Source: Tricholomella constricta (lineage: Eukaryota; Basidiomycota; Agaricomycetes; Agaricales; Lyophyllaceae). Taken from it: a stretch of 64,000 bases of DNA. Position numbers and translations under genes: made by a program. Below are positions 1 through 64,000 of this stretch, piece by piece. The notes below the pieces were generated by a model, which saw only the letters and a program-made list of their open reading frames with translations, was not told the DNA's origin and searched no databases. The stretch covers positions 434,001-498,000 of the forward strand of contig JAACJP010000011.1 in the NCBI GenBank assembly GCA_013368375.1. The letters are read 5' to 3'. The first letter of the stretch is position 1, and every line of letters begins with the position of its first letter.

Positions 1-17
1 AATACTTGTAGTAATAT

Positions 18-28
18 TATATATGTGG
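18..28. repeat. Candidate 5' target-site duplication of the LINE
   Basis: TATATATGTGG here is repeated exactly at 14408-14418, directly after the poly(A) tract of the LINE. This is the pattern expected for a target-primed LINE insertion and puts the 5' end of the element near base 29. The AT-rich start makes part of the match easy by chance; the GTGG end makes it more convincing. Confidence 0.55.
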
Positions 29-431
29 AGAGCCCCTTGACCTAATACCACCATGTGATGAGTATTTTCCCACGACTGAAAGTCGAAGGTCAAGGCAGGG
101 CAACGACGCGTACGGAGCCAGGGAAAGGTTTACAACCCCTACCTGGCAGTACACGACGCCCTGGACGACCCCCAGTCGACTCCCACAAAACCAGAGACCA
201 GAGGCCACACCCTCGAACCTACCACCCTGTAGAGGGAACGAACATCTACACCATGATCGTAGACACCCCACAAAGAAATAAACACGCTGAGAACACGCGC
301 GACCAACCCCTCCCCACCTGAAAGGAAAGCGCAAGAACAAAGAACAAAGGGACATACCACGCCCCCGCCCCCTCTTAAAAGCCAATAACCGGGCCCTCCA
401 CCCAAACCACCCATCGCACTACCCCCCTAAC

Positions 432-2148
432 ATGAACCCCATGGCTAGCCTCAACCCTTTCACCGTACTCACCCCCGAGTACGCAGAACTGTCCCCCGAG
501 CTAGGCTCCCCCTTCAATCACAGCCGGTCTGGCTCCCCGATCGACCTAGGCTTCCCTGCTCTCGGCGAACCCGGCATCGCGACCATGACCACCAACCACC
601 CCGCGTCAATGAGAGTTAGGAAAAGTAAGCCCCCCCCACTCCCACCACAACACGCAGCTCACAGAACCACAAGGCCTCCCGAATTTCTCAAAGAACAAAG
701 GGAAGGAAAGCGCCGGGGCAATGTCCTCCACAGGCCAAAAACGCCAAAGAGAAGAGCACGGACAGGAGACTCCCAGACAAGGACCCTCAAAGAAATCGAA
801 CATAGAGGGCAAAATGGTAGCGCCATCAGTCTACCAATCCCCCCCCCTGTCCTCGCTTTCCGAACTAGCCGCAGCCGCAGCTGCCACCAAGCCCATAATC
901 CCCAACGCGAATACGGAGGCGTATCAAGAGCCCAACCCTGCCGCCCCTTCTCGCCTGGCCTTGGCCCCCGATGGCCCAGGCTACCAAACTTATCACCCAA
1001 TGAACCCCACTGGAGCCGCTGCAACACCAGGGCTCCCCACCACCGCAACCCCAGGGCCCCCTACCCCCGCCACACCTGCCCAAGCTATGATGGTTGACCC
1101 CCCCCATACCCCAATGAACAACCCTGACCAAGGACCCGCTCCCCCACAAGCACTGTACTATGTCCCCACACTCCTCCCCCCCCCGGAGGGGGGCTTCCCC
1201 AGGATCCATGGCATCACCGCCCGCGACGTCTTCTCCTATGTCAACAAAGACACTAAACAGATGTGGGACGACCAAGACGGACCGAAGGTCCTCGTATACA
1301 TAGCCAATGACCACGTTGTGGAGCAAGCCACCACCCGCGTCAACGCCCTCACCACCTTCCTCCGAACTACCTTTGCCTCTGACGACATCTTCGTCGGGCA
1401 TGCCCTGCCAATCCTTAAAAGGGAACCCGACCATAAACCCCTCCACCCATACCTCGTCATGGGCCTGACGCTACCACAATCCACGGCCCTCTTAGAGCGA
1501 GGCTGCTGGTCATCACCAGCAGTAACCTTCTTCGTCGTTCACTACCAAGTGCCACCCTCGCCCTTCGCCCTCACCCTCCAGAACATTTACCTAGAGCCCT
1601 CCGAACCATCCAACCGCACCGTCGAAAGGGCCATCAAACAGAAACTGCGCTCTGTTGAAAGTCTAGGAATCTTCATCATCAACAATCGCGATGCCATCCC
1701 CTTGGACCTCAGCCAAGAAGAAATGCTGGACTGGATCCTCAACACCGCCGAGGCGAGGAGTCTCAAGATCCCTTTCCGAGGACAGGACACCACCATCTTC
1801 AATATCTACATCCGCTCCCCCACCCTCCTCGCATACGTCCACGATACATGGATCTCGCGCCTCAAATGGCTTACCTTTCCAACGATTCACGGAACCGGTA
1901 CCATCCTCCAGCCACTACACTGCAACATATGCAAAGGCCGCGACCATCGTACCACCGACTGCGCCTATCCCGAGATCACCGGCTGGGCGAGAAACCATTC
2001 CTTGCTCACCCCCCTGCCTGACGCGCAAAACGACCCCCCGAGATTCCAAGGAAGGGGACGAGGAAGAGGGCGGGGACGCGGCCGAGGCGATTTCCACGAA
2101 GGAGGGAGGGGAGGATACCAAGGCTCCCGAGGAGGGCGGGGATACTGA
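432..2148 (+). pseudogene. LINE ORF1 (gag-like nucleic-acid binding protein), probably frameshifted
   Basis: The long ORF from ATG 721 gives 475 residues. A Pro/Ala-rich disordered N-terminus is followed by a globular middle, a CCHC knuckle (C-x2-C-x4-H-x4-C) encoded near 1921-1962, and an RGRGRG/RGG tail, as in ORF1 proteins that coat LINE RNA. Another protein-like ORF starts at ATG 432 in a different frame. The 721 frame is open back to a stop at 610 and reads well there, so the original ORF1 probably started at 432 and suffered a one-base shift near 605-612. The alternative is that 721 is the true start and 432-610 is leader. Confidence 0.7.
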
Positions 2149-2713
2149 CACCACGGGTACACACCCCATATAAGAATGCACCTACACAATGACTACGCAA
2201 TACGCACAACAAATTCACCATACCTATTACTACCCCTTCTGTACAAGCGCGTCGCCCCTACACTCCCTAATCTGCATGTTAAACCCACTGCCGCTGACTG
2301 CACTAACTACGTACTCACTCTCCTTTAATAAATCTCCGTCTCAGACCCTATAGAGAACTCCACTTGCATTAAAGAAACAACGACCCGCCTAAGGGAGTCG
2401 TAATACTCGGTCGGCTATCGAGTAAAAACCCCCCAAACGTAAGGCATGCGGCCCACATATACTGAGCACCTAACGGTGCGACAGGAAAGCCGCTCTACAT
2501 GCCACACCTGATACGAAACTCAGGACAAACCGGTGAGCCTATTCAGGCTCGGACAAGCCGTGGCCGAGAGGCCGAAGCGTACTTCACGGGACATAGACTC
2601 CTTTTCTAGGCAAAGTTGACGAATCCCGCGTACGCAGTCCCCGAGGGCGACCCGGTAGGTTCCAGGCCCGACCACAGGTTGAAACGTCGGATCAGCCTCT
2701 CTCTAGACCCCCA
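2149..2713 (+). other. LINE spacer between ORF1 and ORF2
   Basis: This stretch has no convincing coding sequence. A short ORF from 2616 overlaps the ORF2 start in another frame and shows no domain. I saw no promoter or other structured feature that I can support. Confidence 0.5.
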
Positions 2714-4018
2714 ATGTCAACTTCAACCACCCCCCCCCACACGGTACAATTTATACGGCAAAATGGTTCAGGCCTCCCCGAAATCGGAAGAGGAAGTGGT
2801 CCACCCGCCGATCGCGCCTCTGATGACGATCCCAGGGAGAATGATGGCGGAAACAACAGAATCGGCAGCGCAGATACAGTCGGAGGACCCTCCGAGCCAG
2901 ATCAGCCACAACCTCCAGGCGAACCCGCCCAAAGACAAGGTGGCCGGACCGGCGAGGAAGAGAGCCCTCCAAGCAACACACCCGAGCCCCAACTGCTCCC
3001 CAGAAACATAGGAAAGAAAACTACCCGAGGCTCCCTTAAGGTAGCAAGCTTAAATATCAAAGGCGGAGGATCAAACTCCTCCAAGGACAAGTGGCAGCAC
3101 ATACGACAAATTCTTCGTGACCAAGGAGCTGATGTCCTTGCAATACAAGAAACACACCTTAACGAAGCCAGACGAGACCAGCTTCAATCGCAGTTTGAGA
3201 AACATATGCTCATTATCTCGAGTCATGACGAAGACTCACCGAATGCCAAAGGAGTCGCCTTTGTATTAAATAAACGAACAACCAAATGGAAAGAAATTAC
3301 TACCACCCGCCTTATACCGGGCAGGGCAATACAAATCGAACTGCCATGGAGAGAAGGGGCAACAACGAGGCTCCTAGCCGTCTACGGCCCTAACCCCCCC
3401 GGAGAAAATGCTACATTCTGGTCCGACCTAGAAAATAAGTACCGCACAGAAGGCCTTAGTAAACCTGACATCATGATGGGGGATTTCAACGTAGTGGAAG
3501 ACTCACTAGACCGCTCACCCCCCCACCAAGACCGCCGACAACCCACTGAAGCACTCGCAAGCCTCAAACAATACCTGAATCTCCTAGATGGGTGGCGCCA
3601 AGAAAACCCCACCAGAACAGAATACACCTTCCGAATGGGAAACACGACGACAGAATCCAGAATCAACCGGATATATGTCTCAAGTAAGATCCTTAAAAAG
3701 AGCCACAAATGGGAAATAAACACCACTGGCATAAGCACAGACCACAAGATGGTCTCTATGGAGTTCCTTGACAATCGCAATGTCTACCTGGGCAAAGGCC
3801 GCAAGCAAATACCGCTACACTTGCTGAAGAACAAGAAAGTCATGGCAAAATATAAAACAATCTGCCTAGATTTCGCAAACACCCTTGAACGTAGCCAAAC
3901 CGAACGCACCAGGGAGGAAAATCCGCAGACTGTCTGGGCAAGCTTCAAGCTTAAGACAAAGGCCTTCTTCATCCACCACGCTAAAATGGAGAGCTCAAAA
4001 CTAGACAAGCAGATAGCT

Positions 4019-4023
4019 GCAAC
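4019..4023. repeat. 5-bp target duplication of element A (left)
   Basis: GCAAC just before the left LTR is repeated at 10391-10395 just after the right LTR. A 5-bp duplication is normal for Ty3/Gypsy integrases. Confidence 0.93.
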
Positions 4024-4359
4024 TGTTAGGGGAACACCTGTTTGGTGACCACGTGACCATCCGATTCCTCGGACGAGCACGTGACCGACCGCTCCCCAGA
4101 TGATCGCGATCCCGACCCCGACGCTCCGCCCCAAGCATCGGTGTACATACTTATAACTTCCTGTCGTTACTTCCCCTTCCAGCGCGCGCCCGATCCCGAT
4201 TCCCGACATCCCGACGTCGGTCACCCGACCTCGTGCGCCTGCACCCTGAGCCACGAGGATCGGACAGCGTCGGGAACGTGTACATACACGCGCCGCTGCC
4301 CATCCGTTATCATTTACGTACCATACACCCCAGAGAGCCGGCCCTCAAGTAGTTACTCG

Positions 4360-4366
4360 TATATAG
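4360..4366 (+). promoter_or_regulatory. LTR TATA box
   Basis: TATATAG lies 33 nt before the stretch (4393-4404) that is complementary to the primer site after the LTR. That is the usual TATA-to-start distance for RNA polymerase II. The same box sits at 62337-62343 in element E, 31 nt before the equivalent stretch. Confidence 0.7.
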
Positions 4367-4425
4367 TCATCCTCCTGACATGGGGGAATCCTTTACTCTA
4401 TTCTCATTGGATTCCCCTCTGCCAG

Positions 4426-4486
4426 GTAGGTCTACTTACGTTCTCTCTAATCGTACATAATATAACATTGGATTCCCCTCTGCCAG
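4426..4486 (+). other. Candidate 61-nt leader intron inside the LTR, bounded by a 20-bp direct repeat
   Basis: ATTGGATTCCCCTCTGCCAG occurs at 4406-4425 and again at 4467-4486. The first copy is followed by GTAGGT, a good 5' splice site, and the second ends in CAG, a good 3' splice site. All five related LTRs keep the arrangement, with GTAGGT or GTAAGC as donor. Splicing is inferred, not shown. Confidence 0.4.
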
Positions 4487-4522
4487 CACGACTAAGCTCT
4501 GCGCTGAGGTCGCCCTAACAGC

Positions 4523-4534
4523 AGAATAGAGTAA
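4523..4534 (+). promoter_or_regulatory. Self-priming primer-binding site of element A
   Basis: AGAATAGAGTAA starts two bases after the LTR and is the exact reverse complement of TTACTCTATTCT at 4393-4404, the inferred 5' end of the element RNA. Tf1 of fission yeast primes reverse transcription from its own RNA 5' end in this way. No TGG typical of a tRNA primer site follows the LTR. Confidence 0.8.
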
Positions 4535-4647
4535 CTCTAGAAACCCGACGAAGCCGACCGATCCGCTTCCGCGCCGAAACACGCGTCTGCTACACGCGAC
4601 CGTCCAACGCGCGCTCGCCCCGATCGCCCGTCCAGTCCCGTTTCGAG

Positions 4648-5862
4648 ATGTCCGAATTTGGTGACATGTCGCAGCGACCGTTCTCTCCCTTCCTCACGAC
4701 GGAGGAGCGGTTGGCGAATATGGAAGCCACAATTTCGGCTCTCTCTGCCTCCAATACCTCCAACTCGGCCTCTATGGACCGCCTCTCCGCTCTTTTCGAA
4801 AAATTCATGTCGGGGACACCCCCCAATCCCACCCCCGCTGCTCCCGAAGCAGACACGACCCCCCCGCCGCCTGAGACGACCACCCCGCTGCCAGGCTCTC
4901 CGCGATCGGGATCGCACCACCTCCGACCGTCGCCCCCTCCCATTTACGACGGCGCCCGATCGGGCGGTCGCGCGTTCTTGAACGCCTGCAAGCTCTACTT
5001 CTCCTTGTGCGGGGGAAGTTTCGCCGACGACCACGCCCGAATAGTATGGGTGCTGTCGTACATGCAGCACGGGCGAGCCGCCGACTTCGTCAGTCGGGTG
5101 TTCCAGTTCGGAACCGCCAAGGACGTCTTTCCCGCCTGGAAGGACTTCGAAGACACCTTCCGTGGCGAGTTCTTCCTCTTCGACGAGGTCGCCGATGCCG
5201 CGCTCATCCTGGAGTCGACGGCGTACTTCCAGAACGGTCGATCGATCGACGAGTACATCGACTCGTTCCGATCCCTGTGGGTCAAGGCGGGCTACCCAGA
5301 TGGGCGTCACCTGGTCCTCAAATTCCGTCGGGGAATGGACCCGAAGCTCTCGAGGCGACTCGGAAGCATCACCACGGGTCGCCCGCACGATGAGAAGATT
5401 GAGGAGTGGCTGAGGATCGCTCGTTCTCAAGACTTCATCATGAGGTCGGAGGACGACTTCCACCGTCGGATGGTCCCGACAAAGGCGCCCGACAGCCGCC
5501 CGCCCACCACCGCAGCTGCACGATGGGCGTTCGCTACTGCCCCCGCTCCCGCTCCCGCTCCCGCTCCCCCCGCCCCCCGCGCTCCTGCCGCACCAGCCCC
5601 CAGGCCGATCCCCCAGGGCATCCCAATGGACGTAGATCGGATGCGCGATCGAGTCGCGCCTGCCGACGACCACTGTTTTCGGTGCAAGAAAAAGGGTCAC
5701 TACTCTCGTGACTGCCCTTTGCGCTGGGACGTGCGCCACATGCTCGATGATGAGCTGGAGGCGCTTATCATGGAACGTCTAGCTCGCAAGGACGCAGTCC
5801 CCGCCGACCCGACTCCATCGTCGGCCGACGCGACCGCCTCCGACGCCGAGGAGGGTTTTTAA
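4648..5862 (+). CDS. gag: Element A Gag (capsid-nucleocapsid) protein
   Basis: The 404-residue protein starts MSEFGDM. Its first ~110 residues are a helix-prone then Pro-rich segment. A capsid-like retrotransposon gag domain follows (about residues 115-270, with motifs such as YFQNG and RRGMDPKLSRRLG), then an Ala-Pro-rich linker. Near residue 350 is one CCHC knuckle (CFRCKKKGHYSRDC). The knuckle binds the element RNA during particle assembly. The ORF ends in TAA at 5860-5862 immediately after a slippery heptamer, so some ribosomes should enter pol in the -1 frame. The start is supported by the same MSEFGD start in elements D and E. Confidence 0.93.
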   Translation: MSEFGDMSQRPFSPFLTTEERLANMEATISALSASNTSNSASMDRLSALFEKFMSGTPPNPTPAAPEADTTPPPPETTTPLPGSPRSGSHHLRPSPPPIYDGARSGGRAFLNACKLYFSLCGGSFADDHARIVWVLSYMQHGRAADFVSRVFQFGTAKDVFPAWKDFEDTFRGEFFLFDEVADAALILESTAYFQNGRSIDEYIDSFRSLWVKAGYPDGRHLVLKFRRGMDPKLSRRLGSITTGRPHDEKIEEWLRIARSQDFIMRSEDDFHRRMVPTKAPDSRPPTTAAARWAFATAPAPAPAPAPPAPRAPAAPAPRPIPQGIPMDVDRMRDRVAPADDHCFRCKKKGHYSRDCPLRWDVRHMLDDELEALIMERLARKDAVPADPTPSSADATASDAEEGF

Positions 5863-5895
5863 TTACACAACGGGTGGAACGTACGCCCCCGTTGT
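5853..5895 (+). promoter_or_regulatory. -1 ribosomal frameshift signal at the gag-pol junction of element A
   Basis: In the gag frame the end reads GAG GGT TTT TAA. G-GGT-TTT (5853-5859) is a canonical X-XXY-YYZ heptamer. A 7-nt spacer (5860-5866) is followed by an 8-bp perfect stem, ACAACGGG (5867-5874) with CCCGTTGT (5888-5895), and a 13-nt loop. Pol is in the -1 frame and has no ATG near its start. Element E keeps the same spacing and stem with a different heptamer, spacer and loop. Confidence 0.8.
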
Positions 5896-8800
5896 CTAGT
5901 CGTAATCGGTTCGCTCCTTTATCCGTAGAATACGCCAATACACCTAATATTGCTGCTATTCCGACGAGTGAACCGACCGACAAAGACGTACAAAACCCCT
6001 CCGACCCGACGACACCAATCGCAGTCGCAAAGCCGATCGCCCCGTCGCGTCGTGGCCTACCCCGCTGGGAAAAGCGACTCCCTAGTCGCTTCATCGCCGC
6101 TGCCTCCCCCTGCCCCAGATCCCTGTGGCTCAACGTCGAACTGGAGACCACCGACACCCAGGAGTCGCATGCCGTCACTGCCCTAGTGGACAGCGGAGCG
6201 ACTGGCAGTTTTCTCAATGTTGCTTTCGTCGAGAAACACAAGCTCACAACCAAGGTGCTTAGTCGGCCATCCCCGGTTTACAATGTGGACGGCACTCTCA
6301 ACGAAGGCGGTTCGGTCTCTTGCATCGTAGAAGCTGTCTTGCGATACAACGGTCATACCGAACGAGCCGTCTTCGGGGTCACCCAGTTAGGCAAGCAAGA
6401 CATGATCCTCGGGTTCAACTGGCTTAAAAACCATAACCCCGAGATCGACTGGGAGACCAAGGAGGTGAAGATGAGTCGCTGTCCGACGCAGTGCGGCACC
6501 TGCAAGGACGAGGTCAAAGCCGATCGGCGCGCACGCACCAAAGTGCGCGCAGCGATCCGCGCCTGTCGAGCCGACGGTATACCGATGACTGAGCCCGACC
6601 TGCGAGCCCCGACCAACCCGTATGTTGAGGACGACTCTGATGAGGAGGAGTTCCTCCCCTACACCCCGGTCCTGGAGGAACCTGACCCAGAGTCTGACGA
6701 CTTCCTGGTGGAAACCTTCCTGAGTGGCGATCGCATCTTCGCGACCGCGATCCATCCGACTCCGACCGCCGAACATATTCGGGCCAGCCAAACGACATCG
6801 CAGCGACTTGCGGAAGCGCACGCTGCTAACTCCGTGCCCAGAACTTTCCGCGACGCAGTACCAACCCACCTCCACGACTTTGAAGATGTCTTCTCCAAAG
6901 TCGCATTCGATGAGCTTCCAGAGCGCAAGCAATGGGACCATGCCATCGAACTGGAGCCGGGCGCGTCGCCGACGGGCACGAAGGTCTACCCGCTCTCACC
7001 GGCAGAACAGGTCGAACTCGACGCGTTCCTCAAGGAGAACCTCGAGACAGGTCGCATCCGACCGTCCAAGTCGCCCATGGCGTCGCCGGTCTTCTTCATC
7101 AAGAAGAAGGACGGGTCGCTCCGACTGGTTCAGGACTATCGGACGCTCAATGCGCTCACGGTGAAGAACCGATACCCGCTGCCCCTCATTAGCGAACTGG
7201 TGAATAACCTTCGCGGCGCGCGGTACTTCACCAAGTTGGACGTCCGATGGGGGTACAACAACGTGCGGATCAAGGAAGGCGACGAGTGGAAGGCAGCGTT
7301 TCGGACGAATCGCGGCCTCTTCGAGCCACTCGTCATGTTCTTCGGCCTCACGAACAGCCCCGCCACATTTCAGACCATGATGAATGATATCTTCCGCGAT
7401 CTGATCGCTGAAGGTGTTGTTTGCGTGTACCTCGATGACATCTTGATTTATACAAAGACGCTAGAGGAACACCATCGGGTCACGCGACTGGTACTGGACC
7501 GACTCCGCGAACATCAGCTGTTCTTAAAGCCCGAGAAATGCGAATTTGAGCAGACTAAGATCGAGTATCTCGGGCTGATCATCTCGCAAGGGCAAGCGGA
7601 AATGGATCCGGTTAAAGTCGCTGGAGTGTTGGAATGGCCGGCGCCGAAGAACAAGAAGGAGGTGCAAGCGTTCCTAGGCTTCACCAATTTCTACCGACGG
7701 TTCATCCAGGACTTCTCGCACCACGCCCGACCCCTGTTCGATCTGACAGGCAAGGACGTCGCCTGGCGATGGGGAGAGTCGGAGCAGTCGGCCTTTGCCC
7801 TTCTGAAGTCTGCGATCACATCGGGGCCAGTCCTCATGTTCCCCGACGACGATCGACCGTACCGCATCGAAGCCGACTCGTCCGACTTCGCAATGGGCGC
7901 AGTCCTGTCGCAAGAGTCGCCGTCCGATGGCAAGTGGCACCCGGTCGCGTTCTACTCGAAGAGCTTGAACGCCGTCGAGCGGAACTACGAGATCCATGAC
8001 AAAGAGATGCTGGCGATCATCCGGTCTCTGGAGGAATGGCGACACTTCGTAGAAGGCGCAAAGCACAAGGTGGAGATCTGGACCGACCACAAGAACCTCG
8101 AGTACTTCCTCACCGCGAAGAAACTCAATCGGCGTCAAGCCCGATGGTCGCTTTACCTCGCTAACTTCGACTTCGCCCTCCACCACCGTCCTGGCCGTAG
8201 CATGGGCAAACCCGACGCGTTATCGCGTCGCCCCGACCATGGCGACGGAAGCGCCGACAACGCCAACATCGTGCTGCTCAAACCAGAATTCTTCGCCGTT
8301 CGTGCAACTGAAGGCCTTGCACTGGTCGGAGAGGAGGATGATGTGCTGAAAGCGATCTGCAAGGGCAATCGCGATGGGGCTCAGGAGGATGCGGTCGCGA
8401 AAGCGGCGCAACTGGTCAAAGCATCCAAGATCGCCGGCCGCTCCCTTCGCTTTGGCGAGTGGGGAGAGGAAGGCGGTCTGCTCACGTTCCGTGGACGGAT
8501 CTATGTCCCGAACGTCCCAGACCTTCGCCGACGCATTGTGGAGCAGCACCACGACTCCAAGGTCGCCGGTCACCCCGGTCGCTGGAAGACGCTCGAACTG
8601 GTGTCGCGCAACTACTGGTGGCCCCAGATGTCGCGCTTCATCGGTTCGTACACCAGCACCTGTGACATGTGTCTGCGCACGAAACCTCGCCGCCAACTCC
8701 CCGTCGGACAGCTGCAGCCGCTTCCCATCCCCGAAGGCCGATGGAATGTCGTATCGGTCGACTTCATCACCGAACTTCCAGAGTCCAACGGCCACGACGC

Positions 8801-9893
8801 GATCATGAATGTCGTGGATTCAGTTGGAAAGCGCGCGCACTTCATCGCGTCGCACACGACTTGTTCGGCCCTGGGAGCTGCGAACCTCTACCGTCGCCAC
8901 GTCTGGAAGCTGCACGGTCTCCCCGACGCATTCGTCTCCGATCGAGGTCCACAGTTCGTCGCCGAGTTCACGCGCGAACTGTACAGACTCCTGGGTATCA
9001 AGCTGTCGGCCTCGACGGCGTACCACCCACAGACCGACGGACAGACAGAGCGTGTCAACCAGGAACTGGAACAGTTCTTGCGAGTCTTCTGCAATGAGCG
9101 CCAGAATGATTGGGAGGACCTCCTGCCCGACGCCGAATTCAGTTACAACAACCATGTACATTCGGCGACGCAGCAGACCCCCTTCCTGCTTGACACTGGT
9201 CGGCATCCGCGCATGGGCTTTGAGCCGCGTCGGGGCGCTTCCAAGAACGAGTCAGCAGACGAGTTCGTGGAGCGCATGAAGGAAGCACAGGAGGAAGCCA
9301 AGGCAGCGCTTTCAAAGGCCAAAGACGACATGGAGCGGTATTACAACCAGCGGCACGCCCCAACGCCCGACTACCAGCCTGGCGACAAGGTATACTTGGA
9401 CGCGACCGACATTTCTACGACCCGACCGTCTAAGAAGTTGTCGCATCGCTACCTTGGCCCTTTCGTCGTGCAAAGGCGAGTCGGCCCGCTGGCATACCGC
9501 CTCCTGCTGCCTCAGTCCATGAAGCGCATCCACCCAGTCTTCCACGTCGTGAAGCTCATCCCCGCCATTGCTGATCCGATCGAAGGTCGTCGATCCGATC
9601 CCCCTCCGCCCCCCGACATAATCGACGACGAACCCCATTACGAAGTTGAAAAGATCCTCGATAGCCGAACCTTCCGCAAAAAACTACAGTACAAGGTCCT
9701 GTGGAAGGGCTATGGTTACGAAGAAGCTTCTTGGGAACCTCGCGAAAATGTCGCCGCCCCCGATCTGGTACGCAAATTTCACCGCGACAACCCCGACGCC
9801 CCACGCCACATTCATGGCATCTTCACTCTATCCCCCGCCATCTTCGCCACCGTCACCCCGCACCGAGTCGTTGCGATTCAAAAGGGGGGGTGA
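5859..9893 (+). CDS. pol: Element A Pol: protease, RT, RNase H, integrase, chromodomain
   Basis: The reading frame is -1 to gag and open from the frameshift site to TGA at 9891-9893 (about 1340 residues). In order it shows an aspartic protease (VDSGATGSF, near residue 105), a reverse transcriptase (YLDDILIYT), an RNase H (EADSSDFAMGA, later TDHKNLEYF), and an integrase with an HHCC finger ending CDMCLRTK. The DDE core follows (VDFITELPE, SDRGPQF, YHPQTDGQTERVNQELEQ), then a GPY/F-like region and a C-terminal chromodomain (EVEKILDSR...YKVLWKGYGYEEASWEP). Chromodomains of this group are known to steer integration to particular chromatin. The GTG near 5874 is probably not a start; entry by frameshift is more likely. 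Confidence 0.95.
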   Translation, partial: LITQRVERTPPLSSRNRFAPLSVEYANTPNIAAIPTSEPTDKDVQNPSDPTTPIAVAKPIAPSRRGLPRWEKRLPSRFIAAASPCPRSLWLNVELETTDTQESHAVTALVDSGATGSFLNVAFVEKHKLTTKVLSRPSPVYNVDGTLNEGGSVSCIVEAVLRYNGHTERAVFGVTQLGKQDMILGFNWLKNHNPEIDWETKEVKMSRCPTQCGTCKDEVKADRRARTKVRAAIRACRADGIPMTEPDLRAPTNPYVEDDSDEEEFLPYTPVLEEPDPESDDFLVETFLSGDRIFATAIHPTPTAEHIRASQTTSQRLAEAHAANSVPRTFRDAVPTHLHDFEDVFSKVAFDELPERKQWDHAIELEPGASPTGTKVYPLSPAEQVELDAFLKENLETGRIRPSKSPMASPVFFIKKKDGSLRLVQDYRTLNALTVKNRYPLPLISELVNNLRGARYFTKLDVRWGYNNVRIKEGDEWKAAFRTNRGLFEPLVMFFGLTNSPATFQTMMNDIFRDLIAEGVVCVYLDDILIYTKTLEEHHRVTRLVLDRLREHQLFLKPEKCEFEQTKIEYLGLIISQGQAEMDPVKVAGVLEWPAPKNKKEVQAFLGFTNFYRRFIQDFSHHARPLFDLTGKDVAWRWGESEQSAFALLKSAITSGPVLMFPDDDRPYRIEADSSDFAMGAVLSQESPSDGKWHPVAFYSKSLNAVERNYEIHDKEMLAIIRSLEEWRHFVEGAKHKVEIWTDHKNLEYFLTAKKLNRRQARWSLYLANFDFALHHRPGRSMGKPDALSRRPDHGDGSADNANIVLLKPEFFAVRATEGLALVGEEDDVLKAICKGNRDGAQEDAVAKAAQLVKASKIAGRSLRFGEWGEEGGLLTFRGRIYVPNVPDLRRRIVEQHHDSKVAGHPGRWKTLELVSRNYWWPQMSRFIGSYTSTCDMCLRTKPRRQLPVGQLQPLPIPEGRWNVVSVDFITELPESNGHDAIMNVVDSVGKRAHFIASHTTCSALGAANLYRRHVWKLHGLPDAFVSDRGPQFVAEFTRELYRLLGIKLSASTAYHPQTDGQTERVNQELEQFLRVFCNERQNDWEDLLPDAEFSYNNHVHSATQQTPFLLDTGRHPRMGFEPRRGASKNESADEFVERMKEAQEEAKAALSKAKDDMERYYNQRHAPTPDYQPGDKVYLDATDISTTRPSKKLSHRYLGPFVVQRRVGPLAYRLLLPQSMKRIHPVFHVVKLIPAIADPIEGRRSDPPPPPDIIDDEPHYEVEKILDSRTFRKKLQYKVLWKGYGYEEASWEPRENVAAPDLVRKFHRDNPDAPRHIHGIFTLSPAIFATVTPHRVVAIQKGG
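9880..9890 (+). promoter_or_regulatory. Polypurine tract of element A
   Basis: AAAAGGGGGGG lies three bases before the 3' LTR and primes plus-strand DNA in LTR elements. It is inside the last codons of pol; the TGA of pol ends exactly where the LTR begins. Confidence 0.85.
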
Positions 9894-10390
9894 TGTTAGG
9901 GGAACACCTGTTTGGTGATCACGTGACCATCCGATTCCTCGGACGAGCACGTGACCGACCGCTCCCCAGATGATCGCGATCCCGACCCCGACGCTCCGCC
10001 CCAAGCATCGGTGTACATACTTATAACTTCCTGTCGTTACTTCCCCTTCCAGCGCGCGCCCGATCCCGATTCCCGACATCCCGACGTCGGTCACCCGACC
10101 TCGTGCGCCTGCACCCTGAGCCACGAGGATCGGACAGCGTCGGGAACGTGTACATACACGCGCCGCTGCCCATCCGTTATCATTTACGTACCATACACCC
10201 CAGAGAGCCGGCCCTCAAGTAGTTACTCGTATATAGTCATCCTCCTGACATGGGGGAATCCTTTACTCTATTCTCATTGGATTCCCCTCTGCCAGGTAGG
10301 TCTACTTACGTTCTCTCTAATCGTACATAATATAACATTGGATTCCCCTCTGCCAGCACGACTAAGCTCTGCGCTGAGGTCGCCCTAACA
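9894..10390 (+). repeat. Element A 3' LTR
   Basis: 497 bp, TGTTAG...CTAACA, followed by the GCAAC duplication at 10391-10395. It differs from the 5' LTR at one seen position. Confidence 0.96.
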
Positions 10391-13300
10391 GCAACAAAGA
10401 TATCACTAGACCAAACCCGAGACGACATAGACACACCACTAGAAGATAGACAAATGACCGCTGCTATCCTAGACGAAAAAATCAAAGAATTAGAAAAACA
10501 ATGCCATGCCAGGATCCGCGATAATATAGCAGTGAAATGTAGATTAGAAAACGAAACTATCTCCCGCCACTGGATTCAAATGAATAAAGTAAAGCAACCC
10601 AGAGATACCATCGCTGCACTCCACATACCAGATACAAACCCTCCTGTCCTAGAACAGAAATCCTCAAAGATGGCGGAGATCGCAAAAAACTACCACCAAA
10701 ACCTACAACAGGTAGGAGCCGAAGACGACGAGGACACGACAGCAGAAACACAGACGATCCTAGGAAACCTGGACACCAAACTGTCCCCAGAAGAAACAGA
10801 GAAACTCACCACTTCGATAACTGAAGAAGAGGTCCGCAAGCAATCAAAGACCTACCTAACGGCAAAGCCCCAGGCCTAGACGGAATCCCACACGAACTCT
10901 GGAAAACCCTGGTAGACCGACATGCCCAAGACGCCAAAGCCGAAATAGAAAGCTTCAACATAGTCAACATACTCACAACCGTCTTCAACGACATTGAACA
11001 CGAAGGCATGATGGAGTCGACCGACTTCTCCAAAGGGTGGATGTGCCCTATATACAAAAAGAAAGACAGAACCGACATCAGCAATTACAGACCAATAACA
11101 GTCCTAAACACCGACTATAAAATCTTCACGAGAACACTTACTACAAGACTCACAGAAATCGCCCCCGGCCTGATACATGAGGACCAAGCAGGCTTCATGA
11201 AGGGAAGACGACTGGAAGACCAGACCGATCTGGCCCGACTAATGATCGACCGCTGTGAGGCCGAAGAAGATAACAGAGCCATAGTCTGCCTTGACCAGGA
11301 GAAAGCCTATGACAAAATACATCACAAATTCCTGTAGGCCTCAATGTCACGCTTTGGCTTCCCCGAACACTTCATAAACACAGTAAAATCACTATATAAA
11401 CATGCAGAGACGGTCATAATTTTCAACGGAGAAATAAGTGAAGCGTACAAAGTAACAAGAGGTGTCCGACAAGGAGACCCCCTCTCGTGCCTCCTGTTCA
11501 ACCTAGCCATCGAATCCCTGGCGTCCATGCTCCGCAAGTCCACCCTCGCCGGCTTCAAAATCAAAGGAGAAGCCAACAGACTTATAACCACCCTCTTCGC
11601 GGACGATACGACCGTGTACCTGTCCAAAGACGACTCCTTCGGCACTCTAGAAAACATACTCACTAAGTGGTGCAAGGTGTCAGGGGCCAAATTCAACATA
11701 GATAAAACGATGGTCATACCAATCGGCTCCGCCGACTACCGCAAGAACATGATAGAAACCCGTCAACTGAACCTCATGGAAAACCGAATTCCTGACAATG
11801 TACGAATAGCGCCAGACGGCGAACCCGTCCGTATCCTAGGTTGCTACGTCGGAAACGACATAGAGGAGGCTAGCATCTGGACACCAACACTAGAGAAAAT
11901 ACACGAAACCATGTCAACCTGGGGGAAAAGCTACCCGACACAAGATGGCCGAAAACTCATAATAGAGATGGAAGTCGGAGGGAGAACACAATTCAAAGCC
12001 AGGGTACAAGGCATGCCAGACCAAATCACCGAAAAGCTCGCGAAAACGACCAGAAACTACTTGTGGGACTCGGAGAGCACCCCCGCGGTGGGCGCCAAAA
12101 CCCTCAGCCTGCCAAGAACCAAAGGAGGGAAGAAAGTCCTTGACATTAAAATCCGAAACCAAGCAATTGAACTGACCAAGCTCAAAACATACCTGCAATT
12201 TGACGAAAACCGCCCCAAGTGGGCTAAAGTAGCGGACGAGCATTTCACCAAAAACATCTCGACGACACGCAAAACAAGAAATGATAACTCCCTCGTCGCC
12301 ATGTTCATTCAAAACTGGACAGCAAAAACCAGGGAAGGCAACACATCCCTCCCTATGACACTGCGCAACATGCTAAAGGCCGCCAAAAAATATAAGCTAG
12401 CCTTCACACCGAAGGACCCAACGACACACCTTGTAAACCAGATGCCAATCTGGCACCACATAGGTACAAAGCCAATGAAGAAAATCCTTAATAACGATGA
12501 GTGGGCCCGGTGCCACCGAAAAATCCACAACATCACGTCCACGGGACACATGACCCACTACGTTGATGAACCAATGCCCCACCGACACAAAGAACGGAAA
12601 AACTGTGCATGCCACGTCTGCAAGGTAAACTGATTAAAAGGGTGCACGAATCCAATCAAATGTAAAACAGCAGGACAAAAAACCCTTGACTGTCTAGAAC
12701 CTAAGTGGGACCCAAGAACCCCCAGACTTGGCCCCGACGAGCCTCGGGAGCTAGAGCACGACGAAGTAGGAGAAGACGAAGATAGCGAGGAGACCGTAAC
12801 CTTCGACCCAAGCTTCAGAGAAGAAGGAACCCTAGCGGAGGGTTTCCGGATTTTCGTAGACCCGGACACCCTAACGCATGACCGCCCCCTGAGAGCCCCC
12901 CTAGCCAGACCTCTAGAAGAGGATATAATCGTCTATACCGATGGCTCATGCATTAACAATGGTTGCGAAGACGCCAAGGCTGGAAGCGGTTTATGGTACG
13001 GACCAGATGACGCAAGAAACCTGTCTCTCAGACTACCCGATACCCTAGAACAAACAAATAATACCGGGGAAGCAGTAGCCATCCTAGTAGCTGCCCAAAA
13101 AGCGGGCCCTACCGCAAACCTAACAATTAGAAGCGACTCCCAAATAACCATAGACGGACTCATAAAGAACCTCCCCAAGTGGGAAAGTAAAGGCTGGATA
13201 GGCGTAGCCAACAGCGCAATCCTCAAAGCAACAGTCGCCACCTTACGCCAGCGAGCAGGTAAAACCATACTGCAAAAAGTCAAGGGCCACAGCGACGACC

Positions 13301-14180
13301 CCGGGAACGACGGAGCCGACAGGCTCGCCGGAATCGGGGCAAGAAAAGAAATATCAGACGAAATCGACCTATCAACTCCCAAACCATTCCATGTCTCCGG
13401 AGCTAAAATCTCAAAAATGAGCCAAGCGCTACTATACAGAGGAATCCTAGAAACACGTACACCGAAAGTAAGACGAAGCACGCTCATCAATCTAGACATG
13501 ACCCGACACGCGGTCCACGCCCTAACAGGCACCCTGCCAACAGACTCAGTGATATGGAAGTCAATACGCAACAGACACATCTCTAAGAAAATATCTGCAT
13601 ACCTATGGAAAGTAATGCACAATGCGGCGAATTGAGAGGACAATGCCAAGCATGCGAGAAAGAGGAGTCCATGGAACATATCCTTACCGATTGTCAAAAT
13701 ACGGGCCAATCCGTCATATGGCAACTAGTCAACAAGATCCTCGAGGAAAAGGAAGCACCCCAGGTTACCCCCTCGATCGGCGCAATACTCGGCTGCGGAG
13801 CGACGAACTTCCGTGACCCAAATCAGAAAGCAAACCCCGGGCTGAGTAGATTTTACACTATAATAATGTCAGAGTCAGCCCACCTAATCTGGAAACTAAG
13901 GTGTGAGTGGAAGATAGGACGAGAAGCGGACCCCGATAAGAGACATACGAACGATGAAATAAAAAATAAATGGCTGCACGCCATCAACACAAGACTTAAA
14001 TTTGATTGCCTTATGACAGACAAGCATAGATACGGCAGGAAGGCGCTACACCCCTCCCTTGTCAAAAGCACCTGGAAAGGTGTGCTCAGAAACGAAAAGC
14101 ACTTACCAACCAACTGGACGTACAGCACCGGGGTTTTAGTGGGTATGAGTACGGCCCGTCCCCCCGGACGGAACCGATAG

Positions 14181-14407
14181 CCCTACAAAGGCTTTTGGAC
14201 CGACCTCGAGTCCCACACTGCCTCCCCCAGATGGGAGAAGCGTGCGAAGCACATTTCCTTGGAGTGGAATTTTCTTTATTAAATCTATAAACGTCCCGCG
14301 GAGTGAAATCCTCCGCCTATACCTGCCGGAGGGTGAGGCTAACGTTTGTTAGTTGTCCCCCCCCCCATACAAAGCACCACTAAAAAAAAAAAAAAAAAAA
14401 AAAAATA
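14181..14407 (+). other. LINE 3' UTR and poly(A) tail
   Basis: The non-coding tail ends in an A-run (about 14383-14405). A C-rich run (about 14357-14366) lies just before it. A TTTATTAAATC stretch near 14275 resembles the TTTAATAAATC near 2324 in the ORF1-ORF2 spacer. The A-run is followed directly by the candidate target duplication. Confidence 0.75.
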
Positions 14408-14418
14408 TATATATGTGG
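14408..14418. repeat. Candidate 3' target-site duplication of the LINE
   Basis: TATATATGTGG matches 18-28 exactly and follows the poly(A) tract of the LINE without a gap other than an AT step. Confidence 0.55.
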
Positions 14419-15317
14419 CACCCACGGCGCGTATATATGTAAGCAAGAAAACAAGAAAACGAGGAAGGCTTCTAAGTGAAAGAAGAAAAAACTGGCTGGC
14501 TGGTAATGTGCTCTAGGGGTTATGGCTATGGACAGGCGTAATGCGGTACGGGATACGGGATACGGGATACGAGGAGGGATATGTACAGATGATATATACT
14601 TGTATGAGTGCAGGTGCATGTAGACGGCGTATGTGCTTTTGCGGTGTGTGTTTTACGAGGCCCGGCCTCGGCCTCGGCGTTGTGCGATGTGCGGGTGCGG
14701 GTGCGGGTTCGGGTGCGGGTGTATGTGTATGTGTATGTGCGGGGGTAGTGGTTTGGAGTGAAGGGACAGGGGACAGAGGGGGGAGGGGGAGGGGGGGGAG
14801 GGGGAGGTATGTGCCAAGTTTCTTTCTGTGCAGTATGTATATATCAGCATTATAGGTGGGGAAGTAAGGAGCGAGGAGCAAGGAGCAAGGAGCGTGCGTG
14901 TGTGTGTCAGTGACAGGGTGGATCGTTTGATGTAAAAAAGCGCGAGGCGTGCGTGTGCGGGGATGGGATGGGGTTGAGACATACGTGCGTGTTGGACGGT
15001 CGAGAAATCAAACAAAAGAGCGAAGGAAAAGGGTTAAGGGTTAAGGATTTTAGTTATTAGAAAGAAGGAAAAAGGAATGAGGAAAACAAAGGTCCGAGCC
15101 GAGCCTGTGTCCGAGTCCGAGTCTGAGCCGTCCAAGCCCCCAAAGCCCAAGCCCAAGCTCAACTCGCAAGTCCAAGTCCGAGTCCGAGAGCTGGGTCGAG
15201 AGAGGGAGGAGGAAAAGCGGCTTCCGAGCCAATCCTCCTCCTCCCCCTCGACTTCCAACCTCCCAAGCGCCCTCGCCCTTACCCACCCCCGAATAATAAT
15301 AACAGAAACACACAACC
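14419..15317. other. Simple-sequence-rich intergenic region
   Basis: This holds GA- and G-rich runs and short tandem repeats, including GGGATAC units near 14550, GTGCGG units near 14690-14720 and GGAGCAA-type units near 14870-14890. Long ORFs on both strands here are low-complexity by-products. The last part is probably the 3' UTR of the minus-strand transporter gene. Confidence 0.6.
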
Positions 15318-16568
15318 TCACTTCCCCCCACTAGTCTTGAACAACACCAGCCCGCCGAGCGCAATCGCATACCCAAACACCTGCAACGGGGTGATGGGGC
15401 TGCCAAAGAGGAGGACGGAGCCTGTTATAAGTAGGATGTCCTAACAACACGCGAGACGCGAGGGGGGAAGGGGAAGAGTCAGCTTTTCAAAGCGGAAGAT
15501 AAAACCATAAGGGATAAGGGGAGCGCACCTTGAAGACGCCGGCGAGGGTGAGGACGAGCCCGCTGCCGACACCGACGAGGAAGACGGCGGCTACGTTGAG
15601 GAGGAAGGCGACTGCTGCGTTTGTGAGGAGCACGAGGGGGCCGAGGTCGCGGAGGGCGTGGAGCGGGGCGAGGCCTGTAAGGTTGGGTTATGGCGTTAAT
15701 GTTAGTGCAAGGGGAGAAAGAAGGAGAAGATCGCAAGCGCACCCTCGGTAAAGGGGAGGATGCAGAGGTTGATGAAGGCGCAGACGGGGGCGTAGTAGTG
15801 GAGCGAGACGAGGGGGTCCATCTTGAGGTTGTGGAGGAGGATTTGGATGAGGACGAGGCGAGATGCTTCGAACTGAAAATGAGAAGAAGATAAGGATAGT
15901 TGGGAGGTGGGAAAGGGTAGGAGGGACTGACGAGGACAGCGCCGGCTTGGATGAGGAAGCCGCCGAGGTGGAAGCGGAGCTCGCCGTGGGAGGCGAGGGC
16001 GACGCCGGCGGAGATCATGAATACGATGACAGCGAGTTTCTTGTTTGGGTCTTGGAGGCGGAAGGTCCATGAGATGAGGAGGATGGCGACGGGCGTAAAA
16101 GCCTACGGGATGGGTGTCAGCAAGTACGAGCAGAAGCTGAAGGGGAGAACAGGCCTTGAGCATCTGGATGTAGGAGACGCTGAGGTAAAGGTAGGCGGTG
16201 TTGCTGAGGATGAGGCTGCCGGAGAAGAGGACGCCGATAGGGAGGATGCGGCGGAGGAAGGTGGCCTGGTCCATGTGAACGTCGCGGGCGGCGTCGAGGA
16301 GGCGCGTGGTGCGCTGCAGGACGCGGGTGCCGAGGGCGGCAAAGGTCAGGTGCCAGGTGACGAGGAAGACAGGGTACGGAAAGTCGAGAGAGTTGTAGAC
16401 ATAGTTGTTGTAGATGATCACCGAGGAGGAGAGGACGATCCATATTGGGATGATCGTTGTTGCCGTCAGGCGGCGAGTGGGTGTTGGAGTGGACGCGGGC
16501 GAGGGCAGCCCGGACGAGCGCTCGGACATCTCAAGGTCGGGTGGGTTTTGCATCTTTTCGTTGGCCAT
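15318..16568 (-). CDS. Triose-phosphate-transporter (TPT/EamA) family nucleotide-sugar or sugar-phosphate transporter
   Basis: Five exons on the minus strand (16568-16155, 16102-15932, 15872-15743, 15674-15529, 15440-15318) join to exactly 328 codons (327 residues), the usual TPT size. A short cytosolic N-terminus precedes about ten hydrophobic segments. Family-like stretches are IIPIWIVLSSSVIIYNNYVY near the start, SVSYIQMLKAFTPVAILL in the middle and PITPLQVFGYAIALGGLVLF at the end. Such proteins exchange sugar phosphates or nucleotide sugars, usually in the Golgi or ER membrane; the substrate cannot be read from sequence. The first intron (16154-16103, 52 nt) seems to use a GC donor; the other introns are GT-AG. 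LSM8 starts 274 bp away in the opposite direction, so the two share one short promoter region. Confidence 0.87.
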
Positions 16569-16842
16569 GACGGCGAGGAGAACGGGAGGAGGATGGGGAG
16601 GACGGTGAGAAGGTCGCGAAGGACGGAGAGGACGGAAAGAAGGACGGGGAGGACGGAGAGAAGGACGTGGTCGACGCTAAAAAGGACGACGGGAAGAAGG
16701 ACGTCGAGGACGGGGTCGACGGCGAGAAGAACGTGGAGGACAGTGACAAGGACGGACGTATGGACGTCGACGACGTGACGAACGATCACACGCGTCCACG
16801 CGCGCACGTGCACGCTAAGACTCTCTCTTCAGTTCTTCATTC

Positions 16843-17242
16843 ATGTCCAGTCTTCAGGGCTACGTCGACCGTACGTCCCTCCATCGCTCTCTCTTCACAA
16901 TCGCTAATCTAACACCCTACAGGCCGCGTCCTCCTCATCCTCCAAGACGGCCGCGCCATCGTCGGCATCATGGCCGGCTACGACCAAAAGTCTAACGTCG
17001 TCCTTTCCGACTCCAAGGAGCGCGTCTACAGCCCCGACGAAGGCGTCGAGGAGATCCCTCTCGGCCTCTACCTCGTCAAGGGCGACATGGTGTGCGTCCT
17101 CCCACCTCTTCCCGATCTGCGTCAACTAACTAATTAACCCATGCCGCCCAGCGTCCTCATCGGCGAGATCGACGACGCCCTCGACGCCGCAGTCGACCTC
17201 TCTACCGTCCGCGCCGAGCCTATCCCCCCCATCCGGTATTGA
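16843..17242 (+). CDS. LSM8: U6 snRNA-associated Sm-like protein LSm8
   Basis: Three exons (16843-16870, 16923-17091, 17152-17242) give 95 residues starting MSSLQGYVD. The Sm1 half is RVLLILQDGRAIVGIMAGYDQKSN, and the Sm2 half ends LVKGDMVVLIGEID. Length and sequence fit LSm8, which marks the nuclear LSm2-8 ring that binds the 3' oligo(U) of U6 snRNA in splicing. All introns are GT-AG and the joined frame closes exactly. It is transcribed away from the transporter gene. Confidence 0.92.
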
Positions 17243-17514
17243 GCACGGCCAACCAGACGCAAAATTAGAAGCAAAAGCAAAAAGTAGCGAGCCATCGCTG
17301 CAACATACGACGCCCCTCAGTCTCAGTGCACCACGATACGGGCCCTGCTTGGCGTCTTCGCCAGGGGAAGCGAGGAGGCGCGGCGTACGTGTGGTGGGTG
17401 TGTCGACGATGGGACTTGGGGACTTGGGATTTGGATGGGACGGATTGGGATCGGGATCGGTTATCGGTATCGGTAGGTTACTTACTCCCCCGCGCGGCGC
17501 ATGTTGTACCAGTA

Positions 17515-17787
17515 CTACTTGCTTGCACAATTGGACCTTACCTTGACGCCCCCCGATAACGGTCGCTCGGTGCCCGGGAACACCCACTTTGATCTATCAC
17601 AGAACCGCTCCACATCCTGAATAATGACCATGCGCCCCTCCTCTGAATCGCTCTTAGACTGAAAGACGAACATACTTGCATTGGCTGCCCTCCTCGCCTC
17701 CAGATCTTCCCATCCCCCATCCCCCATCTCGTTGTCCTTGACTTGACCTTTCATGATCAAGGAAGCATCACAAGCGACAAGCGACAA
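17515..17787 (-). CDS. Possible first exon of an unrecognised small gene
   Basis: A minus-strand ORF encodes MSLVACDASL... then a charged, protein-like segment (about residues 20-85, including MFVFQSKSDSEEGRMVIIQD). It reaches AAG|GTAAGG, a good 5' splice site, near its end. I could not find a convincing second exon between 17243 and 17514. It may be a real short gene or a chance ORF; I recognise no family. Confidence 0.3.
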   Translation of the reverse strand: MSLVACDASLIMKGQVKDNEMGDGGWEDLEARRAANASMFVFQSKSDSEEGRMVIIQDVERFCDRSKWVFPGTERPLSGGVKVRSNCASK

Positions 17788-17846
17788 GCACCGTGAAGGG
17801 GCGCAAAAAAAAAGAAAAACAAAAGAAGTTATGCTTCCCGCTCTTC

Positions 17847-17943
17847 TTCCCTCTAGCCGACTTGAACGACTGACCTCGTCATATCATATAGATATATTGG
17901 ATATTAATACTAGTGACGCGCTCTACCACTGAGCTAAAAGGGA
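17847..17943 (-). tRNA. tRNA-Thr (AGT), copy 1, with intron
   Basis: The reverse strand folds as a cloverleaf: acceptor TCCCTTT with AGAGGGA, D arm TAGCTCAGTGGTAGAGC, anticodon stem CGTCA/TGACG, and T arm AGTCG-TTCAAGT-CGGCT. The loop reads CTAGTA, giving anticodon AGT (threonine). An AT-rich intron of about 26 nt follows the base 3' of the anticodon. Its intron differs from those of copies 3 and 4. Confidence 0.85.
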
Positions 17944-18026
17944 GTTTGACATACTCGGGACACCATATTTCTTGTACATTGTGGTCTAGCTAGGTCTGCG
18001 AGTGAGGAGAAAAGGGATCTGGACAG

Positions 18027-18106
18027 TTCCCTCTAACCGACTTGAACGACTGACCTCGTCATAACACAAATCACAGCAGATTATACTAGTGACGCACTCT
18101 AGGGAG
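18027..18106 (-). pseudogene. tRNA-Thr (AGT) pseudogene, copy 2
   Basis: The T arm, anticodon stem and AGT loop are kept, but the D arm is missing: the sequence jumps from GACGCACTCT to AGGGAG. It lies in the same orientation and same kind of repeat unit as its neighbours. Confidence 0.75.
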
Positions 18107-18201
18107 TTGGACATACTTGAGGACGCCATATTTCTTGAACATTGTGCTCTAGGTCTGCGAGTGAGAGAAAAGGAAAAAGTTAATTTGAATGTTCCGGGAA
18201 G

Positions 18202-18295
18202 TTCCCTCTAGCCGACTTGAACGACTGACCTCGTCATATTGTACAGGTGTATTGCCAGATACTAGTGACGCGCTCTACCACTGAGCTAAGAGGGA
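18202..18295 (-). tRNA. tRNA-Thr (AGT), copy 3, with intron
   Basis: All four arms pair, including a perfect 7-bp acceptor (TCCCTCT/AGAGGGA). The anticodon is AGT with a short intron after it. Flanks repeat those of copy 4 (GTTAATTTGAATGTTCCGGG upstream on the plus strand). Confidence 0.87.
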
Positions 18296-18391
18296 GTTTG
18301 ACATACTCGGGACGCCGTATTTCTTGAACATTGTGCTCAAGGTCTGCAGAGTGAGAGAAAAGGAAAAAGTTAATTTGAATGTTCCGGGAAG

Positions 18392-18485
18392 TTCCCTCTA
18401 GCCGACTTGAACGACTGACCTCGTCATATTGTACAGGTGTACTGCCAAATACTAGTGACGCGCTCCACCACTGAGCTAAGAGGGA
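18392..18485 (-). tRNA. tRNA-Thr (AGT), copy 4, with intron
   Basis: It is nearly identical to copy 3, with a perfect acceptor and T arm. One change in the D loop (GTGGTGGAGC) leaves the arm intact. It ends a tandem array with units of roughly 175-190 bp. Confidence 0.85.
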
Positions 18486-18916
18486 AGTTGAAAAATCCAT
18501 CGGACGCCGGCATAGATGGGCCATGGCAATTGCAAGGATTCGGAATTTCCGAGATACTTGCGCCTTGCAATATACTTAACAGAATTCGAAAGTATCAAGT
18601 ATCAAGTACATCACACTGACTACGTACAGTAACACTCAACACTCTACACACAACATTCGCAGGCCTCGCACATAAGTATGTATATAAACAAACCATAAAC
18701 GTCGATCCCGGATTCCGTTCCCCTTTCTCTAACAATTTCTTTCCGTGGGCACATGCACGCCTCGCCCACTCATCCTTCTCCCCCCCCTCCTTGTTGTTAC
18801 CTGCCCCGCCCAAACAATGAACTTCGACTCGCTTCATACTGACTTCTTACTTCTTTTCCTCCACCCTTCCCTTTCGCTCTCGCGTTCACAAACAAGCCAC
18901 GCTCACCACTAACCAC
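18486..18916. other. Intergenic region between the tRNA array and the HET-C gene
   Basis: No coding sequence seen. It probably holds the 3' UTR of the minus-strand HET-C-like gene. Confidence 0.5.
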
Positions 18917-21900
18917 TTACCACCCCCCACCAGGCGGACCCCCAGGGAATGCCGGTGGCGGAGACCGTCCACCCTGCCCATGCCCTTGTCCTTGCCCTTG
19001 CCCTGGTCCTTGTCCATACCCGTACCCATACCCATACCCCTGTCCAGGCTCAGGCTCAGCGCCCGGGAACCCCGGCACCACAGGACCAGGACCACCAGGG
19101 AACGCAGGCGGCGCGCCATAGCCACCTGGGAACGCAGGTGGTGCTCCGGGGAAGCTGGGCCCAGGCCCGCCGGGGAACGCGGGCGCAGCTCCTGCTCCTG
19201 CTGGTGCGCCGGGGAACGAGGGCGGCGGAGAGGTGTAGGAGGGCGCGTATGAGGGCGCGTAGCCCCCGCCCCCGCCCCCGCCCCCGTAGCCATGTGCGTG
19301 TGGCGGAGCAGGCGCAGGAGCAGGGGCGCCGTAGGACGGCGCATAGCCCGAGCTCGCCTGTGACTGTGACGGGGGGGCGGACCCAGGGAAGGACGGGGAC
19401 ACAGGCCCAGCTCCGACGGCAGCGGTGGAAGTAGCGCCATAGTACGACGAAGCGAGGCCCGCAGTGTGCCCGACGTGCGCAGCGGGCTGCTGCTGCTGCT
19501 GAGGAGCTGCAGAATCATATCCCTCATACCCAAACGTCCCATCCGGTCCTTGCCTTCTTTTCCCCCCCCCGCTGCCAAAGAGCTGCTGCGCCTGCGCGAC
19601 GCCCGGGATCTGGTTCGCATATCCCTGAAGGGTGCTCTGGAACTGGACGCCCTGTGCCTGGGCGTAGGTGCCCTGGACGGCGGGGGCGCCGCCGTCGCCG
19701 GCGAGCCGGACGTTCTCGTGGTTCCGCACGGCGGGCTTGGTGAGGCGCTTTAGGATCTGGGCTTTGCGCCCCCCAAGGGAGGAGACCCAGGTGGACATGG
19801 CTTGGAGCATCTCCCGTTGGACTTTGGAGTTGGGCTGGTGGAAGTCGGGGTGGAACCTAAAGGGGGGTAGGGGGTTAGGCAGAGGGAGAGGGAGAGGATG
19901 GGGGGCGAGGGACGTACAGGCATTGAAGGACTTCTTCGGTGACGGCGTGGACGTTGATGGAGTTGTCGTCCCAAGCTTTGATGACGGACCCGACGGTGTT
20001 AATCTACAGGAACATCAGACTCGTCCTCGTCTACAAGAGAACGGAGACACGCACGACAATGACCCTAGCGACTTGCCCCGCAGGCTCATTGAGGATGAGG
20101 TTCTAATGCACCGTAATGCTCAGCGTGCCGTGATATTTAACAACGGAGTCACTTACAAAGTGGTCCTTGCTCAGGAAGGAGTGGGTGGGGTCAGACTGGA
20201 GGCACCGCCGGATGTCAGACGATGGATGATGTCCGGCCATGAAAGGAATTATAATATACGTACGGCGCGGGGATCATTGAACACTTCATATTGGTCGTGA
20301 CTGTTGATGACCTGGCCAGAAATTTCCGACAGGCCAGCCGTCGTCGTCTTCAAGATGGGCTTGAGGAAGGGCTAAACCAGCACCCGACAAATCACTCAAT
20401 CAATCCCTGCAGTACAGTGTCAGAACCGAATGGGCCTCCTACCTCGATTGTCGTGAACACGAAGACTACGTTGTAAACGTCATCAGGCACGGGGCGGAAA
20501 GGAACAAAGGAAGGTGGGGCAATGACACGCACCAGAGATCGAATCCGTCAGCTTCTCAATCAACGGGCCCAGCCCCGGGATCTTCTCGATCGTCTTCTCG
20601 ATCTTCTTCATCACTGCAACAAACACACACACAACGCCGTTTGCTCGTCAGCAACAAGCTCCCTGCAACCCCCGCCGGCACTCACCGGAATCCCTAAATG
20701 TGAGCACCTGCCACAGCACCGAATGCAGCTCCTGCGGGCTCATGTCCTCAGGCCTCTTCCCGCCCGCAGCGGGGCCCGCACGGATGCGATCCACCGCGTC
20801 CATCTCGCGCGACATCTCCCCGCCCGTGCCGCCAGGGATGCTGAACAGCAGGCTGCGCAGGACGTCGCCTTCGTCGCCGCCGCCGGCCGAGCGCGAGCGT
20901 GTGGAGGTGCTCCGCGCGTTGTCGATGGTGCGGTTGAGATCCGTGACTGAGGCTTGGGAGAGGTGGTCGCCCGCCTCTGGGGACACGTTAGTATTCGATG
21001 TGACGTAAGGCGAGAGGAAGGAGGGCTTACCGCCAAGCATGGAATGTGCAAAATCGTCCGAGCCAAAGGTGCCTGCGTGAGCCGCCGGTCTCAGATCGGG
21101 CACGGCGCAAGAAAAACGGAAGAGAAAGAGGACGTACCGGTAACGATGGGCGCGACCCACTTCCCATTGGGCGCTTGGACGCGCACCTGGTCGCCGACGT
21201 GGAGGAACACATCCTTGTATCCCATCTGGACGAGCGCGAGCTCGCACCAGTTCGAGTGTGCCGTGTAGTCCTCTAGGGTGTGCAGCTGCGGGGCATGGGG
21301 ATGGCGTTAGTCCGAGTGGCAAGTGCGGGTGCACAAGATGAGAGAAGCAAGCAGGAAGGGTGGGGCGCAAAATCGAAGAAGCTATGCAGGCAAGAGAAAG
21401 GAAGGAAAAGGGAGACTTGAAGAACTCACCAGCGTGCCGAGAAGACGATACGCCTCATACTCGTCCTCCTTACGCCCCTGTGAGCGTTGCTGCCGCCCAA
21501 GGTGGATGCACCGCTCGAGCAGGCGCCGCACGAGCCCCTTGGACGTGTCCCAGTGGCCTTGTTCTGTTCGAAACCGTGCGTCAGTATTCGTATTCTGTTG
21601 TGTCGAGGTTTCGGTGTTCCTCTTTTTCGAGGGAAAGGAAAGTAGGGGCGAGGACGGGGAACGGGGTAGGCGAAATAGAGAGGTGGTAGAGAAGAGGGGC
21701 GGGAGGAAAGACGAGGACGTACCGTTGGCGATGTAGTTCTTCATGCCCGTCTGGGGATCGATCTCGAGCTCGCGGGGCTACGATAAGAGTAAGAAAAAGG
21801 GCACGAAGAGAAGAAGGGGATGAACGCACGTCGATGGGGGGACGGAGGCCGGGGTGGTACTTCCGTGGGTCTTCGCCTTCTCCATATCCTTTGGGATTGT

Positions 21901-22767
21901 CGATGTGCTCCGTCTGTGGTGAGCAAGTGAGTGAGTGGGAGGAGCGTTGGCGGTCGGAGTAGGAGCGGGGAGAGACGTACAGGAAGATACACGCCGAGAC
22001 GCTCGGGGGTGACTTCAAACTCGTGTGTCGCATAGCCGTGTGCCTATTTGTGGTTAGACAGGAGAACCATGGATATCTAGTAAAGAGGATAGAAGACAGG
22101 AGACGACGTACCATGAAACCGAGCACCATGATGAGGTTCATGATTGTCTGGACAGGGGCAGCGGGGAGTTAGACAGGATCTGTCGTGATTTTGACCTGCT
22201 GGGCAGCGTACCTGTTGTGGCATCTTCTTCAGGGTCGCAATGTCGATAGCCTGCACGAGGAGTGTATGGGTAAGTAGGTGTTACCAGAGTTTCAGAGAGA
22301 TGCACAGGGTACCTGGCTGTAGTCGCGTAACCAGTTCCTGCAGTGCAATGACCAGTGAGCTCAGAGCTGGACCAAGAGAGTGCGCACGCACCCAAAGTAG
22401 ACACGCTTGATGTCAAGACCGTTAAATTTGTGTCCTTTGGTGAGCATGGACGCGAGGGCAAAGCCACCGCCGCCCCCGCGCTTGACGAGCTCTGCAAGTG
22501 CATCCTCCTGTCGTTTGAGGTCAAGATAAGATCGGAGGGCGAAAAAGACATCGCAACGCACAATATCGCCGTGTCTGAACGCCCGGCCCTCCATGTACGC
22601 AAAGCTAGACGCGATGTGGTATTAATAACCGCATACATTGAGCTGGGAGGGGAGACAGGGACTCACGAGGGGATGTTGCCTGCGCCGAACGCGTAGACGC
22701 CATTGTTGGAGAGGCAGAAGGCGAATATGAAGAGTAGGAGCAGGAGGATTGTGATGTTGCTGGGCAT
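18917..22767 (-). CDS. het-C: HET-C family protein
   Basis: A many-exon minus-strand gene (at least ten introns, mostly 45-100 nt). It starts at 22767 with a hydrophobic signal peptide (MPSNITILLLLLFIFAF...), then FGAGNIPSFAYMEGRAFRHGDI joined to EDALAELVKR, the standard HET-C opening. Later exons give GNWLRDYSQAIDI, IMNLIMVLGFMAHGYATHEF, LLHTLEDYTAHSNWCELAL and a helical segment. The last ~220 residues are Gly/Pro/Tyr-rich with many FPG repeats, ending at TAA 18917-18919. HET-C proteins are secretory-pathway proteins; in Neurospora, alleles differing in a short region cause heterokaryon incompatibility. Whether this copy has any such role is not shown. Confidence 0.88.
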
Positions 22768-23231
22768 GGTATCGGTGGGATGCTGCTAATTACCTCGTGT
22801 GAGGCCAGAATTTATTCATTCATGTGCGACAGAAGGCTGTTCGCGCGCTGCCGAATCGGGACGGGGCGGTGTCGTGCGGAACGAATTTCTTGGCCATCTA
22901 GGCTCCAAAAAATACAGAAACTAGACTAGGGGTAAGGGGGCGGGATGGCGGTGAAGATGGTAGTATGCAGGGGAGGATGGGGGGCTGAAGAGAGGATGGT
23001 TGGGGGAGCAGGGACTGGAGCGGGGGGCCAAGCCACCGCGAATTGCCGAAGAGCGTGCGGAATAATTTTTTGCTGTCAAATCGAGCTGTTGCGCCCATCC
23101 ACACACACTTCGCTCTCGCCCTGCTCTGTCTGTCTGTGCTGTATTCCTTAGAATTTCACGCCTCCTTTAATCATTCATGTAAGCCCTTTCTATTCTCTTC
23201 TAACCTCCCGCCAACTCGTTTTCTGGACAGC
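22768..23231. promoter_or_regulatory. Divergent promoter region
   Basis: This 464-bp gap separates the start codons of the minus-strand HET-C gene and the plus-strand NTF2/RRM gene, so it should hold both promoters. I saw no clear TATA box. There are C/T-rich stretches before the plus-strand start. ORFs in it are not supported. Confidence 0.5.
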
Positions 23232-24942
23232 ATGACGAATTCTACTTCCACGCCCGTCGTTCCCTCTGAAGTCGGCTGGCAGTTTGTTCCGCAGTACTAT
23301 ACCTTTGTCAACAAGCATCCCAATCGTTTGCACTGTTTCTATACAAAAAGCTCCACTTTCATCCATGGCACTGAGGGCGAGGAGGGCAAGCCATGTTACG
23401 GTCAACAGGTGACCCGTTGTTCGTCTACTTTGACACCGCCCGTGGCGCTAAACCAACCCCCATCCAGGAAATTCACAACAAGATTACCTCCATCGGCTTC
23501 CAGGACTGCAAAGTCTTCATCCACTCCGTCGACGCCCAGTCCTCGGCAAACGGCGGTATCATCATCCAGGTCATCGGCGAAATGTCCAACCACGGTGAAC
23601 CTTGGCGTAAATTCGTTCAGACATTTTTCCTCGCCGAGCAACCCAACGGATACTTTGTTCTCAACGACATCTTCCGCTTCCTCAAGGAAGAAGCCGTCGA
23701 GAGCGATGATGCCTCCGAGACAGCCGATGTCGAGGCTCCCATAGTCACCGAGCCCGTTCCCGCTGCTGCTCCCGCTCCCGCCTCTCCTGCCCCCGCTCCC
23801 GCTGCTGCCCTCGCCGCGGAAAGCGTGTCTGTGGAATCCTCTCGTGAACCCTCTCCACCCCCCGCCACAACAGCAGCTGCACCACCCCCTCCTGCCGCCA
23901 CCGAGGAGGAACCCACCACCGACGTCCCTGAGCCAACGACTCCCGCACCGGAGCCCGCCCAGCCCTCACCCACCTCCACCGCCGCTGTGGCCCAGCCCAA
24001 CGGCGTCCACACCCCCGCTGCCGCTCCCGAGCCCGAGAAGGCCCCCACCCCCGCTCCCGCACCTGCTCCCGCCGCTGTCCCGGCCCAGGAGAAGGCGCCT
24101 GTGCCTGCGCCTGCACCAACGCCCGCAGCTGCCCCTGCGTCCACGCCCCCTCCGGCAGCCGCTGCAAAACCCGCACCCCCCGCACCTGCACCTGCACCTG
24201 CTGCCCCGCGCTCGTGGGCGTCCCTCGCTGCGTCCAACTCGAACAGATGGGGCGCGGCGGTCGCGCAGGAGTCGCGCGGCGTGACGGAGAGCCCGGTTGC
24301 GCCTCCCGCTGCGCCCGCTCCTGCTGCTGCCGCACCTGTGCCCTCTGGGACACAGACTCCCCCGAGGGGCCCGCAGCACCATCATCACCACCATCAACAA
24401 TCACAGCAAGGCTTTGCTGCGGCACAGAACGTGACTATCGCGCAGTGTTTCGTCAAGGTTCGTTTCTCTTTCCTTCTTTCCTGCGCTTAGCCACTGTGTT
24501 GTGTGTTTGAATGATGGAATGCTGAATTATATCGTGGTTCTACATACAGGGCGTGACGGAACCCATCTCCCAGACGCTCCTGAGCACGACCCTGGCACAG
24601 CGGTTCGGCCCCATCAAGGATTTGGAGATCGTGCGCTCCAAGGCCTGTGCCTTCCTCGAGTTCACGACTCTTGACGCTGCGCGCCGCGCCATCGCCGCCT
24701 CGCCGATATGGATCGATGTCGGCGGGGACGTGGGCCAGTTGAGGATTGCGGTGGAGACGAAGAGGGAGAGGGGCGATAGGCCCGCGCCCAGGCCTAGGGG
24801 TGGGGCGCCGGGTGGTGGTGCGGGTGGGGCTGGGGGTGGGAGTGGGAGTGGGAATGGGGGGCCGCAGCAGGAGGGGGGACGGGGTGGGTATAGGGGACGA
24901 GGGGGCGCGCCGAGGGGGAGGGGGGCGCCACAGGCTAAGTGA
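23232..24942 (+). CDS. NTF2-like and RRM domain RNA-binding protein (G3BP/Bre5-like)
   Basis: Exons 23232-23408, 23468-24457 and 24550-24942 join in frame to 519 residues. Residues ~14-140 form an NTF2-like domain (VGWQFVPQYYTFVNKHPNRLHCFYTKSS...; FFLAEQPNGYFVLNDIFRF). A long Pro-Ala-rich disordered linker follows, then His-Gln tracts, an RRM (about residues 400-470, with KACAFLEFTTLDAARRAI as its RNP1-like part) and an RGG/GGG-rich tail. The order NTF2-linker-RRM-RGG is that of G3BP, which acts in stress granules, and of yeast Bre5, a cofactor of the Ubp3 deubiquitinase. Both splice junctions are GT-AG. Confidence 0.88.
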
Positions 24943-26580
24943 GATGCGCGTTGAGTGTTGAGTGTGTGTAGGGAGGCAGGGAGGGGAGCGAGCGAGCGAT
25001 CTAGGTGGTGGTAGAGCTGTTGAGTTGATTCTTGCCCCCGTCGTCGTGTCGCGTATTTCCCATTTTGATTTGTGTTGTTGTTGTTGTTGTTGTTAACGTT
25101 AACGTTGTTGCATCGACTTCCTCTGCATCCATCCAATTCTACTTTTTTCTTTCTTCTTTCTACATTTTCTCGCATATTTTCTTACATCTTCTGCAATGCT
25201 TTCCCTTTCCTTCTTTTTCCTTTCCTTCGTTTTTTTTTTTTTTTGGTTTGGGGGATGATGACTAAAATGACCAAAAAAAAAATCTACAACTTGAACGACA
25301 ACGCGATGTGGATGAATGGAGCTCTGAACGTCGCCCATCCCGTTAGAGTGCGGGGTATGTATTAGCCTGCACGTCAACCCCAACTTAAGAACTCGACACA
25401 TACAGTGATATGTGACGGTGGTATTCATGATAATTCATTCGGCGCGGCATTGGGCACAGCTGTCGTCAAGCACCGTACCGTAGGGCCTAGGCGGGGAGAA
25501 TGCTTGTAGGGATAAGCGCTAAGCATTAAGCTGGCTTCCCCGTCCACAGGGGGCAGGCAGTAAGTAGGCACTGGGGCACTGGGGCACTGGTGCAAGGCAT
25601 TTAATTTTTTTCGCATGCAAGGCTATCTTTGACTGTCAATGTTCAAACGTTTGATCAGACGTTCAATATTCAATGTTCAATGTTCAGCTCCTCCGAGTCC
25701 TCATGATCATGATCATGTTCATGTTCAGGAGTCAGCGGCACTTGCTCGCTGGGCCCTCTGTCTATACTCCACTTAGTATCCACTTATTCACTCATCCACT
25801 CATCCACGCGCCATATAGCATCCGCTCCAGCTCTCAGCTCCCTTGTCGATGCGTCCTTTCATTACGAGTGCCAGCATGAGGTAAGTAGTAAGTAGGACTG
25901 TGGTGAGGTGGAAGGACATGGAAAAGAGAAGAAAGAAGAAGGAAGAAGGAACGGTGGCGGTTTGCCAAACCACCGCGAGGAACAAGAACCAAAAATGAAA
26001 GCAAAAAGTGTGTGGCTATGTACACAAGGATGAATGAAGGAGTGGATAAAGATGGCGCATTTAGAATGTGCACATGTTTCAAAAAGATAAAAGATAAAAG
26101 ATTGTGGATTGTGGAATTGGAATTGGAATTGGATGTGGATTTGGGCTGGGCTGGGAAAGACACGGGATGAAGGGATGGCGTTGACGTCAACGACAACAGC
26201 AACAACACATGTACGGGAAGAATACGCCACCGGCGTTTTCTCCCAGAAGGAAGCAGAAGCAGAAGCAACAAAAAGGCACACCAAGTCCGAACGAACCCAA
26301 GCCCAAGAAGGTATGTAGACGATGGAAGACGACGATGAAGGAACGGAATGAGGGGGGGTCAGGATCGCTGGGCACTGTACTGGGTGTGCTGGTGCGACAG
26401 CGGGTCCCCGGCCGATGGATCCCGATCCGTCGAGCATGTCGATAGAGGTGGTGCGTTAAGTTGGGAAAACGGCAACGAGCAACGAACGATCATGATAGTG
26501 GATAGATATTTGATAGATGCGTTTTGCAGATAGAGGATAGGACGAACAACGAGGAACGCGGGGTAGGTAGGCAGGCACGC
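24943..26580. other. Intergenic region between convergent genes
   Basis: It holds the 3' ends of the NTF2/RRM gene and the MAP kinase gene. Seen: GTT triplet repeats near 25075-25092, a T-run near 25228-25243, short GAATTG repeats near 26113-26130, and TTCAATGTTCAA-type repeats near 25660-25685. No supported gene. Confidence 0.55.
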
Positions 26581-28141
<1,561 letters not shown>

Positions 28142-31100
28142 TGTGGATGAGGAAGAGGAAAGTGGAAGTACAAGGACAAAGGGCGGACAATAGCGCAGAT
28201 ATAGGAAAAGTTATATGTACCGCAATAATAATGATAACAACAAACCTAATTCGATGCACCCACGATGGCCACAACTCTTGTTGTGATGCTGCCGAGCCCT
28301 CCCACCGAGGGGTTACCTGGACATTCCCCATGGCAATCCAAATCCTGACCGTTCGTTGGTAGGCAATATGGACTTTCTGGTGCCGTCTGTCCTTTACTTT
28401 GATTTCATCACTTGCTTTCCTGCCCACCAGTTTAATGATTAACCCTTGGCCTCCCGCTCTAGTATCCCCACCCAGCAGCAGTTCTTGATCGCAATCATGC
28501 TGCACCGATTGGGGCTTCCAGGGGAGCCAGCTGTGTCTATGCTTGCGGGTGACATATCATTGCGCCAATCAGGAAACACACGAGCACACATGTTCACGTC
28601 CCGACTCCTGCTCACACTCACAACACATCAGTCTTCTGTACCCATGAAACTGTTACTGGGTGCACGGAAGATCTGCCATGGCTTTCCGATCCACCATCAT
28701 TTATTTCGATGTTAACGTTGTAGGCAGCCACCGAATGTGCAGAGCGCTCGTAATGCTCCGTCGGGCGCTGGTATTGAATCTATGGGCGTAGGTGTACGAA
28801 AGCTGACTCTTCCCCGATCCGCTGACTGATATCAATAAAGCCTGGCAGGTACCACTGCTCTCTTGTCGTTTGTGTACAAGAGAACAGTCGGTCGCGCTAT
28901 ACTTGTGTTTGAAGGGCTCCTATCATCACGTCCCACTGTCTGTATTGAAAGCCTTCGTACTGCGATGCTTGCCCGAGTACTTACTCCATTGAATGACTTG
29001 CGGCCTCTAAAGCTGCTTGGATGATAATCTCGACATAGGTCAGATGACGCAACCGTTTCAAACCACTTTGACGACCAGATGCCAATAACATAGCGACCCA
29101 TGAAAATCATAAACTCGGACCCCTGAGTTCTGCTAATAGTAAGTATCCCTGGCACGTTGTGGTAAGTTGCCGGTGGCCATATTCGTCGGCAATAACACTC
29201 TGCGTCCTACTTACAAGAGTTACTGTAGAGCGACACACCAATCGATTAAGCAAAGGCTCAGAGTTCGTACATCGTCGAATGCAACGCGTCAGTCGACAGC
29301 ACATTGCATCAGTCGCGCGTCGCATCAGGCCATCATCAATACAAGACGTCCTCCAACAAAATATCACGATCTTATTCCTTCTGACTTGTCCGGCTTAGTG
29401 GCGATGCAGTACAACGTACAACGCGTCTGCCTGTTCCATGATGTACATTAATAGGCGCAGACCAATGAAAAGTACGGCTTCGCAACTCCTTAAAGTCTAA
29501 GGGGACCCAGGTATGCTGTGCAGGGCGCTTGAGCATATTCATCGTACTCCGAGTCGCCGTTTGGATGCTCGATCTTCCTTGTATTTTTCTGAACATACAT
29601 ATGGATATACGTCGTAGCCGTAGGATATGCCGCTGACATCGAAGGGCGCGGAGTACGACTCGGGGAACACCGAGACATGTCAGTGGGATGATGCCGCATC
29701 AGCTCCCCATGATCGAATCCGCGCAATGAGGAGAGACATGGAAGCGCCGTATTTTTCGATTGATGTAGGAGCTTTTGTGCACGAGGATAACATATTCATT
29801 TGTGCCCGGGAGGGCTCGGAATTGGTACGAGGAACTTGGAATGGAACAACACTTCCAGTCGATGGCAAAGTCAAAAGCTGGTACGAGACTGCTTGAGCTG
29901 CAGAAGAACGGAGTTGCATGGAGATGTGGTGATGGTGGACGCGTCAATGCGGTGACATACTGAAGTTTGGAGCTAGAGTAGATTTCGAGGATGGGACAGT
30001 GGTGGAGAAAGTTCACTGCTAGGGCGGCGGACATAACTTGCAGAGCCAGATACGCGTGTACACATATATGGGTTTTCTTACACTGTGATGAAGCAAAGAT
30101 GCTTCGTCGGCGCTGGATCGAAAGGTGCGTGAAAACACAAGCGGTAAAAATAACTCCGCGGATGTATCCTGACGAATTGAAGCCCTTTGAGCGCAGGAAC
30201 TAGCTATAGCGCCCAGAGTCAGGTGTCTATATCGAGTGATACGCTGGAGGATGCGGAAGAAACCGCAGCGCTGGGGCTTCGGTTGATACGGCCTTTGTCA
30301 CTCCAGAAAATAGGCGAGACGCCAAGTATTATGTGGCGAGGATGGGGAAAAAATTTGCCAAAGGAGAAACTGGACTTGGGAAAATTAGCATCGTGTCTGG
30401 TGTGCGTCGGCAGCATCCACGTTGTTGTCTCCAGTTGCGCATTGGGTCTGAAGAAGGCGTACTCGAGTGATTGTAAGATTCGTAGCCTCTGATGGGAAAT
30501 AACAGTGGCAACAAGGTGGAATTAGTGAGGCTTTGCCCCAGCGCTCAATTTTTGAAACCTACGCGTTTCAAGTCGAGCCGAGCGAGGAGTCACCAGAAAC
30601 AAGCTCAAGCCGATGAAGAGGAGTCTTTCCTCCATGGTATCTCGAGCGCTGCCGGCATGATAAATGGAACCCAGACAGACATCAACCTCTGAACATCAGT
30701 CACGATGATGGGGAAAAGCAAAGACATTGAATATTTCCACGGAGATGGCGTGATATATCACAGGTCTTTAAGTGAACGAGTACCTTCGATGACGCCTCCC
30801 AGTCAAGGTCGCTTCAACGTCTGGAATCCGTCGGAGAAATGATTTTCTCGTGTGGCCTAATATCCACCATCGCCACAATGGACTGAAGACGCAGAGAGAT
30901 GATCCTAGGTTACTTTCGGCCTGGAGGGGCCATAAATCCAATGACCACAAAGCACCTTGGACGTAAGTATGAGGGTTAGTCCTAGCAGTGCGCACCTAAT
31001 TAATGGCATGTGTGGCTGTGCAATTCTGGTCACAGCCGACACGTTTTGTGACGTGTCCTTTCCAAGATCTCCTGCTCGCCGGCCAGCTCATCGTTTGCTT

Positions 31101-31239
31101 CTGACCACATCAATCTTGTCATTGCCAGGCTGCAATAAATCCTCATTCCAAGGTAAGCTCCAGTAAACTTCGCATACATGCCCAAACTCAAAACTCGTCC
31201 ATCATACCACCAGGCATTTCTCCAAACGGCCACCTCGGA
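28142..31239. other. Long gene-poor stretch between the MAP kinase and SEC62
   Basis: Only short ORFs on both strands, none with a recognisable domain or good splice pattern. The ends should contain the promoters of the two flanking genes, which point away from each other. Base composition is lower in GC than the coding blocks. An ORF at 29627-29896 (89 residues) is the most protein-like but is unsupported. Confidence 0.5.
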
Positions 31240-32164
31240 ATGGAACAGCAACTCAAAGCCCCTTCAGAAATAAAAAATGTCGCCCAATTTCTGCGGGGTG
31301 CCCTAAAAGCTCGGGTCGGAGCAATGAACGGAAAGCGTCTTGACTACTTCAAAGGTTCGTCGCAACATCTCCGCCAGGTCATCCGCGGAACCTGACGTCC
31401 GTTTTACACGTAGGCAAATCCGCAATCAAGGCCCTCCAAACTCCTGCATACCAGAAACTAAAGGATGTCCCCCCGGTCACGAACGAAACACAAGCATTAG
31501 CGCTCCTACAAGCCGTGAACGCATTCGCCTTCTTCCTCCGCGTCCAGCGCGGCGGGCCCTCGGGCTCCTCAAGTTCATCACCGAAAAACCTGCAAATCAT
31601 CCAAGAGCAGATGTTTGCGGCCGACGAGTACTATGCGTGGTTCTTCGAAGGCTCGCAGTGGACGACATACGCCGGGGGTATACTCATGGTCGCGATCATG
31701 CTCGCGGGCGTGATGTTCCCGCTGTGGCCGCCTATCATGCGCCTGGGCGTGTGGTACCTAAGCATCGGAATGCTTGGCCTCATCGGTCTCTTCTTCGCCA
31801 TCGCCATTGTGCGACTCATCTTCTACGTCATCACCATCATCGTTGCGAGTCCAGGAATCTGGATCTTCCCTAAATTGTTCGCCGATGTCGGATTTGTACG
31901 TGTTTTCACTCCTCCTTGAGCCCTGTTCGTGACTGACGTGCGTGCCCTGCTCAGGTTGAGTCGTTTATACCGCTGTGGGAGTGGGATCTGCCCAAGAAGA
32001 AGTCAAAGAAGAAGAAAGGTGAAAAGAGCGAGAAGAAGGGCAAGGGCAAGGCAGTCTCCACGAATGGTGGTGGCGCTTTCATCGAGGAGGTTGATGATTC
32101 CGGTGACTCTCGCCCTCAGAGCCGTTCTACAAGAATCGAGGAAGTGGAAGACGAAGATGCATAG
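31240..32164 (+). CDS. SEC62: Protein translocation protein SEC62
   Basis: Exons 31240-31354, 31414-31895 and 31955-32164 join to 268 residues. The N-terminal cytosolic domain starts MEQQLKAPSEIKNVAQFLRG and includes GKRLDYFKGKSAIKAL, typical of Sec62. Two close membrane segments follow (GGILMVAIMLAGVMFPLWP and a second ending IVRLIFYVITII), then a Lys-rich tail and an acidic end. Sec62 works with Sec61 and Sec63 in the ER membrane in post-translational protein import. The ATG at 31240 is chosen because the domain starts there. Confidence 0.9.
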
Positions 32165-32381
32165 GCTGTATAGTGGATGTATGTTTTGTTCCGGCGCATT
32201 TCTGGTATATTTATGTCCTTTCTTGCACGCCGCCCTAGGCTCACCATTTCATGATCGACTGTAACTGTCATGAACTCAGGACAGCTAAAACTTAATGATT
32301 AGCGCGCCGAATGATAGGAAGGACGACCACATGGGAATTGCCTTCAGTAGGATACAATACTAGACATGAATTAGATCTAGG

Positions 32382-33959
32382 TCAAGGCTTTGAACTAGGT
32401 GGAGGATCAACTGATACACCGAGTTGCCGTAGAGCATCCTCGGCATGTTGAATACCACTTTGTAGCCCAACTGCCCTCGACTGCTTCAAACTCAGCGAAA
32501 ATAGTTTCTTCGCCTCCTCTTTGTCGCCTGCCATCTGAACAGACCCGTTTAGTCGCGAGGCAGGAGATGTTTCGTTTGACACAGTCAACTCACTCTTCGC
32601 ATGGCTGCGACGTTGAACAACGCCACAGCAAACGCAAGCTCACAGGTGGGGTTTGGAGTCGATGCAGTTTCCTTGGCGTGCATGGTGATCTCCAGTCCTT
32701 TCGTGGCCCACGCCTCGGCTTGGTGAAGGATCTCGTCCGTCACTTTAGGTTGACTACGAATGATCAGTTCCGATAGGTTGGACATTAGTTGTGCGCCTAG
32801 AATCAAATCAAATCACTTGTGAACACCCGGGTTTTACGACGAGCTACGGTATGGGATACGAACCTCGGCATCTATCTTCGTCGGAGGATTGTTGAGGTGC
32901 CGGCGGCATCAAAATAGAAATCGCCTGTAGGTAGAGAGGCATTGCATAGCTACGATTCCATCAACACAGATGGTTCGTTCAGAGATAGACTGGCTTACTC
33001 CAGTCGACCAGCCTGAGCGTACACGGCTCCAAGAGCTTCCAGGGGCGCGGCTACATCTGTCTTAGTTGCCCAATCAGGCAGAGTCAGCTCCGATATCATC
33101 GTTCGAGTGTCGGTATCGCTAGGGACGGCGGTGTCGGCTTCCGATACATGTTCGAGTTGCATAGTCTGTTCACCCATTCGCAGCACCGACCGAAGGATGG
33201 CCTCAACGGCCCATACAAGATGCCGCTCTTCCTCTTCCGGCCTCTCGAGATCACCAGCCATTTCGGCGAGCTTGTATGAGATGGCGATAGCCCGAAGCTT
33301 CTCGGGGCCACTCAGCAGCTGGTCCTTCGTCCCGACTTGTTGTAGCCTTGTGAGTGCATCCAAGTAGACGTCGTAAGCCTTCTCAGGCTTCCCCTCGGCT
33401 TCTAGGACACTGGCCAAAAGGACTGCAATTCCAGACGTTTTGAGGTATGGTTCCTTCTTGAATAGTTCGATGGGGAGTGTCTTCGATGTCTCCCATGCTC
33501 TAGCTATCGTATTTCAGGAAAAAAATGAAGCCATGCATATCAGTCTCGGTTTGCGAACCTTCGGAGGTACTGTTCGCTGAGTTTGAGATCGCCTTTGTTT
33601 TTGGCTTTGAGGCCGCCCCGAAGATCTGTCCGTACCTCCGGGGGCCAGAGGGTCATCATTCCGTATATATCATATCTTTGCAAGGCATGGCGTTAAATAT
33701 GGACTTGGGGGATCACAAGAGAACACACGCACATGCCATAGGCGATCACTCCTACTCCTGCGAGGAGGAGCAAAGTCAACAATGATGGTATACGGCGATG
33801 AGGGGCTAGAGTCTCTGCTTGGGGGCTTTGTTGACTGTAAGAATTCGTTTGGATCCTGGGTGCTGTACGCAGAACTTGACACGGTGTCTGTGGACGGCGC
33901 GAGAGAGAGCATAGGCGGCTGGCAGCACCCAGTCGGTTCAGGCTAAGTTTACGATTCAT
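32382..33959 (-). CDS. Mitochondrial TPR-repeat membrane protein (Mgr3-like)
   Basis: A multi-exon minus-strand gene. The first exon (from 33959) gives an Arg/Ser-rich, acid-poor N-terminus like a mitochondrial presequence, then a membrane segment (IPSLLTLLLLAGVGVIAYGM). Later exons give helical TPR-like repeats (KAKNKGDLKLSEQYLRRAWE..., GKPEKAYDVYLDAL, LEALGAVYAQAGRLEYAMPLYLQAI, AEAWATKGLEITMHA), ending KQSRAVGLQSGIQHAEDALRQLG. Presequence, one membrane span and TPRs fit Mgr3, an adaptor of the mitochondrial i-AAA protease, but other TPR membrane proteins look similar. The end is TGA at 32382-32384. Confidence 0.65.
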
Positions 33960-35271
33960 CCAGCGTTGAGATATATCTGAAGGTTGACTTAACGGTCAGT
34001 GTATGAACGGTGAATTGGTAGCCAGATTCACTCCAAAGGCTGCACTCGGTGCCACAAGGTGCGTGCCAAGGAGTTTTGCTTTACGTAAGGGGACAATTAC
34101 ACGTCGCGTCGTCCAAACCTGCCGCGTCCAAGTTGGTCAAGGACGACGGTGTCAGTGACTTGAACACCGTACAATGCCCAGGAATCTGCCCGACCGTATC
34201 TAAATGGGCTTGACTACGAGCCTGACTCGCTTTCACACCGGCAAAGGGTTTCTTTCATTTTGAATTGAATTTCAACGTCCACGATCACCGTGACCACATC
34301 TAAAGAAACTTTTACAGATCTCAAGTCGGAGATAGTGCGGGACGTGAGCGTAAATTCCGTGATCTCTACCTCGTCAATATCTAGATCGAAGAAAGACAGC
34401 GATGATCCTTGCGCTTGTCATAAAGGTACTGTTTGTCGTCTACCGAATCACCATATGATGTTCAAGTGCCTGGCGTAGATCAACGGATCATGCAAATCTT
34501 CAGCGTAAGCTTTAGATGACCGTAACAAACTCATGTAGCTCGACTGCAGGATGTTATGTTCGAAACACCGAGGAACGTAGACTGGAACTGATTGATTAAG
34601 TGGTGCTCTATGTCGACTTTTTTTTTGAAGCGTTGAATAGACAAAATAGGCGGCTTCAACGATGATTACTTCTTCTCCAGTATTCATGTCTATATTTCTT
34701 GCAAGTAGGCATTGAAATTAAACCACTCGCGATCTTATGCGCCCAACTCTCTATCCAGCAGACGGATGTTGCCCCACAACGGAGGCGTTCTCGAGCGTGT
34801 TACAGCTCTTCTTGATTGCGGGGACGACGCCGGACACGTTTCTGCATTAAAGAAACTTGGGGCATATGGTCCTCTGCTGCTGCAACCCAAGAGCATCGGT
34901 CCAAACATTCTTCACGCGGTATGTGGCATTTCAGCTAGCACAGTAAACTCTTGACACATAATGTATGATGGATGAGTAGTTCCATTCAGCGTCTCCGTTG
35001 TCGACAAAAATAAATTAAGAATAATACACAAAATACAAATTTAGCTCTACATACATACATACACGAAGGACTGCGATACAACCAGATTAGTTATGTACGT
35101 CTGCATTGAGTGGTTTGCAACGATAAATTAAGCCTCGAGCGCACTTGATAGTACAGATTGTCGTGATCGTGGGTACCATCCACAGGCCTTGCGTTGGATT
35201 TAAATCAACAGGCTGAACAGTACCGGTGGCGGTATAGAGGAAGGTGTCAGCTTGGCGGGAGTTCTCTTATC
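33960..35271. other. Intergenic region
   Basis: Only short ORFs. One at 34290-34478 (62 residues, Cys/His-bearing end) is not supported by any family or by splice sites I trust. CATA repeats occur near 35050-35062. I see nothing else. Confidence 0.45.
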
Positions 35272-36000
35272 TCAGGAAATGCGGGTATATGGTGGTGGAG
35301 CATCGTCCAGGGATGCTGCCTGTGACTGCAAAATGCGGAAGATTTCGTTCTCTCGCCTGAGATTCTCCACCTCCTCCCTGAGTCGTCGTTGGGTCCCCGT
35401 GTCAGCACGGGCAGGTGGCGGCGGAACGTAGACTGTTTGTGGCTGTCGACGGAAGGTCTCATTCTCTCGCCTAAGGTTCTCCACCTCATCCCTGAGCCAC
35501 TGAGCCTGAGCTTCGTCACCAGTTGTGCTTAGATTCCGGGCTCTCGAGCGCCGAATTCTTTCGCTGTGCTCTCTCATGCGAGCCAGTAAGCCCTGAGCGG
35601 CTTGATCCTCTGCTAGTGGAATCAATCGGCGGTCTGGCTTTTTCTGTGCTCGTGCGATGATGGCCTTGTTCAATTCCCTGTCCTCTAACTCCAAGCGCCG
35701 CCGTTCGGCTTCATGGGCAGAAAATTTCGGCGATGCGACTCGAGTAACTAGACGCAATTAGTACATGGGTAAAGCATCTACAATTTGATAATGCTCACAT
35801 TTTTTAAAACGCGTACTATTTATCTGGCGAGATTTTCCCGGACTCGCGCCGCAATGTGCAGCTGTTGCCTGTGCTCGACAGAGAATGACCGTGTTAAGAT
35901 CTGGATTGCCGTCCTGGGATCGAACATAAGCTGATGTACGTGTTCGGGTAACTTTTCGTTCAAGTGATAAGCACAGGAATTCCATCCAAATTCGATTCAT
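35272..36000 (-). CDS. Coiled-coil protein of unknown function with a C-terminal PPxY motif
   Basis: Two exons (36000-35799 and 35747-35272) join by a GT-AG intron to 225 residues. The second exon is strongly helical and charged, with two matching coiled-coil blocks (WLRDEVENLRRENETF and RLREEVENLRRENEIF) separated by a Pro-rich linker. The end reads DDAPPPYTRIS, containing a PPxY motif of the kind bound by WW domains. I do not recognise the family. The gene sits alone in a gene-poor stretch, so a young or lineage-specific gene is possible. Confidence 0.55.
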
Positions 36001-37791
36001 GATTTACGCACGTCTTGTCTGAGCTTTGTCATCCATTTGTTGAAACCACCTCATGGTGCGCTGATTGCGCGCAAATACGAAGATAATGTGAGGAGCGAGA
36101 TCGCAGGTATCGTCGCAGAGTATGTTCCAGTGGGTTCAAGAGGGGCATCGTTTCCACGAGAGAAGTCCATTCTTATACAGCGCGCGTCATCAGCCATCAA
36201 AATTGATTGTTTGACATCGGATGTTTGATACTTCAGTATAGGAGGGCGCTAGACACTGTTAATTCAGATCAAGGTATCTGTCGGAGGTCGTGAGAGTTTC
36301 GACCGTCGGTGCCCGATATCCACGGTGATACATACCCCACAAACAGGAGAAAGTTTTACTAGAATTGTGAATTGCGGAACGATTAGCTATTTATGAATGC
36401 GCCCACCTGAGTACCTGAACTCCTCGTCGTCAGGGTATATTTTTGGTGAGGCTATACGGTGGGGGAGAATGGGTTGGCCCTGCGTCATCTGCCCGAGATC
36501 GCGGTTGCAGGGGCAGCGCGGCCGGTAGAGGAAGCTCCCTGTGACTGTTGGCTCTCCAGTCGACAAGTGCACACGGCGTCCCTATATGGACTCGCTGGCG
36601 TCAGCAAGCCTAAGAAATCAGGTGTCACGAGTGGCAGTTGAGGTTAGTGGGGAAATATGAGCAAGCATGTGCCAGATGACGACAGATATGTCAACGTTGA
36701 GGAAGCTATGTACTTCTGTGGGGAGTGTTACCAGTCCTCCTAAATTAGCTAACCGGCCCTGAAAACAACCGATTGCCGAGCTGGGTAGAGGACGAAACCA
36801 ACAACAGCTTCTCAAATGATCTTGTTGAGGCTGCCCTTTTTGGCGGAAGCGGGAGAGTTTTGGCGGCAGTGTCGTTGACGATGTTTCTTTGCATGGATCG
36901 TATGTAGTCTAGCCAAAACACGGCACGAGTCAAATAATTAGGCTTGTCAAGCCTTGTGCTTCCTTGAGGGTGACTGTAAGGTTATGCTGCCAGGAAATCA
37001 CATCCAGTCAAGAGAGCTTCTGATGTAGTGCCTGCCCCGGTCGACTTGTGGCGTCGAAAGTATATTCGTATGAGAAGGGCGGTCCACTGTCCTTTGAGTA
37101 AGTCGATTGATGCTTTCCAGGTTTGTGAAGGTTTCGGTATACTGAGATCGGCAAGCCTAAAGTGAGATGAAACTCTAAAAAATGAATTCTAGGGCTGATG
37201 TTTCGCCAGAATGAAACTGCGACCACGACGTTATCCAAGATCGGCTGTCCAGCGCTCGGTCTCCACGTCATGGTATGGTTTGGATGGACGGATAAACACT
37301 CAATCCCCCCACGCGAACTCCGGTTTGTGGCGTTATTGTATCAGTGGACTACAGTTACGATCCGCGGAACCCACCTTTCCCGGAATACCATGAGTAAAAT
37401 TGGTATCGACTATCGTCGGATGTATAGTTCAGCTTGATGTCGTCAGATTAGGTTAGAAGGCTATCCGAGAAGAGAAACCGGAGTGCTTTTCGAAGAATGG
37501 AAAATGAGAGCAAGGAGTTGCCCTACATGACCACCGAGTCTGTAGTGCTATCCGACGTTAGACCAAGCCGTTGGTTTCTGAAGATAACATAGTCAAATAA
37601 CTGTGACACGGTCATGTGATTAGATTCGTTCGTGACAACTCCCGACCAATGATTTGAGCACTCAACTACTTCGTCGCTTCAACAGTCGCTTCCCGTTTTC
37701 GTACAGAACGACCAACCTGGCTTGAGGCGCTCACTCGTACTATCTTCTTGGATAAATTGAAGCTTGGAGCAAACCCTGGATAGCCCAGTGT
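36001..37791. other. Intergenic region upstream of RAD52
   Basis: Only short unsupported ORFs on both strands. The last few hundred bases should carry the RAD52 promoter and leader. Confidence 0.5.
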
Positions 37792-40002
37792 ATGGCTGGA
37801 GCGTTCAGCGGTCATCTCATAAACTCGTTTCATGCACAACAAGCCGGGTTTGCAGGCCCTTTCGGAACTCAGAACACACAGCTCATAACAAGCGGTGCGA
37901 TGTCATTCAACCCACAAATGCATGGGACTCCAGCGATGGGAAATCAATCTATGGGCGACTATTCATTCTCGTTCGGTTCTCCGCAGCCGTCCCTCTTCAA
38001 TTCAGAGCTTTCCGAGGCTACCACTCTCAAGATCGCTTCACTTCAAGCCAAGCTGAACCAGAAACTTGGACCAGAGTACATTTCCCAGCGCCCTGGCCCG
38101 GGAGGTGGCCCAAAACTCACTTACGCTGAAGGATGGAAAATCATCAACTTAGCCAACGAGGTGTTCGGTTTCAATGGATGGAGCTCGAATGTGGTCAGCC
38201 TTACTACGGATTTCATAGACTATAATGAAGAATCGCGGAGATATAATGTGGGGACGACGGCAATCGTTCGGGTCACCTTGCGAGATGGAGTATACCATGA
38301 GGATATTGGGTATGGGATGGTGGAAAACTCGAAGAGCAAGGGTGCTTCGCTTGATAAGGTCCGCCCATAGTGTCAGCCAATGTCCTAGGGAATTGACATC
38401 TGCCACTGATTTCCACTAGTGCAAGAAAGAGGCCGTGACGGACGGCTTAAAGCGTGCTCTTAGAAGTTTTGGAAATCTCCTAGGGAACTGTCTCTACGAC
38501 AAATCTTACACACAGGAGGTGGTCAAGATAAAGGTGGCACCAGTACGTCTATTATTGTATCGAACTATTGACTTGTAACTCATGACATGACATGCAGCCT
38601 AAATTTGACAAGAGCGAACTCCATCGTCGTCCCGAATTCGAAGAGACCAAGCCAAACATCGCTGCCTCGACCTCCACATCCGCATTTACACCTTCATTCG
38701 CATCAAATCCCACGCATGTAAACAACTATACTAATAACAATGTCACACCTACGCGCCCGCCAGCCCGTATCGCCCAACAACCTACTAAAGTCCTTTCTTC
38801 TCTTCCATCGCACATGCGGTCCGAAGCCAGCGTTGCGGGGCCATCTTCTCATGTTGCCCGAACTTCTTCCAACAATCAAACTATTACTTCATCATCGAAA
38901 GCCCAGCCCTCGGTCCCCACCACGTCAAGCACCGTGCCGAATTCTGGGCGCCAAAGCTCCGTTGCGCTTCCACCACCAAATATTAAACCTATGGCATCCG
39001 GCGCGTCAAACGCGCCTCAACCTCCACCTGTGGCGGCCCCGCTGCTGCAGCCGGAGGACACTAAAAATGAGGAGGGTGATGAATCGTTTCACTTCAATTC
39101 GGACGACGACGCGTTCCTTGCACTGGTCGATCTTGGGGAAGGCGACCTTGGGCAACCTCTACTACCCGAAACCGACCTCGGCAGACCTTTACACGATGAC
39201 GACGAAGGATCTGATCCTAGTCGGTCCACGGATAGCATAAGTTCTGGTAGCGGTGCCGCTGGCCAAGGACATCGAAGATCTTCGTTATCGAACTCGTCGT
39301 CGACTCGCGCGCAAGGCTCTGGTATGCCACCACCTCCACCCCCAGTACAACAAGGAACTGGAATGCTTTCAAAGTTGTTGCCTCATAATAAGCCTCAGCC
39401 GCTGCTGCATCCACCCCACCGCGCGTCCAATCAGTTTAGCTCTGCGCCTAAGCCGCCGGTGCCTCAAGCTGCGAATCAGAATCAATGTCGTCCCAACCAC
39501 AATGCGCCCTCGAGAATTCATCAGAACCAGAATCAGAACCAGAACCACCAGCCAGCGTCGGCGACCGGTGGTGTGACCCTCAAACGACCGTCGACGCCGT
39601 CGATGGGAGGCTTCCATTTTCCACCTGGCGTTGTAAGTAAAACATTCCAATTTTTTGTGCCTGTGTCATTTTATGGTCTCTGATACTTCAACGTCCCACG
39701 CAGGACCCTCGCGCGGAGCAGCACAAGCCACCGGTAGCCGCACAAGGACAAGGATCATCGTCAGGGATCGGCTCGAAACGCCCTTTGGAGTCAATGTTCG
39801 TCTATCGTTTTAAAGCGGTGGATAGTACTCAAGCTGAATTCGTTACAGATCTTCATCAGGAAACACGAGAGCTGGGATGGGAGGGATCACGGGGGTAGGA
39901 GGAGGAGGAGGAGGAACTGGTATAAGGCAGGCAAAGCGAGAAGTCTTTGGGAGATTGGACCTTGGGGAGGGCGGGGACTTGAAGAGGGTTCGGCACCTTT
40001 AA
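37792..40002 (+). CDS. RAD52: DNA recombination and repair protein RAD52
   Basis: Exons 37792-38358, 38420-38542, 38598-39632, 39704-39795 and 39849-40002 join to 656 residues. The conserved ring-forming, DNA-annealing domain lies at about residues 70-225 ([24 protein letters not shown]..., [34 protein letters not shown]). The long C-terminal part is disordered, rich in Ser/Pro/Gln/Asn with an acidic patch (about residues 390-440), and ends in a basic Gly-rich segment (KREVFGRLD...KRVRHL). Rad52 loads Rad51 and anneals single strands in homologous recombination; in fungi the C-terminal region binds Rad51. All introns are GT-AG and the joined frame closes exactly. Confidence 0.93.
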
Positions 40003-40593
40003 GGGAGGTGTGTGTGTGTGTGTCTTGTCTTGTCTTGTCTTGCAAAGGCTGTTGGAGTGGGGGCCCAAGGACCCTTTAGTTCAGTTGTATTGATAGCATG
40101 TTTTTTTCTATCGTCGTGACTCTGACTCGTGCATCCGCTGTATTATATTGCTCAGCGCTCAGCTGTGGCGTTTGCTATCGATGTTTTGGGATTTTTGATG
40201 TGTGAAGCGTTCTTGGTCGTAGTAGTTAGTGAGTGTGCGAAGATAATCGTAGCGAGGCCGCTAGTGCAGTTTCACTCGCTCTTCTCATCGACGGCTCGAC
40301 ACGAACCAGGCATTTGATGGTATTTATTTGCGCACTGTTTGTACTCACTTCAAGTTCGCGAGGCCTCGCCGGTCCACTTCGTTTTCAGTTCGTTCCAGTG
40401 AAGTGGAAACGAAGTGTCACTTCACTTCACTTCAATTCACTTCGCGGCAACACTATCAAGATGGTAGTGGCATTAGGACAGGTAAGAACTTTTCAGCAAC
40501 GTCACTTGTTTGTTTCTCAAATCCTTGCACCCGGGTTTCCATACAAGCGTCCAAAAAAAACCCGGGTTCCTCTGAGAAACAGGGTCTCCAAAT
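40003..40593. other. Intergenic region with short tandem repeats
   Basis: TG repeats then TCTTG repeats near 40010-40040, and ACTTC-type repeats near 40415-40445. No supported gene; the right edge meets the P4-ATPase remnant. Confidence 0.55.
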
Positions 40594-41611
40594 AGTTTTA
40601 TCCTACATTGACATCGAGTTTGTACGCACATGTCAGGCGGCATTCATCTACTTTGACTCAGACACCTGCTACGACAAGGCTGGGCAAGCCATCGTTGCGC
40701 GCTCATGGAACTTATCGGATGACCTTGGCCAGATCGAGTATATCTTCTCTGACAAGGCTGTTATTACCCTGACTCAGGTGCGTCGTTTCCGGTATTCATT
40801 TTACATACATTTCTGAACCATCTCCAGAACTCGATGATATTCCGCGAATGCTCTATCGCAGGAAAAGTGTACCGTGGGGACCCCGAATCGGTTCGCGAAA
40901 AACACCCAGATGTGCAGCCCGTCGCACCCCTGACGAAAGGTGCGAATCCCGCCTCCCTCCCGGCGTCGTCCTCTGGCGAATCCTCCATCGCAGCAGGCTC
41001 CAACGACGACCAGAAAGACCTCGCAACGGCCGTCCCCGAACCGCCTGCCCCCGGCGCCACCAAGCTCTCCCCGCAAATCGTATATCACTTTTCCGACGCA
41101 ACCCTCGCCGCAGGCCTCCAAGCCTCTGCCAGTGCAGACCCCAACTCCCCCGATGCAGCACACGCACAATCCTTTAATGGCTTCTTCTCCGTGCTCGCGC
41201 TCTGCCACACCGTCCTGACTGGCGTTGACCCCGAGACAGGTTCACTCGAGTACAAGGCACAAAGTTCGGATGAGGCGGTGCTCGTGTAGGCCGCGGCGAG
41301 ATGTTGGATTTGTGTTCCGGGGGCGCGACGTTGATGTGCTGATGCTGCAGACGCTGTTCAGCGAAGAGCTGGAACGGTACCAGCTGTTGAACATCCTCGA
41401 GTTTACGAGCGCTCGGAAAAGGATGAGTGTCGTGTTGCGCAAGTTGGACGAGCAGGATGGGTGGATGTTTTTATTGTGCAAGGGTGCGGATACTGTTATC
41501 TATGAGAGGCTTAAGGAGGGTGCGGATGAGTTGAAGGCAGACCAGAGACATTTAGCGGAGTTTGCCAGCGGAGGGCTGAGGACGCTCTCATTGGCGTACA
41601 AGGTCATCTAA
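40594..41611 (+). pseudogene. P4-type phospholipid-flippase ATPase fragment
   Basis: The translation shows ARSWNLSDDLGQIEYIFSDK, then (after an intron near 40780-40826) NSMIFRECSIAGKVYRGD, later SSDEAVLV, and a nucleotide-binding part with ILEFTSARKRMSVVLR and LCKGADTVIYERL. These belong to fungal Dnf/Drs2-type flippases. The universal DKTGTLT phosphorylation motif reads DKAVITLT here. A TAG at 41287-41289 interrupts where the family usually has Gln, and a stop comes at 41609-41611. The N-terminal membrane part and the C-terminal membrane region are missing. It cannot be a working pump. Confidence 0.85.
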
Positions 41612-41689
41612 GGTGGGTCTCTAATTTTTCTTTTCTCCTGAGATTTGTGATGTTGATGTAGTGAGCGTGCCATACAGCTTATCTGTGCC

Positions 41690-42650
41690 AAATCGTGCAT
41701 CTGTTGATTTCAATCCCTTCTTTCAATCAGACCAATCCTTCCCCGCCCCATGCTCGCGAAAATACATACCGCCAACTCTTCCGTCTCAAGGCCGTCCATA
41801 TAAAAACCATCTTTGCAGTCATCTATATCGGAATCGAAGTCACAGTTGGAGGTGCGACTTTCCTTTTACTAATATTTTGAACTACCAGCACTAAAGACGT
41901 GTAACTAACTCTGCCGGGTATAACTCGTCAGGCTTTCTCGGTGGTAAGTTCGATTGTGTCAACTGTGTTGCAGTACTGATCAATGCGTTGGGCAGGCCTT
42001 ATGCTAGGGCGCATAGGTCTCATGTGGCTTAACATATTGACGATACCACAGGTCGGTGGCCATCTAGTGGTAATCATCTACACTATCCATCGCAATCATG
42101 TATGTAACCTTCTCGCAACTGATAACTACTGTTAATCCTGTCTGTAGACTCGAAATCACGATCTAGTTCGTCCCATCCATCATCGGAAACGCAGTCGCCG
42201 TAAGTCGCGCCTGCCTGTCTCCTTTCGTGCTTCTTGCTCATCTTGCGACAGGTCTCCCTGATTGGACTTGTTCTGAGGCCCATGTTCCAGGTCATGCTCT
42301 CACACTCCTCGAAGGTCCTCTCGCGGTGGCTCTTGACCGTCTGCATAGGATGGATCACCGGCATCGGCATGGTCGGCTCCGCTGACCTGCCCTTCCTCAC
42401 CGGACTCTTGTCCTCCCGGTTTGGTACTGCCTCCCTCCAACCACTGCGCTTCAAGATCTTCGACGCACATTTATTTCAATGCACTGACGCTGATGGTTGT
42501 AACTGTGTGTTCAGAATGGTGGGCCCATGTTGGTTACGATGCTGGTGGTGTGGGTGTTTGTCCCGAAGGGTGTGTGGCGCGTGGACTGAGGGGGGACATT
42601 CGGGTGGACGCATTTGTGTCTTTCATTCTCTTGCTTAGGGTTTGTATCTT
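41690..42650 (+). pseudogene. Major-facilitator transporter remnant
   Basis: Broken pieces in several frames read like a fungal MFS transporter: LKAVHIKTIFAVIYIGIEVTVGG, then GLMLGRIGLMWLNILTIPQ, then a segment near 42234-42450 with LLTVCIGWITGIGMVGSADLPFLTGLLSSRFG. The pieces are in family order but are separated by stops and small shifts. It begins just after the P4-ATPase fragment, so two unrelated membrane-protein remnants abut. Confidence 0.6.
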
Positions 42651-43066
42651 GTAAGGGAACACAAGGTTGACATAGACATGTTATGGCTGGAGACTTGACG
42701 CGGACGTATCAGGGCTTTAAAGTGTTGGTGCGAAGCCCTTCAGCAACTTACACAAACTCCCGGCTCGGATCTGCACCTCCTCTCAAAGGGATCATCATCC
42801 ATGCGCACCCCAAATTGCTTCGCTAGGAGGGAACACATCCGAAGGGAAATTGCGACAGAAACAACACCGCGTCCTTGACAAGCGATGCCACAACTGGGGA
42901 TTGACGACACGTTGCGCAAGTCCCTCGACGTACCCGGCATGCCCTCGTTCAATCAAAGCATATAACATAGCAGCAGTAAACTAAGAGCAGGGATGACTAC
43001 ATACACTGGAATGATAGCTAAAGGGGGGAAAAATAGGGTATTGAATTCGGTTATGCTCTGAACAAA
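42651..43066. other. Intergenic region
   Basis: No coding signal or repeat that I can support. Confidence 0.45.
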
Positions 43067-43782
43067 CTAGCCCTGGAAACGCATGAACTTGGGATGAAGG
43101 ACTGCAGGGCCCCGCGTCGGAATGTTAAGGAAGCGATCATCGTGGCCCTCTTGTTTAATTCTGATTCGGATACCTTCTGGAACCATATAGGTCTCCCAGT
43201 TGGGATCGGGGTTGCCTTTGCGCAGTCGCTCCATAGACGTCTTGAACTCAGTTGAGCCATTCTTTTGTCTCTCGAAGCTTTCCTCGATGGACACGACTTC
43301 GCCGCCGCCAATGCTGTCTGAGTAAAGAGTGATGTTTTCGGGAGTGCGAATGTATTGGCCGCTCTTGTCGACAAAGTCGAGGGAGTAAGAGTGATATTGT
43401 GCCAAGTCCCCTTCAAAAACGCGGATCGAGAGGTTCGGGCCCAGTTCCGTCACCTGAATGGCCTCGCCCTCGCGGGGTTTACGCTGTCAATGTAGAATTA
43501 GTTGACCGCCGCAAAAGTTGACCAGGAGCACGAGCGACCTACTCCGATCTGCGCGGCGACTGGGATATTCCTGGCTCTCTCGCTCTCTGCCCGTGTGTTT
43601 TTGACCGCTATGATACCGTTCTCGACCGAGCCATACTGGCTCGCGAGCACGCTTCTGACTCGGTCTATCGAAAAATTGACCTCAGTCGCGAGCTTTGCAA
43701 GAAACTCCGTCATCTCATAAGTCTCTCCACGCCGCGGAGGGGTTCGAGGTTGGAACGTAGAGGGTTGGTTGGAATGGCCCAT
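43067..43782 (-). CDS. Conserved-looking hypothetical protein (two exons)
   Basis: Exon 1 (43782-43543) and exon 2 (43483-43067) join across a 59-nt GT-AG intron to exactly 219 codons (218 residues). The protein starts MGHSNQPSTFQPRTPPRRGE and continues with a helical segment (residues ~20-60). The second exon reads like a beta-rich domain (SIRVFEGDLAQYHSYSLDFV..., GGGEVVSIEESFE, RIRIKQEGHDDRFLNIPTRG) ending LHPKFMRFQG. There is no signal peptide or membrane span. I do not recognise the family; the clean splice and coding character argue it is real. Confidence 0.65.
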
Positions 43783-44589
43783 AGTGGGAGGCGGTAATGA
43801 TGCAGCTGCGTGGCAGAGAGTTTAAATACGCCGGGCGTGTCAACATGGACGTGACAGTTTATATCCCAGCCGTGATTCGAAGGGGAACTATTGTACTAGT
43901 CTGTGCCACTGCACCTCGGCAACAAGGATTGTCCGTTCATGATTCATGAAAACACAAGCGCTCCTATTCACGTAGGTGTCGATGACTAGCCGTACCGTCA
44001 CTAATATATTGGTCGCACTAAAGGCACAGAAAAAGATAACAAATCAACCAATGTGTTTCAAATACGAACAATGGGATCGAGGTTTTTTACTATTGCTTGT
44101 TCCCTTTGTGTTCCTGTCCGGGAATTCTCCGAAGGGTGATTGTTTTTAGGTGATTCTTACGGAGATGGCGCGCCACACTATTGCTGACTTGCCACGCCAC
44201 GGTTCTGATAGAATGGACCTTGACACAACAAAGGAATGCTAGCCACATAATTCTATCCATCCATCCCATCCATCGATTCCAATTCTTTTGTTTTTCCAAG
44301 TGCTTCCGTTCGAGAACAGCCCTGTCTCGTTCAAGTTATTGTAATAGCCTTGCATAAATATTGCAAATCTGGTGTCGTTTCTTTCATCTTCAGCCTCTCG
44401 ACTTTGCTTCGAAGAAGACAGTAACCACCACCATTTCTCTGAACGTGAGTACTCGTATATCTATGTCCTATTCGTCCTCAGACTTCGGTCGATGTTATTG
44501 TGGCGGTCAGCTTCTCCAGTCACACTAGTGTCGGTCATTTCTCTCATGACAACCTGAGGCTGATTGCGAGTTTTCCAGGTTCTCTACCT
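43783..44589. other. Intergenic region and possible 5' exon
   Basis: CCATC repeats occur near 44258-44275 and a C/T-rich leader near 44370. A small upstream exon for the gene at 44590 may exist, since a GTGAGT donor lies near 44440 and a TTTCCAG acceptor near 44572-44578, but I cannot prove it. Confidence 0.4.
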
Positions 44590-45096
44590 ATGCCATCAAG
44601 GAAGTTCATTGGCGCTTCTGGATTGTTTACCGACCAACAGCGCCAGATAGACATTGAATTCAACAACATGGGCCTTCCTGAGGGCTTTGGTCCCCGCCGC
44701 CTGCTTCATGTTTGTGTTGGATTGGGCCAGGGTGTCCTTGTCACTCAATCACAGGTCATGAATGGAGCAGATTGGATTATCGACCCTGCCCTAGGATTTG
44801 TCGATGTTCATGACCAAGGTCGCAGTCACGCTCCACTGCCGGTCCCGGTTCTAATTGCACCTGCCAATGTCTTGGTCAACGGTGCAGATGTGGGCCTAAT
44901 GGGATTTCCTATGCCCTGGTGTCATCAGCTGCGAGTGGATCGTATAAATGTTCACGTGGTCCCCCACTTCGTCTATTACCCCCATAAACGAAATGCGCCG
45001 GGGGAAGACATGGTCCGTGATCATGCCAAGCCATCGGTGCACTTTATGCGCATCTACTATGGCGGCCATATCCAGAACTGGAGGCAGATCGAGTAA
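44590..45096 (+). CDS. Hypothetical protein, start uncertain
   Basis: The open frame from ATG 44590 (MPSRKFIGASGLFTDQQRQ) gives 168 residues to TAA at 45094-45096. The frame is open 90 bases further upstream but without an ATG, and a TTTCCAG acceptor just before suggests a spliced first exon. The protein is compact and mixed in composition (for example LLHVCVGLGQGVLVTQSQVM and FMRIYYGGHIQNWRQIE) with no membrane span. No family recognised. Confidence 0.5.
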   Translation: MPSRKFIGASGLFTDQQRQIDIEFNNMGLPEGFGPRRLLHVCVGLGQGVLVTQSQVMNGADWIIDPALGFVDVHDQGRSHAPLPVPVLIAPANVLVNGADVGLMGFPMPWCHQLRVDRINVHVVPHFVYYPHKRNAPGEDMVRDHAKPSVHFMRIYYGGHIQNWRQIE

Positions 45097-46159
45097 ATCA
45101 TAGTTAGTGTTGTGCACAGGAATTAGAACGTTAGGGCAGGATAGCGTACATGTGTCAAATGCAGGCCACTGTGTGTTTATGTGTGTCCGTATGTGTGCAA
45201 GCTGCAGATCAATAGAGATCAATTCGCGGACAGTTCATCCTGCTGCTGATTCCTGCATAACAGGACCATGTTCCGTGTTTCTTTTTATCAGCGGTCATCC
45301 CGAGACGACAGCGGACACGTATGGCAGTGAGATTCTTTGATCATGTGGCTCAAACATGAATTCATGAGGCTCTTTCACACAGGCAACACTGTCATAACTT
45401 TGCAAAACCAAACTGATACCATCAGTTAAAGCGTTTTGCACGGCGACTGTGATTCACTGATGACCCTCATTTTGCAAAACACCGCAGTTGACCGGTTACA
45501 ACTGTGCCGACCTTTTTTTGATACCCGGCAGGACCGGTTGGACCGATTTGGGCTTGCCACATCAGCAAAATGGTTCGAGTCTTGTGAGCAGAACAGAAGC
45601 AATCAAAAGGGTCTCAAAATCAATAAAATCGATCGTAATGTCCACAATCTAGTAAAGGCGATTACGGCTGGATGGCAGTCCTCATAACATCATTACAATT
45701 AAATCATAAGTCATGAAATATCTGTGCTCATTGTAACCAATGTAATGATTGCATATCCTATTACCCATTTAAAGTAGGTTACGGCAAGGCAGGGACCAAT
45801 ATATGGGCTTAGTACAAGGCAATAACAACACAAATATCAGAATGCAAAATTGCTTGCATCAAAATCATTTCACACTTGTGCATTGGCTAGAAATTAGAAT
45901 AATGACATTAGAAGGTACAATTACGGGCAAATTACGGGAGGACAATTGATTGACTGGGACGAACGTCCGGCGAACATGTTTGCCGGACGTCCGTGGACAT
46001 GACATAAGCTCCATGAGTCAGCCAGCCAATGCTTGTTTGGTTGGTTTGGCTACAGCCTCTACATGTTTTTGTCTGCACGCCGCTGGTCCATCATTGACAA
46101 GACTGCTTCGACTACTGCTGTACTTAAGCGTCTTTCAGCAATGTAATTATTATCACACC
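45097..46159. other. Intergenic region left of element F
   Basis: The right part is AT-rich with short repeats (AAATTACGGG near 45920-45940). Inverted TGCAAAAC/GTTTTGCA pieces lie near 45400-45440. No supported gene. Confidence 0.45.
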
Positions 46160-46301
46160 ATGTCCAATACTTCTCTTGAGGCTCTCGCGATGATTTTGCA
46201 CCGCCATCCTGACCTTGCAGGTGTGCTTGATTTCACATCACTACTGAAATTCATCTACCTCATTGGCATTCTCAAACCTTTTCTATTGATCCTACAGCCG
46301 G
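46160..46301 (+). CDS. Possible 5' exon of a small hydrophobic protein, cut by element F
   Basis: ATG 46160 opens MSNTSLEALAMILHRHPDLA followed by a hydrophobic stretch (FIYLIGILKPFLLILQP) up to the start of element F. On the far side of F, at 57691-57695, the same GCCGG occurs and is followed by GTGAGT, a 5' splice site, so the original locus may have read ...CTACAGCCG|GTGAGT. This is inference; the exon could also be chance. Confidence 0.3.
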
Positions 46302-46522
46302 TGTAAGGGCGCTTACTATCTTATCGACTAATCTGATCTAATCGTATCTTATCGACACGATTATGCTATTGTTTGGCAACACCTTCCGGTGTTGCCTATT
46401 TAATCCTTTACATTACATAATTAAAGAGTAGACCTTGTACACCTATACGTAGCAATCGACAGACTTGTCAAGCTTACGTCTAGCGTGCACAGCAAGGTCC
46501 CCAATCTTGTAACTCCGTTACA
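46302..46522 (+). repeat. Element F 5' LTR (right end uncertain)
   Basis: The start is fixed by the match with 57572. The first 72 bases match the right copy; the end is a guess at TTACA 46522. A perfect 9-bp hairpin (GGCAACACC, loop TTCC, GGTGTTGCC) lies at 46375-46396, followed by TATTTAA. I found neither a tRNA-type nor a convincing self-type primer site. Confidence 0.5.
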
Positions 46523-48991
46523 TTTTTTTAAGCTACCTTGCTTTCTATTGCTGCGTACCCACGACATTACGCAGAACCACATTCCATTTAGAACACCCAT
46601 CATCAAAAGAACCCACGAGACCCAGACCCAATGACACCAACTCCCACATCCGGAAAGAGCCGAACTCCGGTCTTCGAGGATGCGCTCGCAGCGCATCCTC
46701 CATCACAACTTCCACTGCAACCAGTGGAAGTCGGATCAGTCGCTGGTGGACAAAGTCCACCAGCGCAGAATACACTAGGATTAGAATCGGAGGAACCTTG
46801 GCCGATAGCAAGCACCAATGTGCCGGGGAGCTTGGCCGACGAATTGGCCAGGTCATATCGATCTGGCCCCACGGCAGGAAGCAGATGGCCAGACAGCCGT
46901 CTGTCAAGTAGAGCGTTCGGGGCGTCCACCCTGAGCATAGTCAAGAGGGAGTCGGACGAAGACGACTTGTCTGACCCTGAGGCCAATGAAGAAGAAGCCA
47001 GCGATAGGGAATTGCTGGCGCTAAAAGTGAAGCAATTCTGGGACACCACCGATGTTGTTAGCGAACATCGACGAAGACGACTAGAGGAACGAGCGGATAG
47101 GCTCGTTCTACGATCAACCGGAGCACAGTCCGTTGGAGAAATGGTCATACAGGAGTATGCCGACCGATACTTGGAAGCGCTGTCCGTAGTAGTTACGGAA
47201 TACAGGAAGAAGTACCCTAAGGGAACTTCGAATTCAGCAGTCAGCTCGATCGCTGGGACTCCTATACCTAAGAAAGCTCCGCTCAACAAAGGAAAAGGTC
47301 GTTGGGATGACCTTTTCACCCCGCAAGCAGTGGCCTCGGGATCGAACCAGCCTCTTGATGAGGCTGCTATGGCAGTATCTGCGCTGCATCAAGCGCGCCA
47401 GTTAGGAGAATCTGACGACGATTATCGTCGTCGGGCCGCGGCAGCGAAACGCGAAAGAATGACTCGCGAAGAGCACCTTGCGCAACCACAAGGTTCCCGA
47501 TGGGCCCCTGTTAGTGAGTCTACATTAGACCCACCCACTGAGCGTAAGGACACGAATTCGCAACTAGCTGGCACTGAAAGCGTGCCAGCTATTCAAGTAC
47601 CTCCGGAGGCTAAGGATGGCCGTGTTCCATTAGCGAAAGAGTGGAACAACCGGATCGCTTACCAGCGTCTGAGAAATGCTGATCTATCACGGAGCAAGTT
47701 CACGAATTATGACGACCAAGGAGTCGTCTTTGAAGGACATATGCCTGTGGATGAGATGGCGAGGCAATGGGCCTCGCAAACTCAAGGTTCGGATGGTGGG
47801 TTAGTAACTGGATTGGAAGCCGTCGAAAAGAATAATTCGACGGCGATAGCTAACGGTCGTCGAGACATGCGGGTTCGAATAAGTGAACCCGCGGAATATG
47901 CGCAGCCTCGAGTTCAGACTCGAGGCTATTCAATGCCTGCTCCGATCCGCCGGAGTCAATCAATTGCGGATGGAATACATGCTGCCGGAGAGCAGCATAA
48001 AACTAAGATGCATGAGCGATTGCATCAATTAATGCACGAGCATTTGTCAGTACGACTGTCGCTTCCGGACGGGATGAAATCTCGGCGTGCGGACTCAAAG
48101 TCCGTAGGCACTTATAGTGGAAGTGCAAAGTTCGGCGACCTTGAAGAATGGCTGTCGAGCCTCGTCGTGATGCTGGCAGTGAGCCAGTTTGGAGGAGAAG
48201 AACGCGACCAAGAGCGCGTTCTGATAACATCCGAGTTTCTCGATGGCGAAGCTCGAAAGTGGTATAATCGCCACGTTATACATGTGAACCGCGAGAAGCA
48301 GTTCTGGACGTTTGAAGACGTCGTACTTGGATTGTATGACCGGTTCGTGCTACCCTCAACCATGCAAGATGCTCGTAACAACTTTAATGCCGTTACTTAC
48401 TCGGCGAGCAAAGGAATACAAGGTTTATATGATGACCTTGTGGACCATGCCATGAATATGGCAGCAAGAACGGACGATTGGACGTTCCTGGAGAAATTCC
48501 TCAAGACACTTCCGCGTGAGATGCGGAAGGCATTATTCGATGACGGGCTATCACCCGAAATCAACACGGCCCAAGAGTTCCTAGCGGTGGGCTTAGCACA
48601 CCAAGCCACCCAGAAGACGGCTGATTACTTTGAGCGGAACATAACCGCTCAGCGAAGTCAACCGAGTCAACCGCGGAAACCAGATGGGGGGCGAGTAAAC
48701 ACCCCACAAAACAATTTCAACAGGACTCGACGTGTGTTTGGCGCACTTAATGAAAAACCATACGCCAAGCTAGCGTATCAGGATCAACCGGGACGTGGAG
48801 AGCAAAAGCCCCACGTCGAGAAACCAGCGATGAAGACGGGAGATCGTCCGCGTTACGATCAGACCAAAAACCACGATCATCACAACCACCCCCCGGGGGA
48901 AGTGTGCTTTAATTGTGGGAAACTAGGGCATTTTGCAAAAGATTGCAAACAGCCCAAGAAACAGCGAGCATTCCTACGGGCCGCACGTACA

Positions 48992-48996
48992 GCGGC
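48992..48996. repeat. 5-bp target duplication of solo LTR B
   Basis: GCGGC here is repeated at 49471-49475 on the other side of the solo LTR. Confidence 0.92.
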
Positions 48997-49470
48997 TGTT
49001 AGGGGAACACCCGTTCACGCCCTCCGACGCTCACCAACTGTTCCCCGACACGTGCGCTCGCTCCTGACCGATCGTGATCCCGACCCCGACACTCTGACCC
49101 AAGCGTCGGTGTACATATTTACCTTACTCACTTCCTGTCATTCCCCTCGTTTCCCTGTTCATATTCCCGATCACCTGACATCCCGACAACGGTTACCATC
49201 AGACAGCATCCGGAACCCACTCATCATTATCACCTGTCATGGTTATCACATGTCGTTATTATCACATGTACAGTACACTATGGAGAGCCTGCCCTCATGT
49301 ATCACACTTGTATATAGCCGGCCCCCTGGCATCTGGGAATCCTTTACACTATTCTCTTTGGAATCCCCTTTGCCAGGTAAGCCTTATTTACCTCGTTACA
49401 GTACATCAATATAACTTTGGATTCCCCTTTGCCAGTACGACTAAGCTCTGCTCTAAAGGTCGCCCTAACA
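48997..49470 (+). repeat. Solo LTR B of an element-A/D-type chromovirus
   Basis: 474 bp, TGTTAGGGGAACACC...CCCTAACA, related to the LTR of element A and closer to that of D (it shares CCTTTACACTATTCTCTTTGG). It has no internal region, so it is the product of LTR-LTR recombination. It sits inside gag-protease of element F with a GCGGC duplication. Confidence 0.95.
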
Positions 49471-50193
49471 GCGGCACCTGACGCAGCAAGTGAGGCGGAC
49501 GACGAAGATACTTCTCCCGAGGACCCGGACGGACGAGACAATGGACGCCCTGAGACCGAGGCGGACAATGAAGACGAAGGCGATGAGTTCGTAGATATGG
49601 AGGTCTACGAAAATGAATACTATGCTCGGGACGATGAGACCGAGCGTATGTTTGCAATGACAGAAGTCATTGCGTCAGAAGAACGCAATGATAAACCACC
49701 AAGTCGTAAAGTGAAAGTGCGGACGGGTAGGGACAAGATTGCTCGTCCCGTAGTCCCGATAAAGGACAAGGAGTGCCTGGTCACCTACATTAATGTAGGT
49801 GGACATGAGGCTTGGACCCTCTGGGATTCCGGGAGTACGACTACCGGACTTACGCCGTCATTCGCTCAAGTGGCCGATATTCGAGTGTTTCCGTTGGAGG
49901 ATCCATTAATCCTCCAGCTCGGAACTAAAGGAAGTCGGGCCACAGTAAATTTTGGCACGACGGTGGAAGCCGTTCTTCCAGGGTTTAAAGGCAAGGTTTA
50001 CATGGACCTTGCTAACTTTGATCGATACGACGTGATTATAGGCACGCCGTTTATGCGCGCAAACAACGTCGTGCTGGACTTTAACCGTGACGAAGTTGTC
50101 GTCAATGGAGTCGCTACACCAGCGACTAAAGTAAAAATGGAGGATACCGATGGCCGAGTTAGACGCCATCGGTCATTGGAGAAACGAAGAGAA

Positions 50194-50199
50194 TGACTA
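50194..50199 (+). promoter_or_regulatory. In-frame TGA-CTA between Gag-protease and Pol of element F
   Basis: The frame reads GAA TGA CTA AAA and stays open on both sides: upstream through the protease and downstream through 119 codons to the first ATG of pol (50551) and on to 54096. UGA-CUA is a known strong stop-codon readthrough context in eukaryotes and some viruses. This could be programmed readthrough or a single nonsense mutation. Confidence 0.55.
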
Positions 50200-53100
50200 A
50201 AAGTCACAGTAGAAGATGATGATGATCCTGATAACGAGGGTAGGCCGATAAACAGCCTACCAAAGGATCACCCAGCACTTCTATTATCCGATGAAGAGTT
50301 TCAAGAAACTCTTAAGGAGGGGGATAAGCCACCTCCGAAGAAGAGAAAACCCCAACGACAACAGCAGAAGGCACAAAACGAGCCTTCGAACGAACGAGCA
50401 CGGACTCACGAGCCATGCGAAGAACGTCAGCGCGATAATGAAGCGCGTAAGACGAGCGGGGCCGATAAGGATACGGAATCAGAGCCGTATACGAATGCGA
50501 GTAATCGATCATTTTGGGATAGACCAAATCCACATCCACAATATGAGTGGATGTTCGACCCACGGATGCCGCAAGAATGGAACGCAGTAATAGCGTCAAT
50601 GCGGGCTCACGAAGGAAGAAATGTAGGCACGCGAGGACAAGCGTACCGAAATCCATGGCCTGAGGAAGTATCGGAGCCAACGGAAATGAATTTTTCGGTG
50701 AATATACAACGGGCTAAACGGCCGTTGTATCGGTTACCAGTGAAGGATGAGAGTGACTTTGCTCTCGTAAAACTACGAGCTAGGTTTGATGTTAAACCTA
50801 GCAATAAAGACACAGCGCACATTCGCGCTGCAAGAACGGTGAACGGAAAAGGTAAGGCACCCAATGGAGGCCTTACCGCGGAAGATTATCCACGACTTCG
50901 CCAGCAATGGCATGACGAATTCGAAGATATGGTGGGTGGTACGAAACAACAGCTACCACCCTGGCAGGAAGTCAATCACGAGATTACTCTCGTCGACGAT
51001 GAGAAACAGTACCAGTACCACGCGCCGAGGTGCCCAATGTCCCTTCGCGAGGAATTCTACGCGAAGGTCAATCGGTATACAGATTCTAAATGGTGGGAGC
51101 CTCGTTCGGTAAAGCAAGCAGCGCCGCTGCTATGCATCCCGAAAAAAGACGGCTCCCTGAGAACACCCTTGGACGCACGGCAGCGTAACGACAATACGAT
51201 CAAGGACGTTACGCCCTTGCCAGACCAAGAAATCATTCGCGAGGATGTTGCCAGAGGGAAGATACGATCAAAGATTGACTTAACGGATGCGTACGAACAA
51301 GTACGCATCCTCGAGAAGGACGTACACAAGACCGCCTTTGCAACGATAGCGGGAACGTACGTTAGCAACATAATGCAGATCGGGGACTGTAATGCCCCCG
51401 CAACATTTCAACGATTAATGACGTCAATTTTTCGGGACGTCATTGGGAAGTTTATGCATGTATACTTGGACGACATATTCATATTTTCGAACTCCATCGA
51501 AGAACATGAAGATCATCTTCGAGTAGTGTTCGAACGATTACGCAAACAGTCCCTTTATTTGAAGTGGAAGAAATGCGAACTATATTCGGATCGCGTCGAT
51601 TGCCTTGGTCATATAATCGACGACCAAGGAATTCACCCCGACGCCGATAAATTGGCACGGATTCGCGATTGGAGGATTCCACGGAATTACAACGATATAC
51701 AGCGATTCGTTGGACTGGTTAATTATCTGGGTCAATTCCTCCCAGATATATCCGCGTACACTGGGCCACTAATGGCGATGACCGAGAATGGGTCGCCATT
51801 CTATTGGAGACCAATTCATCAACGATGCTTTGAAATGATAAAGCATATATGTTGCACGACGCCAATTATTCGGCCTATTCAACCGAAGACAGACGAACCA
51901 ATTTGGGTTATATGTGACGCCTCCAAGTCAGGCGTCGGTGCAATGTATGGTCAAGGACCTACATGGATCCAAGCTCAGCCGGCTGGATTCATGTCCAAAA
52001 AATTCACGAATGCACAGCAGAATTACGCCGTGCATGAACTCGAAACCTTAGCTATCCTCGAAGCATTACTTAAGTGGGAGGATAAACTTGTGGGCTATAA
52101 AATCCACATCATTACCGACCACAAAGCCCTCGAATTCTTTAAGACCCAGGTGAATTTATCACCTAGGCAGCGTCGATGGATGGAATACATGTCGCGATTT
52201 AACTTCGACATTACCTATGTGAAAGACGAACTGAATAAAGTCGCCGACTGTCTATCGCGATATTTCGAGAGCGATAACCATCACGATCGTTACGACGTCC
52301 ACGACTTCGTAGCTGCCAATGCTAGAATCGATCCTACTGGTGAAGATTTACCAGTACCACGATACCATGAAATCGTGGAAAAAGTAGTTGAAATTCGAGC
52401 GATGAAGGACGTAGAAATACGTCGAAGCAAGCGTCTTCAAGAACGCCAGGAGGATCGAGATGTTGAAGCCCAGATAATGGAGGCTGCGGCACCAAGTATC
52501 GCATCCGGACCATCATCACACCTTCAAAAAAGCCAGAGGCCAACCGAACGGGAACGTACGGTCGGAGATATGGTCCTCGGAAGGGACACAGTTGCCCCTC
52601 CCCCAGACAAAACGGACGAAAAGATCCGTAACGACGTTATCCTGGGATACCCAAAGGATAAACTATTTTCAGTGATTCTCACTAACCCAACGGACTTTCG
52701 TGCGTTCACTACGAAAGACAATCTGATTTGGACTACGAACGCTATAAATGATAGTGTTCTATGCATACCGCGAGAACCCGAGATCATCACGTCAATTGTT
52801 GAGCAAGCCCATAAAACTATGGGCCATTTCGGTGCCGAACGGACTACTGAATATATTCGACGATGGTATTGGTGGCCATCACTAGCCACGACTGTTCGTA
52901 CGTTTTGTAAAACGTGCGAGTATTGCCAACAGATCAAGACGTCAAATCAGAAACCGTTAGGGAAACTACATTCCCTGCCAGTACCCACTAAGCCTTGGGA
53001 TTCTATCGGAATGGACTTTATCGGTCCATTTCCAGAATCAAAGGGATATAACTACCTATGGGTAGTAATTTGTCGTATGACGAGTATGGTGCATATGATA

Positions 53101-54096
53101 CCCATACATACGACGATGACGGCAGCCCAATTATCATGGGTATACCTACGGGAGATCGTCAGGTTACATGGCCTGCCAAGCTCGATCGTAAGCAACCGAG
53201 ACTCTAAGTTTACCTCGCGCTGGTGGCGCGAACTACATAAATTATTAGGAGCTAAGCTTCTAATGTCGACATCTTTCCATCCTCAGACGGATGGACAGAC
53301 GGAGCGAGCCAATCGTAGTATTGGCCAGATATTTCGCGCCGTTGTAAGGCATGACCAAAAGGATTGGGTAGATCGTATACCCATGGCCGAGTTCGCGATA
53401 AATGCGAGCGTATCGGCTACCACCAAGTTCGCTCCATTTGAGTTGAATGGTGGATACATGCCATCCATGTTGAAAGAGATACGCTCAGACAGCGTAATAC
53501 CAAAGGGAATTCGGGAATACGCTGAACGCGCATTGCAGAACATAGCAGAGGCGCATGACGCTATAATCGAAACGCGCGTATTTCAAACGCGCGAGGCAAA
53601 CAGGCGTCGATCCACTGGTCCGGAAATAAAGGGGGGTGACTTGGTATATTTATCTACCAAGAACTTGAACCTTCCCAAGGGACGCGCCCGGAAATTATGT
53701 CCGAAATTCGTCGGGCCCTACAAAGTATTGAAGGCCATGCCAGACACGTCGAACTATACGCTGGAATTACCTACGGCGCTTATGGAGCGTCGAATACATC
53801 CAACATTTCACATATCGCTGTTGCGCCCATACTACGCAACAAACGATGCAATGTTCCCCAATAGAACTCACCCGGAGCCCTATGACTTTGGGGCGCCGGA
53901 CGATCACGAACGGTTTGTCGAAGAGATTTTGGGCCATAGATGGACCCAAAATAATAAAGTGGAATACCAAGTTAGGTGGAGTCTAGGTGACACCACCTGG
54001 GAATCGCACAACAATTGTAACAAGTTAGCGGCATTGGACCGCTACTTGGAATTGCAAGGGGTGGGCAGCGCATCGAGGTTGCCGCGACGAACCTAG
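50197..54096 (+). CDS. pol: Element F Pol: RT, RNase H, integrase, chromodomain
   Basis: The frame is open from the TGA at 50194 to TAG at 54094-54096; the first ATG is at 50551. In order it shows a reverse transcriptase (KKDGSLRTPLDARQRN, YLDDIFIFSNS near 51460), an RNase H (ICDASKSGVGA, TDHKALEFF), an integrase HHCC finger (HKTMGHFGAERTTEYIRRWY, CEYCQQIK) and its DDE core (MDFIGPFPE, SNRDSKFTSRWW, FHPQTDGQTERANRSIGQ). A chromodomain closes it (VEEILGHRWTQNNKVEYQVR...TTWESHNN). No stop or shift was seen inside. It is a chromovirus polymerase clearly different from that of element A. It has no ATG close after the protease, which fits expression as an extension of Gag-protease. Confidence 0.92.
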   Translation, partial: LKVTVEDDDDPDNEGRPINSLPKDHPALLLSDEEFQETLKEGDKPPPKKRKPQRQQQKAQNEPSNERARTHEPCEERQRDNEARKTSGADKDTESEPYTNASNRSFWDRPNPHPQYEWMFDPRMPQEWNAVIASMRAHEGRNVGTRGQAYRNPWPEEVSEPTEMNFSVNIQRAKRPLYRLPVKDESDFALVKLRARFDVKPSNKDTAHIRAARTVNGKGKAPNGGLTAEDYPRLRQQWHDEFEDMVGGTKQQLPPWQEVNHEITLVDDEKQYQYHAPRCPMSLREEFYAKVNRYTDSKWWEPRSVKQAAPLLCIPKKDGSLRTPLDARQRNDNTIKDVTPLPDQEIIREDVARGKIRSKIDLTDAYEQVRILEKDVHKTAFATIAGTYVSNIMQIGDCNAPATFQRLMTSIFRDVIGKFMHVYLDDIFIFSNSIEEHEDHLRVVFERLRKQSLYLKWKKCELYSDRVDCLGHIIDDQGIHPDADKLARIRDWRIPRNYNDIQRFVGLVNYLGQFLPDISAYTGPLMAMTENGSPFYWRPIHQRCFEMIKHICCTTPIIRPIQPKTDEPIWVICDASKSGVGAMYGQGPTWIQAQPAGFMSKKFTNAQQNYAVHELETLAILEALLKWEDKLVGYKIHIITDHKALEFFKTQVNLSPRQRRWMEYMSRFNFDITYVKDELNKVADCLSRYFESDNHHDRYDVHDFVAANARIDPTGEDLPVPRYHEIVEKVVEIRAMKDVEIRRSKRLQERQEDRDVEAQIMEAAAPSIASGPSSHLQKSQRPTERERTVGDMVLGRDTVAPPPDKTDEKIRNDVILGYPKDKLFSVILTNPTDFRAFTTKDNLIWTTNAINDSVLCIPREPEIITSIVEQAHKTMGHFGAERTTEYIRRWYWWPSLATTVRTFCKTCEYCQQIKTSNQKPLGKLHSLPVPTKPWDSIGMDFIGPFPESKGYNYLWVVICRMTSMVHMIPIHTTMTAAQLSWVYLREIVRLHGLPSSIVSNRDSKFTSRWWRELHKLLGAKLLMSTSFHPQTDGQTERANRSIGQIFRAVVRHDQKDWVDRIPMAEFAINASVSATTKFAPFELNGGYMPSMLKEIRSDSVIPKGIREYAERALQNIAEAHDAIIETRVFQTREANRRRSTGPEIKGGDLVYLSTKNLNLPKGRARKLCPKFVGPYKVLKAMPDTSNYTLELPTALMERRIHPTFHISLLRPYYATNDAMFPNRTHPEPYDFGAPDDHERFVEEILGHRWTQNNKVEYQVRWSLGDTTWESHNNCNKLAALDRYLELQGVGSASRLPRRT

Positions 54097-54222
54097 AATG
54101 TGGCGCGGTCATGTGATCACGGCGATCAGAAAAATTACATAACCATCAAAAGTTATGACAGAAGGTTAAATATGTTTTGGCGCTAGGACGCGCAACCAAA
54201 AATTTCAACCAACAACCACAAC

Positions 54223-57195
54223 ATGTACCCAACCGCAGGAGCAAATTCAAGCAACGACGTGACTCGGGGCGGCGACAGCCGCACCGACTATCAAAATATG
54301 GCCTCGGGATCGAGTCCAAAAGGGGAGGAGGTGCAGGGACGCGCGGAAAGCGCGCCCCCGCCCCCAACCTATATGGGCGTGCAGCCCCAAACATTTCAAT
54401 ACCCATCGGTTGGCCACATGAGCCAACTGCCCCACCAGGGGCAACCACCCCATCAGGGGCAACAACTATACCCTATGGTTGGCCACATGAGCCAACCGCC
54501 CCAGCAGGGGCAACAACCACAGACGGGTGGGTTCTACCCACCGTCGATGGCATATCAACATATGCCATCAATGCAGAGCTTCATGGGGTACCCACCACTG
54601 ACGTGATACCCCCAAATGCCCGCCCCAATCGTACCGCAAAATACGCGGTACAACGAGTCAGAGAAAATGGAGGTGGACGACCAAAGTCGTCAAAAAACAC
54701 CTACTCCACCGGCGCAAGTGGCGCGCAGCGAACCGGCGCGGCAATATGTCGCGCCATATGCAGACGAACAAAGAGGTTCGTTTGCGTCGAGTTCGCGGAG
54801 GCCGGCAGACGATCGCGCAGCGTCGTCTGCGTCAAGTTCGAGGAGACCATTCGCAGACGATGGTCTCCTTTCGTCTATCTTGGACCGAGTGGAAGACGCG
54901 GGTATTCACCGCAAGTTTTGTGATTTCTTGGACGACGGGATGGCGCAGCTGGTTGTAACCCAGCTGCTTGATGCGTACGATGGAGTTCGCGCGGACTTGA
55001 GACGCGTGAAGGCGAGAGAGTCGGCCATGGCTGAGCAACTCAGCCTGGCAAAAAAGCGACCGGCAGTGGCGTCGCCAGATCGCGGGGAGGGACCATCGTC
55101 CCGACCCATGAAAAGACAGCAGACCGAGGTGCGGCGAGAAGAACGCACCTTATATGAACCCAGGCGTCAGGAACGACGCCCGGAACAAGAGTATCGGCGG
55201 TTTGACCGCCATCCCGACCAAGAAGTGTGGCGTGATGAGCGCCCACTTGATTATGGTCCTCAACGAGAGGAGCGTCGCGAGGACCGAGGGACGCGCGAAG
55301 TGCGTCCCTTACCGGCTCGAGAAGTCGAGCAAAGGGCGTCGACATCGTCGACATCCGCGGTGCAGGCACCGCAACAGCAACAGATAGCGGGAGCATTACT
55401 CCCACTACCGACCCCGGGAGAAAGCCGGGTACGGAACCCGGAGAGAGGTTCCCAAAAGAAGGAACCTGTTGGCAAGTATACCTTGCCGGCACCATCGCCT
55501 GCACCACCCACTACGATGGTGCAGCCCCCATCGCCTCCGCCAAAGGGCAAAGGCAAACAAAAGGCGTCTGACCCGTACGCCGAATTTATGGATGAGTCGG
55601 ACTACGGCGAGTCCTCCGACGACGAGAAACCCGTCAGCAAGAAGAAGGCTGCCGGGCAGAAGCAGCATCGCGAGAATATGGCTCGCAAAGCTGAGAAGGA
55701 GGCGCCGGGACGGATCCCTGAAGAGCTTGGGGTGGTCTTTATCAACGGCCGCCACGAGCGGGACAACCGCTTCTGGGATATGGTGTCGCGGACGGTATAT
55801 GTGTCGTCCGCCCAGAATCGTGCCTTTGCGCTAGGCACAGCAGCTCGCATCTCAGAGAGCGAGCTAGGGACGGGACAAAACTCCCGTCCCTCAGATGGAC
55901 GGCTGTATGCCGTCGCACCACGTGGGTTCCCAATGAACCCCCGTGAAGTTGATCAGCTCTATGAGCTGATCAATAACCGACGCCATGGGGTGAGGGATGA
56001 AGAGCGGGCCGAGGCCTTTATGCTCTTCAGAGAATTCCGTCGGATCACCCTATCGGTCGCGCCTCACTTGCGCGACCGAGCCATGGCTCGTGCAGCCATG
56101 GACGAATTCCGAAGCGTCTCACGACCGTTCAGTGAACGGTCACCCATCTGGAATGCCCCGGTCATTAGACGGCCGGGTAAAGCATTCGAATATCGGCATG
56201 ACAAGCCGACACGAGGAGCTGGTCTCCCCCAACCCGGCCCAGCTCATGCATTGGATGTCGAACATTGGTGTCGACATATGATTCACCATGGGCGTATTGG
56301 TTCTAAGAACCAATATGGAGGTATCGTAATGGACTACCGGTTCCGCGTTCATCGTCGCGGGACCTGGGGCTACTTACTGGCGAACGTATTGTCGCCAGTA
56401 ACTCATAGTATGCGGGCATGGTTTATGCGAATTTTCGCAACCATCACCGCACGGCCATACTTCTATGCAGAAGCGGTGGCGGCCCATAACGAGGCCAACC
56501 CTGATCGGCCGTTCACGCCGATTACCGGACCCGAGGTTATTATCCCTCGGATCCAACCTACCGCTCCCGAAGGGCGGCTGACGGAACAAGGTGTCCTACA
56601 ACACCTTATTAACTGTGGTATTCCAATTAGTTGGATAAACCACAGCTATACTTATGGTCTACACTATTTAGACCATAACTACTCTACTGCAGGTCCTCAT
56701 AAGGACCTGTTCCACAATGTTGACGACGATCGCGTTCGTCGACTCGATCAATTGGGCGTGCCACCCGCCATTTCGGAATGGGACGGGTGGTACCATCCCA
56801 CCACCGACGACATCACGCGCATTCAAACGCTAATGCGCTTGGAGTTTCAGAACGAGGGGCTGGATTGTTTATCCAGCGTGGAATGGATGTTTGTGGGTGA
56901 AGACCCACATTTCCGAGAACTCCGTGTTCGGAGAGGGGAGTTTCCCCCTCCGGACCTGCACACTCCCGCTCCATCGGGATCGACGTCTACCAACGTCGAA
57001 ATGGCAGACCCGGCGGCACTCACACCTGCCCCCGCGACACCCTCCACAGTCGTGGCAGCTCCAATAGGAGCTACCGAAACCCAAGTGGACCCCGTGTCGG
57101 CCCTCACAGGGCCTCTATCACTGGCAGTGATTACCACTAGCCAGGGTCCGGTGGAATCCAACCCCACCGACCCTGACACAGTGATGGAGTCATAG
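54223..57195 (+). CDS. Element F third ORF, function unknown, with one in-frame TGA
   Basis: ATG 54223 opens a Pro/Gln-rich stretch with repeats around GHMSQ (near residues 65-105). A TGA at 54604-54606 interrupts, and the same frame runs on from 54607 to 57195 (ATG at 54616, 859 residues). The middle (to about 55730) is Arg/Glu-rich and disordered. The last ~430 residues look globular, with motifs such as NGRHERDNRFWDMVSRTVY, MNPREVDQLYELINNRRHG, WCRHMIHHGRIGSKNQYGG and SEWDGWYHPTTDDITRIQ. There is no signal peptide or membrane span, so it is not an envelope protein of the usual kind. Its DNA carries the same inverted-repeat tiling as gag and pol, so it belongs to the element and is not a fresh capture. 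Confidence 0.75.
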
Positions 57196-57571
57196 GTCGG
57201 GGAGACAACTTAATCCCCCCGTCAACGAACCGACCTCGACACGCAGGAGGTATCGTCGGGACGACCGCCATTGTCAGGTGTAGACCACCTTACTCCCGAG
57301 GAGCAAACCGCAGGTCGCGTACTCAAATATACGCAACACCGGATGTCATCAATCCCAGGCCACCTCGAGCGGCACTTGGAGGCCGTGTAGTGGAACTATT
57401 GTCTCCACTATGTATTCGGTCATGAATACGTACCAGTAATACGTATTTCTGTGCAGGCGATATTGGGTGTAGGTCGCCGGGACCTACACCCTCTCTCTTG
57501 CCTTAATTTTATTATTACTTATTGCATTACTCCCTGGTGAAGATCGCTACTAGCGATCTTAAAGGGGGGTA
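57196..57571 (+). other. Element F 3' non-coding region with polypurine tract
   Basis: It keeps the inverted-repeat tiling (for example AAGATCGCT...AGCGATCTT at 57540-57560). AAAGGGGGG (57561-57569) lies just before the right terminal repeat, as expected for a polypurine tract. Confidence 0.7.
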
Positions 57572-57643
57572 TGTAAGGGCGCTTACTATCTTATCGACTA
57601 ATCTGATCTAATCGTATCTTATCGACACAATTATGCTATTGTT
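57572..57643 (+). repeat. Element F right LTR, truncated
   Basis: 72 bases match the start of the left LTR with one seen change (ACACGATT versus ACACAATT). The next bases (57644-57690) do not match the left LTR. Confidence 0.8.
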
Positions 57644-58052
57644 GATCGGAGAAAACGATGAACCTTCGTTCGAGGAGTGTTCTATCGAAGGCCGGTGAGT
57701 CTCGATGTGCTCAAACCAGTGTTTGGTTGCCCCCGCAGGTTCTCTTCTAACACGACTATTTAGATCGTACTCATTGTCTTCAATCTATTTGATCTGTTCG
57801 AACTCGCCGAACGCGAAAAACGAAGCATTTGGCTTGCTGATTGAAGTGATTGGCACGGTCGATCATCGCAAACGACATCGGCGCGTGCCATCGAAGATAT
57901 CGCCACTCGTAACTTTCGATCGAGCCTCAATCCCTGTTTCGTTTTCTTCGGGTGTGGGTGTGGAGGTGTCTCAGCTTGTGCTGATCTCCCCCACGCTGTC
58001 AGCACTGTGTCTCTTTTCTGATCAAGTGACAACCCTTCTAGCCCGGTACCAT

Positions 58053-59755
58053 ATGCCCAACATCGTCGAGAGGCCGTACGAAGCCAGTGATCTGTGAGTA
58101 GAGGATTTTTATGATGAGAACAGGTGTTACTGACTTTTTCAGGACTGTAAAGAAGGCGGTGCTCCTGGAGATGGTCAAACGGCAGCGCGAAAAATGGCCA
58201 CTCGCTTCGTTCAACCCGTCAAAAACCAGAGTCGAGACTCTGAAGGAACACCTCCTGTCAGGAGGGTTCACAAAGCAGGTGATCTTCGATGATACCGTGC
58301 TGGAACCCCCTTGCGCTGCGGTTGCCGGCCCTCGGAGCTCACCAGCATCTGCAACAGGTATGTACGTGCTCCGCATGCACGGGCTTGCAATGACATGAAC
58401 GGACTTGCAATGACACCCATTAGATCAGCCAGAGAACGTGACGGAGCCTTCACTCCTTCAGGCGGAGGGAGGCGACTTGAGGCATGATTCAACAAGTGAG
58501 AGTCCATCACAATTCACACTTTTGCAGTCCTCTCATCGTTCAACTTCATAGAAACTCCTCCTCCTTGAACAGCTGCACCGCGTTTGAATGTAGCACTGCT
58601 TGAACTCCAGGCTTCGAAGGATCAAGAGGATGAGGTAAGTCATCATCTCAGAATCAATGCTGCTGCAAAAGTTCGAATCAATATTCCAGCTTTACAGACG
58701 ACACGAAGATCTCTGCCAGGTCCGTCTGTTGATCGAAGAATGGGAAGACACATCGGCTGTCAAGAAACGCGTCGAAAACGTAGATCTGCGACCACTCGAG
58801 GTTTGTCCAGCTGGTGATTGGGATGTTCGAGCCGCCAATGTTCTCCGCGCGCTGCAAAGCTCATTCTCGGCGATCAAAGGCAGGTCCTTCATTGAGTCAC
58901 GCTATGTTGCTTATGTCGCTTGTACTTAACAGGCGTTGTGAAGGTCTCCATCCCTGACTCAACAGACCGCGAATATCGACGATGCTTCGCGAACATGGCT
59001 CATGATGGAAAGCCTTTGATGGACACCGAGACCAAGCCAGCCACTTTGAGAGTTCAAGACGCAACAATACAGCTCATCATCGAGCACGTGCGTATCTCTT
59101 TTTCCTTGCTCAGCCATGCGTACTTCTATGGTTAGGACTAGATACCTTCTGGAGTTGCGCATATGCGCAAAACCACTCAAACTGTGCGCACGGGCTGCAA
59201 ACACATTCACGATGATTCTGACAATGACTCTAATTGGCGGAGAGCGACGGATCGAAAACTGGCGAGGAATACAGCTGCCTCCAAAGAAGAAGAGCGAGAA
59301 GACATTGAGTGGCTGAAGCGTCAAGCCGCTACTCGGCCTGGCTACGCGGAGTTTTGTTCCAACCGCAATCGAAAACTGAACAATCCAACGCGAGTCCGAT
59401 TTTGGACCTTCGCCGCTACTTTTTCAAGCACTCATCACAAGGCATATCTCGACATTCCTGTACGTGTTTTCCTCTCACTTTTTGATGCTTATGTGAATGG
59501 TCTTCTCTCTTCTTCGACCAGGGCAATCGCCGTAAGATTCGGGTCACCAAGAAGGCAATTATGGATGCTCTGGGCATCGGAACTACGGCTCTTGCAGAGG
59601 CCGAGAACATGAGCAGGATTATAGGCATATACGGTGAACAAGGCGGCTTCCACCGATCCCAGGAGGTCGTTGACGCGCTGCAAGATGAGGAGCTCGTAGG
59701 CTCAGAGATCTTGGCGTCGTTCTTGATACAATGGGAGCGGGACCACCCAATCTAA
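58053..59755 (+). CDS. Multi-exon gene of unknown function
   Basis: ATG 58053 opens MPNIVERPYEASDL, joined across a GTGAGT..CAG intron (58094-58142) to TVKKAVLLEMVKRQREKWPL...LKEHLLSGGFTKQV (exon 58143-58357), then DQPENVTEPSLLQAEGG (58424-58495). Further exons include FESIFQLYRRHEDLCQVRLLIEEWE, VVKVSIPDSTDREYRRCFAN, GYAEFCSNRNRKLNNPTRVR and KIRVTKKAIMDALGIGTTAL, ending FLIQWERDHPI with TAA at 59753-59755. Small GT-AG introns and kept frames argue for a real gene. The opening segment resembles a small SAP-like helical fold. I do not recognise the family; later exon edges are approximate. Confidence 0.6.
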
Positions 59756-60209
59756 CATTTATTATCTCTTAACATTTATTATCTCTTAACGTCTATTATA
59801 TCTCTGTTGTTATCTCTCTGACTAGTAAAGACGGCCACAATATTGGGAGCTTGAGCATGGGCACCAACAGGCGTGAGTGAAGAAAAATGTGTTGCATTGC
59901 ATGGCTTCACCGTGGCATCACTTTTTTCAAGTCCGCGATCAAGAACTTTTGTCTGCTACAACCACTGCTGCCATCGCTGAAAAAAATTCCTCTGCACCTC
60001 CCTCTTCTCAAGGCGCACTTAGGATACTACATATACAAGGTAAAGTCTCGTACTTTTCTTCTGGGGCCGTTGCTCTCAGCCCACTACGATACAGTGTGTT
60101 TGGCTACTTCAGGCATCAAACCTGGGGCCAAGGAGACAAACACGCTGTATAGTAGGGGGCTGGGAGCAATGGCCTTCTATACTCAAATTATTCACTGATA
60201 TTATGCATT
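59756..60209. other. Region between the unknown gene and solo LTR C
   Basis: Short repeats of TTATTATCTCTTAAC lie at about 59759-59800. ORFs from 59877 and 59887 overlap in different frames and are unsupported. Confidence 0.4.
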
Positions 60210-60700
60210 TGTTAGGGCGACCTCAGCGCAGAGCTTAGTCGTGCTGGCAGAGGGGAATCCAATGTTATATTATGTACGGTAGAGAGAGCGTAAGTAAACC
60301 TACCTGGCAGAGGGGAATCCAATGAGAATAGTAATAAAGGATTCCCCCATGTCAGGAGGATGACTATATACGAGTAAACTACGTGAGGGCCGGCTCTCTG
60401 GGGTGTATGGTACGTAAATGATAACGGATGGGCAGCGGCGCGTGTCTGTACACATTCCCGACGCTGTCCGATCCTCGTGGCTCAGGGTGCTGGCACGAGG
60501 TCGGGCGACCGACGTCGGAATGTCGGACGTCGGGTTCGGGCGCGCGCTGGAAGGGGAGGTGGCAACAGGGATGTATAAGTATGTACACCGACGCTTGGGT
60601 CGGAGCATCGGGGTTGGGGGCGCGATCGGTCGGGAGTGATCGCACGTGTCGGGAGACAGTCGGTGAGCGTCGGAGGGCATGAATGGGCGTTCCCCTAACA
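60210..60700 (-). repeat. Solo LTR C of an element-A-type chromovirus, reverse orientation
   Basis: 491 bp; read on the minus strand it starts TGTTAGGGGAACGCC and ends GGTCGCCCTAACA. It is close to the LTR of element A, including the 20-bp direct repeat. GCATT flanks both sides (60205-60209 and 60701-60705). Confidence 0.94.
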
Positions 60701-60753
60701 GCATTGATAGTTGATAATTCTTTCTTGAGCTTAAGGTTGACTATGCGTTCTGT

Positions 60754-61071
60754 ATGTTTCTCCAGCATTTTCTCCAGCTTGAAGCAGGACAGGCTAATCT
60801 ATTGGGACTGAAGACGCGTTCTGGCATCACATTCTCGCCATATGACATGATACCCATCTATTGCGCCAAGGATTTCGACTTTGCGTCGCTGCTTCAACAG
60901 TCAACGCGCCTGGAGTCCGAGGATCTTGAGGACAATAATACTGCCTGCGATGCTGCTGAAGTGGCAATGGTTGAACGTGAAGCGTTGCCCGAATCAGAGG
61001 ATCAGCGTCTGCTAAAACGACTACGGGTGGCTATGCCTAGCTCATCTACCAAAATTCCTGAGGCCGTTTGA
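60754..61071 (+). CDS. Unrecognised ORF, probably a 3' exon of a host gene
   Basis: The open frame reads MFLQHFLQLEAGQANLLGLK...SPYDMIPIYCAKDFDFASLL and an acidic C-terminal half, ending at TGA 61069-61071. TTTCTCCAG just inside could be an acceptor, so the ATG may not be the start. It may have been the tail of the neighbouring gene before solo LTR C landed. No family recognised. Confidence 0.35.
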   Translation: MFLQHFLQLEAGQANLLGLKTRSGITFSPYDMIPIYCAKDFDFASLLQQSTRLESEDLEDNNTACDAAEVAMVEREALPESEDQRLLKRLRVAMPSSSTKIPEAV

Positions 61072-61111
61072 GCACGTCCCGCCGGCATTCTATTCGCTGA
61101 AAGAAGCGAAC

Positions 61112-61501
61112 TGTTAGGGGAACACCTGTTCGTGCCCTCCTACGCTCATCGACCGCCCCTCGACACGTGTGATCGCTCCTGCCTGATCGCGATCCCGACC
61201 CTGATGCTCTGACTCCTGTCGTTTCCCTCCCTTCCCTGTTTAGGCCTGACACTGTTTCCCGATCACCCGACATCCCGACGACGGTTACCATCAGACAGCA
61301 TCCGGAACCGCTCGTTATTATCACATGTACAGTACACTAGTATATAGCCGGCCCCCTGGCATCTGGGAATCCTTTACACTATTCTCTTTGGATTCCCCTT
61401 TGCCAGGTAAGCCTTACTTACCTTCGTTTGCTGTACATCAATATAACTTTGGATTCCCCTTTGCCAGCACGACTAAGCTCTGCTCTAAGGTCGCCCTAAC
61501 A
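61112..61501 (+). repeat. Element D 5' LTR (internally shortened)
   Basis: TGTTAGGGG...CCCTAACA but about 100 bp shorter than that of element A, with segments missing in the first two thirds. TATATAG, the direct repeat and the transcript-start stretch TTACACTATTCT (61374-61385) are kept. Confidence 0.92.
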
Positions 61502-61503
61502 GC

Positions 61504-61513
61504 AGAATAGTGT
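61504..61513 (+). promoter_or_regulatory. Self-priming site of element D
   Basis: AGAATAGTGT is the reverse complement of ACACTATTCT in its own LTR (61376-61385). The last two of the twelve positions paired in A and E are lost here. Confidence 0.7.
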
Positions 61514-61627
61514 CTCTTAGAAACCCGACGAAGCCGACCGACCAGCTTCTGCGCCGAAACACGCGTCTGCTACACGCGACCGTCCAACACGCGCTCGCTC
61601 CGATCGCCCGCCCAGTCCCGTTTCGAG

Positions 61628-62026
61628 ATGTCCGAATTTGGTGACATGCCACTCGAACGACCGTTCTCTCCCTTCCTCACGACGGAGGAGCGGTTGGCGA
61701 ATATGGAAGCCACGATTTCGGCTCTCTCCGCCTCCAACACCTCCAACACGGCCTCTATGGATCGCCTCTCCGCTCTTTTCGAAAAACTCATGTCGGGGAG
61801 ACACGACCCCTTCGCTGCCTGACACGGTCCCTCCGCCGCCCGAGACGACCCCTCCGCCGCCAGGCTCTCTGCGATCGGGATCGCACCACCTCCGACCGTC
61901 GCCCCCTCCCATTTACGATGGCGCCCGTTCGGGCGGTCGCGCATTCTGGAACGCCTGCAACCTCTACTTCTCCTTGTGCGAGGGAAGTTTCGCTGACGAC
62001 CACGCCCGAATCGTATGGGTGCTGTC
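61628..62026 (+). pseudogene. gag: Element D gag, frameshifted and interrupted
   Basis: It starts MSEFGDMPLERPFSPF, closely like Gag of element A, but stops at 61820-61822. The rest of the domain (SGSHHLRPSPPPIYDGARSG to ARIVWVLS) continues in another frame, so a small deletion lies in the Pro-rich linker. It ends where element E is inserted. Confidence 0.88.
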
Positions 62027-62495
62027 TGTTAGGGGAACCCCCTTTCGCGCCCTCCGACGCTCACCGACCGTCCCCCCGCTCATGCGATCGCTCCCCCGAC
62101 CGTTCGCGATCCCGACCCCCGACGCTCCGACCCAAGCGTCGGTGTATATACTTACACACTTCCTGTCGTTCCCATCTCTCCCTGCGCGCGCCCGACGCCG
62201 ATCCCGACCACCCGACATCCCGACGTCGGCTGTCCCAACTCGTGCCCGTACCCTGAGCCACGAGGATCGGACAGCGTCGGGAACGTGTCCATACACGCGC
62301 CGCAGACCATTCCTTGATTATTATGTACAGTACTCGTATATAGTCGGCCCACTGGCATTGGGGATCCTTAGTCTATTCTCTTCGGATTCCCCTCTGCCAG
62401 GTAAGCCCCTCTTTACATTCCTCACTGTACTTAATATAACTTCGGATTCCCCTCTGCCAGTACGACTCAGCTCTGCTCGTGGGGTCGCCCTAACA
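62027..62495 (+). repeat. Element E 5' LTR
   Basis: TGTTAGGGGAACCCC...CGCCCTAACA, 469 bp, with TATATAG at 62337-62343, the transcript-start stretch TTAGTCTATTCT at 62368-62379 and the direct repeat with GTAAGC donor and CAG acceptor. Confidence 0.95.
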
Positions 62496-62497
62496 GC

Positions 62498-62509
62498 AGA
62501 ATAGACTAA
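62498..62509 (+). promoter_or_regulatory. Self-priming site of element E
   Basis: AGAATAGACTAA is the exact reverse complement of TTAGTCTATTCT in its own LTR (62368-62379), with compensating changes relative to element A. Confidence 0.8.
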
Positions 62510-62623
62510 ACCTAAGACCCGGCGAGGCCGACCGATCAAGCTTCCGCGTCGAAACACGTGTCTGCTACATGCAACCCGTCCAACACGCGCCCGCTCCGAT
62601 CATCGCCCCAGCCCCATCTTGAG

Positions 62624-63841
62624 ATGTCCGAATTCGGTGATTTTGACATGCCATCGTCTCCCCCTGCGCTTACGCCAGAAGAGCGACTGGGGAGCCTCGA
62701 AACCACGATATCGGCTCTCTCCCACACCCAAACCTCCAACTCGGCCACCCTGGACCGCATCTCCTCTCTTTTAGATACCCTCATTTTGGGGAACCCCTCC
62801 GCTGCCTCCCCAGCAGCATCTACGACCCCCGCGACGCCGGCGCAACCCTCGCCGACGTCTCCCCCTCCGCGATCAGGATCGCACATTCGGCCGTCGCCTC
62901 CTCCCACCTACGATGGCGCACGATCGGGCGGACGTGCCTTCTGGAATGCGTGTCAGCTCTACTTCTCGCTGACCACCGGGCAGTTCACCGACGACCACGC
63001 CCGAATTAGCTGGGTGTTGTCGTTCATGCAACACGGTCGCGCTGCTGACTTCGTCGGTCGCGTCTTTCAGTGCGGGTCGGTGAAGCGCGTGTTCCCGACC
63101 TGGGACGACTTCGTATCGAACTTCGAGAAGGAGTTCTTCCTGTTTGACGAGGTCGCCGACGCCGCGCTCATCCTCGAGTCGACGGCGTATTTCCAGAACG
63201 GGCGCACCATCGACGAGTACATAGACTCGTTCAAGGCCCTGTGGGTCAAGGCCGACTACCCGGATGGTCGCCACCTGGTCCTCAAGTTCCGTCGGGGCAT
63301 GGACCCGAAGCTTTCGAAGCGACTCGGAAGCATCACCACGGGTCGGCCCAACGACTCCAAGATCGAGGACTGGCTAGCGATCGCCCGCTCCCAGGACTTC
63401 ATCATGAGGACTGAGGAGGACTTCCACCGTCGGACACCTCCGACCATCCCGTCGGCTAGCCGCCCGACCGCCCTCGTCCCCGTGCACCCAGTCGCGCCCG
63501 CTCTCCACTGGCGACCTTCTGCGCAACCAGTTGCTCCTGTTCGTGTGTCGGCTCCGACGCATGTCGCGCATGCCCCCCGAGCGCCAGCTCTTTCTCCCGG
63601 TGTCCCTATGGACATTGATCGATTCACCGGTCGCCCTGTTCGCGACGACAAGTGCCGTCGGTGCAAACAACCGGGGCACTTCTGGCGTGACTGTCCATTG
63701 CGCTTCGACGTGCGCCACATCATGCCGGAGGAACTGGATGAGCTGATCATGCAGCTACTGGCACGCAAGGATGCGATCCCGGCTGACCCGACTCCCGAGT
63801 CGGCCGACCCGACCGCCTTGGCCACGGAAGAGGATTTTTAG
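62624..63841 (+). CDS. gag: Element E Gag protein
   Basis: The protein from ATG 62624 starts MSEFGDFDMPSSPPAL and is 405 residues; an upstream ATG at 62558 is in frame but the homologous start in A and D is MSEFGD. It has the capsid-like domain (ARISWVLSFMQHGRAADFVG..., YFQNGRTIDEYIDSF, RRGMDPKLSKRLG), a Pro-rich linker and one CCHC knuckle (CRRCKQPGHFWRDC). It ends TTT TAG at a -1 frameshift signal like that of element A. Confidence 0.92.
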   Translation: MSEFGDFDMPSSPPALTPEERLGSLETTISALSHTQTSNSATLDRISSLLDTLILGNPSAASPAASTTPATPAQPSPTSPPPRSGSHIRPSPPPTYDGARSGGRAFWNACQLYFSLTTGQFTDDHARISWVLSFMQHGRAADFVGRVFQCGSVKRVFPTWDDFVSNFEKEFFLFDEVADAALILESTAYFQNGRTIDEYIDSFKALWVKADYPDGRHLVLKFRRGMDPKLSKRLGSITTGRPNDSKIEDWLAIARSQDFIMRTEEDFHRRTPPTIPSASRPTALVPVHPVAPALHWRPSAQPVAPVRVSAPTHVAHAPRAPALSPGVPMDIDRFTGRPVRDDKCRRCKQPGHFWRDCPLRFDVRHIMPEELDELIMQLLARKDAIPADPTPESADPTALATEEDF

Positions 63842-63874
63842 TCGCACAACGGGTGAAAAGTACGCCCCCGTTGT
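63832..63874 (+). promoter_or_regulatory. -1 ribosomal frameshift signal of element E
   Basis: The gag end reads GAG GAT TTT TAG, giving heptamer G-GAT-TTT (63832-63838). A 7-nt spacer (63839-63845) is followed by the stem ACAACGGG (63846-63853) with CCCGTTGT (63867-63874). GGAUUUU is not the strict XXXYYYZ form, but it is the known shift site of red clover necrotic mosaic virus. Confidence 0.7.
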
Positions 63875-64000
63875 CTAGTCGTAATCGGTTCGCCCCCCTA
63901 TCTGTAGAGTACCCCAATATACTTAATATTGCTGCTACTTCTACGGGTGAATCAATCGACGAAGACGTACAATCCTTCCCTGACCAATCGCCATCTCCGT
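63838..64000 (+). CDS. pol: Element E Pol, N-terminal part (runs off the window)
   Basis: In the -1 frame the sequence stays open to the edge and matches the start of Pol of element A (STPPLSSRNRFAPLSVEYPN). The protease and later domains would lie outside the window. Confidence 0.85.

Follow-up and report, generated by a model that had tools for sequence, protein, structure and literature searches.

A Ty3-like LTR retrotransposon filled with short hairpins and probably selected for local folding of its RNA

The purpose of genome-scale RNA folding in RNA viruses is still debated. Such folding has been described for these viruses as genome-scale ordered RNA structure, GORS (excerpt of PMC3950689). 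The genomic RNAs of the LTR retrotransposons Ty3 and Ty1 have been probed by SHAPE, and the accessible portions of these reports tie palindromes in the 5′ part to dimerization (PMC11381356, PMC4974528). Perfect inverted repeats in coding genes are described from Nematomorpha mitochondria, for which a conversion process is suggested in the accessible text (PMC6649704). Here we analyse element F, an 11-kb retrotransposon in a window of 64,000 nucleotides (the whole stretch of DNA considered). An earlier note had pointed out that F is tiled with short inverted repeats and that no described element is like this; the latter claim is too strong as a matter of principle, since RNA viruses have genome-scale ordered structure. 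In our reading, to which we assign a probability of about 0.72, the RNA genome of F would be under purifying selection for local folding over its whole length.

Layout, hairpin density and folding energy of element F

Element F is a Ty3-like LTR retrotransposon (Table 1), in which gag is followed by PR-RT-RNase H-IN, the domain order of Ty3/Gypsy (Metaviridae). The integrase core (rve) match in pol has an E-value of 6.8e-07 and, at 29.9 bits, lies under the cut-off of 32.6. The LTR ends at position 221–225, as judged from where its identity to 3′ LTRs in six further copies stops; the 3′ LTR is incomplete in the window copy, unlike in six other copies examined, and 5-base repeats (GCATC and CAAGT) flank two other F copies as target-site duplications. 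Neither the open part of ORF3 against Pfam nor its last 497 codons against the PDB gave a match (both at E <= 1). No Rfam model matched in F at its gathering score, the sole match in the window being a tRNA outside F, and of two stretches in viral contigs that fitted a pattern for F relatives none was confirmed.

Table 1. Features of element F and its nested insertion, in window coordinates
Feature	Position	Strand	Remarks
5′ LTR of F	46302..46522	+	221 bp, TGTAAG...TTACA; contains hairpin 46375-46396
gag ORF	46631..48996	+	CCHC zinc knuckle; rich in hairpins
Stem cluster	46676..46765	+	three adjoining perfect stems (arms 11, 10, 11)
Solo LTR B (another family)	48997..49470	+	nested in F, not part of F; 5-bp duplication GCGGC
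Aspartic protease region (RVP_2)	49483..50193	+	
pol	50197..54096	+	RT, RNase H, integrase zinc-binding, integrase core, SH3_Tf2-1
Third ORF (ORF3)	54223..57195	+	open part 54616-57195; in-frame stop ahead of open part in window copy
ORF3 stem cluster	55949..56141	+	55949-55973 (11), 55998-56029 (8), 56053-56079 (10), 56081-56101 (8), 56123-56141 (9)
3′ non-coding region	57196..57571	+	hairpins 57425-57447, 57465-57491, 57540-57560
3′ LTR, initial 72 bp only	57572..57643	+	remainder absent in window copy

All 15 stems located in the earlier note are present, two of them one pair longer than given there (56123-56141, 9 pairs; 57540-57560, 10 pairs). The window holds 68 perfect stems with arms of at least 8 and loops of 1–16, and 54 of these lie inside F; solo LTR B provides an internal control, as it has no perfect stem with an arm of at least 8 despite its nesting in F. 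Stem counts were compared with 200 codon shuffles preserving protein, codon use and codon-junction dinucleotides. For arms of at least 8, the coding parts of F contain 49 stems against 3.7 in shuffles (~13-fold), comprising 12 against 0.94 in gag (46631-48988; shuffle maximum 5), 6 against 0.46 in the protease (maximum 3), 15 against 1.08 in pol (maximum 4) and 16 against 1.19 in ORF3 (54616-57192; maximum 4), and z ranges from 8 to 21 in each of these four coding blocks under three shuffle types. Among the controls, the pol of element A has 5 such stems against 1.6 (z 2.6), a slight excess at most because the shuffle maximum of 8 exceeds the observed value, while the LINE-type endonuclease ORF (2714-4045) and a gag-like ORF (62558-63838) have none, against 0.08 and 0.46, respectively. 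Of the two checks proposed in the earlier note, the comparison with protein-preserving shuffles is thus clearly passed.

The excess begins at arms of 6 bp (69 stems against 24) and continues at 7 bp (45 against 8) and 8 bp (24 against 1.9), with arms of 4 and 5 bp at null level (374 against 362 and 108 against 102) and a longest perfect arm of 11; imperfect helices are likewise in excess. Enrichment extends to loops of ~16 nt and is strongest at 7–8, the rate being down to the shuffle baseline by ~20–30 nt; loops are A-rich (0.35 A). A loop sequence motif was considered and rejected, the most enriched loop 3-mers being merely A- or T-rich. Gag, PR, pol and ORF3 all contain stems, as do the LTR/leader and the 3′ non-coding part, and 104 stem centres (arm at least 7) are spread across F at a median spacing of 81 nt. 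All three codon-pairing registers are enriched, accounting for 39, 32 and 23 of 94 stems where shuffles give 3.4–3.6 each.

Folding energies were scanned by a procedure close to the one used for RNA viruses, with 350-base fragments, dinucleotide shuffles and the sense strand only. The excess amounts to 22.8% in gag, 22.8% in PR+pol and 30.5% in ORF3, with a mean of 23.7% over 51 fragments (solo LTR included), against 1.7% in the rest of the window (0–46.3 kb). In 120-nt windows compared with codon shuffles, the excess is 22–26% in F and 2.5% in the pol of element A. In the 350-base scan, the fragments that begin at 49102 and 49302 and cover solo LTR B fall to 5% and 4%, and two further low fragments lie within F (53502, 8%; 55502, 6%). 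The accessibility of 16-nt stretches is lowered in F pol (mean log10 –3.66 vs –3.25, z –9.9) and has a z of +1.0 in A pol; the paired fraction in F pol is scarcely raised (0.55 vs 0.52). With stem density far above shuffles, the proposal that synonymous choice has been shaped for full-length local folding of the RNA (or single-stranded cDNA) is supported.

The property had been ascribed to F alone, yet families G and H in this genome also have it, if only in part. Pieces of G show a folding excess of 14–22%, with a stem excess that is clear in one (L078) and weak in others (L041), and a distant relative (L077) shows 5.4%, against 2.7% for the pol of element A in this comparison. In H, the folding excess is 19.0% (z –9; another run 18.7%, z –5.9), and perfect arms of at least 7 are at null level (1 vs 1.66). 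Over one 1.9-kb piece, the pair mass shared by F and H is 37.9, against an identity-matched null of 38.9 ± 8.5; pair positions are unconserved between F and H, though the folding level is kept.

Sequence variation between copies

At fourfold sites (arms of at least 7), differences are rarer in stems than outside for F1/F3 pol (4/56 vs 110/274, p 4e-7), F1/F2 pol (6/110 vs 98/571, p 1e-3) and F1/F3 ORF3 (L070; 17/101 vs 120/331, p 2e-4). The exception is F1/F3b ORF3 (L075), in which arms of at least 8 are unconserved (35/188 vs 285/1537), as are arms of at least 7. Variant classes were then compared by their stem-to-outside rate in the stretch 49483-54500 (arm at least 6; 24 F1 and 5 F2 copies). 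Over all sites, the ratio is 0.87 for singletons (48/964 vs 230/4036, p 0.43), 0.54 for shared variants (31 vs 242, p 4e-4) and 0.33 for fixed F1/F2 differences (23 vs 291, p 1e-9), and singletons differ from fixed differences (p 2e-4). When every site of the pol stretch is counted, the evenness of singletons rejects mutational cold spots; in the small fourfold subset, singletons too are rarer in stems (9/161 vs 53/520, p 0.085), and the singleton-versus-fixed contrast is non-significant there (p 0.31).

The cost of synonymous changes to the sense RNA was also compared by class. Singletons cost +1.08 kcal/mol, as much as random changes (null 1.03, z 0.3), whereas accepted changes cost hardly anything: shared variants +0.14 kcal/mol (null 0.62, z –3.6), F1/F2 differences –0.15 kcal/mol (null 0.57, z –5.9) and F1/F3 differences –0.06 kcal/mol (null 0.54, z –4.9), the last against a null drawn from the whole stretch, beyond the part spanned by the F1/F3 pol piece (L073; 2301/5018 bases of 49483-54500). 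Compensated changes in the arms of relatives, for which the earlier note had called, are found in excess overall: double Watson–Crick changes number 28, against 11.8 ± 2.2 under permutation, and 0/2000 permutations were as high. However, this result holds mostly for ORF3 (21/28, with 6/28 in the F/H comparison) and next to not at all for gag (0) and pol (1 and 0), the RT piece also giving 0. Taken from the sequences of the copies, the cause of the stems looks like selection rather than mutation.

Alternative explanations and possible function

That chance, codon bias or composition produced the stems is hardly credible, as three shuffle types reject it and the nested solo LTR is without stems, the neighbours having little. 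A mutational origin deserves more weight: template switching by reverse transcriptase or a host polymerase might perfect imperfect inverted repeats, leaving hairpins of no use to the element. Such events produce arms like those of F, many of which are perfect, with short loops and lengths of up to 11 bp; the mitochondrial coding palindromes of nematomorphs are so interpreted in the accessible text (PMC6649704), and a correction step acting during retrotransposition would likewise leave host-side singletons untouched. However, template switching in yeast inverts spacers, according to the accessible text (PMC8604942), and F has next to no such inversion: among 155 loops compared, of which 100 had changed, a single one was fitted better by it. 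F, unlike Nematomorpha, also has an excess of imperfect helices, and H has the folding energy without the perfect stems. Conversion also predicts that arms drift as pairs, whereas pol pairs free on both sides are unchanged in 34/36 cases (F1/F2) and 7/11 (F1/F3), with 1 double Watson–Crick change, numbers that are small. Together with singletons indifferent to stems over all sites, these observations leave the template-switch repair offered in the earlier note as an improbable cause.

About equally improbable is selection on minus-strand cDNA or on both strands, for instance through the pacing of reverse transcription or strand transfer. Sense and antisense fold nearly equally, in keeping with this. 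The percent excess is the larger in sense in F pol (24.9/21.8%), gag (22.5/21.1%), ORF3 (25.9/25.3%), H (19.0/14.6%) and two of three G pieces, which speaks for the sense strand; it is the smaller in the third G piece (L078; 14.0 vs 15.2%), and the integrase part of F pol gives 21.1% in sense and 21.5% in antisense. In that comparison z is larger in antisense for gag and ORF3. In the 120-nt windows, sense–antisense z differences are ~0, and PR has the larger excess in antisense (31.2 vs 22.4%). Strand symmetry is nevertheless weak evidence, because perfect Watson–Crick stems fold on either strand whichever is selected. Among single changes in stems, the copies show no leaning towards G-U (A-C 16 and G-U 11 for shared variants), and in F1/F2 stem changes, with both directions pooled, the two are about equal. 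Against cDNA or both strands stands a mild sense bias in several measures, though not all. In quasi-stems of 8, one G-U goes with a greater excess over shuffles than one A-C does; this holds in pol (5.4/3.8), ORF3 (5.4/4.3), gag (7.9/4.0) and H (2.3/1.2); at length 6 the two are equal in pol (1.58/1.58) and reversed in ORF3 (1.44/1.72), where the order is also reversed for quasi-stems with two mismatches of one kind. The effect among accepted variants is stronger in sense in all three classes, with differences of only z –0.7, –1.0 and –1.8. Overall, these measures weakly support sense RNA, not DNA or both strands, as the selected molecule.

Under selection for RNA folding, F RNA would carry small stable hairpins with A-rich loops along its length, resembling the folded genomes of some persistent RNA viruses, and synonymous positions would bear most of the selection. 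The selected trait is probably folding stability itself rather than given hairpins or a motif, and stem-breaking variants are avoided in those F lineages that went on moving. The benefit, we infer, could be a genomic RNA poorly reached by antisense RNA, by Argonaute loaded with siRNA or by RNA-dependent RNA polymerase; all three parts of the silencing pathway have domain matches above cut-off in the host genome (Piwi, RdRP and Dicer_dimer). Shielding from silencing is to our minds the likeliest single role, although we hold it at somewhat under even odds. A rather less likely role is RNA stability, or help in fitting so long an RNA inside the virus-like particle. Local hairpins shorten an 11-kb RNA, and here they extend over the full length with the non-coding ends included; however, the A-rich loops share no obvious motif for Gag to read, and element A, of similar kind, manages without such folding. 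A broader and speculative proposal, which we consider doubtful, is that the clade of F, G and H evolved a fully folded RNA via synonymous sites as a sequence-independent shield against silencing, at or above the level of the most structured vertebrate RNA viruses, to which F would have added perfect hairpins too short for Dicer. If true, folding strength would be an arms-race trait that sequence by itself could reveal in whatever genome.

Comparison with known systems

Among the open-licence papers listed for this subject, judged by titles and abstract openings, none describes selection of this kind for an LTR retrotransposon. F is endogenous and present in dozens of copies, and a natural experiment is therefore built in, in which private variants represent a near-neutral spectrum and shared variants represent selection. 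The purpose of pervasive RNA structure may thereby become testable in a host that possesses silencing genes and, should it be a fungus, lacks an interferon system. As a caution, conserved synonymous sites combined with perfect short palindromes in transposon genes may mean RNA selection, not replication errors.

Of the systems compared, yeast and Nematomorpha resemble F in their coding inverted repeats. Those attributed to template switching in yeast are likewise short and in coding sequence, but in the accessible text they go back to separate events, spread over 39 genes, that inverted the spacer (PMC8604942), whereas in F there is next to no inversion and stems fill the whole length. Nematomorpha palindromes are also perfect and accommodated in coding genes via code degeneracy, but are described there as up to 284 bp, without an excess of imperfect repeats and not in a mobile element (PMC6649704). 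Ty3 and Ty1 genomic RNAs, like that of F, are LTR retrotransposon RNAs with structured regions (SHAPE; accessible parts of PMC11381356 and PMC4974528). Unlike in F, the structure of Ty3 RNA is described as a mosaic, in which a well-folded core makes up about 19.4% of the RNA; the terms z-score, covariation and synonymous are absent from the accessible text, in which no shuffle-controlled excess or selection test was seen (PMC11381356). GORS viruses share with F consecutive local stem-loops throughout the coding genome, a folding excess over shuffled controls, lower diversity at paired sites, and a folding level that is kept while pair positions are poorly conserved among relatives. F differs from them in being a retrotransposon copied via DNA, in its many perfect stems with arms of 8–11 bp, and in the conservation of stem arms within its subfamilies. 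Its excess of about 23–30% per gene compares with 7.5–10.7% for HCV, 12.5% for HPgV and about 15% for SARS-CoV-2, and with 23.4% as the highest value quoted for a vertebrate RNA virus in the literature seen.

Element F, its copies and its relatives

The genome containing the window comprises 44.1 Mb in 118 contigs; this size and the types of element present point to a fungal host. A search of the genome recovered at least 23 other copies of the subfamily to which the window copy of element F belongs (F1), at 96–99% identity over a stretch of pol. A second subfamily, F2, is 93% identical to F, a more distant third, F3, is 87.6% identical in pol and ~81% in ORF3, and an RT piece (L046) is 89.7% identical. 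Two related families, H and G, occur in the same genome. H matches F at 70% of amino acids across 634 integrase-region codons, and G at 60% in a 158-residue integrase C-terminal piece. ORF3 gave no Pfam match, and its last 497 codons no PDB match; in the window copy (54223–54616 region) an in-frame stop precedes 54616, and in many other copies an open frame of ~980–1013 aa spans the ORF3 query. An open frame is also present after pol in family G. The truncated 3′ LTR of F gives way to unrelated sequence from 57644 on, with an identical junction on contig C115; the 3′ LTR is full in six other F copies examined. Elsewhere in the window, at 17847–18491, tandem repeat units are spaced 175–190 bp apart; ARAGORN calls two of them as tRNA-like genes with a 4-base anticodon, and one matches the Rfam tRNA model on the minus strand.

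Features of element F in the window
Feature	Coordinates	Description
Element F	46302–57571, plus 72 bp of 3′ LTR to 57643	Ty3-like LTR retrotransposon, LTRs 221 bp
F coding content		gag with CCHC knuckle, protease, RT, RNase H, integrase, SH3_Tf2-1 domain
Third ORF (ORF3)	54223–57195	3′ of pol, common to F subfamilies
Solo LTR of other family	48997–49470	nested in F, 5-bp duplication

Stem density and folding energy

All 15 stems (perfect inverted repeats) listed in the earlier note are present, and 54 of the 68 stems in the window with arms ≥8 bp and loops of 1–16 nt lie inside F. Their density was compared with that in codon shuffles preserving protein, codon use and junction dinucleotides: stems with arms ≥8 bp are far above expectation in gag (12 observed vs. 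0.94 expected), protease (6 vs. 0.46), pol (15 vs. 1.08) and ORF3 (16 vs. 1.19) alike, and the pol of element A, another LTR element in the window used as control, has 5 vs. 1.6 (z 2.6). The excess runs from arms of 6 bp up to 11 bp, loop lengths peak at 7–8 nt, and the G+C content of the arms lies above the F average, with A-rich loops. Insertion flanks at 30 other 5′ ends average 8.9 stems (arm ≥8) per 10 kb, against 2.7 outside F in the window; part of this difference arises where the flank itself is a fragment of an F-like (L046) or G (L041) element. One flank beside an element-A-like pol (L051, first 1500 bases) holds 10 stems with arms ≥7, several in repetitive G+C-rich sequence.

Folding energies in 120-nt windows exceed those of codon shuffles by 22–26% in the four F coding blocks; the excess in element A pol is 2.5%. 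With 350-base fragments and 10 dinucleotide shuffles, near the virus protocol (step 200 bases in F, 700 elsewhere), the excess reaches 22.8% in gag (n = 10), 22.8% in protease plus pol (n = 22) and 30.5% in ORF3 (n = 13), dropping to 4–5% at the nested solo LTR. Over 0–46.3 kb it is 1.7% (66 fragments, of which the 9 covering element A with its LTRs give 9.2%), and over 57.7–64 kb 7.2% (9 fragments). Single fragments outside F at 4201, 1, 61201 and 10501 reach 19–27%; two of these coincide with, or lie close to, LTR repeats belonging to element A or a relative. A gag-like ORF of another element (62558–63838) has an excess of 9.8% sense and 2.8% antisense, without perfect-stem excess.

Judged by one or two pieces of sequence for each family, F, G and H show the trait strongly, and outside them it is weak or missing. 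In G, folding excess is 14–22%; stem excess is clear at one locus, L078 (arm ≥7, 6 vs. 1.3, reached in 0 of 200 shuffles), and weak in the L041 pieces. A relative at ~46% identity (L077) shows a folding excess of 5.4% (z −1.9), and element A pol one of 2.7% in the same comparison.

Evidence for probable selection on stems among copies

Fourfold-degenerate sites changed far less often in stems than outside (F1/F3 pol, 4/56 vs. 110/274). In ORF3, stem conservation was seen against one locus (L070), was weaker against L074, and was absent for long arms against L075. Among 24 F1 copies (49483–54500), variants private to one copy did not avoid stems (stem/outside ratio 0.87, p 0.43), shared variants gave a ratio of 0.54, and fixed F1/F2 differences the lowest, 0.33; the smaller fourfold subset gave a singleton ratio of 0.55 (p 0.085) that did not differ significantly from that of fixed differences (p 0.31). 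Folding energies separate these classes more clearly. Specifically, private synonymous variants (n = 105) cost +1.08 kcal/mol, against a random expectation of 1.03, whereas the cost was +0.14 (random 0.62) for shared variants (n = 180), −0.15 (random 0.57, z −5.9) for F1/F2 differences (n = 204) and −0.06 (random 0.54, z −4.9) for F1/F3 differences (n = 227). It therefore seems that stems decay without constraint once a copy has inserted, and that lineages still moving retain them.

The compensating arm changes that the earlier note proposed to test for appear as an overall excess, although they number zero in gag, the RT piece and F1/F3 pol, and one in F1/F2 pol. Double changes to another Watson–Crick pair occurred at 28 stem pairs vs. 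11.8 ± 2.2 when partners were swapped among pairs of the same type and codon position (0 of 2000 permutations), across eight non-independent comparisons, all of which contain sequence F. Of these, 21 come from ORF3 and 6 from F/H (F/H alone, p 0.09); removing H and the second F3 copy leaves 14 vs. 4.3 (0 of 2000).

Origin, selected molecule and possible role

Template switching is probably not the source of the stems: 100 of 155 loops compared had changed, and inversion gave a better fit in one. Imperfect helices are likewise more frequent than expected. Moreover, perfect stems in H are no commoner than in codon shuffles (arm ≥7, 1 vs. 1.66), yet its folding energy is still 19% above codon shuffles (z −9; 18.7%, z −5.9, in a second computation), so a process that only perfects palindromes is insufficient. 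As to whether the selected molecule is RNA or DNA, perfect stems fold in either strand and most strand tests are consequently symmetric. Sense RNA ranks ahead, albeit not beyond doubt. Three hints point that way: percent excess is higher in sense for F pol, gag, ORF3, H and two of three G pieces, eight-pair stems with one G–U are enriched over those with one A–C in pol, ORF3, gag and H (overlapping counts), and the effect of accepted variants is stronger in sense. Against sense RNA stand the larger antisense z in gag and ORF3, the level integrase part of pol, the stronger antisense folding of protease, and the G–U comparisons that show no advantage in six-pair stems of pol, the reverse in those of ORF3, and no preference among within-stem variants.

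As to possible roles, the mean log10 of ensemble accessibility over 16 nt lies below codon shuffles in pol (z −9.9), ORF3 (z −7.7) and gag (z −7.6) but not in A, although the plain mean drops less (z −2.9, −2.1 and −0.9, respectively). Over-cut-off matches to Piwi, RdRP and Dicer-dimer domains in the host genome suggest that RNA silencing is probably present, and PMC3950689 describes a lower RIG-I- and PKR-mediated response to transcripts with genome-scale ordered RNA structure (GORS) in transfected fibroblasts. By analogy, we favour folding as a possible shield from silencing; the chief competing role would be to compact the RNA for packaging.

Among the papers listed in our searches of open-licence literature, none described selection acting on folding across the whole genome of a retrotransposon. 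GORS itself is already known; what is new is an LTR retrotransposon in which it is this strong, with dense perfect short hairpins and evidence of selection from copies. For RNA viruses, PMC7642675 gives excesses of 7.5–10.7% (HCV), 12.5% (HPgV) and ~15% (SARS-CoV-2), with a maximum of 23.4% among vertebrate viruses. F and H share no more pairs than sequence identity predicts (37.9 vs. 38.9 ± 8.5), and this retention of folding level but not of individual pairs is the pattern described there for coronaviruses. Ty3 and Ty1 appear in the probing accounts of PMC11381356 and PMC4974528 as mosaics with a partial well-folded core.
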